Position numbers and translations under genes: made by a program | DNA from: Candidatus Bathyarchaeia archaeon | GTDB lineage: Archaea > Thermoproteota > Bathyarchaeia > Bathyarchaeales > Bathycorpusculaceae | Assembly: GCA_041447175.1 (NCBI GenBank) | Contig: CP166960.1 | Location: 2,620,519-2,684,518 of the forward strand | Reading direction: 5' to 3' | DNA length: 64,000 nucleotides | Part shown: piece after piece, positions 1-64,000 of the stretch | Numbering within the stretch: position 1 is the first letter of the stretch | Layout of the letters: every line of letters starts with the position of its first letter | The notes under the pieces: generated by a model | What the model saw: only the letters and a program-made list of their open reading frames with translations | Database searches by the model: none | What the model was told of the DNA's origin: nothing

Positions 1-1128
1 GTGGGCGGCGTTTATTGTGGCGGCGGTTATGGCTTCCGCGGGGGTCATACGCATGAAGTGGCATGCCATGGCTATAACTAACTGCTGATTTAGCGTCCAG
101 TTTCCTGCGTTAAAGTCAGTGCCTAACGCCACTGGAACCCCTATGTCAATCATCTGTCGGGCGTTGGCAAACTGTGTCATCATCATGCTAAAAGTTGCTG
201 CTGGAAGCAGAACAGCCACCACTCCTTTTTCCGCCATCCTCTTCATGCCTTCTGCCGAAGCGAAATTCAGATGTTCCGCCGAAACTACTCCTATGTCCGC
301 GCCAACTTCGGTTCCGCCAAGCATGCTCAGGTGGTCGGCGTGGATTTTAGTTTTTAACCCTACGCTTTTTGCTTTCACCAAGATGCGTTTGGTTTGCTCC
401 AGATTGAAAATGCCCCTTTCGCAGAAGACATCGCAAAATTCCGCCATCCCTGACTGCGCCACTTTGGGTAATGCTTCTTCGATGAGTATGTCAACGTATT
501 CCTCGGTGTTGTTTTTAAATTCAAACGGAACCACGTGGGCGCCCATGAATGTGGCTGTGATGCCCATGCTGTGAAGCCTGTTTATACGTCGGATGACTTG
601 TAAGATGCGGAGTTCATCTTCGGTGTTTAATCCGTAGCCGCTTTTGATTTCCACTGTGGTTGTGCCGTGGGTAAGCATGGTGTCCATTCTTTCGATGCCC
701 AACTCCACTAGCTTTTCAAATCTTGTTCGGCGTGTGTCCTTTGCCGTTTTATAGACCGCCTCTCCCCTGTCAAGTAATTGGGTAAAGGAGGTGCCTTCGA
801 GAAGCATTTGAAATTCGTCTTCACGGGAGCCTGAAAAAACTAGGTGCGTGTGGGGGTCAACAAAGCCTGGGAGAACTGTTTTGCCTTTGGCGTTGAGTAT
901 GTATTCTCCTCGGAAGGCTTTGGTCACCTCGTTTGTTTTTCCTACTGCCACGATTCTGCCTTCGTGGATGGCTACGGCTCCATCATGGATGATTCCCAAC
1001 TCCCGCATCCACTTGCCCGTGCGGGGTGTTTGGCTGCTTCCCTGTAAGGTAAGCATTTCTTGGGCGTTTATGATGAGTATGTCGACGACTTCTCGTTTTC
1101 TGATTTTAGGTGTTTTATGTAAAACCAT
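1..1128 (-). CDS. hutI: imidazolonepropionase, C-terminus cut by window edge
   Basis: Amidohydrolase that opens 4-imidazolone-5-propanoate to N-formimino-L-glutamate in histidine degradation, in the cytoplasm. Translating the minus strand from ATG at 1128 gives 376 residues with no stop before the window edge. The metal site DPHTHLVFSG lies at residues 91-100, the family stretch EIKSGYGL at 160-167, GAH at 196-198, HADH at 263-266 and TDFN at 337-340. HutI is usually about 400-420 residues, so only the C-terminal tail is missing. A GAGG lies just upstream of the start. The motif set is specific for HutI rather than amidohydrolases in general. Whether the rest of the hut pathway is adjacent cannot be seen. 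Confidence 0.88.
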   Translation of the reverse strand, partial: MVLHKTPKIRKREVVDILIINAQEMLTLQGSSQTPRTGKWMRELGIIHDGAVAIHEGRIVAVGKTNEVTKAFRGEYILNAKGKTVLPGFVDPHTHLVFSGSREDEFQMLLEGTSFTQLLDRGEAVYKTAKDTRRTRFEKLVELGIERMDTMLTHGTTTVEIKSGYGLNTEDELRILQVIRRINRLHSMGITATFMGAHVVPFEFKNNTEEYVDILIEEALPKVAQSGMAEFCDVFCERGIFNLEQTKRILVKAKSVGLKTKIHADHLSMLGGTEVGADIGVVSAEHLNFASAEGMKRMAEKGVVAVLLPAATFSMMMTQFANARQMIDIGVPVALGTDFNAGNWTLNQQLVIAMACHFMRMTPAEAITAATINAAH

Positions 1129-1368
1129 CCTTTTTTCCTCGTTTTTTGTGGCATGCTGTTGAGGTTGGTTTTTTCGTCGTTGAGGTGGAGCCGATTTGGT
1201 TGTGTGCCCGTTGCCGTTATAACTTGAGTTTTCAGCTCCTGAAAACATGAAGTATAGCTCTACATCTTACATAGTAATATACGTTACCTATTTCCACGGT
1301 AACGAGAAACGCACGCTACGCCAACCTTAAACCATAAGTTCCCCATACTTATCCCGCATTGTAGTGAA

Positions 1369-1980
1369 GTGAAACCTTTGACTGGCAAAGTCTGCTTTGA
1401 GGCGCCAACTTGGAACCACATCTATCGTTTACTGCTCCAGCAAAGCCGGGCAATTTGCAGAAGCGATTTTCAACCTGACCTTCTTGTGGGGGTTTCGCGG
1501 GGCGGATGGGTTTCTGCCCGCATCCTTTCAGATTTGCTCGAAAACGCCAACTTGGTGAACGTAAAAGTTGAATGCTACTTGGGCATAGGTGAAACGTTGG
1601 CTGCTCCCCGTTTGACACAGTGCCTCTCCGCGGATGTGGCGGGTAAACGGGTGCTTATCGTTGATGAGGTTGCTGATTCAGGCAAAAGCCTTCAGCTTGT
1701 TGTTGGTCACGTCCGTGAAAAAGGCGCCCAGCAAATCAAGACCGCCGTTTTGTACTTGAAACCCTGCTGCTCTTTTAAGCCTGACTTTTGGGCGGCAACA
1801 ACGGCGTGCTGGCTGGTGTTTCCGTGGGAAATTAAGGAAACGCTGCGCAAAATCACGCAAGCCCACAAAACCGACGCTTCTCAGGCTGAGGCAGAGCTTG
1901 CCGAGTTAGTCAAAGCGGGTGTTTCCAAAAGCCTAATTGCCCGGTTTTTGAGAGAGTTTTCTGAGGCTAAATCATGCTAA
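1369..1980 (+). CDS. purine-type phosphoribosyltransferase
   Basis: Type I phosphoribosyltransferase of 203 aa, probably salvaging a purine base with PRPP. The PRPP-binding loop reads VLIVDEVADSGKSL at residues 95-108 (two acidic residues, then DSGKS), and GVSRGGW at 41-47 is the N-terminal pyrophosphate loop typical of the xanthine/hypoxanthine group. The start is GTG, since no ATG fits. It overlaps the following Cgi121 gene by 7 bp, so the two are co-transcribed. The C-terminal ~50 residues are rich in Ala and Glu and may form an extra helical segment. The base specificity cannot be decided from sequence. Confidence 0.8.
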   Translation: MKPLTGKVCFEAPTWNHIYRLLLQQSRAICRSDFQPDLLVGVSRGGWVSARILSDLLENANLVNVKVECYLGIGETLAAPRLTQCLSADVAGKRVLIVDEVADSGKSLQLVVGHVREKGAQQIKTAVLYLKPCCSFKPDFWAATTACWLVFPWEIKETLRKITQAHKTDASQAEAELAELVKAGVSKSLIARFLREFSEAKSC

Positions 1981-2540
1981 ACGCTATTGTGGAGTTTGGG
2001 AAGTGGGTTGCGGTTGGAGGTTTTAAAGGCGCCAAGATTTCCGACGCCAAAGCCTTCGCAGATAGCATTCGTGGGTGTTTGCCTTCTGGGGTGGAGGTGC
2101 AGTTGTTTGATGCGGATTTGGTGGCTTCTTGGCGGCACCTCTACTTTGCAGCATTGAATGCGCTCATGGCTTTCCAAAACCGCTGCAACCTCTCCAAAAG
2201 TCTTGCCGTTGAAACCGCCTTGTATGCTTCGGCGCAGCGGCAAATCAAAAAAGCCCTGCCCCTAATCGGGCTAAAACCCGCCTGCTCCCACGTCGCAGTC
2301 TTGGTTGTCGGCGATGATGCGGATGCGGTTGAGGCGGGCTTTTCTGCGGTTGCAGCCCAAATCCAAGCTGAACGTGACGACGCGGTGTTGGAGCTTTCCG
2401 CCGCCAAAATCAAGCGGATTCGGGAGGCGTTTGACGTTTCTGACGCGGAGCTGACCGCGGTGTCTTCCTCTGGAGGCGCGGCTGAGGCTTTGGTGGCTCT
2501 TGTTTTGGAGCGGGTGGCGCTGCTTTCCACACGCCTCTAA
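1974..2540 (+). CDS. cgi121: KEOPS complex subunit Cgi121
   Basis: Small subunit of KEOPS, which transfers threonylcarbamoyl to A37 of ANN-decoding tRNAs. Cgi121 binds Bud32 and helps recruit tRNA. The 188-aa protein follows the family plan: a start with AVGGFKGAKISD, then QLFDADLVASWRHLYFAALNA (residues 42-62), LSKSLAVETALYASAQRQI, then a strand-rich stretch HVAVLVVGDD. The ATG overlaps the phosphoribosyltransferase stop by 7 bp. The C-terminal third (residues about 140-188) is an Ala-rich helical extension, slightly longer than in compact archaeal Cgi121. The assignment rests on family pattern recognition; Kae1 and Bud32 are not in this window. Confidence 0.75.
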   Translation: MLNAIVEFGKWVAVGGFKGAKISDAKAFADSIRGCLPSGVEVQLFDADLVASWRHLYFAALNALMAFQNRCNLSKSLAVETALYASAQRQIKKALPLIGLKPACSHVAVLVVGDDADAVEAGFSAVAAQIQAERDDAVLELSAAKIKRIREAFDVSDAELTAVSSSGGAAEALVALVLERVALLSTRL

Positions 2541-2546
2541 CTGGCG

Positions 2547-3071
2547 TTAGAGCATTTTTTCTTTAAGCACCGAGATGGCATCGGTGGGTTTTATCAGTGA
2601 GATGCCAGTGTAGCCGCCCAAAACCTCGATGAGCAGGATTTTGTCGGGGTTTTCGAGGTCCACACGGTTTTTGATGTTGGGGGCGACTGCATCGATGATT
2701 TCGCGGCTGTGCGTGCTGGTGAAGCGTTTCTCCACGGTCATGCGAAAAGACTCCCCCTCCGCCAAACCCGACGCCAACTCCAACGCCGCCGCCTTAATCT
2801 CTTCAATGTCGGTGTGGACCACTTTTTGGATGGGTAAAATCCGCAGGGCGTAGCGGAACTCAAAGGGACGCTCCTGCAGCAGGGTGTGGAGTTTTTGGAG
2901 GGCTTCGATGGGGTCCAACGCGGTTTTCGCCACCACCAAGCCCCTGATGCCTGCCTTGTCAGTTTTGGGTTCAGGGTCGCCGGCTTCTTTGAGCAGGAAG
3001 GCAAGTTCGTAGCGCATTTGGCGTTCGTTTCCCCGCATGGTTGAAGCTAACAGGTTAAAGTCTGAGAGCAA
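2547..3071 (-). CDS. THUMP-domain protein, TAN1-like
   Basis: THUMP-domain protein of 174 aa of the TAN1 family (COG1818), an RNA-binding adaptor. In eukaryotes Tan1 supports N4-acetylcytidine formation in tRNA. The N-terminus DFNLLASTMRGNERQMRYEL and the later stretches GESFRMTVEKRF and LENPDKILLIEVLGGYTGISL fit the family along its whole length. No catalytic domain follows, as expected for the adaptor. The gene converges on the phosphoribosyltransferase-Cgi121 unit with a 6-bp gap, which places two tRNA-modification factors side by side. The ATG at 3071 is the only good start. That it works with a TmcA-type acetyltransferase is inferred, not seen. Confidence 0.75.
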   Translation of the reverse strand: MLSDFNLLASTMRGNERQMRYELAFLLKEAGDPEPKTDKAGIRGLVVAKTALDPIEALQKLHTLLQERPFEFRYALRILPIQKVVHTDIEEIKAAALELASGLAEGESFRMTVEKRFTSTHSREIIDAVAPNIKNRVDLENPDKILLIEVLGGYTGISLIKPTDAISVLKEKML

Positions 3072-3615
3072 AGTGTAAATCTCCGTTTAGGTGTGGTGCA
3101 GCGCGGCTTATTTCTATTTTTTCCCCGCCGCGGGTGGGCTTGTGTTGTTTGTTTGCTGCTTTGGGTAGGTAGCCTACTTTAGATAGACCTCTATCCCCTC
3201 TACGTTTTCTGGTTCTGATGCTCCGACCCCCTCCCCTCTATAGGTTCTGCATCGATATGCTAATAGCATCCAAATAGACGCCAAACAGGCTGGTCTCTGC
3301 CAAGTTTTGCCAGTTGCAATGTGCACTCTCCCAGAAAAGCCCAACCAAACGCTCCGCTACACCAACAACACCAACCACGCAGCATATGTGCCAACACCAA
3401 ACTACACAACGTAAAACTCCGATGGCGCCCCAAGCAACTGCCTTATCCCTTAAGAGAACTTAGCGGAACAACGAACGTCTTTTCATGTTTAAAAGTTTTT
3501 AGAAAAAAAATCGTTCAAGTGGTAACCTTCATGGGCGTTAAACTTTTAACAAATTCTGATTTGGTGCTAAACAAATTGTTTAAAAGTTCGAAAAGAAACA
3601 ATTTTCGCAGAAAAC
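3072..3615. other. 544-bp intergenic region with a dispersed repeat
   Basis: No convincing gene on either strand. A 101-codon plus-strand frame from 3321 has unlikely composition and no ribosome site. The stretch holds one copy of a dispersed repeat (3163-3230) and, near 3537-3550, a perfect AT-rich palindrome GTTAAA-CT-TTTAAC. The region just before the next gene is markedly AT-rich. Confidence 0.6.
3163..3230 (+). repeat. dispersed repeat copy A
   Basis: Contains GGGTAGGTAGCCTACTTT, then CTATCCCCTCTACGTTTT, then TCCGACCCC. The same blocks occur in the same order on the minus strand at 37733-37794. The central 18-bp block is identical in both copies. The copies share no coding context, so conserved protein sequence does not explain the match. 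Confidence 0.6.
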
Positions 3616-4476
3616 TCACTTCTTAAATGTTTCTTCCAAAGTCTGTTCTATAGTCGCTTTCAGACCTTCTCCTAGGTCTGATGCGCCCACAATCGAATTC
3701 TTGTAAACAACGCATCTGTAATGCTTTAAATCGAAGGGCGCATCCTCTATTTTTTGTGTTATCAGAATTACTTTTTTATATAGAGCATGTGCCAAGCCTA
3801 GCTCGTAGAAGACATTTGCGTTTCTATCTGTAAGGTCCGCAATGAGAAAACGTGCTTTTTTGATGTATTCTATTATGTCGTCCATAATTGGTCTTGTTCC
3901 AAAAATTTCATTAGCCCTTTTACAGTTCAGGTGAACTTCATTTGCTGTCTTCTTGATAACATCTTTGTAAATAGCGTCAAAATTTTCATTAAATGGCATC
4001 AAAACAAAGCAAAGTTTATCATCAATGGAGATCATGGCTGTTTTTTCAACTTTTCTCTGCTCAGCTTTTGAGATGACCTTTTCTGAAGTATACGACAAAA
4101 ACTCAAGCTCTTCTTCCTTAAAACCCAAATCAAGAAGCGATTTTTTAATTAAAGTTAGGTCCTTTTCTTCTTTGCTCCAATGAATAAAATCAACGATTAT
4201 TTTGCTAAGTATTTCAATGAACACTTCCCGCCCTTTGTTATAGATTGTATTAAGTAACAGTCCTAATGCGTCTTCTGCATACCCAGTAAACCCTGGAACA
4301 ATAATCAAGCCACTGCTCTGATTCACGACGTACCGTATGTAGTCTTTCCACAACTCGTCCATATTCAACTCAATACTGAGATGGCTGAAGCTATTCGAAA
4401 TTAGGTATTGCCCAAAATCGACTCTAAGCAAGTTTGAGTATAAGGGCTTCAGCAAAGGCATTGTTTTCTGACTCAT
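3616..4476 (-). CDS. TIR/deoxyribosyltransferase-like fold protein, possible defence effector
   Basis: Protein of 286 aa with an uncharacterised helical N-terminal half and a C-terminal nucleotide-hydrolase-like domain. The C-terminal part runs CFVLMPFNENFDAIYKDVI, then DDIIEYIKKARFLIADLT and NVFYELGLAHAL. This is the pattern of nucleoside 2-deoxyribosyltransferase/TIR-like domains, in which the Glu of YELG is a candidate catalytic residue. Such domains occur in phage-defence effectors that degrade NAD or nucleotides. ATG 4476 is preferred over an in-frame upstream ATG at 4527, because a TATA box (4498-4506) sits 26 bp upstream and lies inside the longer version. AT-rich compared with neighbours. 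The defence role is inferred. Confidence 0.6.
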   Translation of the reverse strand: MSQKTMPLLKPLYSNLLRVDFGQYLISNSFSHLSIELNMDELWKDYIRYVVNQSSGLIIVPGFTGYAEDALGLLLNTIYNKGREVFIEILSKIIVDFIHWSKEEKDLTLIKKSLLDLGFKEEELEFLSYTSEKVISKAEQRKVEKTAMISIDDKLCFVLMPFNENFDAIYKDVIKKTANEVHLNCKRANEIFGTRPIMDDIIEYIKKARFLIADLTDRNANVFYELGLAHALYKKVILITQKIEDAPFDLKHYRCVVYKNSIVGASDLGEGLKATIEQTLEETFKK

Positions 4477-4497
4477 GAGTGGGGTTTTATGCTCTCT

Positions 4498-4506
4498 ATA
4501 TATAAA
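4498..4506 (-). promoter_or_regulatory. TATA box of the TIR-like gene
   Basis: On the minus strand the sequence reads TTTATATATA, centred about 26 bp before ATG 4476. That is the archaeal TATA-to-start distance, so the transcript is probably leaderless and the upstream in-frame ATG at 4527 is untranslated. Confidence 0.55.
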
Positions 4507-4827
4507 AGATTTTACAACCCCATCCAAAGGTGTGTACGCTTAGTTTTTTTAGGAAAAGCTGGCTTTCGGGTCAGTTGTTGGTTTGGCTTATTTTCACTGC
4601 CCGTGTGGGCTCCTAGCCGTCGCCTCACATCATCCCTAATGGAGGGGGTGCGCAGGGGATTTAATCATTTGGGTGTTTGTGGAATTGTTTTGGAGAAGAA
4701 CCTGCGCCGAAAACCTTTCTGTTCCGTACCGACGTTTCGGAATTTACGTCATTTGACGAATAATAACGTTTAAACCAGCGCTGGGCAAGGTAACGTATGC
4801 CGCAGAAAAGCGGAGGTGAAAAGACTC
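4507..4827. other. intergenic region
   Basis: No gene is supported. Open frames on either strand here lack ribosome sites and have unlikely composition. A perfect palindrome CGTCA-TT-TGACG lies at 4747-4758, followed by an AT-rich stretch (ATAATAACGTTTAAACC) that could be the promoter of the tiny ORF at 4828. Confidence 0.5.
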
Positions 4828-4902
4828 ATGATATTCTACTACGATGAAGATGAAGAATGGGAAGAAGGCGAAGAAGAAGAATGGGAAGAAGAAGAATGGT
4901 AA
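4828..4902 (+). CDS. 24-residue hyperacidic microprotein
   Basis: ATG 4828 to TAA 4902 encodes 24 residues beginning MIFYYDEDEEW, followed by runs of Glu broken by Gly and three Trp in all (EEGEEEEW, EEEEW at the end). A near-perfect Shine-Dalgarno GGAGGTGA lies at 4812-4819, 8 bp before the start, which is much better than at many larger genes here. About two thirds of the residues are Asp or Glu. No family is recognised. The strong initiation site is the main reason to believe it; the peptide could be a nucleic-acid mimic or a metal-binding tail, but nothing proves function. Confidence 0.45.
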   Translation: MIFYYDEDEEWEEGEEEEWEEEEW

Positions 4903-5002
4903 CCTAGCCCACGCGTTTTGTGTCCCATAACGTCTTTTCTTTATTACTTTCCGTTTTGCGCTTCTTAACTCACTTCTTGGAGTACTTTCAAAAATTGCGG
5001 TT

Positions 5003-5329
5003 TCAACTAACCAGCGTCTGCGTTGTTTTCCAAATGGCGTCCACGTTTCTGCTAAAATATTCATGGGTAAGGTCAGTTCGCATATCCGCAAGTGACGTGT
5101 AGGGAATGTGGAAACGGTAAAACAGTTCTTTGATGTTTCGGTGTTTAGCTAAGATTCTAACCGCCTCGCCTTTGTTTCGTATGTTAGCGTCCACAGCATC
5201 AATGGTTCGTGCATCTTTGACGAAATCATCATACGCCATGCCTTTAGTGTAGTTTTGGATTATTCCTATGAACTCTACAATTTCATTCAGGTAAAGCTTG
5301 GGGCTTCGATTTATATGGTTCTTTTTCAA
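5003..5329 (-). CDS. hepT: HepT-like HEPN ribonuclease toxin
   Basis: HEPN-domain protein (DUF86/HepT family, 108 aa), the RNase toxin of an MNT-HEPN toxin-antitoxin pair. The active-site motif RX4HXY is intact as RTDLTHEY near residues 84-91; in characterised HepT the Tyr is the site AMPylated by the partner antitoxin. The ATG overlaps the stop of the upstream nucleotidyltransferase gene by 4 bp, so the two are translationally coupled. All catalytic residues are present, so the module looks functional. Confidence 0.8.
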   Translation of the reverse strand: MKKNHINRSPKLYLNEIVEFIGIIQNYTKGMAYDDFVKDARTIDAVDANIRNKGEAVRILAKHRNIKELFYRFHIPYTSLADMRTDLTHEYFSRNVDAIWKTTQTLVS

Positions 5330-5622
5330 ACTGGAATGGCTTCCTCTAAAACTTGCTCCTTGATGTGTTTGTTCAAGAATTTTTTAGAGACAACATCTAC
5401 TTTCCTGCCCAGCTTTCGTCTAAGGTACCTTCTCAAAGATGCTATCATAAGCAAGTCAACCATGTCCGAATAAGTGACCAAAAGGTCCAAATCGCTTTTC
5501 TCCGTTTGTTCTCCCCGCGCAAAGGACCCAAATATTTCTATAGTCTCCACTTTGAAACGTTTTTTCAGGGTCGGCTTCATTTCCTGAAGCTGCACTCTTA
5601 CTTCTTCAAGCGAACTCTGCAT
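5326..5622 (-). CDS. mntA: MNT-domain nucleotidyltransferase antitoxin (MntA)
   Basis: Minimal nucleotidyltransferase of 98 aa that, in the characterised pair, silences HepT by adding AMP to its active-site Tyr. The signature GSX10DXD is exact: GSFARGEQTEKSDLD. It is followed by the expected third strand and a helix (RRKLGRKVDVVS). The frame is open to 5724, but ATG 5622 is preferred: it gives the usual family length and has a GGAG about 8 bp upstream. Downstream it overlaps hepT by 4 bp (ATGA). Confidence 0.8.
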   Translation of the reverse strand: MQSSLEEVRVQLQEMKPTLKKRFKVETIEIFGSFARGEQTEKSDLDLLVTYSDMVDLLMIASLRRYLRRKLGRKVDVVSKKFLNKHIKEQVLEEAIPV

Positions 5623-5810
5623 ACAGAACGCTCCAAAAGCAGTGTACCTTATATTCGGTAGCTTTCTTAAGCTTTTCACCTGCTTCCATCCTTTTCTTGG
5701 TTGCGTGGTTAAAGAACAACACATCTTGATAAACAGTGTTTCAAATGGCTCCCTGCAATTGTGGGTTATGATTTATTACGTACCTTTAGCCTTTCATACG
5801 GCGAACAGTT

Positions 5811-7631
5811 ATGACCCGTATTGCCGTTATGGACTACGACCGCTGCAAACCCAAAAAATGCAACCAGCTGTGCATAAAATTCTGCCCCATGGTTCGCAGC
5901 CGAGTAGAAGCCGTCCGATTCGAAGACAACAAAATCACAATCAGCGAGAAGCTTTGCAGCGGATGCGGCATATGCGTCAAAAAATGCCCCTTCAAAGCCA
6001 TAAGCATCGTTAACCTGCCCGACGAGCTGGACAAGGACTGCAGCCACCGCTTCGGCGCCAACGCCTTCAAACTCTTCCGCCTCCCCATGCCCTCCCCCGG
6101 AACCGTACTAGGGTTACTGGGGCAAAACGGCATCGGCAAAAGCACCACCCTCAAAGTACTCTCAGGCGAAATCAAACCCAACCTCGGAAACTTCCAAAAA
6201 CCCCCAGAATGGGAAACCATCATCCAATTTTACCGCGGCTCCTCACTGCAGGAATACTTCCAGAAAGTCAGCGCAGGCAACCTCAAAGTCAGCCACAAAC
6301 CCCAATACGTCGACCGCATCCCCAAAGCCATCCACGGCAAAGTCAGCGAACTCCTCGAAAAGGTCGACCAACGCAAAGTTCTTGACGGCTTGGTTGAGGA
6401 GTTGGAGTTGAAGAAAATTTGGGACCGCAACCTTGATGTGCTTAGCGGCGGGGAACTGCAGCGGGTTGCTGTGACGGCGGCGTTGTGCCGTGAGGCAGAT
6501 GTTTACCTTTTTGATGAGCCCAGCAGCTACCTTGACGTGAAGCAGCGATTGGAGGTTGCTAAAGCCATCCGAGGGCTTAAAGAGCAGCAGAAAACAGTGG
6601 TGGTTGCCGAGCATGACTTGGCAATTATCGATTACTTGTCTGACCAGATTTGCGTGTTCTACGGGGAACCCAGCGTCTACGGTGTGGTTAGCCACGTGCA
6701 TGGCGTCCGCACGGGCATTAACATTTACTTGCAGGGCTACATCCCCGACGAGAACATCATGTTCCGCAAAGAAGCCATCATATTCCACGAAAAACCCCCC
6801 TCCGCCACGGTGCTTAGCGAAGAGGTTCCGCTCCGATGGGGCGCCCTGGACAAAACGTTTAAGGGCTTTAAGCTCTCCGCCCAGGCAGGCGAAATTCACA
6901 AAGGCGAAATCATCGGCATCCTTGGCCCCAACGGCATCGGCAAAACCACCTTCGTGAAAATCTTGGCGGGGCTCGAAAAGGCGGATGTTGACCAAGGCTT
7001 TGACAAGTTAACGGTCAGCTATAAACCTCAATACATCGCCCCCGACTACCCCGGCTCAGTCATGGAGCTGCTCATGAACGTGGCGAAAGAAAACTACACC
7101 AGCAGCTGGTACAAAACCGAAATCCTACAGCCCCTGCACGTAGAGCCCCTTCTGGACCACAACGTCATGGAACTCAGCGGTGGGGAACTGCAGAAAGTCG
7201 CCATAGCAGCCGCCTTAAGCCGCAAAGCAGACCTGCTGCTGCTTGACGAGCCCAGCGCGTATTTGGACGTGGAAGAACGCCTCAACACCGCCAAAGCCCT
7301 GCGACGCGTGGTGGAAGCTCACGGTATCCCAGCGTTTGTGGTGGAACACGATGTGGTCACCCAAGACTTCATCGCGGACAGGGTTATGGTTTTCAGCGGT
7401 GAACCCGGCGTGCAAGGCACGGCGAATCCGCCCACGAAGCTGCGCAGAGGAATGAACATGTTCCTCAAAGAGATGGATGTCACTTTCCGACGTGACTCCG
7501 TTACCCGCCGACCCCGAGTCAACAAGGAAGGCAGCCGCCTTGATGTTATGCAAAAGGAACTGGGCGAGTACTACTATACGCGGGTGCGTTCCCAAAGTGA
7601 ACCTGAAAAGAAGGGCAAATCCCATTCCTGA
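5811..7631 (+). CDS. ribosome recycling ATPase ABCE1 (RNase L inhibitor homologue)
   Basis: Cytosolic twin-ATPase that splits post-termination ribosomes with aRF1/aPelota. The N-terminal iron-sulphur domain has two [4Fe-4S] clusters (CKPKKCNQLCIKFCP and CSGCGICVKKCP, residues about 12-64). NBD1 has Walker A GQNGIGKST, signature LSGGELQRVAV and Walker B VYLFDEPSSYLD. NBD2 has GPNGIGKTT, LSGGELQKVAI and LLLLDEPSAYLD. At 606 aa it is the usual length, with no transmembrane segments. ATG 5811 begins the conserved MTRIAVMDYDRC start. It stands alone and diverges from the mntA-hepT pair. Confidence 0.95.
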   Translation: MTRIAVMDYDRCKPKKCNQLCIKFCPMVRSRVEAVRFEDNKITISEKLCSGCGICVKKCPFKAISIVNLPDELDKDCSHRFGANAFKLFRLPMPSPGTVLGLLGQNGIGKSTTLKVLSGEIKPNLGNFQKPPEWETIIQFYRGSSLQEYFQKVSAGNLKVSHKPQYVDRIPKAIHGKVSELLEKVDQRKVLDGLVEELELKKIWDRNLDVLSGGELQRVAVTAALCREADVYLFDEPSSYLDVKQRLEVAKAIRGLKEQQKTVVVAEHDLAIIDYLSDQICVFYGEPSVYGVVSHVHGVRTGINIYLQGYIPDENIMFRKEAIIFHEKPPSATVLSEEVPLRWGALDKTFKGFKLSAQAGEIHKGEIIGILGPNGIGKTTFVKILAGLEKADVDQGFDKLTVSYKPQYIAPDYPGSVMELLMNVAKENYTSSWYKTEILQPLHVEPLLDHNVMELSGGELQKVAIAAALSRKADLLLLDEPSAYLDVEERLNTAKALRRVVEAHGIPAFVVEHDVVTQDFIADRVMVFSGEPGVQGTANPPTKLRRGMNMFLKEMDVTFRRDSVTRRPRVNKEGSRLDVMQKELGEYYYTRVRSQSEPEKKGKSHS

Positions 7632-7907
7632 TAACAACCGCTCTTCCTTTTTTAAGCGACAAAACTGTGGTTCTTGGCGTCTAGGTTAAACCAGAGGTGC
7701 CTTTTTGGTTTTCTACCAAATCCAAATCAAAGTTATCGTGGCAAAAGTGCAAGGGAATAACTTGCTGTTTGTCATTGTATGAGTTAAAACTTTGAGGCTG
7801 CTTGTGCGGTTCCTAACGAAACTTGGCTTATTTTTGCTTTAAAAGTGTAGGTAACTTAAATTATGGGCACTAACACATTTTATGGAAATTGACTCCCACA
7901 AGGACTA
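7632..7907. other. intergenic region with the top6 promoter
   Basis: No gene found. A T-rich tract follows the ABCE1 stop (CTTCCTTTTTTAAG near 7645-7658) and may end transcription. A TATA-like CTTAAATTA at about 7852-7860 and AAGGA just before 7908 suit the topoisomerase VI operon. Confidence 0.4.
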
Positions 7908-9548
7908 TTGGTGGCGCTAGTGGCACAAACATTCGAAGAGATTTCGTCTTCTGACTTTTTCTACCGCAACCGAGACATCGCTGGATTTTCCAACCCATCC
8001 CGCGCCATCTTTGTTGCCATCCGCGAAATCGTGGAGAACTCACTTGACGCAGCGGAAAGCCTAAAAATTCCCCCAGACATTTTTGTGCGCTTAAGCTTCG
8101 AATCCCAAGCCACCAAAGAAACCCAAGTCTACAAGCTCCGCGTCGAAGACAACGGATGCGGCATCCCCCCAAGATTTATCCCGTCCGCGTTTGGGCAGAT
8201 TCTCTACGGCTCAAAATACAAGCTTAAACAGACCCGCGGCACTTTCGGGCTCGGCGGCAAAATGTCGCTGCTTTATGGGCAAATCACCACCCACCAAGCA
8301 GCCAGCGTCACCTCAAGCACCGGCGAAACCAACAAGATTTACTCGTTTAAGCTGATGATTGACATACAGCGCAACCGCCCCATCATTTTAGACCGCAAAG
8401 TCACGATAAACAAGGACAATTGGCGGGGCACTATCGTGGAGTTTTCGTTGGAAGGCGACTACTTGCGGTCTATGCCAAAAATTTTGGAGTACTTTAAGCA
8501 GACCGCTATGGTGAACCCTTACGCCAACTTGACCTTCATCGACCCCAAAGGTAGGCTCTACAAGTTTTCGCGGGTCACCACCGAAATGCCTGAACCCCCC
8601 AAAGAAACCCTACCTCACCCCTACGGCGTTGACGTAGAACTTCTCCAAAGATTAATCACCCTAACCGACTGCGCTAACCTGCAGGAATTTCTCAAACATC
8701 ACTTTCTGCGTGTCGGCGACATCACAGCCCAAAAGTTTCTTGTTTCCAGCGGCTTAAGTTATGTTTCTTGTCCTGAGCATGGTAAATTGCTGCCTGAAAA
8801 AGTCAACTGGGTGGACGGCAAAGTTCGCTGTTCCCTGTGTGGGCAAGAAGCTAAATTTGCAAAACTTAAAAACCCCAAAAAGCTGACCCATGAGGAAATT
8901 GTCAAGTTAACCCAGAACCTTAAGAAATTCAAAGATTTCCTCCCCCCAGATGCCAACTGCCTTTCCCCTCTGGGCGAAGACTTGCTCCGTGCAGGAGTCC
9001 AGAAGGAGCTGAACCCAGAGTATTTGGTTGTTCATCAACGTAAACCTTCCACCTACGCGGGGCACCCCTTCATTGTGGAGTTAGGCATAGCCTACGGCGG
9101 TGGGGTTCCCAAAACAGGCGGCTTTGGGCTCTACCGCTTCGCTAACCGTATTCCCCTGCTTTACGACGAAGCCAGCGACGTTTCGTTCCGCGTAATCAAC
9201 AGCATGAACTGGCGACGATACAAAGTCAGCACTGACATGCCCATCGCCATCGTGGTGCACCTTTGCAGTACCAAAGTTCCCTACAAAACCGTGGGCAAAG
9301 AATTCATAGCCGACCGCGCTGAAGTCCGCCGCGAAATCGCAAACGCCCTGCGTGAAGTCGCACGTCAACTCGGCCACTTCTTAACCCGTAAGGAGCACGT
9401 GAACACCGAGAAAAAACGGTTATCCGTTTTCTCAAAGTATCTGCCCAAAATTGCCCAGTTCTCAGCTAAACTGGCGGGGCAGGAGCGGGTTCCTGAAATA
9501 GACAGATTATTGAAGAGTGTTCAAAAGTATGGCACAGAAGAAACCTAA
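7908..9548 (+). CDS. top6B: DNA topoisomerase VI subunit B
   Basis: ATPase subunit of the archaeal type IIB topoisomerase, which drives strand passage for relaxation and decatenation. The GHKL fold is clear: N-box EIVENSLDAAES near residue 43, VEDNGCGIP near 80 and the glycine-rich lid GTFGLGGKMSLLYG near 112-125. The helix-two-turn-helix and transducer regions follow. A CPEHG...CSLCG zinc-like pair appears near residues 287-310. The length of 546 aa is typical. Start options are TTG 7908, GTG 7911 and GTG 7920; AAGGA before 7908 supports the first. The 3' end overlaps top6A. Confidence 0.95.
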   Translation: MVALVAQTFEEISSSDFFYRNRDIAGFSNPSRAIFVAIREIVENSLDAAESLKIPPDIFVRLSFESQATKETQVYKLRVEDNGCGIPPRFIPSAFGQILYGSKYKLKQTRGTFGLGGKMSLLYGQITTHQAASVTSSTGETNKIYSFKLMIDIQRNRPIILDRKVTINKDNWRGTIVEFSLEGDYLRSMPKILEYFKQTAMVNPYANLTFIDPKGRLYKFSRVTTEMPEPPKETLPHPYGVDVELLQRLITLTDCANLQEFLKHHFLRVGDITAQKFLVSSGLSYVSCPEHGKLLPEKVNWVDGKVRCSLCGQEAKFAKLKNPKKLTHEEIVKLTQNLKKFKDFLPPDANCLSPLGEDLLRAGVQKELNPEYLVVHQRKPSTYAGHPFIVELGIAYGGGVPKTGGFGLYRFANRIPLLYDEASDVSFRVINSMNWRRYKVSTDMPIAIVVHLCSTKVPYKTVGKEFIADRAEVRREIANALREVARQLGHFLTRKEHVNTEKKRLSVFSKYLPKIAQFSAKLAGQERVPEIDRLLKSVQKYGTEET

Positions 9549-10617
9549 GATAACTGAAAAAAAGCAAGAGGTCCTTAACGGACTTAAAGCCTTTGGCGCT
9601 TCGGTTTGCCGCCAACTCGACGAAGGCGTCTTCCCAACAGTTAACATGCCCAGCCGTTCAACCGAAAACATAACCTACGACCCCAACGTGCGCCAATACA
9701 TCTTAGGCGAGAAATGTGTGGGCAGAAGCACCCGAAACATCCGTCACATTAAACCGTTTACTCAACTTGCGTGGGTCGCATTGTTTAGCAATGAACTCAC
9801 CAGTCAACGTAAAACCTCCACGTTAAGAGATGTCTACTACTCCGCGCAAGCCTACGAGATGACTTTTTCAGACCAGCAAGAGTCAAACAACATCATCACC
9901 GACCTAGAAACCCTCACAGGGTTTGCACGAGAAGACTTTAGCATATTTCCTGAAGAACGCAGCGCAATTTTTGGCGACTTAGACATCGGCTACACCGTGC
10001 CCGGCTATGAAGGAAAAACGGTGAATTTAACCAGCCACCCAGACGGCGTACTTATTGGACCCGCAGTCACTTCTTCAGAGTTCATAAAAACCAGCGCTGA
10101 CAAAGTTATAGCCATCGAAAAAGGTGCGCTTTTCACGCGTTTCATCGAAGAAAACGTCCACAACAAACACAAATCCCTCCTGATTTCTTGCGGAGGACAA
10201 GCACCAAGACAAACCCGTAGCTTCATTCGCCGCCTCCACACCGAACTCGGCTTGCCCGTTTTTATATTAACCGACGGTGACCCTTGGGGTATGCACATCG
10301 CTCAGGTTATCATCTCAGGCTCCGCCAACGCTGCCCATCTGCGTGAGCTTAATACGCCTGACGCGGTTTGGAGTGGCGTGTGGGCAAGTGACATCATCGA
10401 TTACAAGCTGCCTACTGATCCGCTGGATGAAGTAGACGTTAAACGCCTCTATGAACTGCAAAAGGACCCGCGATACCAAAATGACCCCATCTGGCAACGT
10501 GAAATCAAGACGTTTCTTAAGATTAGGCGTAAGACGGAACTTGAAGCTTTCAGCCGCTATGGGTTAACTTACATTGTGGATGAGTATTTGCCTGCAAAAC
10601 TGGATGGCAAGAAATAA
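9529..10617 (+). CDS. top6A: DNA topoisomerase VI subunit A
   Basis: Spo11-like cleavage subunit that makes the double-strand break and forms a 5'-phosphotyrosyl link. The catalytic tyrosine is in TLRDVYYSAQ (Y103/Y104). The TOPRIM domain shows the Glu in AIEKGALFTRF and the DxD-type LTDGDPWGMH. The length of 362 aa is standard. ATG 9529 is taken as start; a GTG 12 bp earlier (9517) is also in frame. The start lies inside the last 20 bp of top6B, so the two are translated as one operon in the usual archaeal order. Confidence 0.95.
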   Translation: MAQKKPKITEKKQEVLNGLKAFGASVCRQLDEGVFPTVNMPSRSTENITYDPNVRQYILGEKCVGRSTRNIRHIKPFTQLAWVALFSNELTSQRKTSTLRDVYYSAQAYEMTFSDQQESNNIITDLETLTGFAREDFSIFPEERSAIFGDLDIGYTVPGYEGKTVNLTSHPDGVLIGPAVTSSEFIKTSADKVIAIEKGALFTRFIEENVHNKHKSLLISCGGQAPRQTRSFIRRLHTELGLPVFILTDGDPWGMHIAQVIISGSANAAHLRELNTPDAVWSGVWASDIIDYKLPTDPLDEVDVKRLYELQKDPRYQNDPIWQREIKTFLKIRRKTELEAFSRYGLTYIVDEYLPAKLDGKK

Positions 10618-10672
10618 ACTTTTTAAAACAAATGCAGTGAATTAAAAGATTCATCTTCTCTTTATAATTGAG

Positions 10673-10897
10673 GTGTGCCTGTTGAAGATTGGTGTAACCG
10701 TTCATAAAGAAGGAAAATGGTATGTTGCAGTAGATTCAGTAATGGGAGTTGCGAGCCAAGGCAAGAGTTGTGATGAAGCCTTAAAGAATTTCCAAGAAGC
10801 CTTCGAGCTTTGGTTTGAGTGTGCTGAAGACTGGGAGAAAGAACGTGCAGTTAAAGGCGAACCAGTCGCTACACTGGTTTTGGACATACCTGTTTAA
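10673..10897 (+). CDS. hicB: HicB-like antitoxin
   Basis: Partial RNase H-fold antitoxin of the HicAB type, 74 aa: VTVHKEGKWYVAVDSVMGVASQGKSCDEALKNFQEAFELWFEC matches the HicB core. No C-terminal DNA-binding domain is present. The GTG at 10673 is about 30 bp downstream of an AT-rich ATTAAAAGA, consistent with a leaderless message. Unusually, its partner hicA is not downstream on the same strand. A frameshifted hicA lies on the opposite strand and the two stop codons overlap. Confidence 0.75.
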   Translation: MCLLKIGVTVHKEGKWYVAVDSVMGVASQGKSCDEALKNFQEAFELWFECAEDWEKERAVKGEPVATLVLDIPV

Positions 10898-11128
10898 CTC
10901 TTTTCTAGTACTCTGTCAAATTCTTCAATAGTTATCCCTTGCCCCAATATGCTCATTAGGGTGCCTACGGCGATTTCTCCGTGTTTTGGAACAACAACCG
11001 TTCTTTCTCTTCCATTGGTAAAGCCTTTGAAAATCATATGACTGCCCCGTTGCCTATCCATTTGAAAACCTATTTTCCAAAGCCTTGGCTACTTTTCGAT
11101 ATGAGTATGGGCTTATGTGTTTTGGCAT
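10894..11128 (-). pseudogene. hicA: frameshifted HicA mRNA-interferase toxin
   Basis: The minus strand from ATG 11128 reads MPKHISPYSYRKVAKALE, then goes out of frame at a short A-run near 11066-11070. The next frame continues GFQMDRQRGSHMIFKGF and ends EEFDRVLEKS with TAA at 10896-10894. The catalytic GSH histidine of HicA is in the second part. Adding two A residues to the run would restore the usual spacing before GF. As read, the toxin is broken; a homopolymer assembly error is equally possible. It converges on hicB with overlapping stop codons. Confidence 0.7.
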
Positions 11129-11219
11129 TTCTGATTCGTGTTATCTGTCTCAGCTTATAAAATACGTGCAATGAACTGTATAATCGCATTACATAAAAAA
11201 CTCGAAAATTATAAAAAAA

Positions 11220-11786
11220 CTAATTTTGTTTGGTGAACCTGAGGATGCTGTATTTTTTGTAAGGCTGCATCTCCACAAGCCTAAACCCTGCCGCTTCAAT
11301 TTCAGCCTTCAACTTTTCAGGGTCCTGCACGGGTGCCCCATGAACAGAGCCCTCCTTGATGACCTCAACAATAATCAATTTGCCGTCAGGTTTGAGAATT
11401 CGGCGGAATTGCCTCAAAACCGTCTCGTTATCCCCCACCTCATGATACACTGTCACCAACAAAATCAGATCCACCTTGCCGTTCTCCAGCTGAAAGCTTG
11501 TGCCGTTGCTCTGCAGAAACCTGATGTTTTGAGCTCCTGCCTTGGCGGCTTTGTTTTTGGCTTTCTGAAGCATCTTGGCTGAGAGGTCTATGGCGATTAC
11601 AGTTTGGGCTCTGCGGGCAAGTTCCAGTGTGAAGAAGCCTGGTCCACAGCCATAATCGACCACAACATCAGTGGGGTGAATTGCAAGTTTTCCTATGAGT
11701 TCCAAGGGTGGCTGTCTCCACCTTCTGATTGGGTTGTCTAAGAAAAAAGCCTTTGAAGCCGAGTGCGCTTCCCCTTTATGTGACAC
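11220..11786 (-). CDS. class I SAM-dependent methyltransferase
   Basis: Rossmann-fold methyltransferase of unknown substrate. Motif I is VVDYGCGPGFFTLELA, followed by the acidic loop VIAIDLSAKML, motif IV-like LILLVTVYHEV and the post-motif strand GKLIIVEVIKEG. The lead-in ASKAFFLDNPIRRW is common in small UbiE-like enzymes. GTG 11786 is preferred as start. The frame is open up to a TTG at 11891, but that adds 35 residues of unlikely composition. A ribosome site (GGGAGG) with ATG 11878 opens a different frame of 46 codons ending at 11738, so the 5' end is uncertain. Confidence 0.75.
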   Translation of the reverse strand: MSHKGEAHSASKAFFLDNPIRRWRQPPLELIGKLAIHPTDVVVDYGCGPGFFTLELARRAQTVIAIDLSAKMLQKAKNKAAKAGAQNIRFLQSNGTSFQLENGKVDLILLVTVYHEVGDNETVLRQFRRILKPDGKLIIVEVIKEGSVHGAPVQDPEKLKAEIEAAGFRLVEMQPYKKYSILRFTKQN

Positions 11787-11913
11787 GTCCTGTATTCCCC
11801 TTGTTTGTTTAACGGAAGGCTTCTTGAAATTATGTTTTGCTGTTCGAGGCACACAGGGTTTGTGAAACCGCAATTCATAAACTCCTCCCAACGCATGGTT
11901 CCTTGGGGATGAG

Positions 11914-14316
11914 ATGAAGAAGCCTGCTTCGGTTGCGCTCTTTTTAGTCCTGACGGTTTATTTTTTCGTCTCCGCCGCTTCCGTTAATTTTGTCTCTGCC
12001 CAAAATCTTTCGGTTCCCCATTCCCCTTCCGTGATAGCGGACACAAATTCGGTCTACAGCTTGGAGCTTGTGCATCAAGCCGTCACGCAGTTACCCAACG
12101 GAACCTTAGCAGCCGCTTTTTCAACCAATCTGCAGGGCGAAAACAACTACGCGGTTTATGTGGCTTCCAGTTGCGACGGAGGCTCTAGTTGGGGAACTCC
12201 CGTTAAGGTTTCTACGGGGCAGGGCATGGACGGCTGGGCTTGCGGTCAAGGCATTTACGGCTGCGTAATTGCCGCTGACTCCCAAAACCGCGTCTATGTG
12301 GCGTGGACAGGGGTCAATGATAGCTCCACGTATTTTCAGGTTTGGTGTGCTCGATGGAACGGGTTAGTGTGGGAAACTCCCCTGCAGGTTAGTCAAGGCG
12401 CCGAGGCTGGGGTGCAGGCGTTTTACACCAGCATAGCCGTGGACGGAAACGACAAGGTGCATTTGGTTTGGCAAGCCAACATGGACGGCTATGGCAGCTC
12501 AAAAATCTTCTATTCCCAATTCGATGGTGTCTGGTCTTCTCCTGTGGTGGTGTCGTCTGTGGGGGTCTTTGACCGGTATCCTTCAATAGCCATCGATTCC
12601 CACAACAACCTGCATGTGGTCTACACTAGCGGTTCAGGGTCCTACGGCACTTCAGGCGGCATCTATTACGCCAAATTCAACGGCACATGGCAGTATTCTC
12701 TTCTCGTCTCAAGTGGGCCTGACTACACAAATCTTGGCGGTTCCTGCATCGCCATAGACGGAAACAATAATCTGCACGTTGTCTGGGAAGGCACAAGAAG
12801 CGACGTTTCCTCAAACCAGCAAATCTGGTATGCCCGCTTCACTGATTCTTGGAGTACGCCCGTTCGAATCAGCACCACAGCAAGCATGACGTCCTCTACC
12901 CAATCCAACCCCTCTGTGGCTGTTGACTCCAACAACAGAATCCACGCAGCATGGACCAGCGAAAAAGAAAACGCAGTCTTCTACGCAGAATGCACAACAA
13001 ATTGGAGCTTGCCCGTCCAGCTGGAAAATGCCCCTTCTGCTTGCCCCGTGTTCCGGTGGAGTTTTTATCCATCCAGCAACGCGATAACAAATAAACTGGA
13101 CTACCTTTTCCTAAAAAAATCAGTGCTGACGTTCAACAGTGGGTTGCCGTCGATGATGAAAAATGTTTCCACATCAATCACTCCGCTTCAGTTGTCCGCT
13201 AGCGTTGGGCAATCTGTAATGTTTTCGTCAGAAGCAATGGGCGGTGTTTCTCCCTACACTTATCAGTGGTACCTGAACGGGGCACCAGCTGCAGGCGCCA
13301 CCTTGCCCTACTGGTTTTTTAAGCCTACCGCGTCAGGAACCTACCGTGTGTGGGTGGCGGTTACTGACTCTTCAGGCTTCACGGTACAATCTGAAACTGC
13401 AACCCTGCAGGCTGCTTCGCAGGGGACGTCGGGAATTTTTGGTTACTCGTCTCCCAGTAGCCAAGCAGGCGGCAGCGGCGCATTATATGACGCACACGGA
13501 GCACGATTCACCTTGGACGTTGAAGCCAACGTAGCCTCTATCTCCTGCTTAATGGAAGCATTCACAGACTCCAATCAACCCTATGCCAGCTACAACTTCT
13601 GCTTCGCCATCTACAGCGACAACAACGGTGCCGTGGGAAACTTGGTTGCCCAAACCGCGACAGGAAAAATTTCCCCTAACCAAACAATATTCACCTCCAA
13701 CTCCACCTCGTCTGCCCTTCCCTCTGGCGGTGCTTGGGAAACCCTCAACTTCTCCTCGCCCGTACACTTGATTCCTGGCGCGTATTGGCTTATGGCAGTT
13801 CATGACGGCAGACAATTTGTCCTCATACACAACGACGTTCCAAACGACAGCAATAAATCAGCTTCCAGCGTCATCGGCAGCCTAAATTTCCCCAGCTACC
13901 TGAACACTCCGATTTACACTTATGGCTACGTGTACTGCATTTACGCTTCATGGTCTTACGAATCTAACCCTTCATCGCCGTCGCCGACTCCAACGTTGAC
14001 TCCCACCCCCTCATCCTCTCTCACACTCCAACCAATCCCTTCCCCGTCCGTTACACCTCCACCAACTTTAACACACCCTTCTCCGAGCCCAACCGCTTCT
14101 TCTCTCCCAATAGCAAGCCCCACCCCAACGCCAACCGCTAGCCTTTATCCCCTAAATCCAACCCCGACCCCAACAATTGAACAAATCACCTCTGGGCAAG
14201 ATTCAGGCAAGAACAACATTCCAACTGTAACGTTGGTTGTGGCTGGGGTTGCTTTGGCGTGCGCGTTTTTCGCTTTGGTTATGCTTTATAAGCTTCGGCA
14301 AAAGGGTGACGCATAA
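11914..14316 (+). CDS. large secreted beta-propeller surface protein, membrane anchored
   Basis: Extracellular protein of 800 aa. A signal peptide (MKKPASVALFLVLTVYFFVS) is followed by about 370 residues of BNR/sialidase-like repeats, each carrying an Asp-box-like or AVDxNNxxH pattern such as AIDSHNNLHVVYT and AVDSNNRIHAAWT. Near residues 420-505 comes an Ig/PKD-like domain (SPYTYQWYLNG...GTYRVWVAVTD). A beta-rich domain follows at about 510-690, then a Pro/Ser/Thr linker (about 690-765), one transmembrane helix (TLVVAGVALACAFFALVMLY) and a short basic tail. The likely role is glycan or surface binding; sialidase activity is not shown by any catalytic motif I can see. Confidence 0.75.
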   Translation: MKKPASVALFLVLTVYFFVSAASVNFVSAQNLSVPHSPSVIADTNSVYSLELVHQAVTQLPNGTLAAAFSTNLQGENNYAVYVASSCDGGSSWGTPVKVSTGQGMDGWACGQGIYGCVIAADSQNRVYVAWTGVNDSSTYFQVWCARWNGLVWETPLQVSQGAEAGVQAFYTSIAVDGNDKVHLVWQANMDGYGSSKIFYSQFDGVWSSPVVVSSVGVFDRYPSIAIDSHNNLHVVYTSGSGSYGTSGGIYYAKFNGTWQYSLLVSSGPDYTNLGGSCIAIDGNNNLHVVWEGTRSDVSSNQQIWYARFTDSWSTPVRISTTASMTSSTQSNPSVAVDSNNRIHAAWTSEKENAVFYAECTTNWSLPVQLENAPSACPVFRWSFYPSSNAITNKLDYLFLKKSVLTFNSGLPSMMKNVSTSITPLQLSASVGQSVMFSSEAMGGVSPYTYQWYLNGAPAAGATLPYWFFKPTASGTYRVWVAVTDSSGFTVQSETATLQAASQGTSGIFGYSSPSSQAGGSGALYDAHGARFTLDVEANVASISCLMEAFTDSNQPYASYNFCFAIYSDNNGAVGNLVAQTATGKISPNQTIFTSNSTSSALPSGGAWETLNFSSPVHLIPGAYWLMAVHDGRQFVLIHNDVPNDSNKSASSVIGSLNFPSYLNTPIYTYGYVYCIYASWSYESNPSSPSPTPTLTPTPSSSLTLQPIPSPSVTPPPTLTHPSPSPTASSLPIASPTPTPTASLYPLNPTPTPTIEQITSGQDSGKNNIPTVTLVVAGVALACAFFALVMLYKLRQKGDA

Positions 14317-14417
14317 GATTCAGTAGAGTTCATAGGCTAAAAAACAGTTGACTGGAGAGCAACAGGTTTAGCAAAGAAAAAGGTAGGTTAGTTTTTTGTG
14401 TTGAGGCTAGCGCGAGG

Positions 14418-14831
14418 TTATGGCGTGTAGGTCCAAACTGGCGTGATTGTCCAGCTTCCTAGTCCGTCAGCGGAATACGCGACGTACGTGTCCACTTTTG
14501 CTGAGCCGCCTGGGTATATGACTCCGCCGTTGCCGATGTCGACGTACGTGTCCATTGCTTCGCCTCCAGTTGTGTACACCCCAACCACATGAATTTGTGT
14601 GCGGTAGGCTGTTTCTACGCCGACGTTGCACACGTAGCCGCTGATGTGTAGGGTATGCTGGTTTGGCAGGTCGTAGCCGCCCATGCCTACGTTTACCAGT
14701 CTTGCTGGTCGATTGCTATTCATCGTCGGAATGACGTTGGTTGCCAACAGAATCACGAGAACCGCCAGAACAATACATAAAATTCCCAATGCACCGGCAA
14801 TTTTTTTTGTTCCTGACTTGTTTTCACTCAT
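14418..14831 (-). CDS. single-pass membrane protein with extracellular beta domain
   Basis: Protein of 137 aa from ATG 14831 (an in-frame ATG at 14861 would add 10 residues). A short charged N-terminus, MSENKSGTKK, is followed by one transmembrane helix (GILCIVLAVLVILLATNVI) and an exposed domain rich in Gly, Thr and Tyr. The GYVCNVGVETAYRTQIHVVGVY pattern resembles FxLYD-type domains that extend from archaeal and bacterial membranes. Function unknown. Confidence 0.6.
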   Translation of the reverse strand: MSENKSGTKKIAGALGILCIVLAVLVILLATNVIPTMNSNRPARLVNVGMGGYDLPNQHTLHISGYVCNVGVETAYRTQIHVVGVYTTGGEAMDTYVDIGNGGVIYPGGSAKVDTYVAYSADGLGSWTITPVWTYTP

Positions 14832-15085
14832 GTCCTGAACCCTGCCTTTTTTGTGGTTCAATTAGGATATATTCCTTTCTGAATCGTAGTTTAGTCAAAA
14901 AAAGCCTTTTTCGCGTTGATTACAAATCAATCTCTGTATGCGGCAGCAACAGTTGTTCCCAAAGTGGCGGTGTCTCTTTTTTCTGTGCAGCACGTACAAA
15001 CGGGTGATACAAGCTTTGGTAAGCGAAATTTAAAATACTCTGTTGTTTAATGTAGCATTGCAACAGTGCAAGAGGACAGGTTGAC

Positions 15086-15289
15086 ATGAGCGAAGAAGGA
15101 ATCTCGTTCTGGGCTACGTTAGTCGAGAAAGCAGTAGGCATAACCCTTGTTATCCTTAGCATCATATTGTTCTATTTCACATCAATCAGCACCGCCACCC
15201 TCAACCAGTTTGCTGGGCTCTTTGTTTTTGTGGGTGTGGTGGTTCTGATTGGCGGCGGTTTCTTGATTATAACAAAACCGCGCGAGTAA
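15086..15289 (+). CDS. small two-helix membrane protein
   Basis: A 67-residue protein with a short soluble start (MSEEGISFWATLVEKAVG) and two hydrophobic helices (ITLVILSIILFYFT and FAGLFVFVGVVVLIGGGFLII), ending in a basic KPRE tail. GAGGACAGG about 8-15 bp before the ATG provides a ribosome site. It lies next to the convergent zinc-ribbon/DUF4342 gene. No family assignment. Confidence 0.55.
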   Translation: MSEEGISFWATLVEKAVGITLVILSIILFYFTSISTATLNQFAGLFVFVGVVVLIGGGFLIITKPRE

Positions 15290-15295
15290 CCACTG

Positions 15296-15622
15296 TTACT
15301 CTCTTCTTTCAACCTCTATACGACAGTTTGTTGCTAAAGCCGCGACCACACCCAAAGCCGCCAGCCACGGTGCAATAACCGTGCCAATAACCCCCACTGT
15401 GGCAGGAATCTCAAGCAAAATGCCGCCTTTTTCGTCTTTCACAATAACTCTTGTGACGTTTCCTTCATGTAGAAGTTCTTTCACTCGTTCAGTGACGTTG
15501 CTGGCTGACACAGTGTACTCTTCGCGGGTTACCTTGGCGGTAGCCTCGCCGCATACTAGACAAAACTTGTCCCCTTCTTTGAGGGGTGCTCCACATTTAG
15601 TGCAGTAAACCAAATTTTCCAC
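15296..15622 (-). CDS. zinc-ribbon protein with DUF4342-like domain
   Basis: Protein of 108 aa. An N-terminal zinc ribbon (CTKCGAPLKEGDKFCLVCG, two CxxC pairs) is joined to a DUF4342-like region: LLHEGNVTRVIVKDEKGG, LLEIPATVGVIGTVIAPWLAALG. The second part contains a hydrophobic stretch that could touch the membrane. Function unknown. It converges on the small membrane protein at 15086 with a 6-bp gap. Confidence 0.65.
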   Translation of the reverse strand: MENLVYCTKCGAPLKEGDKFCLVCGEATAKVTREEYTVSASNVTERVKELLHEGNVTRVIVKDEKGGILLEIPATVGVIGTVIAPWLAALGVVAALATNCRIEVERRE

Positions 15623-15777
15623 TCTGCCTCTCTGAAAACGGAGAGTGCTGGCTGCTTAAAAGCGTTCTCCGCAGCCGATATTTTTAAGTTATTTGTCACG
15701 ACTTTTTTGCATGTCTTTTCTAGTGCAAATCCTTAAAACTCCTTGGCAACAACAACGATAGTTAAACAGAGGCTTGG

Positions 15778-16941
15778 TTGATGTTTAGAACAGGCGTTGA
15801 CACTATTGCACTTGAAAAAGAGTATACCCCTTTAGAAGCTTTCGCAAATAATTTTAAGGAAACTGGCGAAAAGAAAAATAATATCAATGACGGAACAGAA
15901 GTTTCAACAGTAAACGCTAGCGTACCTCAAACGATTGTTGCAAAAGCCTTACTAGGAGCATCCGTTACAACTCACGATCCAGACTTTGATAGAAAATACA
16001 AAGAGGCAATAAAAGAGAGTCTAGAGAAGTACGGCATAAGGCAAACTAAGCAAATATACAAGGCAGCGCATCTCTTAAAACAGGCTACAGCCAAGTTTGA
16101 CGATATTTTTACAGAAATCCTTAACGTTATGGAACCATCCATAGACCATATTGACCTTTACCACGCAACCTATCATCATGATAACCCTTTGGAAGATTAT
16201 GTTTCCGTATTTGGAAAAGCTCAAGGGCAGAGATTATCCCCTCATGAATATATTGAAAAAAATAGGAACGGTTTCGACCAAGCATGTACATGGTGGCATT
16301 GGCGAATGCATTCAAAACAAGAACCTGACCATCAATACTGCATTGATAAGTTTGATAGTAAAATGACTCCTTCATGGGGGCAACTGGAAAGCAACATGGT
16401 ATCTATGAAAGTTTACTATAGTGGATGTGAATGTAATTGTTTAATTTCTTTTGCAGACTTAATATTAAAAGAGATAGAATCATATCATTTTGGACCTATC
16501 GATTATATGAGTATTGTTCAACCGATTCATCGAAGAGCAAAGACTTACTGGTTAGGTAAAAAAATAAAGAGTTATAATCTATCAATGACTGACAAAATAA
16601 TAAGAGAAACAGTCCCTGATTCACCTTTTGATATTCACCTTACGCCCTACATAAAGCACCCTATTTATTTCATAGCATGGACACCAAAAAATGATTTACC
16701 AAGAAAAACAGTGAAACCTGCCTTTGAATGGAGTAAGTTTTACAATTCAATTATTAAAAAAGCTCTTGAAATGGACGGTTGCGTTAAGTTTCTCGACTTC
16801 GATAGAGATAATAATTTATGGGAAGAATGTGACTTCATCGTTCCGTGGGAAAGCGAAGACTTGGAACATGTCAGGCAATTACAAGCTATGGGGTTTGATT
16901 ATATGCCAAAAGTACTTAACGCTACCGACCTAACAACTTAA
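15778..16941 (+). CDS. unrecognised AT-rich 387-aa protein
   Basis: I do not recognise this protein. It has no signal peptide or membrane helix. It is rich in aromatic, His and Cys residues in the middle (ACTWWHWRMHSKQEPDHQYC; YYSGCECNCLISF), which could bind metal, and ends in a charged region with FLDFDRDNNLWEECDF. The coding sequence is visibly more AT-rich than its neighbours and uses more AAA/ATA/TTA codons, which points to transfer from elsewhere. It stands alone between a zinc-ribbon gene and a small Cys-rich ORF. ATG 15778 is the first of two adjacent in-frame Met codons. Confidence 0.6.
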   Translation: MMFRTGVDTIALEKEYTPLEAFANNFKETGEKKNNINDGTEVSTVNASVPQTIVAKALLGASVTTHDPDFDRKYKEAIKESLEKYGIRQTKQIYKAAHLLKQATAKFDDIFTEILNVMEPSIDHIDLYHATYHHDNPLEDYVSVFGKAQGQRLSPHEYIEKNRNGFDQACTWWHWRMHSKQEPDHQYCIDKFDSKMTPSWGQLESNMVSMKVYYSGCECNCLISFADLILKEIESYHFGPIDYMSIVQPIHRRAKTYWLGKKIKSYNLSMTDKIIRETVPDSPFDIHLTPYIKHPIYFIAWTPKNDLPRKTVKPAFEWSKFYNSIIKKALEMDGCVKFLDFDRDNNLWEECDFIVPWESEDLEHVRQLQAMGFDYMPKVLNATDLTT

Positions 16942-17148
16942 CACTTTCAATGCGCCACATTATTGCGCCATGGAGCATTACCCTTTGGACTTAGAGTACG
17001 CCAATAATTACCGAATACAGAAGTTGTATATATAATTTGTTACAAAAAAATTCACAGTGCTAAAGAAGCCCTATATGGATACTTTAGATGTTAACGTGTC
17101 CTTTGAAAACTTCTTTCCCATTCCGCTTGTGAAGGGAGGGTAAAACTT

Positions 17149-17313
17149 GTGGGCGTAAGGTGTCTTGACTGCCCCAGCCTCAAACATCCAAAAATAAACG
17201 AACGCTACTGGAACCAATGCGAGATTTCAGGGAAGATTCTAACAATTAATGAATTATGCGCATGGAGAAAGTGCGATTGCCACCCTTCCCAGTTTCTCTC
17301 TACCAAGCTGTGA
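17149..17313 (+). CDS. small Cys-rich protein, probably zinc binding
   Basis: GTG 17149 to TGA 17313 encodes 54 residues. Ordered cysteines appear as RCLDCPSL, NQCEIS, ELCAWRKCDCHPS, giving six Cys plus His. A strong ribosome site GGGAGGG lies 8 bp upstream (17134-17140). An AT-rich TATATATAATT at about 17024-17034 could be its promoter. The Cys spacing suggests a small zinc or Fe-S knuckle. No family name is offered. Confidence 0.5.
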   Translation: MGVRCLDCPSLKHPKINERYWNQCEISGKILTINELCAWRKCDCHPSQFLSTKL

Positions 17314-17391
17314 CAAATAACTTAACAGTATCCGTAGAACTCTTGGATTTCCTTTAATTACTTCGCTGTGCATTGACGATGTAATTTAAAC

Positions 17392-18105
17392 GTGAACCTT
17401 ATGTATGCAATTGGACACTTTGCAGTGGGCTACCTCATCGGCAAAGGCTCCTCGAAGCTGCTGAAGACCAAAATAAGTCTGCCGTTGGTGTTGATGGCTT
17501 CCATTCTGCCCGACATAGACCTGCTTTTGCAGCAAATAAATGAAGGAGTGTTCATGCATCGAGGGGCAACGCATTCAATAATCACTATGACCGTGCTTAT
17601 GATTCCTTTTTTTGTGTATTACCGAAAAAAGGCAATCCCTTACTATGCTGTATTGCTTTCGCATTCCCTTATCGGGGACCTACTCACAGGCGGCATGGAA
17701 ATGCTCTGGCCTCTTTCTAACGCGTGGTTTGTCGCCTTAGACCTTTCCGTTAACGGCATAATCAATGTCTCGGCGGAGCTTACCTTATTCTTCATTTCCT
17801 TGGCAATAATGTACAAGGCAAAAGACCTCCAAACCTTGATGCAGCCTAACCACCAAAACTACGCCCTGATAATTGCCGGGGGTGCAGCTTTAGGTCCTCT
17901 GCTTTCCACAAACGGCGGATTTGAATCTATGCTTCCTCTGCCCTTGGTGTTTCCCAGCGTGTTTTGGATTGCTCTGTTTGTTTACTCTTTGTATATTCAG
18001 GTGCGTTTTGACGTTCGAAAACATCTGTTAGGTGGGGTTCCTGAGAAACCTGCAATCAAAGGCGCTGGAAGGCAGAAAAGAATATTTAGCCGCAACCGAC
18101 ACTGA
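17392..18105 (+). CDS. YdjM-like membrane-bound metal-dependent hydrolase
   Basis: Integral membrane protein of the DUF457/YdjM family, 237 aa. The conserved metal-site residues are seen in AIGHFAVGYLIG, SILPDIDLLL, HRGATHSI (residues about 61-68) and LLSHSLIGDLLTGG. Several hydrophobic helices follow, and the last ~40 residues are cytosolic and basic. Start is GTG 17392, with an in-frame ATG at 17401. Its TGA overlaps the ATG of the next gene (TGATG), so the two are coupled. Substrate unknown. Confidence 0.75.
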   Translation: MNLMYAIGHFAVGYLIGKGSSKLLKTKISLPLVLMASILPDIDLLLQQINEGVFMHRGATHSIITMTVLMIPFFVYYRKKAIPYYAVLLSHSLIGDLLTGGMEMLWPLSNAWFVALDLSVNGIINVSAELTLFFISLAIMYKAKDLQTLMQPNHQNYALIIAGGAALGPLLSTNGGFESMLPLPLVFPSVFWIALFVYSLYIQVRFDVRKHLLGGVPEKPAIKGAGRQKRIFSRNRH

Positions 18106-18428
18106 TGCTTGGTGTTTTCATGAGCAAATCTGGTTACCAGATTTTTCAAGAAGAATCCCCCGAAGTAGCCGCTGCCTTCAACAAGCTTATTGAGGCAGTC
18201 GCCAAGCCCTCTGCGCTTGACGCAAAAACCAAACACCTGCTTTACATCGCCATGAAAATCGTAACTGACGATGTGGGCGCCGCCTTGATGCATGTGCCCT
18301 TTGCCAAGAAGCTTGGGGCAAGCCGCGAGGAAATTCGTGAAACGGTTCTTTTAACGTTGACGGTTGTGGGGCTAAAAGGTGTCAATGTGGCTTTGGCGGC
18401 TGCGTTGGAAGCCTACGATAAAGTCTAA
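18105..18428 (+). CDS. carboxymuconolactone decarboxylase-like protein lacking CxxC
   Basis: AhpD-like all-helical protein of 107 aa. The family core is LDAKTKHLLYIAMKIV, HVPFAKKLGASREEIRETVLL. The position that carries the redox CxxC in AhpD peroxidases reads TDDVGAAL here, with the His kept, so a thiol peroxidase role is unlikely. The ATG overlaps the previous stop; a second ATG at 18120 follows a TTGGTG and could be the true start. Function unknown. Confidence 0.7.
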   Translation: MLGVFMSKSGYQIFQEESPEVAAAFNKLIEAVAKPSALDAKTKHLLYIAMKIVTDDVGAALMHVPFAKKLGASREEIRETVLLTLTVVGLKGVNVALAAALEAYDKV

Positions 18429-18542
18429 TGGTTGCTTTGCCGGGTTGCAGGTGCGTGTTTATTAACCGTTACCCTTATTATTTTTAGAACACTCACCCCT
18501 TGTTCATTCACTTAGCAAACGGAAACTAGGAGCCTATTCAAT

Positions 18543-20327
18543 ATGCCCATTCGTCAACCCATCGTATGCGTTTTAGGTCACGTGGACAGCGGCAAAACTT
18601 TGTTGCTGGACCGCATCCGCAAAACCAGCGTGCAAGCTCGAGAAGCCGGAGGCATCACTCAGCACATTGGAGCCAGCTTCTTTCCTGTAGAAACCCTTCA
18701 GACGCTCATTGGTCCTCAGCTTTCAGCCACCATGAAGAGCGGTATACAAATTCCTGGGTTGCTGGTTATTGACACGCCGGGGCATGAGGCTTTCACGAAT
18801 CTGCGTCGCAGAGGCGGAAGCGTCGCCGACATAGCCATCCTAGTTATTGACGCGTTGCGAGGGTTTGAAGCGCAAACTTACGAGTGCATAGAAATTCTCA
18901 AAGCACGCAAAACTCCCTTCATTGTGGCGGTTAACAAAATTGACCGCATTGCAGGCTGGAAGTCGCAGCCTTCCTCGCCTTTTCTTAAGGTTTACGCTAA
19001 GCAGGATGCTTACGTGCGGGAAGAGTTAGATAACAAGCTTTACGAAATAATGGGCACCTTCTCCCGTGAGAAACTCAACACCGACCGCTTTGACCGCATC
19101 CGCGACTTCACCTCCACTGTTGCGCTTGTGCCGGTCAGCGCTAAAACCGGCGAAGGTATCCCTGAACTGCTTATGGTTCTTATCGGTTTGACGCAGCAGT
19201 ACCTCAAAAAGCAGCTGCAGACAACGGAGGGCGCAGCAAAGGGCTCTGTGCTGGAGATTAAAGAGGAGCCTGGGTTAGGCTTAACTCTTAACGCCATCAT
19301 ATACGATGGTACCCTAAACAAAGACGACATAATCGTCATCGGCGGCAAACAAGCCCCAATCACTACACGCATCCGCGCGATTCTGGTGCCCAAACCGCTG
19401 GACGAAATGCGTGACCCCCGAGACAAATTCTCGTCGGTGGAAAACGTATTTGCCGCCGCAGGAGTAAAAATCGTGGCCTCCGATTTGGAAGGTGCCCTCG
19501 CCGGAGCGCCCCTTTACGCGGTGGCTCCCGGTGAAACCCCTGAAACGTATATGAAGATAATTGCGGATGAAATCAAGAAAATCCGCATTGACACGCAGGT
19601 GGATGGCGTGATTCTTAAGGCGGACACGTTGGGTTCTTTGGAGGCAACCGCCGAGATGCTTAAACAAAATAACATGCAAATCCGCATCGCCGACGTAGGA
19701 GACGTGTCAAAACGGGATGTGATTGAAGCTTCTGCAGTGAAAAGCCACAACCCGCTACAGGGCGTTATTCTGGCGTTTGGCGTGCGAATCCTGCCTGACG
19801 CGGAAGAAGAAGCCACAATGCGTGGGGTTAGAATTTTCAAAGAACAAATCGTCTACCACATGATTGAAAACTACGTGGACTGGGTGAAATCCAAAAACGA
19901 AGCTAAACTGGAAGCGGAGCTGGAAAAACTTGTTCGCCCCGCCAAAATCTCGGTCATTCCGGGGTACGTTTTTCGCCGAGCCAAACCCGCAATCTTCGGC
20001 GTGGATGTAGCAGTGGGGATTCTTAAACCTAAAACTAACCTTGTTCGGGCTGACGACGGTGAAGATGTGGGTGAGCTTCAGCAGATTCAAGACAAAGGCA
20101 AAGCGGTTTCTCAAGCCACACAGGGCATGCAGGTTGCGGTTTCCATGGATAAACCCACAGTGGGCAGGCACATTTTCGAGAAGGATGTGCTGTTTGTGAA
20201 GGTTCCCGAACCTGATGTGCGAGCTTTTCAGGGTGCATTTGCAGACCAGCTTAACGAGGAAGAACAGGAAGTCCTAAAGCAGTATGTGGTGGCTATGCGC
20301 AAGAAGTCGCCCTTCTTTGCCTTCTAA
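18543..20327 (+). CDS. infB: translation initiation factor aIF5B
   Basis: GTPase that joins ribosomal subunits after initiator tRNA placement. The G-domain motifs are GHVDSGKT (residues 12-19), ITQHIGA, DTPGHEAF and NKID. Domains II-IV follow in archaeal form, with LKADTLGSLEAT as a landmark of domain III. At 594 aa it matches archaeal aIF5B rather than bacterial IF2. A ribosome site TAGGAG lies about 10 bp before ATG 18543. The HNH gene on the other strand overlaps its last 4 bp. Confidence 0.95.
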   Translation: MPIRQPIVCVLGHVDSGKTLLLDRIRKTSVQAREAGGITQHIGASFFPVETLQTLIGPQLSATMKSGIQIPGLLVIDTPGHEAFTNLRRRGGSVADIAILVIDALRGFEAQTYECIEILKARKTPFIVAVNKIDRIAGWKSQPSSPFLKVYAKQDAYVREELDNKLYEIMGTFSREKLNTDRFDRIRDFTSTVALVPVSAKTGEGIPELLMVLIGLTQQYLKKQLQTTEGAAKGSVLEIKEEPGLGLTLNAIIYDGTLNKDDIIVIGGKQAPITTRIRAILVPKPLDEMRDPRDKFSSVENVFAAAGVKIVASDLEGALAGAPLYAVAPGETPETYMKIIADEIKKIRIDTQVDGVILKADTLGSLEATAEMLKQNNMQIRIADVGDVSKRDVIEASAVKSHNPLQGVILAFGVRILPDAEEEATMRGVRIFKEQIVYHMIENYVDWVKSKNEAKLEAELEKLVRPAKISVIPGYVFRRAKPAIFGVDVAVGILKPKTNLVRADDGEDVGELQQIQDKGKAVSQATQGMQVAVSMDKPTVGRHIFEKDVLFVKVPEPDVRAFQGAFADQLNEEEQEVLKQYVVAMRKKSPFFAF

Positions 20328-20908
20328 TCTTCTTTGCAACATAACGTGAGCAAGCCGTCAATGCACAGAACCGAGAGTTTGCCCTCCGTTTTCTCTTGGA
20401 CGCAGAGGTTTTTTAGGTCGCATTTTGGGCAAATCTTCGCAGTTACCTGCTTGATGTCCATGTCTAAGAGGTTTTGCTCTTCTAAAACTTCATACGCGAA
20501 CTTTAGGTATTTGCCTTCGGCGATGCGTGGGACTTCGTTTTTGCCTTTTTTTAAGCCGCGTTGAATGACCCAGTATTCATAGAGCCTTTTGGAGCCCTTC
20601 TTGGAGTTGCATGTCCTGCACACCCAAACCACATTTTTTTCGCTGTTGGGTCCATTGAAACAGCGTGGTAGCAGATGCTCCAATGTTAAACCCGTTTTGG
20701 CGCCGCAGTAGATGCATTCGCCGTTTAGGTCTTTCTCTTTGATGTACTCGCGGATTTCGTTCCACTCAATTTCCCCCGTGCGTAGCTGCTTGAGCTTCTT
20801 GGTCACGAATCCGTAGTCGTCTTTGCAGAAGCCTGCTGAAACCGCAATTATTTTTGCGTACTGCCAAAAAAGTAGGTCTCGAACATTCTTCACAGTTGCC
20901 GGAGGCAA
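20324..20908 (-). CDS. HNH endonuclease-like protein with C-terminal Cys cluster
   Basis: Protein of 194 aa. The HNH core is complete: CIYCG, LTLEHLLPRCFNG, VWVCRTCNSKKG (residues about 65-105), giving two zinc CxxC pairs, the HNH His and Asn. The C-terminus adds a second cluster (CPKCDLKNLC ... LCIDGLLTLCC) that could hold an Fe-S cluster or zinc. The start is TTG 20908 or an in-frame GTG five codons in. No partner methylase is nearby, so it is not an obvious restriction system. Confidence 0.7.
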   Translation of the reverse strand: MPPATVKNVRDLLFWQYAKIIAVSAGFCKDDYGFVTKKLKQLRTGEIEWNEIREYIKEKDLNGECIYCGAKTGLTLEHLLPRCFNGPNSEKNVVWVCRTCNSKKGSKRLYEYWVIQRGLKKGKNEVPRIAEGKYLKFAYEVLEEQNLLDMDIKQVTAKICPKCDLKNLCVQEKTEGKLSVLCIDGLLTLCCKED

Positions 20909-20971
20909 ACTCGTTTATCCCCCAAATGAGGATTCGATGTTTGAGCTTAAAGAACTTCGGGTCGAAACATC

Positions 20972-21256
20972 CTATCCGCCGCCGACGGGGGGCACAATCG
21001 CCAAAACATCCTCCTCATGCAACTTGCTGTCTAAGCCTTTCACGGCTGCGGTGCTTTGTCCGTTTATGAAAAACTGTAGGAACCCTTTGACTTTGCCGTT
21101 TTGGTCGTAGACGTATTCGGTGAAAGGTTCTCCGTAGCGTTGGGCTAAGGTTTGGAGGGCGGTGTCGATGGTGGCATCTTGGGGGAGTTGGAGGGTTTCT
21201 TCTTTTTTGTCGGTGATTTCTCTGAGTACGGTGAAGAAGCGGACTGAGATTTGCAC
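20972..21256 (-). CDS. MoaD/ThiS-family ubiquitin-like sulphur carrier
   Basis: Beta-grasp protein of 94 aa that ends in Gly-Gly-Gly (AIVPPVGGG), the tail that is adenylated and thiocarboxylated in MoaD, ThiS and archaeal SAMPs. MQISVRFFTVLREITDKKEE and LQTLAQRYGEPF match the MoaD form, and FFINGQSTAAVKGLDSKLHEEDVLAIVPPV is the conserved second half. The start is GTG 21256. It could serve molybdopterin/tungstopterin synthesis, tRNA thiolation or protein conjugation; no MoaE or E1 gene is in the window. Confidence 0.8.
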   Translation of the reverse strand: MQISVRFFTVLREITDKKEETLQLPQDATIDTALQTLAQRYGEPFTEYVYDQNGKVKGFLQFFINGQSTAAVKGLDSKLHEEDVLAIVPPVGGG

Positions 21257-21381
21257 GTTTTTCGCCGGTGGATTATGGGTTGTTGGGTGGATTAATTTGT
21301 TGTGGGCTGGTTTGTGGTTTTGTGGTTTTGTGGTGGGTTTTGTTTTTTGAAATCGGAATGCCTATAAGAAAGATGGAATAT

Positions 21382-21401
21382 ATATTCTAATATTAGAATA
21401 T
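21382..21401. promoter_or_regulatory. perfect 20-bp palindromic operator
   Basis: ATATTCTAATATTAGAATAT is a perfect 20-bp palindrome overlapping a second, shorter one (GAATATATATTC, 21376-21387). The 10-mer TTAGAATATT in it is repeated at 22354-22363, just before the ArsR gene. This is the form of an ArsR-family operator, so the secreted-protein gene and the regulator are probably under the same repressor. Confidence 0.6.
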
Positions 21402-21506
21402 TGGTGTGACGGAATTTGGTAACCCAAAAAACACCCAAACTAACCATCACCCTAACACAAACCTCAACCAACCCACACCAACCAAGAGCACATTGGAGGT
21501 GAAAAA

Positions 21507-22295
21507 ATGAAAACATGGAAACTCATAACCGTCCTCGCATTAACCCTAACCATCGCGGGAGTCGCAGGGGCTTCCGCTTACGCATTCTGCTGGTGGGGCA
21601 CACCAACCCCCAACACCAACGGCGTAACCACCCCAACCACAGCCCTGCCAACCCCCGAAACCACAAACACCCCACCAACCCTCTACACACCCCAAACCCA
21701 AACATACGCAGACGGATACGGCGGACGCTGCTGGGGCGGCTGCAGAGGTAACTGGGGCTACGGATACGGCTCAGCAACCAACACCGCAACAACCCCAATA
21801 ACAATAGAGGAAGCAACCCAAATTGCCCAAACCTACATAGCCTCCCTCAACAACCCCGACTTAGAAGTCACACACGTAGAACAGTACACCGCCAACTTTT
21901 ACGTCCAAGTAAGCGAGAAAAGCACAGGGTATGGCGCCTTTGAACTGCTCATAAACCCAACCACCGGCGTAGTAACCGCGGAACCTGGACCCAACATGAT
22001 GTGGAACACCAAATACAGCTTCAAGGCAGGCTTCTGCAGCTGGATAGACGCCGCAAATGCCAATGGTCAACCCACAGTCACAGTTGAGCAAGCCCAAGCC
22101 AACGCACAGCAATACCTCGACACCTACCTACAAGGCACAACAACCGGTGACATAACAGCATTCTACGGCTACTACACCGTTGAAGTCCTCAACGGCGGCA
22201 CTCATTACGGTATGCTCAGCGTAAACGCATACACAGGTCAGGTTTGGTACCACACATGGCATGGCACCTTCGTTGAAGAAGCCACAACAGCCTAA
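21507..22295 (+). CDS. secreted protein with two PepSY-like repeats
   Basis: Exported protein of 262 aa with a signal peptide (KLITVLALTLTIAGVAGASAYA), a Thr/Pro-rich linker to about residue 75, a Gly/Trp/Tyr patch with two Cys (GGRCWGGCRGNWGYGYG), and two alike units beginning TIEEATQIAQTYI and TVEQAQANAQQYL. Each of these ends in a strand pair with AFELLINPTTG or MLSVNAYTGQV, as in PepSY domains. A strong ribosome site GGAGGTGA precedes the ATG. The palindrome at 21382-21401 lies about 105 bp upstream, and an ArsR gene follows. The metal- or stress-controlled role is inferred. Confidence 0.65.
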   Translation: MKTWKLITVLALTLTIAGVAGASAYAFCWWGTPTPNTNGVTTPTTALPTPETTNTPPTLYTPQTQTYADGYGGRCWGGCRGNWGYGYGSATNTATTPITIEEATQIAQTYIASLNNPDLEVTHVEQYTANFYVQVSEKSTGYGAFELLINPTTGVVTAEPGPNMMWNTKYSFKAGFCSWIDAANANGQPTVTVEQAQANAQQYLDTYLQGTTTGDITAFYGYYTVEVLNGGTHYGMLSVNAYTGQVWYHTWHGTFVEEATTA

Positions 22296-22306
22296 ACCCA
22301 AAACCC

Positions 22307-22327
22307 CTTTCTTTTCTTTTTGTTTTT
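22307..22327 (+). terminator. oligo-T terminator
   Basis: Runs of T (CCCCTTTCTTTTCTTTTTG) start 12 bp after the stop of the secreted PepSY-like gene, the usual archaeal termination signal. No stem is needed. Confidence 0.5.
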
Positions 22328-22353
22328 GATAAACCTTAAGAGTTGTAGCAATG

Positions 22354-22365
22354 TTAGAATATTAA
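22354..22365. promoter_or_regulatory. operator half-site before the ArsR gene
   Basis: TTAGAATATTAA repeats the right half of the palindrome at 21382-21401 and ends 9 bp before the ArsR ATG, where bound repressor would block initiation. It suggests autoregulation. Confidence 0.5.
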
Positions 22366-22374
22366 GGAACAACC

Positions 22375-22725
22375 ATGTCTAACGCGAAACTCGACATGAC
22401 AATCTACGAGCTGCAAGCAGAAATCTCAAAAACCCTCTCCCATCCCGTTCGGCTGGCAATTCTCCACTTCCTCAAGGAAGGTGAAAAAACAGTCAACGAA
22501 ATCGCCGAACACGTCGGGGTCAGCCAATCCAACGTCTCCCAGCATCTGGCGTTTATGCGGCAGCGGCAAATCGTGAAAACCCGCAAAACTGGGACCAACA
22601 TCTACTACAGAGTAACCAACCCAAAAATAAGCGATGCCTGCGACTTGATGCGCGAGGTTCTGCTGGAGCAACTTCGAAGCAAACAGAAATTGGCGGAAAA
22701 CTACTCGGGAGCAAGCAGCGATTAA
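22375..22725 (+). CDS. ArsR-family winged-helix transcription regulator
   Basis: DNA-binding repressor of 116 aa. The winged helix reads LSHPVRLAILHFLKEGEKTVNEIAEHVGVSQSNVSQHLAFMRQRQIVKTRKTG-type, with the recognition helix at SQSNVSQHLAFMR (residues about 50-62) and wing GTNIYYRVT. There is no CxC metal site in the recognition region; the only clear Cys is in SDACDLM near residue 85, so the signal may not be a thiophilic metal. The gene has a half-operator immediately upstream and a full one before the secreted protein at 21507. It converges on the next gene with a 4-bp overlap. Confidence 0.8.
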   Translation: MSNAKLDMTIYELQAEISKTLSHPVRLAILHFLKEGEKTVNEIAEHVGVSQSNVSQHLAFMRQRQIVKTRKTGTNIYYRVTNPKISDACDLMREVLLEQLRSKQKLAENYSGASSD

Positions 22726-23615
22726 ACCTGTTTGGTTGCCTGAAGTTCTTCGAGTTTTTTGTTTGTCTTCATGATGGCTTTGCGCAGGGACCGAACTGAA
22801 ATCCCTGAAAGAATCAAAAGCACTCCAAACCCTGCAACTCCTGCAGTGGCGGCAAGCAACGCCGTTTTGGCTTGGTTGAAGTAGCCGGGAATTACGTCGT
22901 TGGTTTCCTCGATTGTCCTTTTGATTTCGTCGAGGCGCACACGTAGCGCCGAAAGCTGAGTGTTTAGGTTCTCAAGGTCTTGGGGCAAATTGGTTACCCG
23001 CTGAGTGATGTTGGTTATGCTGTTGCTGATTTCCCGTATGTCGCTGCTTGCGTTTTCTATGGGCGTCTGAATTGACCTCAACATGTCCGCTAAACCTTCA
23101 AACGGGTACCAGTCCAGCGCCTCAATTCCTATGCCTGAAAGCGTGTCCGCCATGCCCGAGATGGTGGGTCCAATTCCCTCAGCTGCTTCCGCTATATCCT
23201 CCGCCAGTCCAGCGCCCCTCTCCAAAGCAGGCGAAGCCTGCCCCACCGCGTCGCTTGCATCCGCCACGGTTCCCTGAGCGTCACCAACAATTTCTTGGGC
23301 ATCGGACAAGGCAGCGCTTACTTGCGTAAGCGAATTTGAAACCCTCACTTGAACATCATCAAGAGTTGCCGTCAAAAACGGAAAAACCACAACCGCACCT
23401 ATACTAACAAGTAACCCTGCGATAATCAAGAAAACGCTTGTAACCACAACAATCTTGAGTGGTCTTCCTTGGTGCCTTGCCTTGACGGTGGTTTGGGGCT
23501 GTTTCTCAGCTGGTTGCAAAGATGCCTCAGGGTCAAACGCTGCTGGTTGAGCGCCGCCTTGACTGGTCCTCCGCTTAAGAAGTTGTTTAGCAAAAGTAGT
23601 TTGCAAAGTGGTCAC
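22722..23615 (-). CDS. two-helix membrane protein with external coiled coil
   Basis: Protein of 297 aa. A cytosolic Gln/Pro-rich start of about 50 residues leads to helix 1 (IVVVTSVFLIIAGLLVSIGAVVVFPFL). A long Ala/Ser/Asp-rich coiled-coil domain outside the membrane (about 80-235) has heptad-like repeats such as ISNSITNITQRVTNL. Helix 2 (LLAATAGVAGFGVLLILSGI) and a short basic coiled tail (AIMKTNKKLEELQATK) follow. The layout resembles receptor or stator-type tethers but has no HAMP or signalling domain. Function unknown. Confidence 0.6.
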   Translation of the reverse strand: MTTLQTTFAKQLLKRRTSQGGAQPAAFDPEASLQPAEKQPQTTVKARHQGRPLKIVVVTSVFLIIAGLLVSIGAVVVFPFLTATLDDVQVRVSNSLTQVSAALSDAQEIVGDAQGTVADASDAVGQASPALERGAGLAEDIAEAAEGIGPTISGMADTLSGIGIEALDWYPFEGLADMLRSIQTPIENASSDIREISNSITNITQRVTNLPQDLENLNTQLSALRVRLDEIKRTIEETNDVIPGYFNQAKTALLAATAGVAGFGVLLILSGISVRSLRKAIMKTNKKLEELQATKQV

Positions 23616-23702
23616 CCCTAAAAAACTGTTAACGGGTGTTCTTTTGTGTGTTGAAGCTCTGTTTTACCTTTAAACCCTTGTGACTGCCTCGGGGCTACAA
23701 CA

Positions 23703-24749
23703 ATGCAAAGTCTACGCTTTTTGTTTGGTCTTTGTGGTGTTCTTAATTTTTCTCAAAATTGTGGCTACAGCCTCCTTGTTGAAAACCCTAAAATACCTAA
23801 ACTCCGCTTTGTAGAGTGGAGGCAAACCATTTTGCTAAAAAAACATTTTTTGCTTCTGTCAAGTGCTTCTCCAAATCCATCACAGGCAAACTCGAAGGGT
23901 CAGTCTTACAAGAAACTCTACTTCACCGTAGCAGGTACCTTAACCGTTTTAATTCTAATAGCTGCACTTTTCATTCCCCCAAGCTCCGCCGTAATCCCCC
24001 TCGAAGTTAACTACACGGTTGGCGAGCAAATGGTCTACGACGTGAATCTGGCGGTTTCCATGGAGGCTCCCGACATAGACCTGTCCCCGATTTTGGGGGC
24101 TGACTCGGGCAACGTAACCGTAAACGGAACCCTCACCACGGACGTGCTTGATTTTGACGGCGAATTCTACACCTTAAACCAAACCATGCAAATAACCTTG
24201 GACGATGAGCCCTACAGTTTCTCTTACCTTGAAAAGATGAACAAAACCGGGTACTCCACGGGCTTTTTGAACATGGAGCAGCAGCTAACTTCTTTGAATG
24301 CAAGCATGGGCAGTCCATATTTGGCTCAGCTTCTAAACCAAACTGAAGTCCAAGTGGGCGACAAAATCAGCGTACCCATCGGCGAAGTCTTGGGCAGCAT
24401 GGGCGACAGCCTCATAGAGTACTTCCCAGACGCAAACTTTACGGGCAACATGACCCTCACGTTTGGAGGCGAACAGGAACTCACAGTGCCTGCAGGAACC
24501 TACAATGTGTTCCAAATTGACATGGCAACCGACAACGTCACCTACCACATGGAAACACCCAGCATAGGCAACTACAGCTTGATTATCGATTTGGGGCTTG
24601 ACATGACCGGGCAAACCTACATCGAATACGGAACCATGCGGCCAATCCAGTACACCATGCAAGAAACCCTCACCATGCAATCCATGGGCATGGAATATAC
24701 GATGAGCATGGACATGAACATGACACTGGTAGAACACAACATGCCGTAG
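23703..24749 (+). CDS. membrane-anchored extracellular beta protein
   Basis: Protein of up to 348 aa whose first ~65 residues look untranslated-like; a transmembrane helix (LYFTVAGTLTVLILIAALFI, about 72-91) leads to an external domain of alternating strands rich in Asn, Thr and Met. NYTVGEQMVYDVNLAV and VPAGTYNVFQIDMAT resemble DUF3108-type lipid-binding beta domains. Many N-x-S/T sites suggest glycosylation. The true start could be a codon nearer residue 40-65 because the upstream part has Cys/Phe-rich, non-protein-like composition. Function unknown. Confidence 0.55.
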   Translation: MQSLRFLFGLCGVLNFSQNCGYSLLVENPKIPKLRFVEWRQTILLKKHFLLLSSASPNPSQANSKGQSYKKLYFTVAGTLTVLILIAALFIPPSSAVIPLEVNYTVGEQMVYDVNLAVSMEAPDIDLSPILGADSGNVTVNGTLTTDVLDFDGEFYTLNQTMQITLDDEPYSFSYLEKMNKTGYSTGFLNMEQQLTSLNASMGSPYLAQLLNQTEVQVGDKISVPIGEVLGSMGDSLIEYFPDANFTGNMTLTFGGEQELTVPAGTYNVFQIDMATDNVTYHMETPSIGNYSLIIDLGLDMTGQTYIEYGTMRPIQYTMQETLTMQSMGMEYTMSMDMNMTLVEHNMP

Positions 24750-24761
24750 CGAACCTGCAAT

Positions 24762-24781
24762 TCTCCTTTTTTCTATTTTTA
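24762..24781 (+). terminator. oligo-T terminator
   Basis: CTCCTTTTTTCTATTTTTAA begins about 12 bp after the stop of the membrane-anchored beta protein. Confidence 0.45.
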
Positions 24782-24870
24782 ACCACAGGCTTCAAATTTT
24801 AAGCGGTTTGTTTTCTTTTTTTAAGGAGTACGCCTGCTGTGGTGTTGCCGCGATTATTGTGGTTAGGCGG

Positions 24871-24972
24871 CTAGGAGTGTTGTTTCTGAAGGACGAAGTT
24901 TATGCGATTAGACGGCGCATTTGTGCCTAGGGTCCAGCTGTCACTTTTGGGGTTGTATCTTCTGTTAGGCAT
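24871..24972 (-). CDS. possible 33-residue leaderless peptide
   Basis: Minus-strand ATG 24972 to TAG 24871 encodes 33 residues starting MPNRRYNPKSDSW. A TATA-like TTAAAATAC (24991-24999) is centred 23 bp upstream, as for a leaderless archaeal gene. Two copies of GCGACAAGT lie further upstream. No homologue is recognised and coding evidence is weak. Confidence 0.25.
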   Translation of the reverse strand: MPNRRYNPKSDSWTLGTNAPSNRINFVLQKQHS

Positions 24973-25311
24973 TGTTTCTTGGTCTTTGTAGTATTTTAAC
25001 CCTAAAACGTAGCTTCGTATAGGTGCAAATGCGCCACTTGTCGCGATTAAAGGCATCCTAAAATGGGCGTTACTTGTCGCACAGTTTTTTAAGTCATTCT
25101 GAGCCGAATTTTGCCTTCTTGCGCCCTTTCCCGCCATATTACGCCGCAACAAAACCCCAAAAAGGACGCAGAATCAAAAAAACAACCAAAAATAAGACCT
25201 TCCGAAAGAGAGGGAGTATATTGGATTTTAAGCAACAAGGTGCCCGCAAAGGCAAGCGCCAAAGTATCCGAAAGGACAACTTTCCTTTACTCAAAACCAA
25301 AAAAGTCGCCG
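24973..25311. other. intergenic region with short repeats
   Basis: No gene is supported. On the minus strand GCGACAAGTAACGCCCATTT and GCGACAAGTGGCGCATTT occur about 35 bp apart (25027-25081). GGTGCAAATGCGCC (25021-25034) also has an imperfect inverted partner GGCGCATTTGTGCC at 24914-24927. The part from about 25140 is A-rich and shows no structure I can name. Confidence 0.4.
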
Positions 25312-25340
25312 CCTTAACCGTCGAAGCTTCGCCGTTAAGG
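25312..25340. promoter_or_regulatory. palindromic operator of the thermosome gene
   Basis: An inverted repeat CCTTAAC ... GTTAAGG surrounds an inner perfect palindrome CGAAGCTTCG. It ends 7 bp before the TATA box of the thermosome gene, which is where archaeal heat-shock repressors or activators bind. The outer arms resemble, but do not equal, the CTAAC-N5-GTTAG site described for Archaeoglobus HSR1. Confidence 0.6.
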
Positions 25341-25347
25341 TTAAAGT

Positions 25348-25355
25348 TTATATTG
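25348..25355 (+). promoter_or_regulatory. TATA box of the thermosome gene
   Basis: TTTATATT preceded by the purine-rich TTAAAG (BRE-like). It implies a transcript start near 25377 and a leader of about 40 bases with AGAGAGG before ATG 25420. Confidence 0.6.
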
Positions 25356-25419
25356 CCGTTTGGTTTTTGCATAAATCCGATAAAACAGGTTCTATACAGG
25401 AAAAAGAGAGGTTAATGGT

Positions 25420-27072
25420 ATGGCATACTTGACAACAACAGGTTCAGGGCAACCAGTCCTGGTCCTCAAAGAAGGCACAACAAGAAGCAGAGGCAAAGAA
25501 GCCCAACGAAACAACATCATGGCAGCACGCGTAGTCGGAGAAGTCCTCAAAACAACCCTTGGACCACGCGGCATGGACAAAATGCTCATCGACAACCTCG
25601 GCGACATCACAATAACAAACGACGGCGCAACCATCCTCAACGAAATCGAAGTTGAGCATCCAGCAGCAAAAATGATGGTTGAAATCGCCAAAACCCAAGA
25701 CGATATGGTTGGAGACGGAACAACCACTGCAGTCGTATTGGCAAGCGAATTACTCAAAAAAGCCGAAGAACTCCTTGACCAAAACATTCACCCAACCATT
25801 CTGGTCAGCGGCTACCGCAAAGCCGCCCAAAAAGCCATTGAGGTAGTCGGTCAAAACGGTGTCCCCATTGACGTGAAAGACAAACAAGCCATGCTTAAAG
25901 TTGCCTTAACATCCATGGGCAGCAAAGCCGTAGGCAGCGCCAAAGAGCACCTCGCCGAAATCGCCATCGACGCAGTCACCGAAGTAGCCGAAAAACGCGG
26001 AGAAAAAACCATCGCCGACATCGACAACATCCAAATCATCAAGAAAACAGGCAAAAGTCTGCTTGAAACCCAACTCGTCCAAGGCATCATCGTGGACAAA
26101 GAAATCGTTCACCCCGGCATGCCCCGCAAAAAAGAAAACGCAAAAATCGCCCTCATCGACTCTGCACTGGAAATCGAAAAAACCGAAATAAGCGCCGAAA
26201 TCCGCATCCGTGACCCCACCCAAATGAAAGCTTTTCTTGACCAAGAAAACGACATGCTGGAAAAGATGGCAAACAACATTAAAGCCTCAGGCGCAGACGT
26301 GGTTTTCTGCCAAAAAGGCATCGACGACATGGTCCAGCACTACCTCGCTAAAGCAGGCATCTTGGCAGCACGCCGCGTAAAAGAATCTGACATGCAAAAA
26401 CTCGCACGCGCCACAGGCGGCAAAGTCACCAGCAACATCGAAGACATCAAACCCGAAGACCTCGGCACCGCAGGCATGGTGGACGAACGCAAAATCGGCG
26501 ACGACAAAATGATTTTCGTCGAAAAATGCAAAGACCCCCACAGCGTAGCCATTCTCGTCCGCGCGGGACTTGAACGCATGGTCGACGAAGCTGAACGCGC
26601 CATGACAGACTCCCTTTCAGTCGTCTCAGACGTGGTTGAAAACAGCAAAATCGTCGCAGGCGGCGGCGCAATTGAAATCGAGGTCGCCAAAGAACTGCGC
26701 AACTTCGCCAACAAAGTCGGCGGCAGAGAACAACTCGCCATTGAAGCCTTCGCCGACGCCATGGAAGTTATCCCCCGCTCACTCGCGGAAAACGCGGGAC
26801 TTGAACCCATCGACATCCTCGTCTCCCTCAGGTCAGCTCACGACAACGCCGACTCCAAATACCAAGGCATCAACGTATTCACCGGCAAAATCCAAAACAG
26901 CATCGACAACGGCGTCATCGAACCCATCGTCGTTAAAGAACAAGCCATCAAATCCGCAGCTGAATCCGCAAGCATGATTCTACGCATCGACGACGTTATT
27001 TCCAGCTCCAAACCAAAAGGCGGAGCCCCTGGCGGTCCAGGCGGCATGCCTGGCGGCATGGACATGGAGTAA
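25420..27072 (+). CDS. ths: thermosome subunit (group II chaperonin)
   Basis: ATP-driven double-ring chaperonin subunit, 550 aa, cytosolic. The start [19 protein letters not shown] is typical. The nucleotide site is seen in [19 protein letters not shown] and [11 protein letters not shown] (residues about 93-103). The Asp for hydrolysis lies in the NIED/EDLG half, and the C-terminus ends in the Gly/Met repeat [10 protein letters not shown] that fills the cavity. Expression is probably heat-regulated through the large palindrome upstream of the TATA box. Codon use is strongly biased to C-ending codons, which marks high expression. Confidence 0.97.
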
Positions 27073-27080
27073 ACTTCCAC

Positions 27081-27094
27081 CCTTTTCCTTTTTG
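27081..27094 (+). terminator. oligo-T terminator of the thermosome gene
   Basis: CCTTTTCCTTTTTG lies 9 bp after the stop codon. Confidence 0.45.
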
Positions 27095-27143
27095 TAAACG
27101 CTATTTTTATTAAACCAGGCACATACTTTACCCTCCGCTTCAG

Positions 27144-27221
27144 GCTCCGGTAGTATAGTTCGGTCAAGTATGGTGGCCTCTCGAGCCACAGACCCGGGTT
27201 CGAATCCCGGCCGGAGCACCA
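27144..27221 (+). tRNA. tRNA-Glu (anticodon CUC)
   Basis: The acceptor stem GCTCCGG pairs with CCGGAGC. The D arm is GTAT/GTAT with G-U pairs. The anticodon stem GTGGC/GCCAC encloses the loop CTCTCGA, giving anticodon CTC (reads GAG). The T arm is CCGGG-TTCGAAT-CCCGG. The discriminator is A at 27218 and CCA is encoded at 27219-27221. No intron. A TATA-like ATTTTTATTAAA lies about 35 bp upstream. Confidence 0.95.
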
Positions 27222-27297
27222 AACTCCTTGTTACTCCTTAATCCATCCTCATGAAAAGAATGAGCCTGTCCTTGTTGGTGTGTACTCTCATGGTTTG

Positions 27298-27361
27298 TTC
27301 AACTTGGATTTAACGTATGTTAACAGAGAGTTTATATAGCATCTGGATGGATAATCCATCC
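27298..27361 (+). promoter_or_regulatory. regulon promoter 1: two palindromes around a TATA box
   Basis: TTAAC-GTAT-GTTAA (27310-27323) begins 21 bp before the TATA box TTTATAT (27331). Downstream is GGATGGATAATCCATCC (27345-27361), a 17-bp palindrome with a TGGAT-N5-ATCCA core. The upstream site is preceded by a second, weaker one (TTCAACTTGGATTTAA). The same order and the same 21-bp spacing recur before the second and third CobN units at 54664 and 60440. It controls the tandem BtuF gene and probably cobN/cbiZ. Confidence 0.75.
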
Positions 27362-27368
27362 GTCTGGG

Positions 27369-29696
27369 ATGTGGGAAGTTGCAACCAAGAAAAAACCCTT
27401 TAAACCGTTTGGCGCCCCCGCTCTATCCAAACAGGATAAAACAAGCGCTACTTTATCAAGTTTTAGAATATCCCGTTACCTTTCGTTTTACCGCTGGGGG
27501 TGTATTAGGCTGAAGCACAATTACACAATTATAGCTGTCGTTCTCGCTGTATTGATTATCGGGGCTTCGGCTTACGGAGCCTACAACGTACTTTACTCTG
27601 CCTCGCCGTCACCCTCCCCTTCGCCCTCTCCAACAACACCCCAAACGCCGCCCCCCTCTTCTACACCAACTTCAAGCCCAAGCCCCACGTCAACCTCTAC
27701 AGCTTCGCTGTCCCCTTCTGCGTCTGCGTCTCCGACTCCAACTGAAACTCCAAGTTCCAGCCCTGCCCAAACTTCAACACCTGCCCCTACCGCTTCACTC
27801 AAACCAACACCTTCACTGGCACCTACCCCCACTTCTGAACCCCCGAAGACCGTCACAATTGTGGACGACAGAGGCGATGAAGTGGTTGTGGCTGTTCCTG
27901 CAACACGTGTTGTCAGCTTGGCAAATGGTTTAACAGAAATTATTTGTGCTTTAGGCTGCGATGACTCGATTGTGGGACGTGATTCGTACACCATTTTCCC
28001 TCCTTCAGTTTTAGATGTGCCTGTTGTGGCTGAAAGCACCCTCAACTTGGAGTTGCTGCTAGAGTTAGAGCCCACTTTGGTTGTGGCTGATACGCGTCAT
28101 TCTGTTGAAACGGTTCAGAAAATCAGGGATGCCGGAATAGCCGTTATTATCGGCAGTCCTTCTAAATCGGAACGGGTTAAGGATATTATAACGAATTTTG
28201 GCTTAATTTTCGAAAAAGATGCTGAGGCTATCGAGCTTGTTGATTACATGGCGCACTATGAGAATCTTGTCCAAGAGCGCCTCGCGAACGTGACTGAAGC
28301 TGAGAAGCCTGTAGTTTATTATGAGTGGACTAAGGCTTGGTACAGTTGCTCAAATGGAAGTTTACCTCATCAGATGATGCTTGACGCTGGTGCAATAAAC
28401 GCCGCTGATGGGTCATCTGTTCTTTATCCTTCGTTGAGCGCTGAGTTCGTAGTGGAACAGAACCCTGACATCATTGTTAGGGTGATAGGGCAATACGATG
28501 GTAATGTGTCAGCTTTTCAAAGTATGCGTGAAGAGATAATGAGCAGAGTCGGTTTAAGCGAGGTGAAGGCAGTTCAAAACGGCAAAGTTTACGTTATGGA
28601 CGGCGTGTTCCGAACTGGTATTCGCCAGCCTTTAGGGCTGCTTTGTTTGGCAAAGTGGTTCCATCCCGCCTTATTTACCGACATCGACATTGATGCTGTG
28701 CATTCGGAACTTCTCGAAAAATTCTTCGGAATGGCATTGAGCGGAACTTACTCGTATCCCCCAGTCGTAACAGTAGTTGATACGACTAATCTGCCCGTCA
28801 CTTTGAATCTTCCTATAAACCGTGTTGTTTGCCTTAACGATGGCATAACTGGAGTGATATGTGCCCTAGACTGCGAGGACAAAATCGTGGGGCGCCCCGA
28901 TTCATATGAAGGTGCTTACCCACGTTCCGTTTTAGAAGCAACCGACGTAGGAAATTCACTGACTCCCAACCTAGAACTAATCTTTGAGTTGAAGCCTGAC
29001 TTGGTAATCGTTGACACCGCCATATACTATTATGGGGATGAAACACTCAACAAAATCAAAGACGCTGGTTTACAGGTGATGGTGCAAGACTCCGGTACCC
29101 CATCGCGATTAACCACAATCATATCCAATTTCGGTCAAATACTAAACAAAACCGAAAGAGCCACAGAAATCATCGATACCCTCGACCAATACACCTCTAT
29201 TATCACAACGCGCCTTGAGAATTTAACTGACAACGAGAGACCAACTTTCTACTTAGCAATCATGGACTACGGTTGGCTTACAATGACTAACGGAAGTAAC
29301 GCAAATGACAGGCTGTACGTTTGTGGAGGAATAAACATCGCCGCTGACTCTACAGTTATGTATCCTGAACTGAGCGCTGAATTCGTCATCGAAGCGAATC
29401 CCGACGTAATAATCGTCAATGCCTATGGCGGAAGCGACCTGCAAACCCATCAGTACGCACGAAACCAGATAATGGACAATCCAGTATTGAGTGGTGTCAA
29501 AGCTGTCCAAGATGGACGTGTCTACACCTACAATGACTGTATTGCCACGGGCGTGCAGTATCCCGCAGGGTATCTCTATTTTGCGAAATGCTTCCACCCA
29601 GACTTATTCGCGGATATAGACCCTGCTGCAGTACATGCAGAGTTGATTCAGGATTTCTTTGGCGAAGAAGTCGAAGGAGTGTTTACGTACCCATGA
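27369..29696 (+). CDS. tandem BtuF/FecB-type binding protein, membrane anchored
   Basis: Two complete type III periplasmic-binding domains in one 775-aa chain. Residues 1-50 are a basic cytosolic leader, 52-76 a transmembrane anchor (IIAVVLAVLIIGASAYGAY), and 77-157 a Ser/Pro/Thr linker. Domain 1 (about 158-460) starts VTIVDDRGDEVVVAVPATRVV; domain 2 (about 465-775) starts VTVVDTTNLPVTLNLPINRVV. Each repeats NLELLLELEPTLVVAD-like and LSAEFVxExNPDxI-like landmarks, and each ends with an HxELxxxFFG motif. The family binds corrinoids, haem or siderophores. No BtuC/BtuD permease genes follow. The next gene is a CobN-type chelatase, so the ligand is probably a metal-tetrapyrrole. Confidence 0.85.
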   Translation: MWEVATKKKPFKPFGAPALSKQDKTSATLSSFRISRYLSFYRWGCIRLKHNYTIIAVVLAVLIIGASAYGAYNVLYSASPSPSPSPSPTTPQTPPPSSTPTSSPSPTSTSTASLSPSASASPTPTETPSSSPAQTSTPAPTASLKPTPSLAPTPTSEPPKTVTIVDDRGDEVVVAVPATRVVSLANGLTEIICALGCDDSIVGRDSYTIFPPSVLDVPVVAESTLNLELLLELEPTLVVADTRHSVETVQKIRDAGIAVIIGSPSKSERVKDIITNFGLIFEKDAEAIELVDYMAHYENLVQERLANVTEAEKPVVYYEWTKAWYSCSNGSLPHQMMLDAGAINAADGSSVLYPSLSAEFVVEQNPDIIVRVIGQYDGNVSAFQSMREEIMSRVGLSEVKAVQNGKVYVMDGVFRTGIRQPLGLLCLAKWFHPALFTDIDIDAVHSELLEKFFGMALSGTYSYPPVVTVVDTTNLPVTLNLPINRVVCLNDGITGVICALDCEDKIVGRPDSYEGAYPRSVLEATDVGNSLTPNLELIFELKPDLVIVDTAIYYYGDETLNKIKDAGLQVMVQDSGTPSRLTTIISNFGQILNKTERATEIIDTLDQYTSIITTRLENLTDNERPTFYLAIMDYGWLTMTNGSNANDRLYVCGGINIAADSTVMYPELSAEFVIEANPDVIIVNAYGGSDLQTHQYARNQIMDNPVLSGVKAVQDGRVYTYNDCIATGVQYPAGYLYFAKCFHPDLFADIDPAAVHAELIQDFFGEEVEGVFTYP

Positions 29697-29756
29697 GTAC
29701 AGCTCAGTGGGAACCTTCCTCCCCTTTAAGGGCGCGGCATGAACTTTGTGTTCTGC

Positions 29757-29797
29757 TTTTTCTTTTTTTACATCAAGAACTCTCAACATCGGTTCTT
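29757..29797 (+). terminator. oligo-T tract and hairpin after the binding-protein gene
   Basis: CTTTTTCTTTTTTTA is followed by an inverted repeat AAGAAC-N11-GTTCTT (29775-29797). This may end or attenuate transcription between the binding protein and the CobN gene, so that read-through could set their ratio. Confidence 0.4.
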
Positions 29798-29866
29798 TTA
29801 GGTGGCGATTAGTGTTCACAGGACACTTTTTGCATTTACCAATTTTGACGATAAGGAGGATTATTG

Positions 29867-32800
29867 ATGAAACAGCTTAGAATAGCCTTTGCTACAACAA
29901 ACCCTGCAGAGTCAGCTCCTTTCTCTTTTGCCTTCACATCGGTAAACGACCGCTTCGGCAAAATAGTAAATGCCTATCTTTGGTCAGGTAAAGACTTTGA
30001 AGACGGCAGCCGTGAAGATTTTGAAAACCTATCCCAGTTCGTAAAGTTTGCGATTACCTCTCACGTGACAATCATACGGTTATTGAATAAATGTTCTGAA
30101 TTTGATGATGTCATAGCTGACTTGCAAAACGCGGGGGTTCCTGTTTTTGTTATCCGTTCAGATAAAGACGATTTCCAGTCTCTTTCTACGGTGGAACAAG
30201 AAGATTACCGAAAAATTTTTGATTACCTTAGGTATGGGGACAAAAAGAACTTTGAAAATCTCCTATTGTACTTAGCAAACCGTTTCACGGGTTCCTGCTA
30301 CGAGTTCGGAGCTCCAGTGAAGCCTCAATACGAAGGCATCTATCACCCAGATTTTGAATATGCTCCCACATTAGAAGAGTATGTGGAAACGAAGTTGCAG
30401 CCAGACAGGGTTACTGTTGGCATATGGTTTCATCATAATCATGTGCATAGCGGCGACACTGCTTTTGTTGACCGTTTGATTAAGGAAATAGAGGTTCACG
30501 ACGCGAACGTTCTGCCCGTGTTTTTCAGCGGCTTAGTCGATGCAACTTTGAGCACGCACGGCTTAGAGTGGATTGTGGATACATACTTCTTGAAGGAGGG
30601 GAAGCCTTTGGTTGATGTAGTCATCAGCGGCTTGATGCTTTCTGTATGCATGTCCCCGACTGGTTCTGAAGCCTTAGACGCCCTCAAACGGCTAAATGTT
30701 CCAGTTATAAAAGCAGTTTTAACCTGTAACTCTTATGAAAACTGGCGAAACACCGTCTTGGGGCTTAGTGTGGTGGACATACCTATGCAGGTTGCCCTAC
30801 CCGAGTTCGACGGGTCCCTAATCACGGTGCCCATTGCTACGATGGATACCACCCAAATTAACCCGTTGACAGGAAACCAAATAATCAAATACGAACCTAT
30901 CCCCGAAAGAATCAACAAAGTCGTCCGTCTGAGCTTAAACTGGGGTAAACTGCATCGTCTTCCTCACAGTCAAAGAAAAGTCGCCATAATTCTTCACAAT
31001 TATCCTCCCCGAAATGACACCATCGGCTACGCTTTTGGGCTTGACACTTCCATTGCAGCAATAAGCATCTTAGAGAGCATGAAAGAACAAGGCTACACGA
31101 TAGATTTTATTCCCGAAAGCGGCCAGAAGCTGATTGAAGACGTAATTAATGGTTTAACAAACGACCGCCGCTGGTTAAGCCCAAAAGAGCTTGTGGAACG
31201 GGCAGTTACCAAGATTCCTAAAAAACAGTACAAAAAATGGTTTGACGACCTTACGGTCACTTCCCAGAACCTTATGATTAAAGACTGGGGCAAGCCGCCA
31301 GGCAAACTGTTCTACTACAACGGTGAATTACTGGTGGCGGGAATACTCAACGCCAACGTTTTCATTGCGCTGCAGCCAACCCGCGGTTTTATGGAGAACC
31401 CCGCTGCAATCTATCACAGCCCCGACTTAGCCATGTCCCACCACTACTATGCCTATTACCGTTGGCTTCGGGACGTGTTTAAGGCAGATGTCGTGATTCA
31501 CCTTGGAGCGCATGGCAGTTTAGAGTGGATGCCGGGAAAATCTGTGGGGCTCACTGAGTCATGTTTTCCTGACATAGCCATTTCTGATTTGCCCAACGTT
31601 TACCCCTACATCATTACGAATCCGGCAGAGGGTGCGCAAGCAAAAAGACGCAGTTACTGCTGCATTATCGACCATTTGATTCCTGTTATGCATAACGCGG
31701 ACACGTATGAAGAGATGGCTGAGCTGGAAGTGCAGTTGCAGGAGTATTACCACGCGAAAATTGGTGACGCCAATAAGCTTCCAGTTATGCAAAAGATGAT
31801 TTGGGAAAACGTAACTCAAGCCAAACTGGGCTGTGACCTTAAAGTCACCGAAGCGGAGGCGTTGTCTGATTTTGACGGGTTCTTGGAAAAACTGCATGCT
31901 TATCTGCATGAAGTGTCTGACACGCAGATTCGCGACGGGCTTCATTTATTTGGGGTGCCTCCGTCGGGTTCACGTCTAGAAGAATTCTTGTTCACTTTGA
32001 CGAGGCTCAATAACGGCTCAGTGCCTTCGCTGCGTGAGTCGCTTGCAGAGTTGGAAGGGTATGATTATGAAGACCTGCTTGCGAATAGGGGCAAACTGCG
32101 GTCTGAAGGCATAACCAACGGCGACGTAATTAAGAATCTGAATGAAACTTCTCGCGAATTAATGAGGCATCTGAACGCGGTGCATTTTGATGAACAACAT
32201 ATTGAACCGATATTACGGGAGGTAGTTAATGGTGGTAGCCCTAAGGTCGCGGCGTGTTTGTCGTATGTGTGCAGTTTTCTTGTTCCCGCTTTGGAGGCTT
32301 CAACTGACGAGTTAACAAACACGTTGTCCGCATGCAGAGGCGCCTTCGTCCCTCCTGGGCCTTCGGGTTCTATGACGCGGGGAATGGCTGATATTCTGCC
32401 GACGGGCAGGAACTTTTACTCGGTTGACCCCCGTGCCATACCCACGCCTGCTGCTTGGAAAGTAGGCGTTTCTTTGGGTGACGCTCTGCTGAAGCGGTAT
32501 TTAATTGAAGAAGGGAAGTACCCCGAGAATATCGGTATTATCCTGTGGGCTCTCCCAACCATGAAGACCAAAGGCGACGACGTAGCTGAGATACTCTATT
32601 TGATGGGCGTCAAACCTGTATGGGAGGAAAGCAGCGGACGCGTAACTGGACTTGAAGTTATCCCGGTTGAAACGCTTAAACGCCCCCGGATAGACGTAAC
32701 CACCAGAATTAGCGGAATGTTCCGTGATGCTTTTCCAAATATTGTTCACCTGATTGATGACGCTGTGGCTTTGGTTGCCTCCCTTAAAGAATCGGGCGAA

Positions 32801-33643
32801 GAAAACTATCTTGCCAAGCATGTGGAATCTGAAATCGATGAACGTACTGCGCAAGGCATTGATGCAGAAAAAGCACGTGACGAAGCTTTGTATAGGATTT
32901 TTGGTGATTTCCCGGGCGCTTACGGCTGCGGCGTCAGTGACGCGGTGGACACGAAGAACTGGAAGGACCAAAAAGACCTTTGCGACATCTATCTCCTGTG
33001 GGGCAGCTTCGTTTATAGCAAAAAAATCTACGGCGTTGCAGTTCCTGAGCAGTTCAAACGCCGCCTAAGCAAAATCAACCTGACAGTGAAGAATGAGGAT
33101 GCCCGCGAAATTGACATTTTAGACGGCGACGACTGCTACGATTATCACGGCGGCATGATTACTTCTGTGAAAATTCTGGGCGGAAAAATTCCGCGGTCGT
33201 ATTGTGGTGACACCTCAGATCCTGACAGGGTGAAGATTAAGAGCACCGCAGAGGAAACCTGCCACGTTTTCCGTGCACGCATCCTAAATCCTAAATATAT
33301 TCAGGGCTTAAAGCGCCACGGCTATCAAGGCGCTGCGGAGCTTTCCCGAGTGATGGACTACGTTTTAGGCTGGGACGCCACTGTGGAAGTCGTTGAAGAC
33401 TGGATGTATGAAAAACTTGCAGAAAAATATGTTTTAGACGCTGAAATGCAGCAGTGGCTCAAAGAAGTCAGTCCCTTTGCACTGCAGAACATTACTGAAC
33501 GGTTACTGGAGACCATCCAGCGTGGTTTTTGGGAGCCAACTGAGGAAATGAAGAAAGAATTAGAGCGAATATACCTTGACATTGAAGGGTTTTTGGAAGG
33601 TGCAAGTGAAAAAAGCAAGGAGGCATCAAATGAAACAAAATAA
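29867..33643 (+). CDS. CobN/BchH-type chelatase large subunit, paralogue 1
   Basis: 1258-aa member of the CobN/Mg-chelatase H family (PF02514), cytosolic, which handles metal-tetrapyrroles. Family landmarks are ILHNYPPRNDTIG (about residues 373-385), the core GAHGSLEWMPGK (about 547-558), PNVYPYIITNPAEGAQAKRRSY and the late RISGMFRDAFPNIVHLID. ATG 29867 has AAGGAGG 7 bp upstream. The downstream cbiZ overlaps its 3' end. The family needs a ChlI/D or CobS/T motor for insertion, and none is in the window; related HmuS proteins remove metal instead. Chelatase versus dechelatase cannot be decided here. Confidence 0.85.
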   Translation: MKQLRIAFATTNPAESAPFSFAFTSVNDRFGKIVNAYLWSGKDFEDGSREDFENLSQFVKFAITSHVTIIRLLNKCSEFDDVIADLQNAGVPVFVIRSDKDDFQSLSTVEQEDYRKIFDYLRYGDKKNFENLLLYLANRFTGSCYEFGAPVKPQYEGIYHPDFEYAPTLEEYVETKLQPDRVTVGIWFHHNHVHSGDTAFVDRLIKEIEVHDANVLPVFFSGLVDATLSTHGLEWIVDTYFLKEGKPLVDVVISGLMLSVCMSPTGSEALDALKRLNVPVIKAVLTCNSYENWRNTVLGLSVVDIPMQVALPEFDGSLITVPIATMDTTQINPLTGNQIIKYEPIPERINKVVRLSLNWGKLHRLPHSQRKVAIILHNYPPRNDTIGYAFGLDTSIAAISILESMKEQGYTIDFIPESGQKLIEDVINGLTNDRRWLSPKELVERAVTKIPKKQYKKWFDDLTVTSQNLMIKDWGKPPGKLFYYNGELLVAGILNANVFIALQPTRGFMENPAAIYHSPDLAMSHHYYAYYRWLRDVFKADVVIHLGAHGSLEWMPGKSVGLTESCFPDIAISDLPNVYPYIITNPAEGAQAKRRSYCCIIDHLIPVMHNADTYEEMAELEVQLQEYYHAKIGDANKLPVMQKMIWENVTQAKLGCDLKVTEAEALSDFDGFLEKLHAYLHEVSDTQIRDGLHLFGVPPSGSRLEEFLFTLTRLNNGSVPSLRESLAELEGYDYEDLLANRGKLRSEGITNGDVIKNLNETSRELMRHLNAVHFDEQHIEPILREVVNGGSPKVAACLSYVCSFLVPALEASTDELTNTLSACRGAFVPPGPSGSMTRGMADILPTGRNFYSVDPRAIPTPAAWKVGVSLGDALLKRYLIEEGKYPENIGIILWALPTMKTKGDDVAEILYLMGVKPVWEESSGRVTGLEVIPVETLKRPRIDVTTRISGMFRDAFPNIVHLIDDAVALVASLKESGEENYLAKHVESEIDERTAQGIDAEKARDEALYRIFGDFPGAYGCGVSDAVDTKNWKDQKDLCDIYLLWGSFVYSKKIYGVAVPEQFKRRLSKINLTVKNEDAREIDILDGDDCYDYHGGMITSVKILGGKIPRSYCGDTSDPDRVKIKSTAEETCHVFRARILNPKYIQGLKRHGYQGAAELSRVMDYVLGWDATVEVVEDWMYEKLAEKYVLDAEMQQWLKEVSPFALQNITERLLETIQRGFWEPTEEMKKELERIYLDIEGFLEGASEKSKEASNETK

Positions 33644-34400
33644 ACCAAAGAAAAAACTAGGCAAAGAGATAATTCAAAAACGAATAAACCTGACGTTAGA
33701 AGGGGTCAACGCTAAGGTGATGTACCTTAACTTTGACGGGTTTGACCTCAACACGTTACTTGTGTCGTTTAACCGGAAACATCGGATTCTTTCAACATGG
33801 GATGGCTTCCGAAAAGTCAAGTATGTAGCCAACAATTACATTCCAACTAAACTTTCCGCGCTAACTATGGAGCGTTATGAAGATTTTGAAAAACGATTCC
33901 CTTTAACGTTTGGGGTGAAACCTGAAGAAATCTCTTTGCTGAGTACCGGCGTAAACATGGATAATCTTGCCTTCTGCGAGAAATCCTGCGAAGAACTAAA
34001 CGTGTGCTGTTTTGCTACTGCTGGAGCAAAAGGAAACGCTCAAAGAAGCGGCGTGGATGTGGGCAACTATTTTGAGCGTGACGGAAAATTCGTGCTCGCC
34101 TCTGGAACTATCAACATAATTATTTTAACCAATGCAGTTCTCAGTGACGGCGCCATGGCTCGGGCTATAGTTACAGCTACGGAAGCTAAAACTGCGGCTA
34201 TGGAGGATTTGAAAGTTAAAAGCAGTTACACGCCTCAAAACCAAGCCACAGGCACCGGCAGCGACAACATCGTTATTGTTTCCGGAAATGGGTCTGGGAT
34301 ACCTTTGCGGGTGACCAGTGGGCACACAAAGATTGGTGAACTGATTGGGTTTTTGACAAAGTCGGCAGTTACTGAGGCGCTGAAGAAAAACGACGGTTAA
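33630..34400 (+). CDS. cbiZ: adenosylcobinamide amidohydrolase CbiZ
   Basis: Enzyme that cleaves the aminopropanol side chain of adenosylcobinamide to give adenosylcobyric acid, the archaeal salvage route. The protein (256 aa) shows NVCCFATAGAKGNAQRSGVD, TINIIILTNAVLSDGAMARAIVTATEAKTAA and NQATGTGSDNIVIVSG, the family core. ATG 33630 is chosen because AAGGAGG lies 6 bp upstream; the frame extends further 5' inside cobN. It overlaps the cobN stop by 14 bp, so both are translated from one message. Its presence makes a corrinoid the likeliest substrate of the neighbouring binding protein and chelatase. Confidence 0.85.
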   Translation: MKQNKPKKKLGKEIIQKRINLTLEGVNAKVMYLNFDGFDLNTLLVSFNRKHRILSTWDGFRKVKYVANNYIPTKLSALTMERYEDFEKRFPLTFGVKPEEISLLSTGVNMDNLAFCEKSCEELNVCCFATAGAKGNAQRSGVDVGNYFERDGKFVLASGTINIIILTNAVLSDGAMARAIVTATEAKTAAMEDLKVKSSYTPQNQATGTGSDNIVIVSGNGSGIPLRVTSGHTKIGELIGFLTKSAVTEALKKNDG

Positions 34401-34434
34401 TTCCGTCTATTTCCAAAATGGGGGCACGGAAGGG

Positions 34435-34998
34435 TTGCAGCATAAGGATTCAATTGTTTCGGTGATGTGGATTATTGCAATAGCTGTACAGGTTCTGCTT
34501 CCCGTAGTTTTCTTTAATTCTCTTGGGCTTTCTGTGCTTCTGTATCTGGGCTGCTTCTGCATAGCCGCATTTTTTGTTACGAGTTTGATAGCCCGAAACG
34601 AGTTCAACAAACATGGGGGCATACCTGAGGGCAAGAACTGCATGTACACCACAAACCTGGTAAACGGAGGCATTTATTCGGTTGTGCGGCATCCGATGTA
34701 TGCAAGCTGGATTTTGCTGGTTCTCACGCTTCCCTTGTTTTCACAGCATTGGCTTGGTGTACTTCTTGGGGTGACCACTGCCGCATTAATTTACAACTAT
34801 GCTGTGAATGAGGATAAACGGCTTATCCGAAAATTCGGAGACACTTACCGCGAATACATGAAAACTGTTCCCAGAGTAAACATGGTAAGAGGCATCTATG
34901 GTTACCTTCGCAAAAGGAATCACAACGCAGTTTCTAAAACCTCTCATAAACGAGTTCTGGAGGGGTCTCATGCACCTGCCGATTTCACAAACAGGTGA
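34435..34998 (+). CDS. isoprenylcysteine carboxyl methyltransferase-like membrane protein
   Basis: Integral membrane protein of 187 aa of the ICMT/PEMT-like superfamily. After three or four hydrophobic helices comes the cofactor-binding signature GGIYSVVRHPMYASWILL, then NEDKRLIRKFGDTYREYMKTVPR. Substrate could be a lipid, a quinone or another small hydrophobic molecule. The start is TTG 34435 behind GGAAGGG; ATG 34465 is a possible alternative. It lies 34 bp downstream of cbiZ on the same strand and may be carried on the same message. Confidence 0.7.
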   Translation: MQHKDSIVSVMWIIAIAVQVLLPVVFFNSLGLSVLLYLGCFCIAAFFVTSLIARNEFNKHGGIPEGKNCMYTTNLVNGGIYSVVRHPMYASWILLVLTLPLFSQHWLGVLLGVTTAALIYNYAVNEDKRLIRKFGDTYREYMKTVPRVNMVRGIYGYLRKRNHNAVSKTSHKRVLEGSHAPADFTNR

Positions 34999-35004
34999 CC
35001 GCTA

Positions 35005-35754
35005 ATGTTAACTGTTCTAGGTGATGCTTACTCGGTTTTGTGGGCGGATTTGCAGGATTTAAGGCATCGGTGGCGTTCAATCATTGCCACTAGTGTTGTT
35101 CAGCCGTTGCTGTATCTGGTGGCTTTCGGTTACGGTTTGGGACGCGGCGTCAGTTTTGGTGGTGTAAGTTACTTGGAGTTTGTCATTCCCGGCATCGTGG
35201 CGGTAGCGTCGTTTTCTAACAGTTTTAATGGTGTTGCGTCAAAGCTTCAGGTGGACCGGTTTTTTTATAAAAGCTTTGATGAATTGCTGCTTTCACCCGT
35301 AAGTTTGTTTTCAATTGTTTTTGGGAAAGCTTTGGTTGGTGCCCTGCGGGGTCTGATTAGCTCTGTTGCAATAGTGTTAGTTGGAGTAGTTCTTTCGCCT
35401 TCCCTTATTGTGAGCCCTTTGTTTATGCTGACTTTGGTTGTCTCCTGTTTTGTGTTTGCCCTGTTTGGCGTGCTGATTGCATTCGTAATAACTTCACATG
35501 AGGACACGAACACTTTCAACGGGTTTGTTATGCTGCCCATGACGTTTTTGTGTGGCACTTTCTTTTCTCTGGGTGCTCTGCCTGATGTGGCGAAGGCGGT
35601 GCTGTTTGCTTTGCCCCTCACGCATTCTAGTCAGGCGTTGCGTGCGGCGGCTTTAGGCGAGGTTTTTCCGTGGCTATCTTTGTTGGCGTTATTGGGTTTT
35701 GGCGTGGCTTTTTTTGTTGCAAGCATACTCGTCCTTAAAAGAACCAGCCTATGA
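35005..35754 (+). CDS. ABC-2 type permease without adjacent ATPase
   Basis: Membrane subunit of an ABC-2 exporter, 249 aa, six helices. YGLGRGVSFGGVSYLEFVIPGIVAVASFSNSFNG and FVMLPMTFLCGTFFSLGALPDVAKAVLFALPLTH are the usual landmarks. It starts 6 bp after the ICMT-like stop and carries AGGTGA upstream of ATG. An ATPase partner is not adjacent; the nearest are at 42-45 kb, each with a permease of its own. An exporter role coupled to the methyltransferase is conceivable but unproved. Confidence 0.75.
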   Translation: MLTVLGDAYSVLWADLQDLRHRWRSIIATSVVQPLLYLVAFGYGLGRGVSFGGVSYLEFVIPGIVAVASFSNSFNGVASKLQVDRFFYKSFDELLLSPVSLFSIVFGKALVGALRGLISSVAIVLVGVVLSPSLIVSPLFMLTLVVSCFVFALFGVLIAFVITSHEDTNTFNGFVMLPMTFLCGTFFSLGALPDVAKAVLFALPLTHSSQALRAAALGEVFPWLSLLALLGFGVAFFVASILVLKRTSL

Positions 35755-35891
35755 AGTTCATGCAACAGAAGCACTTGCGGAGAGCGGTCAATTTAACGCG
35801 TTAAAAGTTGGAGAATTGCCTTAAAGGATTGGAAAGCTTAAAAAGCGGCTTCTGTGACACCTTCTCCAATATCGTGCTTGGGGGTTAACCT

Positions 35892-36497
35892 TTGGACGAC
35901 TTCGCTTTTCTGGTTTTAGCAATCACCTCAATCCTGTCAGTTATGGAACCTTTCAGCACAATCGCAGTTTACGCAACACTAACCAAAAACATGCCCCTTA
36001 AGGAAAAACGGGCTACTATAACAAAAGCCATGAAGATATCTTTTATAGTCTTATCTTTCTTTGCTGTAAGCGGTCAAGTCATATTTCAGGTTTTTAACAT
36101 AACCGCTTCTGCGTTTCAGATTGCTGGAGGCATCTTGCTGATTATCGTTGCTTTGCAGATGCTTTACCCTGAAAGAATCACCTCCCAAAAAGAGGCCAGC
36201 GATGATATTGCCATTGTTCCTTTGGCTTTTCCACTAACTGCCGGTCCGGGCACAATTACCGCCGTAATCTTGCTGGCGTCCAAATCGCAAAGCTTCTTCC
36301 AAATTTTCTCGGTGTTTATAGGCATATTTTTGGGTGTGTTTGTTTCGTTTATCAGCATGCGGTATTCTTCTCGCTTTTTTAAGTATTTAGGCGACGAAGG
36401 GCTCCGAGTTGTGACTGCCATAATGGCGATTTTGGTTTTGGCAATTGCAGTTCAGTTTATAATTGACGGCGTCGGGACTGCATTTCCGAATCTGTGA
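35892..36497 (+). CDS. MarC-family integral membrane protein
   Basis: UPF0056/MarC family protein, 201 aa, six helices. Signature regions are SVMEPFSTIAVYATLT near the N-terminus and PLAFPLTAGPGTITAVILL (about residues 109-127). The start is TTG 35892 after GGGGG. The role of the family is uncertain; MarC is not required for multiple antibiotic resistance despite its name. The 3' end overlaps the convergent surface-protein gene by 46 bp. Confidence 0.8.
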   Translation: MDDFAFLVLAITSILSVMEPFSTIAVYATLTKNMPLKEKRATITKAMKISFIVLSFFAVSGQVIFQVFNITASAFQIAGGILLIIVALQMLYPERITSQKEASDDIAIVPLAFPLTAGPGTITAVILLASKSQSFFQIFSVFIGIFLGVFVSFISMRYSSRFFKYLGDEGLRVVTAIMAILVLAIAVQFIIDGVGTAFPNL

Positions 36498-37648
36498 CTT
36501 TCCCTATGCCCCTTTCTTAAAAGAATAGCTGACACGGCAGCAAGCAGGGACAAGAGGGTCCATGCGGGGAACTCTGGCACTTCAGCCGAAGCTGTACCCG
36601 TCGGAGTTGGGTTGGCTGTTTGCGTCGGCGTGGGTTGGGCTATAGGTAACTCCAATTGAAAAGGAGCCCTGAGTGGAAAGTGGTCAACGGCTGTTCCCAA
36701 AACTGCAATACCCGTTTCGACGGTGCCGTTGGCGTCTTCAATTTCGTATGGTATTGTGTCTTGGATAAAGTAAGGTGTGTTCCAAACTTTTGAATCGCCA
36801 AGTTGCGAAGCGTTAGGATAAATCTGCTGGTAGTTACTCCAGTAGTTGCCTATGGTGCCGTTGTCCCAGTATCCTGCGGGGAAAATTTCTGGTCCCTTGC
36901 CTCCGAATATAGGTGTTGGTACGTGGAGAGCTTCGGTGTTGCTTACAAAATTGTTTTGATAGAACGTGTGGTTTCCGCTTTCGCGCCCTTGGAGGGTTAT
37001 GACGCCTAACGTAAGGATGACAGAGTTGTTTGTTACGTTGTTTTGGGTGAGGATGGTTCCGTTGCTGCCCGTGATGTCAAAAGCCGCCTGGTTCTCCACG
37101 ATTTGGTTTCTGGTGATGAGGTTGTTGTTGCCTTGGGGTCGGGCTGCGCCGGTGTGGATGAACACCGCATTGGTGCTTTGAGTTATGTTATTTTGGCTCA
37201 CCACGTAGTCGTAGGCGTATATGGCGATGGCGTGGTAGTTGCCGATGAAGGCGTTGTTTGTTATGGTGTTATTGTCGTAGGCTCCGTAGACGCCTGCCTT
37301 CCAGCCTGTTATCTGCATGTTTTGAATGGTAACGTTGCTTGCCATGATTGTTATGGCAATTCGGTTTTGGTCAGTGCCTGATTCACGCAGGGTATAGCTG
37401 GCGCCATCAACTACGATGTTTCCTCTTTGGATAGTTATGGCTGAATTGTTCAGGTTAGCGGTTAAGCGGTAGACCTCGCCCTGCCTTTGTATGAGGACGT
37501 TTGGCGGGTCAATTGTGCCATTGGGTTGTATGGTTATGTCTTGAGTTTGGTTCTGTTGGGATTCTGCTTTTGTTGCTTGTGTTCCGAAAAACGTCGTTGC
37601 TGACAAGGCTAACACGAGCACTATGCTAAGTGCAAGGATTTTTTGCAT
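36452..37648 (-). CDS. secreted beta-helix protein with PEF-type C-terminal sorting signal
   Basis: Exported protein of 398 aa. A signal peptide (ILALSIVLVLALSATTFF) precedes a right-handed beta-helix of NosD/PbH1 type. Repeats such as NNTITNNAFIG, NNLITRNQIVE and NGTILTQNNVTNN run through about residues 95-240. The C-terminus reads VPEFPAWTLLSLLAAVSAILLRKGH: PEF motif, hydrophobic helix, basic tail. This is the archaeosortase-processed form, so it is probably a surface protein. The last 46 bp overlap marC. Confidence 0.75.
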   Translation of the reverse strand: MQKILALSIVLVLALSATTFFGTQATKAESQQNQTQDITIQPNGTIDPPNVLIQRQGEVYRLTANLNNSAITIQRGNIVVDGASYTLRESGTDQNRIAITIMASNVTIQNMQITGWKAGVYGAYDNNTITNNAFIGNYHAIAIYAYDYVVSQNNITQSTNAVFIHTGAARPQGNNNLITRNQIVENQAAFDITGSNGTILTQNNVTNNSVILTLGVITLQGRESGNHTFYQNNFVSNTEALHVPTPIFGGKGPEIFPAGYWDNGTIGNYWSNYQQIYPNASQLGDSKVWNTPYFIQDTIPYEIEDANGTVETGIAVLGTAVDHFPLRAPFQLELPIAQPTPTQTANPTPTGTASAEVPEFPAWTLLSLLAAVSAILLRKGHRESHRFGNAVPTPSIIN

Positions 37649-37732
37649 TGATGAGCCTCATTAGCACTAACGGTGGAAATTACTTATTTTTCGCTGAGGA
37701 ACAAAACGTTCCACCAGTGGAACAGTAAAGAC

Positions 37733-37794
37733 GGGGTCGGACTGCAAAAACGTAGAGGGGATAGGGGTAGCTCAAAAAGTAGCCTACCTACCCC
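37733..37794 (-). repeat. dispersed repeat copy B
   Basis: On the minus strand GGGTAGGTAGGCTACTTTTT, then CTATCCCCTCTACGTTTT and TCCGACCCC match copy A at 3163-3230. It begins within 10 bp of the ndk stop codon, between ndk and the beta-helix gene, and runs in the direction of both genes. Confidence 0.6.
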
Positions 37795-37802
37795 GATAGC
37801 AG

Positions 37803-38255
37803 TTAGTAAATCCAGTTTTCGTCTGCCCGCTTATAACTCAAAATCTCCTCGGGCGCAAAGAAAATTCCCATTTCACACTTGGCGTTCTCAACTGAATCCG
37901 ATGCATGGACAGCGTTTTTCTGGTTGCTCAACGCCAAGTCGCCTCTGACGGTTCCCGGTTCAGCTTCTTTGGCGTTGGTTGCACCGATGAGTTTACGCAT
38001 AACCCGCACTGCGTCGTCGCCTTCAACAACCATGGCAACAATCGGTCCCGAAGTGATGAACGCCACCAAAGCATCATAGAAGGGTTTTCCCTTGTGAACC
38101 GCGTAGAGTGTTGCGGCTTTTTCCTGCGTAATCCATGTCAGTTTCATGGCAACAATTTTGAGTCCTTTGTCTTCAATTCTACCGATGACCCTTCCCGCCA
38201 TTGCTCTGGCAACGGTTGAGGGTTTAAGCATAACAAACGTTTTTTCCAAACCCAT
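37803..38255 (-). CDS. ndk: nucleoside diphosphate kinase
   Basis: Transfers the terminal phosphate from NTPs to NDPs. The protein of 150 aa shows the N-terminal KTFVMLKPSTVARAMAGRVI and the active-site NAVHASDSVENA (His near residue 115). The length is standard and the C-terminal YKRADENWIY is normal. It is transcribed away from the P-type ATPase. The ATG at 38255 is preceded by AGGCAG. Confidence 0.93.
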   Translation of the reverse strand: MGLEKTFVMLKPSTVARAMAGRVIGRIEDKGLKIVAMKLTWITQEKAATLYAVHKGKPFYDALVAFITSGPIVAMVVEGDDAVRVMRKLIGATNAKEAEPGTVRGDLALSNQKNAVHASDSVENAKCEMGIFFAPEEILSYKRADENWIY

Positions 38256-38449
38256 CTTTATCTGCCTTCACCGTTTTTCTTGCGGCTTAGACTTAATAGG
38301 TTCTTCTCTGAATAACCCCGCAACCTCTATCGAATCAGCAATTTACTCCGCGAGTATTGGCTGTTTTTTTAGAAACCGTTTTAAGAACGATACACGTATG
38401 CTTGATAGTTCAGAGCGCAGATGCATGATGCAAGAAGGCGAAACCATCC

Positions 38450-41400
38450 ATGTCAAACGGCAACGGCTACACCAGTGGTTCTGGCGAAAACGCCCCCAAA
38501 ACGCAGCCGATGCTAAGCGTCGAAGAACTCCTCACCCTGCCCGCTGAGCAACTCTATACCCGTCTAGAAACCTCACAGGCTGGTCTTTCTGCAGAAGAAG
38601 CCGAAGAACGCTTGGAGCTTTATGGACCAAACGAGCTTGCCCACGGACAAAAACACTCAGCGATTAAGCAGTTTTTTTTGAACTTCAAAAGTCCCCTTGT
38701 CATCATTTTGATGGTTGCAGGCGCAATTTCTGGGCTCCTGCAGATTTTGGGGTTAACCTCGGATGGGTTAGCCAACTTCGTTATCATTTACATAATTGTG
38801 TTCATCAGCGTAATCTTGGATTTCTATCAAGAATCCAAGGCTGAACACGCAGCGGAAACGCTTAAAGAAAAAGTAACCACCACCGCTACCGCCTTAAGAA
38901 ACGGCATCCGCACTGAAGTGAAACTTCACGACGTTGTTCCCGGGGATGTTATTTATCTTTCTGCTGGTGACATAACCCCCGCGGACGCCCGAGTCATAAC
39001 CGCCAAAGACCTCTTCGTCAACCAGTCGTCGTTGACTGGCGAATCTTTTCCCGTAGAAAAAACTCCCACCTTGGTTACCATTAAGGACGCTTCCCTCAGC
39101 GAATGGAACAACTACCTTTTCATGGGAACCTCCATCGTAAGCGGCACCGCAACTGCCGTGGTTGTCCGCACAGGTACAACAACCGAATACGGCAGAATCG
39201 CCAAAAAACTCGTGGAACGACCCCCAGAAACAGAGTTTGAACGAGGCGTCAAAAGCTTTGGCTTTCTCATCATGCAGGTAACTCTGCTTCTGGTTCTGTT
39301 TGTGTTCCTAATTAACGCGTTGCTTCACCCTGACACAAACGGCATCCTTAACGCCTTGCTCTTCTCCGTCGCCCTCGCAGTTGGGTTGACCCCTGAGCTT
39401 TTACCCATGATTATCACGGTGAATCTTTCCCGCGGCGCATTAGCCATGTCAAAAAAAGGCGTCATCGTGAAGCGTCTTGCCTCAATCGAGAACTTTGGCA
39501 GCATGAACGTGCTTTGTACTGACAAAACAGGCACCCTCACTGAAAACAAGATAACGCTTGTGCTGCATGTTGATCCTGAGGGCAAAGACGATGACAAAGT
39601 TCTGTTGTACTCTTACCTTAACAGTTTCTACCAGACCGGCTTAAAAAGCCCTCTTGACGAAGCCATATTGGTCCACGAAGAACACAACTTAGCAGGTTAC
39701 CAAAAAATCGATGAAGTCCCCTTCGACTTTGTCCGTCGCCGCGTAAGCGTAGTTGTCGAAAAAGACCGCCAACGCTTCTTCATAGCTAAAGGCGCCCCCG
39801 AAGAAATCCTCAAAGTCTGCGCCTTCTGCGAAACCAGCGAACTGGTGACGGATCTTGCTGAGGAAATTCGCAAGAAAGCTGAGCAGAAATATTTAGATTT
39901 AAGCTCGGAAGGTTTCCGCGTTTTAGGTGTGGCTTACAAGAAACTCAAAGAGGAAAAAGCCACCTACTCAGTCAACGACGAAAGCAACATGGTCTTCTTA
40001 GGGTTTGTGGCTTTTCTTGACCCGCCCAAAGAAACCGCCAAACAATCCTTGAAGCTGTTAAGCGACGCAGGAATTGAACTTAAAATTTTGACTGGCGACA
40101 ACGAGTTGGTTGCCCGAAAAACCTGCGAGCAGCTTGGTTTTGAAGTTAAAGGGGTTGCTTTGGGAAGCGAAATTGTGCAGATGCATGATGACGCTTTGGC
40201 CCGCGTAGTGGAAGACGCCAACGTTTTTGCACGAGTGACTCCCGTTCAGAAAGACCGCATAATTAACCTGCTCAAAGGCAACGGTCACGTTGTCGGCTTT
40301 ATGGGAGACGGCATAAACGACGCGCCCTCGCTGAAAACCTCTGACGTGGGGGTTTCGGTTGACAACGCCGTCGACGTAGCCAAAGAATCCGCCGACATCA
40401 TCCTTCTCAAAAACGATTTAACCGTGCTAGCCAAAGGAGTGCTGGAGGGCAGAAAAACCTTCGGCAACACCATGAAATACGTCATGATGGGCGTCAGCAG
40501 CAACTTTGGCAACATGTTCAGCGTCGCGGGGGCTTCCCTTATTTTGCCGCTTTTGGGCTTCGATTTTTTGCCCATGCTCCCCATTCAGATTCTTCTCAAC
40601 AACCTGCTCTATGACCTATCGCAGTCCACCATAACCACCGACAACGTGGACCCCGAGTACGTGGAGAAACCCAAACGTTGGGACATCGGTTTCATACGCA
40701 ACTTCATGTTATACCTTGGACCCGTAAGCTCCGTCTTTGACTTCTTAACCTTCTTCGTAATGCTGTTCATATTCTTCCCCTTGTTCCCCGGCATGCCTCA
40801 GGAACCCCTGTTCCAGACAGCTTGGTTCCTCGAATCCTTGGCTACCCAGACCTTCATTATCTTTGCAATTCGCACTCGAAAATCGCCTTTCTGGACCAGC
40901 AAACCAGGCAAGTTTATGGTTCTGAGCAGCATAGTCATCGTTGCGTTTGCCATTGCAATTCCCTACACGGCTCTTGGTGACCAGTACTTCAGCTTCGTGC
41001 CTCCTCCCCCGCTCTTCTACGGCTTTTTAGTACTGCTCATAGGCGCATATCTGGGTCTCGCTGAAGTTGTTAAACGATGGTTCTACAAACGGCATTCCTA
41101 CCGCATTGAACAAGTGCTGATTCCCAAACGCAGAATCGCCTACCTGAGCCGAAACGCCCGTTTAGTGCAGGATATTGCAGCCGCAATATGCCTCCATGCC
41201 GAACACGAAATAACTTTCGACGACCTCCTTGAGGACTTATCCAGCAGCGTCAGCTTCCCTGTCGACTCCGACCAAATGCTTCAGAACTTGCAGCATCTGC
41301 GCCGCGGCGGCTTAATTAGCGTGGACTGGCATAAACGTATCATCAAACGGGAAGGGCCAATGAAAGAATATGTGGCGAAGCGGGTTGTAGCCAGCGATAT

Positions 41401-41512
41401 GTGGCCCATCCTTCTTGAAGACTGGCTTAAGATAAATCAAACGCTCAAAGAGAAACACGGGGAAGTAAACCCTGACTTCCAAGAGTTTCTGTTGCCCAGA
41501 CAGCGGCGCTAA
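38450..41512 (+). CDS. MgtA-type P-type cation ATPase with C-terminal extra domain
   Basis: P3B-like P-type ATPase, 1020 aa, usually Mg2+ uptake. Actuator TGES is in QSSLTGESFPVEK (about 191-203), the phosphorylation site in LCTDKTGTLTENK (about 357-369), nucleotide-domain KGAPEEIL near 450, hinge GDGINDAPSL near 625, and ten hydrophobic helices. SFYQTGLKSPLDEAIL is typical of MgtA. Unlike normal MgtA (about 900 aa), the chain continues about 140 residues after the last helix. That part is soluble and winged-helix-like (EITFDDLLEDLSSS ... LQHLRRGGLISVDW). The last 4 bp overlap the PadR gene on the other strand. Confidence 0.85.
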   Translation: MSNGNGYTSGSGENAPKTQPMLSVEELLTLPAEQLYTRLETSQAGLSAEEAEERLELYGPNELAHGQKHSAIKQFFLNFKSPLVIILMVAGAISGLLQILGLTSDGLANFVIIYIIVFISVILDFYQESKAEHAAETLKEKVTTTATALRNGIRTEVKLHDVVPGDVIYLSAGDITPADARVITAKDLFVNQSSLTGESFPVEKTPTLVTIKDASLSEWNNYLFMGTSIVSGTATAVVVRTGTTTEYGRIAKKLVERPPETEFERGVKSFGFLIMQVTLLLVLFVFLINALLHPDTNGILNALLFSVALAVGLTPELLPMIITVNLSRGALAMSKKGVIVKRLASIENFGSMNVLCTDKTGTLTENKITLVLHVDPEGKDDDKVLLYSYLNSFYQTGLKSPLDEAILVHEEHNLAGYQKIDEVPFDFVRRRVSVVVEKDRQRFFIAKGAPEEILKVCAFCETSELVTDLAEEIRKKAEQKYLDLSSEGFRVLGVAYKKLKEEKATYSVNDESNMVFLGFVAFLDPPKETAKQSLKLLSDAGIELKILTGDNELVARKTCEQLGFEVKGVALGSEIVQMHDDALARVVEDANVFARVTPVQKDRIINLLKGNGHVVGFMGDGINDAPSLKTSDVGVSVDNAVDVAKESADIILLKNDLTVLAKGVLEGRKTFGNTMKYVMMGVSSNFGNMFSVAGASLILPLLGFDFLPMLPIQILLNNLLYDLSQSTITTDNVDPEYVEKPKRWDIGFIRNFMLYLGPVSSVFDFLTFFVMLFIFFPLFPGMPQEPLFQTAWFLESLATQTFIIFAIRTRKSPFWTSKPGKFMVLSSIVIVAFAIAIPYTALGDQYFSFVPPPPLFYGFLVLLIGAYLGLAEVVKRWFYKRHSYRIEQVLIPKRRIAYLSRNARLVQDIAAAICLHAEHEITFDDLLEDLSSSVSFPVDSDQMLQNLQHLRRGGLISVDWHKRIIKREGPMKEYVAKRVVASDMWPILLEDWLKINQTLKEKHGEVNPDFQEFLLPRQRR

Positions 41513-42108
41513 GCCCTTTGTTGTTCTTTTTCGATTTTCTCATAGGCTTCTTTTTTCTTCTCAGAGATGCGTCCATTAATGGCTTTAAGTTTATCTTGCA
41601 AGCTATGAATCATGTTTTTAACTTCTTTTTGTTGCTTTTCCAGGCTTGCTATGTCCTTTTCTATTGTTGATTCTTCAAGGAAAAGTGAGAACGGTGTATG
41701 CATGGCTGGTAAATTAACGGTGGGTTCTACGTTGAGTATGGTTCGGGAAAACTCTTCAAAAAGAATATTCATGTTGTTGGCAATTTCCGTCTGCTTAATT
41801 AGAATCTGCCTCAACATTTGCTGCCCAGCAAGCGTGATTTTGTAGCTTTTCAGTTTGCGGTTATTGACACTTTGCCATGTGCCTTCAATGTATTTGTCTT
41901 TCTCCAGATTCCTGAGGATAGGGTAAACTCCACCTGCAGTGGGTTTCCAGTAACCTTGGGTTTTGCCCCTAATTTCCTTCATAATTTCGTAGCCGTGAGA
42001 CGGCTTTCGATTAAGGAGAATAAGTATAGCGACGCGTATGTAGCCTTTTTGGGCTTCTTTCATCCAACTCTCCGCCGTTTGCTTGTGCACTTCTGAGGAC
42101 ATATGCAT
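41509..42108 (-). CDS. PadR-family transcription regulator with coiled coil
   Basis: Repressor of 199 aa. The N-terminal winged helix has GYIRVAILILLNRKPSHGYEIMKEI and GGVYPILRNLEKDKYIEGTW (PadR signature). The last ~70 residues form a coiled coil (EKDIASLEKQQKEVKNMIHS) for dimerisation. It is transcribed divergently from the two ABC pairs. Promoters of both directions overlap in 42109-42178, which is strong evidence that it controls the ABC operon, as PadR/LadR regulators of drug exporters do. Confidence 0.85.
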   Translation of the reverse strand: MHMSSEVHKQTAESWMKEAQKGYIRVAILILLNRKPSHGYEIMKEIRGKTQGYWKPTAGGVYPILRNLEKDKYIEGTWQSVNNRKLKSYKITLAGQQMLRQILIKQTEIANNMNILFEEFSRTILNVEPTVNLPAMHTPFSLFLEESTIEKDIASLEKQQKEVKNMIHSLQDKLKAINGRISEKKKEAYEKIEKEQQRA

Positions 42109-42132
42109 CTTTCAATAGTAAATGAAGTTGGG

Positions 42133-42161
42133 TAATACTTATATTTTGCCACGATATATTG
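42133..42161. promoter_or_regulatory. overlapping divergent promoters of PadR and the ABC operon
   Basis: AAAATATAAG on the minus strand (42138-42147) lies about 30 bp before the PadR start at 42108. CGATATATTG on the plus strand (42152-42161) lies about 22 bp before the ABC start at 42179. The repeated TGCCACG/TGCAACG (about 42147 and 42160) between them could be the regulator site. Each promoter is close enough to be blocked by one bound dimer. Confidence 0.5.
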
Positions 42162-42178
42162 CAACGCGTTATATTCAG

Positions 42179-43213
42179 ATGGTGCCAAGAATGCAAAACG
42201 ACCCAATAATCGAAGTCAAGAACCTAACAAAAACGTTCAACAAATTCACCGCGGTTGACAATATAAGCTTTGACGTCAAGAAAGGCGAAATCTTTGGGTT
42301 ACTAGGCCCCAACGGCGCAGGAAAAAGCACAACCCTACGCATGCTCTCCACCTTGGCAAAACCCACAAGTGGAACTGCCCTAATCGGCGGCTACGATATA
42401 GTCAAGAACGACAACGAAGTGCGCAAACTCATCGGCATCGTTTCAGAAAAGATGATTATGTACAACCGTTTAACCGCCAAAGAAAACCTCTGGTTTTTCG
42501 GTAACCTCTTCAACATCCCCAAAGGCGAGCTCAAAGAACGCATCGACGAATTGCTTGAGCTTGTTAACCTAACCAAATTCAAGGACGCCCAAGTCGGAAC
42601 TTTCTCTACGGGCATGCGGCAACGAATAAACGTGGTTCGGGCGTTGCTGAACAGACCCAAGGTGTTGTATTTAGATGAACCCACACTTGGATTAGACCCC
42701 CAATCGTCAGTGGAGATTAGGGAGTTTGTTAAAAAACTCAACCGCGAAAACGGAACAACAGTCATCGTAACCACACACATGATGGTAGACGCGGATTTAA
42801 TGTGTGACCGAATAGCCATCGTTGACCACGGAAAAATCGTGGCGCTTGACACTTCCCAAAACTTGAAAAAACAAATTTCAGGAGCGAATACAACCATAAT
42901 AAAACTAGAAATCGGAAACCTTACACCCGAGATTTTAACGGCAATTACAAAGCTTCACTGTTCCGATTCCGTAATTCAGGAAGACGCAACACACTTGAAG
43001 ATGATTGTTCACGGCGAAGAAGCGTTTGATTCTATAATCGACGTCATAAGAGCCAAGGGCGGAAAAATAAACTCCATGGTAAACCTTCAACCAACCCTTG
43101 AAGACGTGTTCCTGCACATAACTGGGCATCAAGTTCGCGACAGCGCTGACCAAAAGATGTCATCGACGCGGCGTCATGGACCGATTGCTCGTCCACAGGA
43201 AAGGATAAGATGA
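42179..43213 (+). CDS. ABC exporter ATPase 1
   Basis: ATP-binding subunit of an ABC-2 exporter (DrrA/NatA-like), 344 aa from ATG 42179. Walker A GPNGAGKST, Q-loop region IGIVSEKMIM, signature FSTGMRQRINV, Walker B VLYLDEPTLGLDP and H-loop VTTHMM are all present. A C-terminal domain of about 100 residues has the TLEDVFLHITG ending usual in this group. The frame is open to 42122, but the promoter lies in that part. The gene is followed after 10 bp by its permease. Basic residues at the very end are unusual. Confidence 0.85.
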   Translation: MVPRMQNDPIIEVKNLTKTFNKFTAVDNISFDVKKGEIFGLLGPNGAGKSTTLRMLSTLAKPTSGTALIGGYDIVKNDNEVRKLIGIVSEKMIMYNRLTAKENLWFFGNLFNIPKGELKERIDELLELVNLTKFKDAQVGTFSTGMRQRINVVRALLNRPKVLYLDEPTLGLDPQSSVEIREFVKKLNRENGTTVIVTTHMMVDADLMCDRIAIVDHGKIVALDTSQNLKKQISGANTTIIKLEIGNLTPEILTAITKLHCSDSVIQEDATHLKMIVHGEEAFDSIIDVIRAKGGKINSMVNLQPTLEDVFLHITGHQVRDSADQKMSSTRRHGPIARPQERIR

Positions 43214-43223
43214 GGTGATAAAC

Positions 43224-44423
43224 ATGGGCGTAAAAACTCTTCTCTCCCACAGCTTCCGCATCGCTAAGAAAGACCTAACTGAACTGTTCCGAAATCGACT
43301 GGGGCTAGTCATGCTGATAGTGATGCCTCTGTTCATGATGGCCATGATTGGCTTCATTTACCCCTCCAACGGCGCAACCGTTACCGACCTGCCTGTTGCC
43401 TTGGTAAATGAGGATGCAGGTTTTGGTAACTCAACAATTCCCAGCCAAGCATTCCTGATGGGTTTGCAGCAGATTAACGACCAAACCCACATGCTAAAGC
43501 TCTCAGACGCAGCAAGCATTGACGAAATTCGCGATAAAGTGCAGAAAGGAGAGCTAAACGGGGGAATTGTGGTACCTAGCAATTTCTCTACATGTATCAT
43601 GACGGGTGAACAGGGAACCATAATCATAATAACCGATCAGTCCAACCCAACAATCTCCGCTACAATGCAAGCGGCGTTGACAGCAACCTTTGACCAAATG
43701 GGAACCTTGCTTGCTCAGCAAAAAGTTCAACTGCTAAACTCCACAGTCACCGCTGATAACTCCCTTGCAGTCGTGAAACCCTACAACGTCCAAACCGAAG
43801 GCGTGGTTCCAGGAAACCCCAGCTACTTTGACTTCATAGCCCCTGGTATCATGGCAATGACTGTTATGATGAGTGTCATGACTGGGCTGCCCGTTGCCAT
43901 TTCTCAAGAAAAAGAAATCGGAACAATGGACGGCATGATGGTTGCCCCAATTAGCCGCCTTTCCATAATCTTGGGCAAAACTTTAGCTCAGACTGCTCGC
44001 GGCTTGCTGCAAGGCGCCATTATTTTAGCATTAGCTGTAGGCTTATTCGGGGTCACTATACACGGGAACATTTTCCTAGTGTTTGGCTTGCTCCTGTTGG
44101 GAGTGTTTGCCTTCGTAGGCTTAGGCGTTGTAATCACCTCCTTTGCTAAGGACCAAGAAACCGCGCAGATGATGATGACAACGTTAATGTTCCCAATGAT
44201 GTTCCTCAGCGGAGTGCTCTTCCCCATACAGCAGATGCCCTGGTACATGCAGACCATTTCACATTTCCTACCGCTCACATACGCCGCAGATGCTCTCAGA
44301 AAAGTAATGGTGCTCGGCGCAGGCATACCTGCAATCGCAAACGAACTGATAATCCTAATCGCATTCGGAGTAGTCATGACTTCCATAGCAGTACCCGTGT
44401 TCAGGCGACTGATGACAAGATAG
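43224..44423 (+). CDS. ABC-2 exporter permease 1
   Basis: Permease of 399 aa. The first helix (LGLVMLIVMPLFMMAMIGFI) leads to a long external domain of about 150 residues with a YhgE/DrrB-type plan (DLPVALVNEDAGFGNS, LNGGIVVPSNFST). Five further helices follow, including FIAPGIMAMTVMMSVMTGLP and MMFLSGVLFPIQQMPWYMQ. ATG 43224 is taken because GAGGTGATAAAC precedes it (GTG 43215 is the alternative). It works with ATPase 1. Confidence 0.85.
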   Translation: MGVKTLLSHSFRIAKKDLTELFRNRLGLVMLIVMPLFMMAMIGFIYPSNGATVTDLPVALVNEDAGFGNSTIPSQAFLMGLQQINDQTHMLKLSDAASIDEIRDKVQKGELNGGIVVPSNFSTCIMTGEQGTIIIITDQSNPTISATMQAALTATFDQMGTLLAQQKVQLLNSTVTADNSLAVVKPYNVQTEGVVPGNPSYFDFIAPGIMAMTVMMSVMTGLPVAISQEKEIGTMDGMMVAPISRLSIILGKTLAQTARGLLQGAIILALAVGLFGVTIHGNIFLVFGLLLLGVFAFVGLGVVITSFAKDQETAQMMMTTLMFPMMFLSGVLFPIQQMPWYMQTISHFLPLTYAADALRKVMVLGAGIPAIANELIILIAFGVVMTSIAVPVFRRLMTR

Positions 44424-44455
44424 AAATACCACATCAAACGAAATAAGACAAAGTC

Positions 44456-45412
44456 GTGGTCGTATTGACAAACCCCTCCATCGAAGCCGTGAACCTTTCC
44501 AAAACCTTCGGCCCTTTCCCCGCCGTAACAAATCTAAACCTGAAAATTGAGGGCTCAAAATGCGTTGGCTTTCTGGGCCCCAACGGCGCGGGAAAAACGA
44601 CCACGCTTAAAATGTTCACCGACCTAATTCAGCCTTCAGCGGGGCAAACTCTGATAAACGGGTTTAACGTGCGTCTCAACAAAAAAGAGGCGTTGGCTTC
44701 CGTTGGTACTTTGATTGAAACCCCTGAGGTTTACCCTTCTTTGACGCCTCGAGAAGCGCTTATGATGATTGCTGAGCTCAGAGGTGTACCCGCAAGCGAA
44801 CGCAGCCAGAAAATTGAAACTGCCCTTTCAGAAGTTCACATGGAAGAGTGGATTGACAAACGGGTCGGCAAGTTCTCCAAAGGCATGAAACAACGCATAT
44901 GCATCGCCTCGGCGCTTCTCAGCAACCCTACTATCCTGTTGTTAGATGAACCGACCACTGGGTTGGACCCGCGTGGAATGAGTGAAGTTAGAGAAATCGT
45001 GAAATCCCTCAAAAGCAAAAGACGCCTCATTTTCATGAGTTCTCACCTCTTAAGCGAAGTCTCGGAGGTCTGTGACGAAGTTGCCATGATTGACCACGGG
45101 AAACTAATCATCTACGACACAATCCCCAATGTGGCAGCCAAGTTTGCTGGAGGAGGCAACGTCGTTGAAGTTGAGTTGCAGCGTTCGATTGACCAAAATG
45201 TGCTGGACCAGACTATCGCTGGTTTTCCCGATGTTATGGGCGTCGATAAAAAAGATGACACAACGCTTCGAATAAAGTTCAGCGGTGGCTTAGCGGTTCA
45301 AGAGCGGCTTCTTGCGGATTTAGTCAAGCTGAACATTGGTGTTATCAGCTACAAGCCTTCTTCGTCGGAGCTTGAAGACGCCTACCTTAAACTGATAAAG
45401 AATACGGTGTGA
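44456..45412 (+). CDS. ABC exporter ATPase 2
   Basis: Second ATPase of the cluster, 318 aa, of bacitracin/BcrA-type. Walker A GPNGAGKTT, Q-loop VGTLIETPEVYPSLTPREAL, signature FSKGMKQRICIA, Walker B ILLLDEPTTGLDPRG and the H-loop SSHLL are intact. The start is GTG 44456 (GTG 44459 or TTG are alternatives). The stop overlaps the next permease's frame, so ATPase 2 and permease 2 are coupled. IETPEVYP after the Q-loop is typical of exporters of peptides or lantibiotics. Confidence 0.85.
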   Translation: MVVLTNPSIEAVNLSKTFGPFPAVTNLNLKIEGSKCVGFLGPNGAGKTTTLKMFTDLIQPSAGQTLINGFNVRLNKKEALASVGTLIETPEVYPSLTPREALMMIAELRGVPASERSQKIETALSEVHMEEWIDKRVGKFSKGMKQRICIASALLSNPTILLLDEPTTGLDPRGMSEVREIVKSLKSKRRLIFMSSHLLSEVSEVCDEVAMIDHGKLIIYDTIPNVAAKFAGGGNVVEVELQRSIDQNVLDQTIAGFPDVMGVDKKDDTTLRIKFSGGLAVQERLLADLVKLNIGVISYKPSSSELEDAYLKLIKNTV

Positions 45413-45417
45413 TAAAC

Positions 45418-46263
45418 ATGAGCAACCTAAATGGAGTTGCAGAAAACGTGGTGCCCAGTAGCATCAAACAAGTCGGCATAATCACCAAATACACTTTTCT
45501 GGATTACTTCCGCTCACGCAGGTTCCTCATACTCGCTGTCATCACGTTGCTGATTGGTTTCTTGCTCACTTTCGCAGTAGGCTACTACGACCCTCCTATC
45601 TTCAAGTCGAGTGCACTTAATTTTTACTCCAACTGGTGGGGCAGTGTAACCACCTTCGTTGTTATCCTCTCTGGCATCTTTTTTGGAGGAGACGCCATCT
45701 CAGGCGAGTTCCAAAACAAAACAGGCTACTTCAGCATTCCCAACCCCATCAGACGCTCCTCAATTTACATCGGAAAATGGTTAGCGGCTTTCACTGCTTC
45801 CTCAGTCATTTTGGGCATATTTACCGTGATAACCCTTGGCAACGGGTTGTTCTATTTCGGATTTGATATTCCAGTTCAGTTCTGGGAGTCTCTTCTCTTC
45901 ACGTGGATATACTTAGTGTCTGTTCTTGGCTTCACCTTCTTCTTTAGCGCTTTATTCAAAAGCAGCTCCATTGCGATTTTAACAACCGTTATTCTGTTTC
46001 TTTTCGCCTTCAACATCATCGAATTAGTCGTAACCGTCTTTGCCCAAGTAGAACCCTGGTTCATACTTACTTATGGCGCCGGGATAATCTCAAACGTGTT
46101 CTCAGTGCCCTACCCTCCGCACATCACCGTAATCGACGCTGGTCCTCTGAATATAACCACGTTTGTCGCAACAATACCCGAAGGAATTGCAATCATGTCG
46201 GCGTATTTCCTCGTCACCTTCATACTGGGGTTGCTGCTGTTCCAGAGAAAGGAATTTACATAA
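45418..46263 (+). CDS. ABC-2 exporter permease 2
   Basis: Permease of 281 aa with about six helices and the ABC-2 membrane type TFLDYFRSRRFLILAVITLLIG at the start. The family ISGEFQNKTGYFSIPNPIRRSSIYIGKWLAA (Gln-rich cytosolic loop) is present. Its start ATG 45418 follows GTGATAAAC, the same leader as permease 1. It is the last of four transport genes. Two radical SAM genes follow, so export of a modified compound or lipid is possible. Confidence 0.8.
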   Translation: MSNLNGVAENVVPSSIKQVGIITKYTFLDYFRSRRFLILAVITLLIGFLLTFAVGYYDPPIFKSSALNFYSNWWGSVTTFVVILSGIFFGGDAISGEFQNKTGYFSIPNPIRRSSIYIGKWLAAFTASSVILGIFTVITLGNGLFYFGFDIPVQFWESLLFTWIYLVSVLGFTFFFSALFKSSSIAILTTVILFLFAFNIIELVVTVFAQVEPWFILTYGAGIISNVFSVPYPPHITVIDAGPLNITTFVATIPEGIAIMSAYFLVTFILGLLLFQRKEFT

Positions 46264-46329
46264 GGATAACTCAGAGACATAAGAGCACCGGCTGTTTCAT
46301 CAAAACCCAAAATTTATGGGAGTGAACCT

Positions 46330-47364
46330 GTGCAGTATCGAACCGTTACAACCACTGTTTCTAATTTTCTGAGGAATCGAGGCGAAGTAAAATTTGCCTT
46401 TATCCAAGTGACAACTAGGTGTAATGCTCGTTGCTTGGACCGCTGTAACATTTGGGCTCAAGAACCCTACGACATGCCCTTGGAAGATATAAAGTTCGCC
46501 ATAGACGTTTTGGCGCAAAACAAGTTTACTGTACTGTACTTGACCGGTGGAGAAACTGGTTTATACCCCCACCTTGCTGAAGCATTGGAGTACGCGAAAA
46601 GTAAGGGCATGATAACCTCCCTAACCTCCAACGGCAGCATCTCCACCATAGACATCAAGCGGCTCAGCAAAAGCCTAGATTTCCTGTCACTCTCTGTGGA
46701 CCACTACGACGAAAGCCGCTGGGATAACGCTAAACACATCCCCGGGATATCTAACAAAGTGAAAAACGTAATCCGCACGGCAAAGGCTTGCGGGATGAAT
46801 CTTTACGCCATCACTTTTCTTAATCCTGCATGGAGCATTGACGACGTGAAACGTGTTGTGCATTACGTTAACGACGAACTTGGCGTGTCTTTTGCCTTGT
46901 CTTACCCATATGTTTCCTCCAACGACAGCACTTTTGTGGTTGGTGGAGACATGCGTGAAGATCAACGCAAGACTGCCCGGCATGTTAGAAACATGGTGGC
47001 TCAGGTTCTGCAGCTGAAGCTTGAAGGCTCCGATGTGGCTAATGTTTCAGGCTACATGAAAGATGTGCTAAGAACTCACGACGGAGCAGCAATGAAGTAC
47101 CCGTGCAAAGCCGGCAGGTCCATAATCACAATTGACTGCAACTTGAACGTTTACCCCTGCTATCGGCAGCGAAAACTCTTCAACCTCAAAGACCGGCAAG
47201 ACCTAAACTTGCCGGCTGTGGACAACTCGGTATGCGACGGCAAAAACTGCCTCATCAACTGTTTCAAAGAGGCTTCTCTTGCTTCCTCGCGTAGTGTTTT
47301 GCTGGCTGCAGCAGCTGAAGAATTAGCCTCTAACCCAAAATTCTACCTCAAAATTATCCGTTGA
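46330..47364 (+). CDS. radical SAM protein with variant CX3CX3C motif
   Basis: Radical SAM enzyme of 344 aa. The iron-sulphur motif reads TRCNARCLDRCNIW (residues about 29-42), that is CX3CX3C rather than CX3CX2C, with one residue inserted. The rest is regular: YLTGGETGLYPHL is the GGE motif and TSNGSISTID follows. A C-terminal cluster region has CKAGRS, NVYPCYRQ, CDGKNCLINC, as in SPASM/twitch proteins. The start is GTG 46330 behind GGGAGTG. It could act on a peptide, lipid or cofactor; the substrate is unknown. It probably shares a message with the ABC genes. Confidence 0.8.
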   Translation: MQYRTVTTTVSNFLRNRGEVKFAFIQVTTRCNARCLDRCNIWAQEPYDMPLEDIKFAIDVLAQNKFTVLYLTGGETGLYPHLAEALEYAKSKGMITSLTSNGSISTIDIKRLSKSLDFLSLSVDHYDESRWDNAKHIPGISNKVKNVIRTAKACGMNLYAITFLNPAWSIDDVKRVVHYVNDELGVSFALSYPYVSSNDSTFVVGGDMREDQRKTARHVRNMVAQVLQLKLEGSDVANVSGYMKDVLRTHDGAAMKYPCKAGRSIITIDCNLNVYPCYRQRKLFNLKDRQDLNLPAVDNSVCDGKNCLINCFKEASLASSRSVLLAAAAEELASNPKFYLKIIR

Positions 47365-47431
47365 GCTTGAATCATTAGCGGTAACGGCTGGTGCCGAGAA
47401 TGCGTGGTGAAAGGTTAAGGGGTAGGTAGGT

Positions 47432-48481
47432 ATGGTTAGAAAAAACAGTGGAGCTGTTTTTCTTGATGCCGCATTTTCCATGTTGAAGTCAAAGTTTTTT
47501 ACGCATACGCCGTTTTTCTTGGCTCATGCAATAACCTATGGGTGTAACTCCAAATGTAAGACCTGTTCTTATTGGCGGATGTCGAAAAGAACAAAGGAGG
47601 ATATGTCAACAGAGGCGGTGTTTAGGCTTCTTGACCAAGCCTACGCTTGTGGAATGCGAGGCTACTACCTTTTCGGCGGTGAACCCACCACCCGCAGCGA
47701 CATCGGGCAAGTGGTGGATTACGCCAAGGCAAAAGGTTACGTGACAACCATGAACACTAACGGGTCCCTTTTGGCAGAAAAAGCGGGGGCCCTTCAGAAC
47801 CTTGACTTCGTTTTTATCTCTTTAGACTACTTCAATGATTACCACGATTTCATCAGAGGCAGACGCGGCTCCTTCAAAGAAGTCCTCGACAGTATTGACC
47901 AACTTCGCAGAGTCGCAAATACAAGAGTCACCTTAGTTACGACCATAAGTAACCTAAATTTTGACGCCATCGAACCCATGGCTAAGCTTGCCCGTGACCT
48001 GCGGGTGGGCATCTCCTACAACTCGGTTGAACCTACAGTGCAGTCAAGTTTTGAGGCGGGCAGAACATCAATGCCGATAAGGGATTACGGGTTAACACCG
48101 GCTCAACTGCAACTTTTTTACAAGAAACTGCTCTGGCTCAAACGGGAAGGCTACCCGCTGATGGAAACTGATTACGTTCTTAAGCATTTTATTGAGGGCA
48201 GACGTTGGAAATGTATTTTTCCACAAATGTTTGTTTACGTGTCGGCTGACAACAAAATCTTTAGCTGTACCTATGACCACACCTACGATTTGACCTGTGG
48301 TTCCTTTAAGGACTACTTTTCAAGTAGCCTCTACCAAAATCAAGTGAAAAAAGCCGAAAAATGTAACATTTGCATCCGAACATGCGTGCGAGGTTACTCT
48401 TACGCTTACGATTTGGTACCCTTAAATTCCCTGAATCTTCTTCAGGACGCCCGCATTTTGATGCGACAAAATAGGCGCTGA
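47432..48481 (+). CDS. radical SAM/SPASM protein
   Basis: Second radical SAM enzyme, 349 aa. The canonical motif is YGCNSKCKTCSYW (CX3CX2C, residues about 37-49), followed by YLFGGEPTTRSDIG and NTNGSLL. The C-terminal Cys set (GRRWKCIFP, FSCTYDHT, LTCGSF, CNICIRTCVRG) is of twitch/SPASM form. The start is ATG 47432 after GGTAGG. It is more regular than the upstream paralogue, to which it is related in layout but not closely. The pair may work in sequence on one substrate. Confidence 0.85.
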   Translation: MVRKNSGAVFLDAAFSMLKSKFFTHTPFFLAHAITYGCNSKCKTCSYWRMSKRTKEDMSTEAVFRLLDQAYACGMRGYYLFGGEPTTRSDIGQVVDYAKAKGYVTTMNTNGSLLAEKAGALQNLDFVFISLDYFNDYHDFIRGRRGSFKEVLDSIDQLRRVANTRVTLVTTISNLNFDAIEPMAKLARDLRVGISYNSVEPTVQSSFEAGRTSMPIRDYGLTPAQLQLFYKKLLWLKREGYPLMETDYVLKHFIEGRRWKCIFPQMFVYVSADNKIFSCTYDHTYDLTCGSFKDYFSSSLYQNQVKKAEKCNICIRTCVRGYSYAYDLVPLNSLNLLQDARILMRQNRR

Positions 48482-48504
48482 GCCCTCCAAAAAAGGGGGC
48501 GTGT

Positions 48505-49635
48505 TCATCTTTGTTCGATGGGAACAAAGGGTTTGCCAAATTCTCCCACATACTTTGATGAAGGCCGTAGCAGCACCGCATCTTCATACTGCTCAAGTAT
48601 ATGCGCTGTCCACCCTGAGATTCTGCTTGAAGCAAAGAAGGGCGTGAAGAACTGGGAGGGAACCCCCAAAGCATCCAGCGTCACTGCAGCATAGAAGTCT
48701 ACATTGGGGAAAATGCTCTTTTTCTCGTAAACTACCGACTCGATCTTGAGGCACAAATTGAGTTTAGCGACGTTTTTGCTCTGGCAAAGTTTTTCAGCTA
48801 TTCCTCTAAGGTGCTTAGTTCTTGGGTCTTCGGTTTTGTATATTCTGTGTCCAAAACCCATTATCTTTTTGTTGTTGCTTAACATGCCTTGGATGTAGTC
48901 TTCAACTTCTTCTTCGGTGTTTATGTCATCCAACATGTACATGACTCTTTCACTTGCGCCGCCATGCAAAGGGCCTTTGAGGGTTCCGATTGCCGAGGTG
49001 ACTGCTGAGTAAACATCAGAGTTGGTGCTTGCTGTTATGCGTGCAGCAAAAGTTGATGCATTAAACCCGTGGTCAGCATGGAGCGTCATGAATCTGGCGA
49101 TTGCTTTTTTCTCTTCGTCATCTGGGTCGGTTCCGCGGAACATGTAGAGAAAGTTTTCTGCAAAACAGACCTCTTCGTTTGAGGCTATTGGCTGTTTATT
49201 ATTGCGTAACCGGTATAGAGCAGCTACAACCGCTGGAACTTTCGCTATTAATTGAATCGCTCTCTTTTTGTTTGCTTCTTCTGAGTTGTCTCTGCAGTCA
49301 GCGTCGTATTGGCTGAGATGCGACACTTCGGTGCGCAGAACCTCCATGGGGTGCGCTTGTTTTGGAGTGCATTTTAGGCTTTTGATGATTTCGTCGGGCA
49401 AAGTCATTTCCGACACGAGAAGAGCTTTGAATTCTTTCAATTCTTTTTTTGTTGGAAGTTTCTTGTTTATCAGTAAATACGCTACTTCTTCGTAGCAGAC
49501 ATTTTCCACAAGGTCGTCTATGTTGTACCCTAAATAGTAAAGTGTGCCCATGGGGTCTACAAAGCTGATTTTGGTTTCAGCGGCGTGAACGTTCTTTAAT
49601 CCGCGGACGACGGTCCTTTCGGTGTTTTCTGTCAT
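48505..49635 (-). CDS. citrate synthase
   Basis: Condenses acetyl-CoA and oxaloacetate to citrate. The 376-aa type I fold shows the catalytic residues: HADHGFNAS (His near 187), GPLHGGAS, GFGHRIYK (His near 262) and the Asp in FPNVDFYAAVTLDA. The length is normal for archaeal and Gram-positive enzymes; a related 2-methylcitrate role cannot be excluded. ATG 49635 follows AGGAG. A 12-bp palindrome (49693-49704) lies about 60 bp upstream, next to a TATA-like sequence, and suggests regulation. Confidence 0.93.
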   Translation of the reverse strand: MTENTERTVVRGLKNVHAAETKISFVDPMGTLYYLGYNIDDLVENVCYEEVAYLLINKKLPTKKELKEFKALLVSEMTLPDEIIKSLKCTPKQAHPMEVLRTEVSHLSQYDADCRDNSEEANKKRAIQLIAKVPAVVAALYRLRNNKQPIASNEEVCFAENFLYMFRGTDPDDEEKKAIARFMTLHADHGFNASTFAARITASTNSDVYSAVTSAIGTLKGPLHGGASERVMYMLDDINTEEEVEDYIQGMLSNNKKIMGFGHRIYKTEDPRTKHLRGIAEKLCQSKNVAKLNLCLKIESVVYEKKSIFPNVDFYAAVTLDALGVPSQFFTPFFASSRISGWTAHILEQYEDAVLLRPSSKYVGEFGKPFVPIEQR

Positions 49636-49692
49636 TTAATTTTCTTCTCCTGAATGCCAATCGTGATTTAAGATCAGCTTATGATTATCTCT

Positions 49693-49704
49693 TTCACGCG
49701 TGAA
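49693..49704. promoter_or_regulatory. palindrome in the citrate synthase promoter
   Basis: TTCACGCGTGAA is a perfect 12-bp palindrome. On the coding (minus) strand it follows a TATA-like CTAAAATAC by a few bases, a place where a repressor would block the start of transcription. The identity of the regulator is unknown. Confidence 0.4.
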
Positions 49705-49823
49705 TCGTATTTTAGCCTAACGGTAACTTTCTGGTTTTTCTACATTTTTAATTAAAAATTTGGTGTTTGCTTTCAAATACTTGCCTGAAAAACCTAAACA
49801 AACGCTTCTGGTTCAGAACAAAA

Positions 49824-49841
49824 TTTGGCAAACTTGCCAAA
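49824..49841. promoter_or_regulatory. inverted repeat between surface-protein and citrate synthase genes
   Basis: TTTGGCAA-AC-TTGCCAAA is a perfect 8+2+8 inverted repeat. It lies 72 bp beyond the surface-protein stop and about 190 bp before citrate synthase. It could be a regulator site or a transcript hairpin. Confidence 0.35.
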
Positions 49842-49890
49842 AATTGGCTAAGAACCCCGTGAACCTAAAAATTTATTAAAATTTGTGTTG

Positions 49891-49905
49891 ACAAAGAAAA
49901 AAAAG
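49891..49905 (-). terminator. oligo-T terminator of the surface-protein gene
   Basis: Directly after the stop at 49914, the minus strand reads CTTTTTTTTCTTTG. Confidence 0.5.
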
Positions 49906-49913
49906 TTAAGGAG

Positions 49914-50621
49914 TTATGCCTTTTGCTTTTTTCGAACGCTGTAGACAGCAAAAGCACCAATGCATGCTCCTATTCCCATGAGTCCGCCGAAGGCGTATTC
50001 GGGAAGAACAAACAGGGTGCCGCCGCTAAAGGGTGTTTTTATTGTTGTTCCGCCGTTGTCTGTGCCGTAGACAAGGAAGTAAACCTTAGAGTTTTCGTCG
50101 GCTGTGGACGCAAATGTGATGTCTACTTGCAGTGGGTATCCTGGACCATTGTTCTTGTCTGCTTCTGCTTGTGTCAAGGTTGGGATGACGTAGTCTCGGT
50201 TGTAGCCGTAGTAATCTGCGAGCGTGAATGGTCCGCCGGCAGCTCCGTAGTCAAATACTCCCATTGTGAAGTCGTCAGGGCTAGAGGTTGTTAAGGTGTC
50301 TGGTTCTGTTTTTTCGGTGTCGAGGGTGATTTGTGTTAGTCCGCCTTCATGTGCAGCGTTGTTTATGAGAACAACCACGTGGACATCGTTTATTGGGTAG
50401 TTAGCTCCGTGTGTGGCAGAGATGTAAAGCGTGTATGTGTTGGTTCCGGGGCTACCGTTTATGTAGTAACCGCAGTACCATGTTCCTGCCATGTCTGCTT
50501 GGGTTGAGCCGTCGCCAATTATGAACATGCTGCCTCCGGCAGCAAAAGCGCTTTGAACCGTAAGGGCACCTATAGCCAAAACTACAAGGCTCATCAAAAC
50601 GGCTGATCTTTTCTTATTCAT
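49914..50621 (-). CDS. secreted surface protein with PEF-like C-terminal anchor
   Basis: Exported protein of 235 aa. The signal peptide (AVLMSLVVLAIGALTVQSAFA) is followed by a beta-rich domain with many Thr, Tyr and Gly residues (TYTLYISATHGANYP, DVHVVVLINNAAHEGG). The C-terminus is VLPEYAFGGLMGIGACIGAFAVYSVRKKQKA-like: LPEY motif, hydrophobic helix and basic tail, close to archaeosortase-type signals. The start ATG 50621 has AAGGAAGGAGAAG upstream, a strong site. Possibly an abundant envelope protein; no function assigned. Confidence 0.65.
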   Translation of the reverse strand: MNKKRSAVLMSLVVLAIGALTVQSAFAAGGSMFIIGDGSTQADMAGTWYCGYYINGSPGTNTYTLYISATHGANYPINDVHVVVLINNAAHEGGLTQITLDTEKTEPDTLTTSSPDDFTMGVFDYGAAGGPFTLADYYGYNRDYVIPTLTQAEADKNNGPGYPLQVDITFASTADENSKVYFLVYGTDNGGTTIKTPFSGGTLFVLPEYAFGGLMGIGACIGAFAVYSVRKKQKA

Positions 50622-51274
50622 TTCTTCTCCTTCCTTTCCTCACACACATCTTTTTATCCACTTATAAGCCTAATGGTGTTTTATTCTAGAAGTAAATTAA
50701 AGAAAATAAAACCGTCATGTTACTTAACTTATGAAATTTTTTTCGGCTAAAATGTTGTTTTTTCTTTCTTCTGAGCGATTTTTGTTGTTTGTTCTGATCG
50801 GGTTCCAACACCCTTAAGAGCGGTCCACAGAAAACACTGCCGTCGTGTTGGTCTCAAATTTTTTGGTCAATAACTGGCATTTTTGAGGTTCTACCCCCAT
50901 TATTTGTCAAGTTGAGTGTCCTCATAATCAAAGCAGATGTCACGAATGCCTGTTGTAGGGGGTTTCAATGGTTGCTGCACGCGCATCGAAGGCGTAGCTT
51001 GTGACTTGAACTTGCATGTGTTGGTAACGGTGTGGTTTGTACTGTACTGTAGGTGCGGGGCTTCCCTCTTCAGTTTCCGCAGAGGTTTGTACCACGATTT
51101 TCTACAACAGTGGGGAACGCTTCTTTACGCCTACGCTTACTGCCGAGCATTGCCGTATTATCATCATGAAGTCTGCTTTTGGTTTGGGATGGGCCGTTTT
51201 CTTGAGTAACTTTGATGTTTTTTGCTTTTTAGTCGAGAAGATTCAAATAGCCTGCCCGCCAAAAGTTATATTCA
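50622..51274. other. 650-bp intergenic region
   Basis: No gene is supported. Two plus-strand frames (from 50937 and 51037) overlap one another, are rich in Cys, Trp and Tyr and lack a ribosome site. Part of the stretch (about 50690-50770) is AT-rich, and ATTCAAATAG at about 51240-51249 is the best placed AT-rich element for the ClpB start. No repeat or RNA fold was recognised. Confidence 0.4.
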
Positions 51275-53869
51275 ATGAGCCTAGAAAATTTTACAATTAA
51301 ATCCCAAGAAGCAATTCAAAAAGCCATCGAAATAGCTTCTTCAAAACAAAACCAAGCCATCGAACCCGTGCACCTTCTAAAAGGCATGTTGCTGGTTGAC
51401 GAGAACGTAGTTCCTTACCTGCTAAAGAAACTGGGCGTGAACATGACTGTTTTTTCGGCTTCCCTTGACGGTCTTATTGATTCTCTGCCTAAGGTTAGCG
51501 GTGGACAAAACTACCTGTCTTCTAACTCTGACAAAGCCTTAAAAAAAGCCCAAAAGTTGGCGTCGGAAAGCCAAGACAAATTTGTTTCCATTGAACAGTT
51601 GCTTTTAGCAATCTTGCCTTTGGGTGATTCGGCTGCTCGGCTCCTTCAGAGCAGTGGCGTTTCAGAAAAAGAACTTAAAGAAGCAATTAAGCAATTGAGA
51701 AAGGGATCAACTGTGAATTCCCAAACTACAGATGAAACCTACAATGCCCTCAACAGGTTTGCAATTAACCTTAACGAGCGGGCAAGAACTGGAAAACTGG
51801 ACCCCGTAATCGGCAGAGACGAAGAAATCCGCCGTGTCCTACAAATCCTCTCTCGAAGAACAAAAAACAACCCTATCCTAATCGGCGAACCAGGAGTGGG
51901 CAAAACAGCCATCGCAGAAGGCATAGCCCACCGCATAGTCAACGGCGATGTTCCCGAAAACCTCAAGTCAAAACAGATTTACTCGCTTGACATGGGTGCA
52001 TTGATTGCAGGCGCAAAATATAAGGGCGAATTTGAGGAGCGCCTAAAAAGCGTCGTGAAAGAGGTGGTTTCCTCAGAAGGCGAAATTGTACTTTTCATTG
52101 ACGAAATTCATACGTTGGTCGGAGCAGGAGCTGGCGAGGGAGCCATGGACGCCGCCAACATCTTAAAACCTGCCTTGGCGAGAGGTGACTTGCGTGCAAT
52201 CGGCGCGACCACTCTTAAAGAGTACCAGAAATATTTTGAAAAAGACAAGGCGCTGGAAAGACGCTTCCAACCTGTCATGGTCACCGAACCCGACACGTTA
52301 TCCGCCATCTCAATTCTTCGCGGTCTTAAGGAACGTTACGAAGTGTTTCATCATGTCAGAATTAAGGATGAAGCCATAATTGCCGCCGTAGAGCTTTCTC
52401 AGCGGTACATTTCGGAGCGGTTTCTGCCCGATAAAGCCATTGACCTGATTGACGAGGCAGCCTCAAAGCTCCGCTTAGAAATCAACTCGGCACCTGAAGA
52501 GCTGGAAACCATCGAGCGCAAGATTCGCCAGTTGGAAATTGAGCGTGAAGCCATAAAACGGGAAAAAGACGAAGCAAAACTCAAAGCGTTAAATCAGGAA
52601 ATCGCTAACCTGAGCGAAGAGCGTAATAAACTGAAAGCGCGGTGGCAAGCTGAAAAGGACATCGTGGAGCAAATCCAAGTCAAGAAAAACGAAATTGAAC
52701 AGCTAAAATTTGAAGACGAAGACGCCAACCGCAGGGGCGACTTGGAGAAAGTTGCGGAAATACGATACGGCAAAATCCCCAAAGCCACCCAAACCATTGA
52801 GGATTTGAAGCAGAAACTTTCCGGGGTTCAGAAAGACTCTCCTTTAATTAACGAAGAGGTGGATGCCGAAGAGATTGCGGAGGTGGTTTCCCACTGGACT
52901 GGCATACCTGTTAGTCGGATGCTGCAAAGTGAGAAGCAGAAACTGCTCAGCCTCGAAACAGAGCTTCATATTCGTGTTGTTGGGCAAGAGGATGCAGTCC
53001 AAGCAGTTTCCGATGCGATTCGGCGAAGCCGCGCAGGGTTGCAGGATCCAAAGCGTCCTATCGGCTCCTTCATTTTCCTTGGCACCACAGGCGTAGGCAA
53101 AACAGAGCTCGCAAAGGCACTGGCGGATTTCCTTTTCAACAACGAAAACAACATGGTCCGCATTGACATGTCCGAGTATCAGGAAAGGCACACGGTTTCC
53201 CGACTGGTTGGTGCCCCTCCAGGTTATGTTGGTTACGAGGAAAGCGGGCAGTTAACCGAGGCTGTACGGCGAAAACCTTACGCGGTTGTGCTTTTGGATG
53301 AAATCGAAAAGGCGCACCCCGACGTCTTTAATATCCTGCTGCAGGTCTTAGATGACGGCAGATTAACCGATAACAAAGGCCGCACAGTGGACTTTAAGAA
53401 CACAATAATAATCATGACCTCAAACGTCGGCTCCCACATCATCCAAGAAAATCTAGAAAAAGCAACCGCTGATAACCGGGAACTAATCTGGAACCAGACC
53501 AAAGATCAAGTTTTCAATCTGCTCAAAAAAACCATAAAACCAGAGTTTCTCAACCGCGTTGACGAAATAATCATGTTCCAGCCACTTAGCGAAGCGGAAG
53601 TCAAAAAAATCGTTGAGAATCAACTCAAAGCAGTCCAGCAGATGCTTGAGAAGAACAACGTTAACGTTGAATTCACAGAAAAAGCTGTTGACTATGTTGC
53701 CAAGGTAGGGTTTGACCCCCAGTTTGGCGCCCGACCCATCAAGCGGGTTATTCAAAGAAGCGTTCTTAACGAGTTGTCCAAGATTATCTTGGAGGAGAAG
53801 GTTAGCAGGGATTCGGTTATTGTGGTTGACGAGCAGAACGGTGCATTAGTCTTCAAAAACAAACCATAG
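51275..53869 (+). CDS. clpB: ClpB/Hsp104 protein disaggregase
   Basis: AAA+ chaperone of 864 aa that, with Hsp70, extracts proteins from aggregates. The N-domain (residues 1-145) is followed by NBD1 with Walker [14 protein letters not shown] and Walker [16 protein letters not shown] middle coiled coil follows (about 410-520, e.g. [22 protein letters not shown]). NBD2 has [14 protein letters not shown] and [15 protein letters not shown]. The C-terminus is short. It has no ClpP-docking IGF/L loop, consistent with ClpB rather than ClpA or ClpC. ClpB is patchy in archaea and was probably acquired from bacteria; DnaK is not in the window. Confidence 0.93.
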
Positions 53870-53974
53870 AATCATTATTTGACAAAAGCTCCGCTAATGT
53901 TTCATTAGGCAACATAAAACCTCGCAACCTTTTTACTTCACCGCTAATGCACTGTGTATGTTTGGCGCGTGAAG

Positions 53975-54436
53975 TTACTGGCTTTTTTGATGCGCTACTA
54001 CAACCTTTGCAAGTCTTTCTCCTAGCTTCACCGCTTGACGTTTGTCCATGTCGGAAGTGCCGCCTTCTACGGTTACACCTGGTTTTACAAATATCGGGTT
54101 GAACACACCTATTGTTCGTTCGATGCTTGCGAGAGCGTCGACTTGACCTCCTGCACCCGTGGTGAACACCGCGATGGGTTTACCTGCCATCTTGTCACGT
54201 AGCGGGTAAAGTCGCGTCAGCAACGATAGTGTACCTCCAGACATCATGCTGAAATGGGTGGGTGAACCAAAAGCGTAGCCGTCGGCGGATATGACGCTTT
54301 GTGAATCCACTGTGTTCGCTTTCTGTACTTCAACAGTGACGCCTTCTACATTTCGGACTCCTTCTGCGACAGAATTGGCGAGTTTCTCGGTGTTGCCTGT
54401 CATTGAATCGTACATGATTAAAATGTTGGGACTCAT
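53975..54436 (-). CDS. flavodoxin
   Basis: FMN-binding electron carrier of 153 aa. The phosphate loop is MYDSMTGNTEKLANSVAEGV (residues about 7-26, TGNT), and flavin-ring loops FGSPTHFSMMSGG and TTGAGGQVDALASIE follow. ATG 54436 is chosen rather than 54451, which would add MCGIN. It is transcribed divergently from the CobN 2 unit, whose promoter lies about 220 bp away. It may supply electrons to a nearby enzyme, but any link is speculative. Confidence 0.85.
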   Translation of the reverse strand: MSPNILIMYDSMTGNTEKLANSVAEGVRNVEGVTVEVQKANTVDSQSVISADGYAFGSPTHFSMMSGGTLSLLTRLYPLRDKMAGKPIAVFTTGAGGQVDALASIERTIGVFNPIFVKPGVTVEGGTSDMDKRQAVKLGERLAKVVVAHQKSQ

Positions 54437-54652
54437 GTTAATCCCACACATAATATAATATGTGCAACGGATAAAAAAACTTGGCGAAAAATGAGGCGTA
54501 TCATTTCAGGCTCACTTTCTTTGTTAAGCAAAACTTTTGTGGATGCTTGCGCGGCTGGCTTTGGGGAAGGTGTTACTTTTTTGTTTTGTTCTTTTCTGTT
54601 TGTGTTGAAGAGTTCAGCAAATCCGCGTTTGTAGTTTCTAGTTTCCAGTTAT
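54437..54652. other. intergenic region upstream of regulon promoter 2
   Basis: No gene is supported here; an upstream extension of the small ORF at 54733 stays open but has Cys/Phe-rich, non-coding composition. It carries the flavodoxin promoter (AT-rich ATATAATATGTG near 54450-54462). Confidence 0.4.
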
Positions 54653-54710
54653 TCAACTTTGACTTAACTTATGTTAAATCAATATTTATATGCTGGATAG
54701 TTAATCCAGC
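54653..54710 (+). promoter_or_regulatory. regulon promoter 2
   Basis: TTAAC-TTAT-GTTAA (54664-54677) starts 21 bp before TATA box TTTATAT (54685). The downstream palindrome is GCTGGAT-AGTTA-ATCCAGC (54692-54710), again with TGGAT-N5-ATCCA. The region upstream, TTCAACTTTGA, matches promoter 1 in 10 of 11 positions. It drives the small ORF at 54733 and the CobN gene. Confidence 0.75.
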
Positions 54711-54732
54711 CATAGTAAGGGAAGTATTTGTA

Positions 54733-54861
54733 GTGGCGAAAAAACCCCTCTCTGTGTCCAGCGCCCTTGTCAATCCAGAAAAGATGCCTCCTACGCTGAT
54801 TCTTCGCGTTACAAACCCCGAGCTTAATGAGTTGTTTTTATCGGAGACTGAAAAAGCATGA
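54733..54861 (+). CDS. small 42-residue protein coupled to CobN 2
   Basis: GTG 54733 to TGA 54861 codes for 42 residues, starting MAKKPLSVSSALVNPEKMPP, and its last bases overlap the CobN ATG (ATGA). It lies about 20 bp downstream of the expected transcript start. KKPLSVSSALVNPEK resembles the cytosolic N-terminus of the tandem binding protein (KKKPFKPFGAPALSKQDK), which begins at the same distance from its promoter. This suggests a leader peptide or small partner conserved within the regulon. Similarity is short. Confidence 0.5.
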   Translation: MAKKPLSVSSALVNPEKMPPTLILRVTNPELNELFLSETEKA

Positions 54862-57800
54862 CGCAACTTAGGCTTGCTTTTGTAGCCACAATGATAACCG
54901 ACACGTTACCGCTTGTTTCAGCGGTCAAATCCATAAACCAACGATTCGGCGACATAGTCAACGTCCGTCTTCAAACAGGCGTGATGCCTGAAGACTTCGT
55001 AAACCGGGACGAATTCATTCAGTTTGCCAAAACCTCCCACTTAGCAATTGCACATTTGATGGGTACCTTCCCCGACTACGATACCTTTGTTTCAGCACTG
55101 CACAGCTCCAACGTGCCAACGCTAATTATTTCTCCAAACAGAGACCAGCCAAGCGTATGCACTGTTGAACCAGAGGACAAACAGAAAATCATGAAGTATC
55201 TCCGTTACGGCGGAAAAACGAACTTTGAAAATCTTGTGTTATATCTAGCTAATCGTTTCACCGGGTCCAATTACGACTTTTCTCCCCCTGAAGAGATACG
55301 GTGGGAAGGCATTTATCACCCTGACTTTGACCGACTCGTCACCTTGGATGAATATACCGAAAAAAAACTTGTACCCGGAAAACCAACAGTTGGCGTTTTA
55401 TTTCATACCTCTCAGTTTCAAGGTGAGAACACTAGTTTTGTGGACAGTTTGATTAGAGCGATTGAGGGTCACGACGCCAACGTTATCGCCCTCTCTTTCG
55501 GCAGTAAGTTAAACTCGGCTTTTGACACCTTTTTCATGAAAGATGGTAAACCCGTAATCGATGCCTTAGTGAGTGCTTTGTGTTTTTCTTTAACTTCGTC
55601 AGACAATGCAGCTTTGGATGCCTTGAAAGTTTTAGGTGTGCCCGTCATTAAGGCGATTTTGACCGTTAACTCTTTTGAAAACTGGCGCGACACCGAGCAG
55701 GGACTCAACTTCATTGATATACCCTCCAGTGTGGTTATGCCTGAGTTTGACGGTTTCCTTATTACGGTGCCAATGGCTGCAATGGATTCCGCCGAAATTA
55801 ATCCACTAACGGGAACTAGAATACTTAAATTCGAGCCGATTCCTGAGCGGGTCGACAAAGTGGCTCGCTTAAGCATCAACTGGGCAAAACTGAGACAGAC
55901 ACCTAATAAAGAACGCAGGGTCGCAATAATTTTCCACAATTATCCTCCGCGAAATGACACCATAGGCAAAGCCTTCGCAATCGATACGCCTCTCTCAGTT
56001 TTAAACCTGCTAAACGACATGAAAAACGCCGGTTACCACATAGAAACTTTGCCTGAAAATAGTCAACAACTGATCGATGGCATAATCAACGGATTAACCA
56101 ACGATTTGCGGTGGTTAAGTTCTGAAGACCTTGCCAAGAGAGCAGTGGGTAAAACTTCCCGCAAACAATACACCGCATGGTTTAACGAGTTACCGTCTGA
56201 TGCTAAAGCGAAAATGGAGGAGAAATGGGGAAAGCCCCCAGGCAAACCTTTCAGTTATAAAGGCGAACTGTTGGTGCCTGGAATCCTCAATGGGGACATT
56301 TTCATGGGGCTTCAGCCGCCGCGTGGTTCTCTGGGCGAAGCGGACTCCGCTAGCTACCATAGCCCTGACCTTTCTTTATCCCACCATTACTATGCGTATT
56401 ACCGGTGGGTGCGAGATGTTTTCAAGGCAGACGTAGTTATTCATGTAGGTACGCATGGTAGTTTGGAGTGGTTACCTGGAAAGTCTGTGGGGCTTTCAGC
56501 ATCCTGCTTCCCTGATGCGGCAATCTCTGATTTGCCCAACGTGTACCCTTACGTTATCACAAACCCTGGAGAGGGCACACAAGCTAAACGACGTAGTTAC
56601 TGCTGCATCATTGACTACTTAATTCCCGTTATGCACAACGCTGACAGCTACGAGGAAACAGCACAACTTGAGGTTCACCTGCAAGAGTACTATCACGCTA
56701 AACTTGCTGACGAAGGAAAACTGACTGTTCTGCAGAAGGTAATCTGGGAGACTGTCGTTTCTGGTAAACTAGACCAAGACCTTGAAGTTACTCAAGAAGC
56801 GGCTTTTGCTGATTTTGACGGATTTTTGGAGAAACTGCATGCTTACTTGCATGAACTCTCTGATGCTCAACTTCGTGACGGGTTACACACTTTAGGTCAA
56901 CCTCCTGTTGAGGAACGGCTAGAAGAGTTTCTGGTGACTTTGACCCGATTAAGCAACGGGTCTGTGCCCTCCTTAAGGCAGTCTCTTGCCGAACTCAACG
57001 GTTATGACTATGAATATTTGCTTGCGAACAAGGGAAAAATGCGTCCTGATGGAAGGACAAATGGTGACGTAATCAAAGAATTGAACACTACTGCCCTGCA
57101 GTTAATGAAGGCTTTCAATGCAAAAGGATTTACAGAAACTAACGTTGATGAAGTAATGCAGACGGTGCTTGGTAAGAGTAGTTCAAAGGTGAAGCAGTGT
57201 CTCTCGTACGTATCGACCTTCCTTGTGCCTGCTTTGGAGAAAACCACTGATGAATTGACCAACATTATGGCGTCGTGTGAAGGCGGCTACGTTCCATCTG
57301 GGCCTTCGGGCTCCATAACGCGGGGCATGGCGGACATTTTGCCAACGGGACGCAACTTTTACTCCGTAGACCCACGCGCTGTGCCTTCAACTGCCTCTTG
57401 GCAGGTCGGTGTTGCTTTAGCCAATAACCTGCTGGAGCGTTATTTAAAAGAAGAGGGGAACTATCCCGAGAGTGTAGGCACTATTCTTTGGGCAACCGAC
57501 GCCATGAAAACAAAAGGTGATGATGTCGCCGAGGTCCTATACCTGATGGGCGTTAGACCCGTCTGGGAACCCTCCAATGGCCGTGTTGTCGGAGTTGAAG
57601 CCATTCCACTGGAGGAGCTAAAACGTCCCCGAATTGATGTTACCGCCCGTATTAGTGGGCTGTTCAGGGACACTTTCCCCAATATTGTTCACCTGATTGA
57701 TGAGGCGGTGGCTTTAGTTGCTGGTCTTAAAGAGCCTTTGGATAAAAACTACGTGCGAAAACATGTAGAAAAAGAGGTCACTGAACGGGTGGCTCAAGGA

Positions 57801-58562
57801 TGTGATGCTGAAACAGCCCGCGAAGAAGCGCACTATCGAGTTTTCGGCGACCGTCCTGGCACTTATGGTTGCGGGGTCAGTGAACTGGTTAGTTCTCAAA
57901 ACTGGGAGACCCAAAAGGATTTGAGCGATATCTACATCGCTTGGGGCAGCTACGCCTACAGCAGAAAAGTCTATGGTCAATCGGTCCCTGAACGGTTCAA
58001 GCTCCGCCTCATCCAGATTCAGGCTACCGTCAAGAACCAAGATTCACGCGAATACGACATACTTGACTGTGACGACTGGTACGATGTCCATGGCGGCATG
58101 ATTGTTTCAGTAAAAACATTGAGCGGTAAGGCTCCACGGTCTTATTGTGGTGACAGTTCGGATCCTGACCGCGTGAAAGTCAGAAGCACCGCTGAAGAAA
58201 CCTGCCACGTTTTCCGTACCCGCCTCCTCAATCCTAAGTATATCAGCAGCATGGTACGTCACGGCTATGCGGGGGCTGGTGACCTCTCGAAAACAATTGA
58301 TGACGTTTTGGGTTGGGATGCTACGGTTGAGGTTGTGGAGGATTGGATGTGGGAGGGTTTGGCGAACAAGTATGCTTTAGACCCGAAGATGCAGCAGTGG
58401 CTAAGGGAAGTGAATCCTTACGCGTTGCAGAACATGACTGAACGCCTTTTGGAGGCAATTGAGCGTGGGTTATGGCAAGCGTCGGATGAGATGAAGGCGA
58501 AGCTGCAGCAGCTTTACTTGCAGGTTGAAGGGTGGCTCGAAGGCGAAACTGAAAAAAGGTAA
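54858..58562 (+). CDS. CobN/BchH-type chelatase large subunit, paralogue 2
   Basis: 1234-aa CobN-family protein, alike along its full length to the genes at 29867 and 60768. Landmarks are FHNYPPRNDTIG, the core VGTHGSLEWLPGK (about residues 529-541), PNVYPYVITNPGEGTQAKRRSY, PTGRNFYSVDPRAVPS and RISGLFRDTFPNIVHLIDEA. Its own regulon promoter and a coupled small ORF lie upstream. An isochorismatase-like gene follows after 110 bp. The three paralogues differ enough to suggest different metals or tetrapyrroles. No ATPase motor gene is nearby. Confidence 0.85.
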   Translation: MTQLRLAFVATMITDTLPLVSAVKSINQRFGDIVNVRLQTGVMPEDFVNRDEFIQFAKTSHLAIAHLMGTFPDYDTFVSALHSSNVPTLIISPNRDQPSVCTVEPEDKQKIMKYLRYGGKTNFENLVLYLANRFTGSNYDFSPPEEIRWEGIYHPDFDRLVTLDEYTEKKLVPGKPTVGVLFHTSQFQGENTSFVDSLIRAIEGHDANVIALSFGSKLNSAFDTFFMKDGKPVIDALVSALCFSLTSSDNAALDALKVLGVPVIKAILTVNSFENWRDTEQGLNFIDIPSSVVMPEFDGFLITVPMAAMDSAEINPLTGTRILKFEPIPERVDKVARLSINWAKLRQTPNKERRVAIIFHNYPPRNDTIGKAFAIDTPLSVLNLLNDMKNAGYHIETLPENSQQLIDGIINGLTNDLRWLSSEDLAKRAVGKTSRKQYTAWFNELPSDAKAKMEEKWGKPPGKPFSYKGELLVPGILNGDIFMGLQPPRGSLGEADSASYHSPDLSLSHHYYAYYRWVRDVFKADVVIHVGTHGSLEWLPGKSVGLSASCFPDAAISDLPNVYPYVITNPGEGTQAKRRSYCCIIDYLIPVMHNADSYEETAQLEVHLQEYYHAKLADEGKLTVLQKVIWETVVSGKLDQDLEVTQEAAFADFDGFLEKLHAYLHELSDAQLRDGLHTLGQPPVEERLEEFLVTLTRLSNGSVPSLRQSLAELNGYDYEYLLANKGKMRPDGRTNGDVIKELNTTALQLMKAFNAKGFTETNVDEVMQTVLGKSSSKVKQCLSYVSTFLVPALEKTTDELTNIMASCEGGYVPSGPSGSITRGMADILPTGRNFYSVDPRAVPSTASWQVGVALANNLLERYLKEEGNYPESVGTILWATDAMKTKGDDVAEVLYLMGVRPVWEPSNGRVVGVEAIPLEELKRPRIDVTARISGLFRDTFPNIVHLIDEAVALVAGLKEPLDKNYVRKHVEKEVTERVAQGCDAETAREEAHYRVFGDRPGTYGCGVSELVSSQNWETQKDLSDIYIAWGSYAYSRKVYGQSVPERFKLRLIQIQATVKNQDSREYDILDCDDWYDVHGGMIVSVKTLSGKAPRSYCGDSSDPDRVKVRSTAEETCHVFRTRLLNPKYISSMVRHGYAGAGDLSKTIDDVLGWDATVEVVEDWMWEGLANKYALDPKMQQWLREVNPYALQNMTERLLEAIERGLWQASDEMKAKLQQLYLQVEGWLEGETEKR

Positions 58563-58590
58563 CCTGGAGCTGAAATGCGTCTTGAAGACA

Positions 58591-58609
58591 TTAAGTAAAG
58601 CGGACTTAA
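58591..58609. promoter_or_regulatory. inverted repeat before the isochorismatase-like gene
   Basis: TTAAGT-AAAGCGG-ACTTAA lies 64 bp before TTG 58673. Its half-site TTAAGT differs from the regulon motif TTAAC, so it is listed separately. It could be an operator or an RNA hairpin after cobN 2. Confidence 0.35.
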
Positions 58610-58672
58610 TTCCAGTAGGTTTTTCTCCTTTTGTTGTTCAAGAAAAGTTCCTTTTGACCTACTTGGGCGGAG

Positions 58673-59206
58673 TTGAACAAAATTAAACCGGCATTACTTG
58701 TAATTGACGCGCAAAACGGTTGGCTGGAGCTTTCTGCGGGTTTGAAGAAGTCAGTGGATGAGCATGTTGTTAATATGAGTAATGCGATTTCGATATTTCG
58801 CATGGCGGGGGCACCGATAATTTTCACCTATCACGCCTACGAGGACAGGGGAATTGTTGCAGGAACCAAAGCATTCGAGCTTTTCTCTGCAGTCGAAGCC
58901 AAGACAAACGACGATGTGGTGGTGAAGACCCATCAGAACGCATTTAACAAGACTGAACTCGAAAGCTTGATTCGAGATAAGGGATGTGACACCGTGATTC
59001 TTGTTGGACTTAGCGCCCTGCACTGTGTGATAGCCACATATTTTGGCGCGTATGACCACAATCTTGCTCCTTATCTTGCGCGGGGCGCAGTGGCTGCACC
59101 TGACGAGGAGTCAGTTCAGATAGCGGAAAAAATCTGTGACACCTTGAGTCTGCGGGCGATAGCGCAAATTTTGAATCAGGACCCAAAAATTATGCGAATG
59201 GGCTAA
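58673..59206 (+). CDS. isochorismatase-like cysteine hydrolase
   Basis: Isochorismatase superfamily protein of 177 aa. The catalytic triad is visible: Asp in LLVIDAQNGW (residues 8-17), Lys in VVKTHQNAF (about 82-90) and Cys in GLSALHCVIATYFGAYD (about 111-118). Related enzymes cleave amides such as nicotinamide or ureido groups. The TTG start is weakly supported. Its position after CobN 2 suggests a linked role, but the family is too broad to name the substrate. Confidence 0.75.
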   Translation: MNKIKPALLVIDAQNGWLELSAGLKKSVDEHVVNMSNAISIFRMAGAPIIFTYHAYEDRGIVAGTKAFELFSAVEAKTNDDVVVKTHQNAFNKTELESLIRDKGCDTVILVGLSALHCVIATYFGAYDHNLAPYLARGAVAAPDEESVQIAEKICDTLSLRAIAQILNQDPKIMRMG

Positions 59207-59288
59207 AACCCTTTTTACATCTGAAAAGGAAGTGGTTTGGTTCTTGTCTGCTCGTTATGGTGTGTTCTTTTTCTGAATCCTTCTTTAT

Positions 59289-59329
59289 TTAACTTTGAGT
59301 CAATTCCTGTTAACCTATTGTTTCTATAA
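59289..59329 (+). promoter_or_regulatory. regulon promoter 4 (degenerate)
   Basis: TTAACTTTGAGTCAA (59289-59303) and TCAAT-TCCT-GTTAA (59300-59313) precede TTTCTATAA (59321), again 21 bp after the start of the second site. AACTTTGAGT is identical to the third CobN promoter. The TGGAT palindrome downstream of the TATA box is absent. It may be a decayed copy whose gene was lost. Confidence 0.5.
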
Positions 59330-59347
59330 TCAAGCATTCGGCGAAAA

Positions 59348-59617
59348 ATGGATTTCAACAAATTGCCCTTGTCAATATGTGACTTTATTTCTGCCGGCTT
59401 TGAGAATTTTTGCCCTCCTGATGTTAGCGCTCTACGGTTTTGGTATAATGGTCTAAGTGTACGCTTGCTTTTAAAAGAGGGGTGGGTTGTCTACGAGGTT
59501 ATGTACTGCGTCCTGTTGATTCTTTCTCCTATAACCTGCCCCTTAACGGTGCTTCTCACATTAGCCCAACAGGCAAGTGCCATCTTTCCTATCGCGCCTG
59601 CCATGATTGGAATGTGA
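59348..59617 (+). CDS. uncertain ORF behind a regulon-type promoter
   Basis: ATG 59348 opens an 89-codon frame about 22 bp after the TATA element of the fourth regulon promoter, as for a leaderless gene. It encodes MDFNKLPLSICDFISAGFEN and a hydrophobic second part (MYCVLLILSPITCPLTVLLTL). I recognise no domain, and codon use is not protein-like. It could be a small membrane protein or a gene remnant. Confidence 0.25.
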   Translation: MDFNKLPLSICDFISAGFENFCPPDVSALRFWYNGLSVRLLLKEGWVVYEVMYCVLLILSPITCPLTVLLTLAQQASAIFPIAPAMIGM

Positions 59618-59990
59618 ACCTGCCTGATGCCCAACAATCAACCCGAAGTTGCGAGTAATGTCTTTTTGCACCTTTTGGTTTTGGCTGGGCTGTGGATTCT
59701 TTTCAAGGTCTTGCGTTCAACTTGATGGATAAATACATGCTAAGTTGGGATTGCTTGAAAAATTCTAGCCAACAAAAACGCTGCTGAGCGTCAATTTGCC
59801 TTCTTTCCATGTCTCTGTCGAAATGGATGCAGCTGTTGCTTGTGCAACGATTTGCCTGAATGTTCTCCTGACCTTTTTCCTTTAACCTCTACCTTTTTCA
59901 TGTTTCCCTCGAAGCTATTTGGGATTTGCTATCGAAGCGGCACCTGAAAGAAGGAAGGAAAGTATCCCAAAAGTGTCGGTAACCCTGCGT
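59618..59990. other. intergenic region, probably decayed
   Basis: No gene found on either strand: stops are frequent and no conserved motif was seen. Together with the degenerate promoter before it, this looks like the remains of a lost transcription unit. Confidence 0.4.
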
Positions 59991-60398
59991 TTAGGGGTCG
60001 CATGTGTAACATCTTTTTGTTTGTGCACAGATTACTCCGCCGCAGGTGGGGCATTTCCATTTTTCTTCCTCGCTCTTCAGAAATTCCTCCATTCCGTTGG
60101 CTTTGATGTATGTGAAACTTTCGATTAAGCTTGTTCCATATTTTTGGCTGTAGTATTTGTCAATTTTTTTTAGTTCTGTACATGGAAAATCTTGGCATTC
60201 AAAGCAGTATTCAATTTTTTCTCTGGTTGCTTGGTTTTTGCAGTGTTTCTTAAAGAATGTGCATGTGTCTTGTCTTGTTTGGCAGCCGCCGCAGGGGTCG
60301 GTCTTTTCGCCATTTAGTTTATAGCCGAAGAAGCCTACGCATGTTCGGCAATTTATTCCGCATTTAGCAAATAGTGATGCTTCCCTTTTTGTATTCAT
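59991..60398 (-). CDS. DUF3795 cysteine-rich protein
   Basis: Protein of 135 aa with an ordered set of Cys pairs: KCGINCRTCVGF (about 12-23), DPCGGCQTRQDTC, HCKNQ, YCFECQDFPC and WKCPTCGGVIC ... CYTC at the end. The pattern CFECxxFPC with KKIDKYYSQKYGTSLIES follows DUF3795. It probably binds Fe-S or zinc, and its activity is unknown. It is divergent from CobN 3, with about 100 bp between the starts, where the regulon promoter lies. Confidence 0.8.
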   Translation of the reverse strand: MNTKREASLFAKCGINCRTCVGFFGYKLNGEKTDPCGGCQTRQDTCTFFKKHCKNQATREKIEYCFECQDFPCTELKKIDKYYSQKYGTSLIESFTYIKANGMEEFLKSEEEKWKCPTCGGVICAQTKRCYTCDP

Positions 60399-60428
60399 TT
60401 TACATGCTGTCCTTGGCTGTTTCTTTGC

Positions 60429-60488
60429 TTAACTTTGAGTTAACTTTGCTTTAACTAATGTTTATATGTTTGGATGGATAATCCATCC
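60429..60488 (+). promoter_or_regulatory. regulon promoter 3
   Basis: The perfect palindrome TTAACT-TTG-AGTTAA (60429-60443) overlaps a second site starting TTAAC at 60440, 21 bp before TATA box TTTATAT (60461). Downstream is GGATGGATAATCCATCC (60472-60488), identical in all 17 bases to promoter 1. It drives the CobN 3 unit. Confidence 0.75.
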
Positions 60489-60495
60489 GATTGAC

Positions 60496-60771
60496 GTGGA
60501 GGAATTAAACTTAAGAAAACACGGTAACATCAACGCTTACCATGATGAAGCGGACGTTACCCCATACAGTTTCCAAATTCAAAAACAGCCTCCACCTAAC
60601 AGCATCAGGAAGCTTCTGCTGTTGAAGAGGTTTTGTGTTCCCTTGACTTTATTTTCTGTCACAACAACCCCGCTTGGTCCTGATGATAATTGTTCCCTTC
60701 GCCTTTCTTCAACGTTGACCCCTGATTGCTGCCTTAAATCTGAGCTTATAAATGGAGCGAATAACCTTTGA
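60496..60771 (+). CDS. small upstream ORF of the CobN 3 unit
   Basis: GTG 60496 to TGA 60771 encodes 91 residues (MEELNLRKHGNINAYHDEAD at the start). It begins 7 bp after the promoter palindrome and its stop overlaps the CobN TTG start (TTTGA), so it could couple translation of CobN 3. The sequence is not similar to the 42-residue ORF of CobN 2, and its Cys/Leu-rich second half has an unconvincing composition. No domain is recognised. Confidence 0.35.
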   Translation: MEELNLRKHGNINAYHDEADVTPYSFQIQKQPPPNSIRKLLLLKRFCVPLTLFSVTTTPLGPDDNCSLRLSSTLTPDCCLKSELINGANNL

Positions 60772-63700
60772 AAGTTGCCTTTGTAATCCTTTCCCACGAA
60801 ATAGAAACTGTAACCTTAGCAGTTAAAGCCATACAAAAAGAAAAAGGCTTAACCATCAACATTTGTCCACGAACGGCAGAGGAATTAGCGGACCCAACCT
60901 GTTTAGAAGATTTCATCCAGTTTGCTCAAGGCTCCCATGTGTTGGTTATGCATTTAATGGGCGGCAAGAAGGGCTTTGCTGGCTTTGACCGCGTCGTATC
61001 CACCATGCGTGATATGCGCATTCCTGTTTTTGCTTCAGATGTACAAAATGACCCCGAAGTTGTGACGGCGTCAACCCTGGACAAAGCCGACTACCAAAAG
61101 ATTTACAAGTACATTGCCTACGGCGGACTGAAAAACTATGAGAACTTGTTGCTTTTTTTGGCAAATCGCTTTACATGTGGCACATACGAAATCAATCCAC
61201 CCAAGCAGATGCCGCTTGAGGGCATCTATCATCCTCAACTAGGTCAAGTTTTAACGTTAACTGAATACATGGAAAAGAAGTATTCGCCTGAAAAACCCAC
61301 GGTTGGTGTTCTTTTCCATCATGACCCTGTGAAAAGTGGCGATGTGACCCTTGCAAACAGCCTGATTGACTCGATTGAGCGTCAGGGGGCGAATGCTATT
61401 TTGCTGTTCTTTTCTGTCAATAACGTTGCAGCCAAGAACTTGCGTTGGGTTGTCAACAACTTTTTTATGCTGGATGGAAAGCCTCTGGTTGATGTTGTCA
61501 TCAGTACACTGGCGCATTCTTTAGCGGCGTTTATGCCCAGTTCTGAACCTGTAGATAACTTGTTTAAGGAGTTGGGTGTGCCTGTCCTGAAAGCGATTGC
61601 GACCTACAACACTTTTGAAGAGTGGCGTGACAGTTTGCTGGGGCTAAACTTCAGTGAAGTTGCTTGGAATGTGGCTATGCCTGAATTTGACGGCATGATA
61701 ATAACCGTCCCGATTGCTGCCCGATGGATATCTGAGACGGACCCGATGACAGGTGCAAAAATAACCTCGTATAAGCCTATTCCTGAACGTCTTGACAAAA
61801 TGGTTCGGTTAAGCATAAACTGGGCCAAGCTAAGGCACATTCCCAACGGGGAAAAGAAAGTTGCCTTAATTTTCCATAATTATCCTCCACGAAATGACCA
61901 CATCGGAAGTGCTGCTGGCCTTGACTCTGCTGCTTCGGCGATAAACCTGCTGAGGACTCTGCAGGAAAACGGTTACAAACTGGATTATATTCCTGAAAAC
62001 GGGCAGAAACTGATGGAAGCCGTTCTTGACGGGTTAACTAATGACCAGCGGTGGTCAAGCCCTGATGAACTTGCACAGAAAGCGGTCGCCAAAATCTCCA
62101 ATGCACAGTATCTTCAATGGTTAAACGAGTTGCCCGTTGATGTTAAAGAAAAACTGGCAAAGCATTGGGGGCAGCCTCCTGGCAAACTCTTCAACTACAA
62201 AGGCGACCTGCTGGTTCCAGGTATCATGAACGGCAACTTATTCATCGGGCTCCAGCCTCCTCGAGGCTACACAACTGACCCCGCGTCTATTTACCACAGT
62301 CCAGACCTGCCTATCCCATATCACTATCATGGCTATTACCGGTGGATTCGGGATGTGTTTAAAGCTGACGTTATCATCCATTTCGGTAAGCATGGAACCA
62401 TGGAGTGGACGCCTGGGAAATCTGTTGGGTTATCGGCTTCATGTTTTCCTGACATAATAATCTCTGATTTGCCCAACGTGTACCCCTACCTCATCGATGA
62501 CCCCGGAGAAGGAACAGGAGCAAAGAGGCGCAGCTACGCTTGCCTTGTTGACTATTTGATTCCTGTGATGCATAACGCGGATTCCTACGAGGATCTAGCG
62601 AAAATCTGCGTGCAGTTAAAAGAATACTATCGTGCTAAAACTTCTGACCCCGGAAAACTCAAAATCCTGCAGAAGCTGATTTGGGATACAGTAGTCAACG
62701 CTAACCTTAACAGCGACCTTAACGTTACGCAGGAAGATGCCTTTGCTGGGTTTGACGCGTTTTTAGAGCGGCTACATGCTTACCTGAATGAACTGTCAGA
62801 TACTCAGATTCGAGATGGACTTCACATCATGGGTGAACCACCAACTGGTTTTCCGCTGGAGGAGTTCTTGGTTGCATTGACCCGATTGAACAACGGAAAT
62901 GTGCCTTCTCTGCGTGAGTCTCTGGCTGCGTTGAAAGGTTATGATTATGAAGCGTTGCTGGCGAATCGCGGTTTATTGCGTCCTGAAGGGAGAACCAACG
63001 GCGACGTAATTGATGAGTTAACTGCCCTTGCCCTTGAACTGATCCAACAATTTCACGCCTTAGCCTTCAAAGAAGAATGCATTGACGAGTTAATGCAGGA
63101 AGTGCTTGGTTCACGTCAGGCACAAGTTAGACAGTGCTTGACGTACATCTCGACTTTTCTTGTACCTGCATTAGCTGCCACCACTAACGAATTAACCAAC
63201 ACCTTAGGCTCCTGTAGTGGAACTTATGTTCCAACGGGGCCATCGGGGGCTCCTACGCGTGGCATGGCTGACATTTTGCCGACGGGACGAAACTTTTACT
63301 CCATCGACCCTCGTTGTGTTCCTTCCGTTGCTGCTTGGAAAGTCGGCATAGATTTGGGCGATTCCTTACTTAAACGGTACATGGAAGAAGAAGGAAAGTA
63401 CCCTGAGACTGTTGCTATTGTTGTTTGGGCAACTGACTGCATGAGAACCAACGGGGATGACGTCGCTGAAATCTTGTACTTGATGGGTATTAAGCCAGTG
63501 TGGGAAGCATCCAGTGGACGGGTGACGGGCTTGGAGCCGATTCCTTTGGAAACGTTAAGGCGCCCACGCATTGACGTTACGGTTCGAATAAGCGGTTTGT
63601 TTCGTGATAATTTTCCTAACATTGTGCATCTTATTGATGAGGCAGTGGCTATGGTCGCTGATCTCAAAGAAACTTCCGATAAAAACTACATCCGAAAGCA

Positions 63701-64000
63701 TGTTGAAAAAGAGGTTGCTGAACGTATAGCCCAAGGCGTTAGTCCTACGGAAGCTCGAGAAGAGGTTTGCTACCGAATTTTCGGCGACATACCTGGCGGT
63801 TACGGTTCAGGCGTAAACGAGGCAATTGATTCGAAAAACTGGAAGGACCAAAACGATTTAGCCGATATCTACATCACGTGGGGCTGTTACGTTTACGGTA
63901 GGAAACACTTTGGGTTAACGGCGCCCGAGTTGTTTAGGCGTCGGCTGGGGCAGGTTCAGTTAACGGTGAAGAACTGGGACACCCGCGAATATGATACTCT
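60768..64000 (+). CDS. CobN/BchH-type chelatase large subunit, paralogue 3, cut by window end
   Basis: TTG 60768 opens a frame that runs without a stop to the window edge (1077 codons seen). It begins MKVAFVILSHEIETVTLAVK and shows IFHNYPPRNDHIG, the core FGKHGTMEWTPGK (about residues 536-548), PNVYPYLIDDPGEGTGAKRRSY and PTGRNFYSIDPRCVPS. It is the most divergent of the three in the core: Lys replaces the residue before HG and Thr stands after EW. About 150 residues are missing at the C-terminus, judging by the paralogues. A different substrate is possible. Confidence 0.85.
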   Translation, partial: MKVAFVILSHEIETVTLAVKAIQKEKGLTINICPRTAEELADPTCLEDFIQFAQGSHVLVMHLMGGKKGFAGFDRVVSTMRDMRIPVFASDVQNDPEVVTASTLDKADYQKIYKYIAYGGLKNYENLLLFLANRFTCGTYEINPPKQMPLEGIYHPQLGQVLTLTEYMEKKYSPEKPTVGVLFHHDPVKSGDVTLANSLIDSIERQGANAILLFFSVNNVAAKNLRWVVNNFFMLDGKPLVDVVISTLAHSLAAFMPSSEPVDNLFKELGVPVLKAIATYNTFEEWRDSLLGLNFSEVAWNVAMPEFDGMIITVPIAARWISETDPMTGAKITSYKPIPERLDKMVRLSINWAKLRHIPNGEKKVALIFHNYPPRNDHIGSAAGLDSAASAINLLRTLQENGYKLDYIPENGQKLMEAVLDGLTNDQRWSSPDELAQKAVAKISNAQYLQWLNELPVDVKEKLAKHWGQPPGKLFNYKGDLLVPGIMNGNLFIGLQPPRGYTTDPASIYHSPDLPIPYHYHGYYRWIRDVFKADVIIHFGKHGTMEWTPGKSVGLSASCFPDIIISDLPNVYPYLIDDPGEGTGAKRRSYACLVDYLIPVMHNADSYEDLAKICVQLKEYYRAKTSDPGKLKILQKLIWDTVVNANLNSDLNVTQEDAFAGFDAFLERLHAYLNELSDTQIRDGLHIMGEPPTGFPLEEFLVALTRLNNGNVPSLRESLAALKGYDYEALLANRGLLRPEGRTNGDVIDELTALALELIQQFHALAFKEECIDELMQEVLGSRQAQVRQCLTYISTFLVPALAATTNELTNTLGSCSGTYVPTGPSGAPTRGMADILPTGRNFYSIDPRCVPSVAAWKVGIDLGDSLLKRYMEEEGKYPETVAIVVWATDCMRTNGDDVAEILYLMGIKPVWEASSGRVTGLEPIPLETLRRPRIDVTVRISGLFRDNFPNIVHLIDEAVAMVADLKETSDKNYIRKHVEKEVAERIAQGVSPTEAREEVCYRIFGDIPGGYGSGVNEAIDSKNWKDQNDLADIYITWGCYVYGRKHFGLTAPELFRRRLGQVQLTVKNWDTREYDT

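Follow-up and report, generated by a model that had tools for sequence, protein, structure and literature searches.

A conserved palindrome suggests dedicated control of an exported tandem-PepSY protein by a neighbouring ArsR-family regulator in Bathyarchaeia

In the 64,000-nucleotide stretch of DNA from a Candidatus Bathyarchaeia archaeon analysed here (the window), which belongs to a 2.73-Mb genome on one contig, the gene of a secreted tandem-PepSY protein is followed on the same strand by that of an ArsR-family regulator. Comparison with related genomes shows that the gene pair is conserved together with a putative operator before the PepSY gene, and that the presence of this operator depends on ArsR and its position is kept; on this evidence the regulation of PepSY by ArsR is well supported. 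That related species retain the putative site ahead of each gene of the pair points to a dedicated on-off switch. As the best reading of the data we regard it as somewhat probable that the regulator is a dedicated thiol-sensing repressor, limiting itself as well, and that its target is an extracytoplasmic protein of soft-metal or sulfur stress. The features of the locus are as follows.

21361..21368, plus strand: TATA-like box CCTATAAG, read from the sequence, putatively of the PepSY promoter
21382..21401, no strand assigned: 20-bp perfect palindrome ATATTCTAATATTAGAATAT, proposed operator of the PepSY promoter from sequence and conservation
21507..22295, plus strand: gene of the secreted tandem-PepSY protein, 262 aa, from the ORF, profile and fold model
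22334..22342, plus strand: probable TATA box CCTTAAGAG of the ArsR promoter, from the sequence and by analogy with relatives
22354..22363, plus strand: half operator TTAGAATATT before ArsR, from the sequence and the sites of relatives
22375..22725, plus strand: gene of the ArsR-family winged-helix regulator, 116 aa, with the C89 codon at 22639-22641

The TATA-like box and the palindrome are separated by 13 bp, CCTTAAGAG and the half-site by 11 bp, and the half-site and the ArsR ATG at 22375 by another 11 bp. A protein bound at either position would lie over the transcription start, as expected for a repressor. The divergent neighbour of the PepSY gene (window 20972-21256, minus strand) encodes a small modifier protein of the ThiS/MoaD family, similar to SAMP1, and no such gene was found at the corresponding place in relatives. 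A small HNH protein encoded at 20324-20908 (minus strand) is weakly similar to the HNH part of IscB/Cas9 (NF040563, 45.7 bits with a cut-off of 175). Of the four scanned neighbours of the window's pair none was recognised as a metal gene, and an SQR-like neighbour is absent there; the window's own gene neighbours decide nothing about the signal.

The perfect palindrome described in the initial annotation is present before the secreted-protein gene and is the sole perfect palindrome of at least 18 bp in the window. A Markov-1 simulation gave an expected 0.12 palindromes of at least 20 bp in the window by chance, and its rarity alone is thus unusual but not decisive; it is the conservation in relatives that rules out a chance palindrome. 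The identical 20-mer occurs in a genome of the same genus (G088), the 16-bp core recurs in G049, and six other pairs deviate by 1-2 mismatches. Within 250 bp before the PepSY gene the operator was found with 0-2 mismatches of 16 in all nine loci where ArsR follows, a level reached by at most 0.3% of simulated sequences. In contrast, none of the 10 tested PepSY genes without ArsR, which are the bathyarchaeial members of the family set, has it; their best scores (6-8 mismatches) are the same as those of simulated sequence. The two operator forms scored were drawn from the ArsR-paired group and are therefore biased toward it, but the gap is large enough for this to be unimportant. The comparison leaves out a locus with a divergent ArsR paralogue (L133), the other ArsR-less PepSY genes, and G015, where the order is ArsR-DsrE-PepSY. 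Locus L132 contains one 10-mer with 1 mismatch to TTAGAATATT. A box similar to CCTATAAG lies ahead of the operator in 9/9 pairs, with 10-36 bp from box start to the start of the operator match, both by a loose pattern written for these pairs. The 16-bp core has 1 exact copy in the 2.73-Mb genome and, as the next closest, 7 sites with 3 mismatches, compared with 3 in the reversed control, and TAGAATATT occurs at 12 places versus 8 in the reversed control. We rejected a wider regulon in the window's genome; the TAGAATATT places outside the pair looked scattered, with a few of them upstream of ORFs.

The pair itself was searched for in 162 genomes of the order, 22 of which contain ArsR homologues (E 1e-15 or better) and 25 PepSY homologues (E 1e-5 or better). 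PepSY followed by ArsR was found at nine loci, which are spread over 7 genomes: the window, G088, G048 (three loci), G049, G061, G059 and G057. In G062 and G063 the regulator is present and PepSY absent, and many genomes have PepSY and lack ArsR. In G063 the ArsR gene is followed, in place of PepSY, by that of a 105-aa exported-looking, Cys-bearing protein with no Pfam match (L106:8046-8363).

A site similar to TTAGAATATTCGAA lies at the gene's own start in 14 of 16 ArsR homologues, with 0-2 mismatches to the best of four forms; these counts were made with no shuffled control. The two exceptions, each with 4 mismatches, are the window and one G048 paralogue. The recurrence of half the palindrome before the ArsR ATG, proposed in the initial annotation, is thus borne out at 22354-22363, but only as a half-site that differs from the relatives' forms at 4 of 14 positions. 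The window's TTAGAATATT appears to be a half decayed form of the relatives' TTAGAATATTCGAA, and with its ArsR-side site half lost, self-regulation may be weak in the window's organism. The CGAA/CTAA form occurs at 7 places in the 162 genomes, all at ArsR genes, and the AGAA and ATAA forms are found also away from ArsR genes. Of 18 places with TTAGAATATTMKAA in these genomes, 7 are without an ArsR or PepSY match by tblastn (G005, G027, G042, G048 C124, G049 C3, G075 and G103). A variant of the site is also present at the starts of ArsR paralogues that adjoin OsmC and not PepSY. In seven relatives the site is in frame and reads ATG-TTA-GAA-TAT-TC, giving an apparent MLEYS extension. We took this as the operator read in frame and not as a real N-terminus; as a stop is present at this point in the window, the true start of ArsR is probably the downstream ATG.

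The regulator is an ArsR-type winged-helix protein by both profile and fold: it passes HTH_5 (60.1 bits, cut-off 22) and NF033788 (89.8 bits, cut-off 55), and ArsR proteins with Z 13-15 stand at the top of the structural match list. QSNxSQH is invariant across 13 aligned ArsRs. In agreement with the initial annotation there is no CxC; the only Cys is C89, which is invariant in 16/16 homologues and is located within helix alpha5 of the predicted model (residues 83-113, mean pLDDT 90). C89 corresponds to SmtB residue 111 in a gapless structural alignment to 1r23 (3-99 onto 25-121), and the sequence profile gives the same assignment once extended 4 positions past its aligned end. In SmtB the alpha5 ligands pair across the dimer, 104 with 120 and 106 with 117, which places residue 111-112 on the dimer axis, so C89 should face C89'; we therefore predict that C89 lies at the two-fold axis opposite its counterpart. 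Among the best structural matches are M. smegmatis SmtB (Z 15.3), CzrA (14.3-14.8) and Synechococcus SmtB (13.4-14.0), and SmtB/CzrA operators are palindromes of a style similar to that in the window. Sensors of this type bind metal through CxC in alpha3 or a D/H set in alpha5; unlike them, the window's ArsR lacks both, its alpha5 reading NPKISDACDLMREVLLEQ. It also shares the ArsR fold with SqrR, BigR and SoxR (BigR Z 13.5, SqrR Z 13.0). SqrR and BigR use two Cys according to the available parts of PMC8960804 and PMC12423496, and this pair (alpha2 plus alpha5/C-terminus) is absent from the window's ArsR, where the only Cys, C89, is elsewhere in the protein and aligns with about SqrR residue 99. 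The score against NF040642 is 66.7 bits, with a cut-off of 155. A second Cys in alpha1 occurs in five paralogues (one each in G015, G050 and G049, two in G048); it is missing from all 9 PepSY-linked ArsRs and from those of G062 and G063, and the signal of the PepSY-linked proteins may therefore have changed.

Wider ArsR homologues in the phylum were counted in 22 of 23 cases (L213 gave no row), from 30 loci given for 47 matches. Among the matches listed, 18 of the 22 have the alpha5 Cys, and 10 of these 18 directly follow an SQR-like gene, 2 follow a DsrK-like gene and 1 has a rhodanese-MBL gene as neighbour. An SQR- or DsrK-like gene lies ahead of none of the 4 listed homologues without the Cys; the neighbour of one of them (L225) is DsrE-like by eye. 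The SQR assignment is based on near full-length matches of 270-370 bits, which are below the 525-bit cut-off of the selenoprotein model, and one SQR-like neighbour matches solved SQRs at E 4e-42. SQR was profile-tested in 6 of the 10 SQR-like neighbours and in one from G048, and DsrK in 1 of 2, the remainder being assigned by eye. No PepSY match was present near the 22 listed homologues, in loci that reach at most 1.5 kb to each side. The alpha5-Cys homologues after SQR-like genes, from other Thermoproteota (L205, L207, L208, L210, L212, L214-L217 and L223), are candidate archaeal sulfide-responsive regulators, and their adjoining of SQR-like genes is like that of the sulfane-sulfur ArsRs in the available text of PMC12423496. 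Close to other ArsR homologues there are genes for OsmC, DsrE and peroxiredoxin, which fit thiol stress.

The exported protein has an N-terminal hydrophobic signal, a Thr/Pro linker with 3 Cys and no Met, and the motifs GPNMMWN and WxHxWHG. Its own Pfam PepSY match is weak (E 0.00024; 21.8 bits, under the gathering score of 24). A PepSY match at E 0.01 or better was obtained for 37 of 64 family members, and the best Foldseek match of the fold model is YpeB (5boi, E 2.3e-4, TM only 0.22-0.25). Through these relatives and Foldseek the protein can be assigned to the PepSY domain, as the initial annotation had supposed. In the model an N-terminal helix and a disordered linker are seen besides two helix-plus-sheet PepSY units at about residues 100-158 and 193-260, with a mean pLDDT of 75 and values mostly above 90 in the units. 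The family is broad: 483 of 490 candidate stretches were confirmed, and the 80 loci kept of these are from Bathyarchaeota, Methanoperedens, Chloroflexi, Thaumarchaeota and others. Eight of the 80 genome loci have no PepSY ORF, and of 73 PepSY ORFs 5 lacking WxHxWHG were dropped and 5 more left out of the 64-row alignment. G161-P-N, W166-N and W247-x-H-x-W-H-G are invariant in the 64 rows, which is partly by choice, since the scan was seeded with GPNMMWN and GQ[VI]W[YV]H[TN]W and the ORFs without WxHxWHG were removed.

In the mechanism that we propose, an ArsR dimer would sit on the palindrome just 3' of the PepSY TATA box and block TFB/RNA polymerase, and on the related site at its own start it would limit itself. 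An intracellular thiol-reactive signal, which could be an oxidant, Cu+ or another soft metal, or reactive sulfur species, would act at C89, and through C89/C89' across the two-fold axis on alpha5 the DNA would be released. The derepressed gene would give rise to the exported tandem-PepSY protein, whose Met/Cys-bearing linker, together with NMMWN and WxHxWHG, may bind ligands, soft metal or sulfur, on the outer side of the cell membrane. ArsR-DNA binding, repression, the signal and the function of PepSY are in this sense what we infer. A thiol or sulfur signal is suggested because of the Cys and the SQR-like neighbours of the wider relatives, while a metal signal is the alternative because of the Met-rich linkers, P-type ATPases and NikR at some loci.

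This alternative, in which the regulation is the same but ArsR would simply sense metal (Cu+, Ag+, Ni2+ or similar) and PepSY would be a UipA-like extracytoplasmic metal buffer, we consider rather unlikely. The family linkers, of GMMG type, contain at least one MM pair in 54 of 64 cases (with approximate linker bounds); P-type ATPases are encoded within about 5 kb of the pairs in G049, G048 and G061, and a NikR-like protein in the last two; and the ATPase cluster c7 is found in 11 of the 80 family loci, the neighbour counts having no random-gene baseline. In addition, UipA is a metal-binding tandem-PepSY protein in the available part of PMC8963506. Opposed to these points are the regulator itself, with one Cys per subunit, no CxC and no D/H ligands of SmtB type in alpha5, and the four scanned neighbours of the window's pair, where no metal gene was recognised.

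Still less likely in our view is a PepSY protein that acts as an inhibitor of envelope proteases or as a folding aid (YpeB/propeptide-like) and is induced by envelope or thiol stress. It would agree with YpeB as the best Foldseek match and with the vibriolysin propeptide rows (Z 5.7-6.0, below the tool's telling level) in a second structural comparison, where every row was below Z 8; the family profile gave no match to PDB sequences at E 1. The commonest neighbour clusters include no peptidase recognised by eye, and the conserved motifs contain Met, Trp and His, in rows partly chosen by those motifs, which speaks against it. UipA is absent from the PDB sequence and structure matches, but may still be akin to the family. 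It is very improbable that a different regulator binds the palindrome, or that it is an RNA or terminator structure, and that it is only incidentally associated with ArsR, for even if it is AT-rich, self-complementary and with a chance expectation in the window that is not tiny, it tracks ArsR and not PepSY (9/9 versus 0/10) and has a variant at ArsR's own start, including paralogues by OsmC.

Many bathyarchaeial PepSY genes have three copies of GTTTCA at 11-bp spacing just ahead of a second TATA-like box. A search of the 162 genomes for this triple element with one mismatch allowed gave 24 matches, two pairs of which overlap, in 16 genomes (L228-L251, e.g. L239:1501-1528), and 1 match in the reversed control. 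A PepSY match is downstream in 13 of the 24 loci, in one of which (L250) PepSY is not the nearest ORF; other elements sit before small exported proteins. By eye, 8 of the 24 loci also have a divergent gene for a membrane protein whose outer part is rich in Met; a representative of this protein contains a DUF7343 winged helix. This protein (L104:5753-6415 and relatives L252-L276) is often encoded divergently from PepSY genes or those of other exported proteins. At E 1e-20 or better it occurs in 13 of the 16 genomes with the GTTTCA element versus 11 of the 146 others, uncorrected for relatedness, and it is a candidate one-component sensor for the element. The element is absent from the window's genome, which has only a distant relative of the Met-rich protein (E 8.7e-19).

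At 17 archaeal loci (13 named Methanoperedens or Methanoperedenaceae, 4 from uncultured archaea) PepSY is followed by a 95-111-aa regulator of the ArsR clan, and at 16 of these a thioredoxin-like gene comes next, one of each gene type having been Pfam-tested. At seven other Methanoperedens PepSY loci no ArsR-clan regulator is directly downstream. TGTAAG-N5-CTTACA lies upstream of PepSY in 15/17 loci, after a TATA-like box by eye. A genome scan, which took in 16 of the 17 loci, found this palindrome exactly once in 15 of 16 genomes (L282-L296), with no copy in the sixteenth; with the reversed control, 4 places turned up in 3 genomes. Fourteen of the 15 single sites precede the PepSY gene and one precedes a shortened ORF, followed by the regulator, with the same signal and Met-rich linker and the PepSY part missing. 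Judged from these sequences, Methanoperedens shows the same plan as Bathyarchaeia with a different ArsR-clan regulator and palindrome. In the bacterial loci, mostly of Chloroflexi by title, the neighbours include a response regulator (17/80) and a HAMP kinase (19/80), and one or the other is within four genes in 14 of 72 PepSY loci (one representative of each tested).

The initial annotation knew of no described system with this pairing, and our literature search, which covered PepSY with ArsR and archaea, Methanoperedens, copper, archaeal regulators and sulfide as well as ArsR in Bathyarchaeia, likewise found no PepSY-ArsR system and nothing on archaeal control of PepSY proteins. Among the nearest known systems is UipA-UipRS of Microbacterium, where, in the available part of the report (PMC8963506), a uranium- and iron-binding tandem-PepSY protein goes with a two-component system. 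Both systems have a tandem-PepSY protein at the membrane and a gene adjoining a regulator; as there described, UipA is single-pass transmembrane with a two-component system, whereas here the regulator is a one-component, archaeal ArsR and the linkers carry Met or Cys. For DbfQ-DbfRS, the available text of PMC12714742 describes PepSY proteins that in many bacteria are paired with a regulator encoded next to them. DbfQ acts on the sensory domain of the kinase, whereas here a DNA-binding regulator is the partner and a conserved site lies at the PepSY gene. Unlike in both systems, no adjacent kinase or response regulator was found among the four scanned neighbours of the window's pair.

The module supplies candidate operators of exact sequence, one target gene and one candidate sensor residue, so that two short DNAs and a small protein would suffice for testing binding and inducer in vitro. 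As a possible and still tentative generalisation, the exported, Met/Cys-bearing tandem-PepSY family may be a cross-domain stress output under private switches: ArsR in Bathyarchaeia, a repressor of the ArsR clan with one operator per genome in Methanoperedens, and two-component systems mainly in Chloroflexi, with Bathyarchaeia adding the input of the Met-rich winged-helix membrane protein through the triple GTTTCA element, in which case one gene would integrate a metal signal from outside and a thiol signal from inside. The PepSY-regulator modules named above use two-component partners, and the archaeal form with an ArsR partner appears to be new; it links a broad family of exported proteins that has no name, with 483 confirmed stretches, to a testable role in thiol or soft-metal stress.
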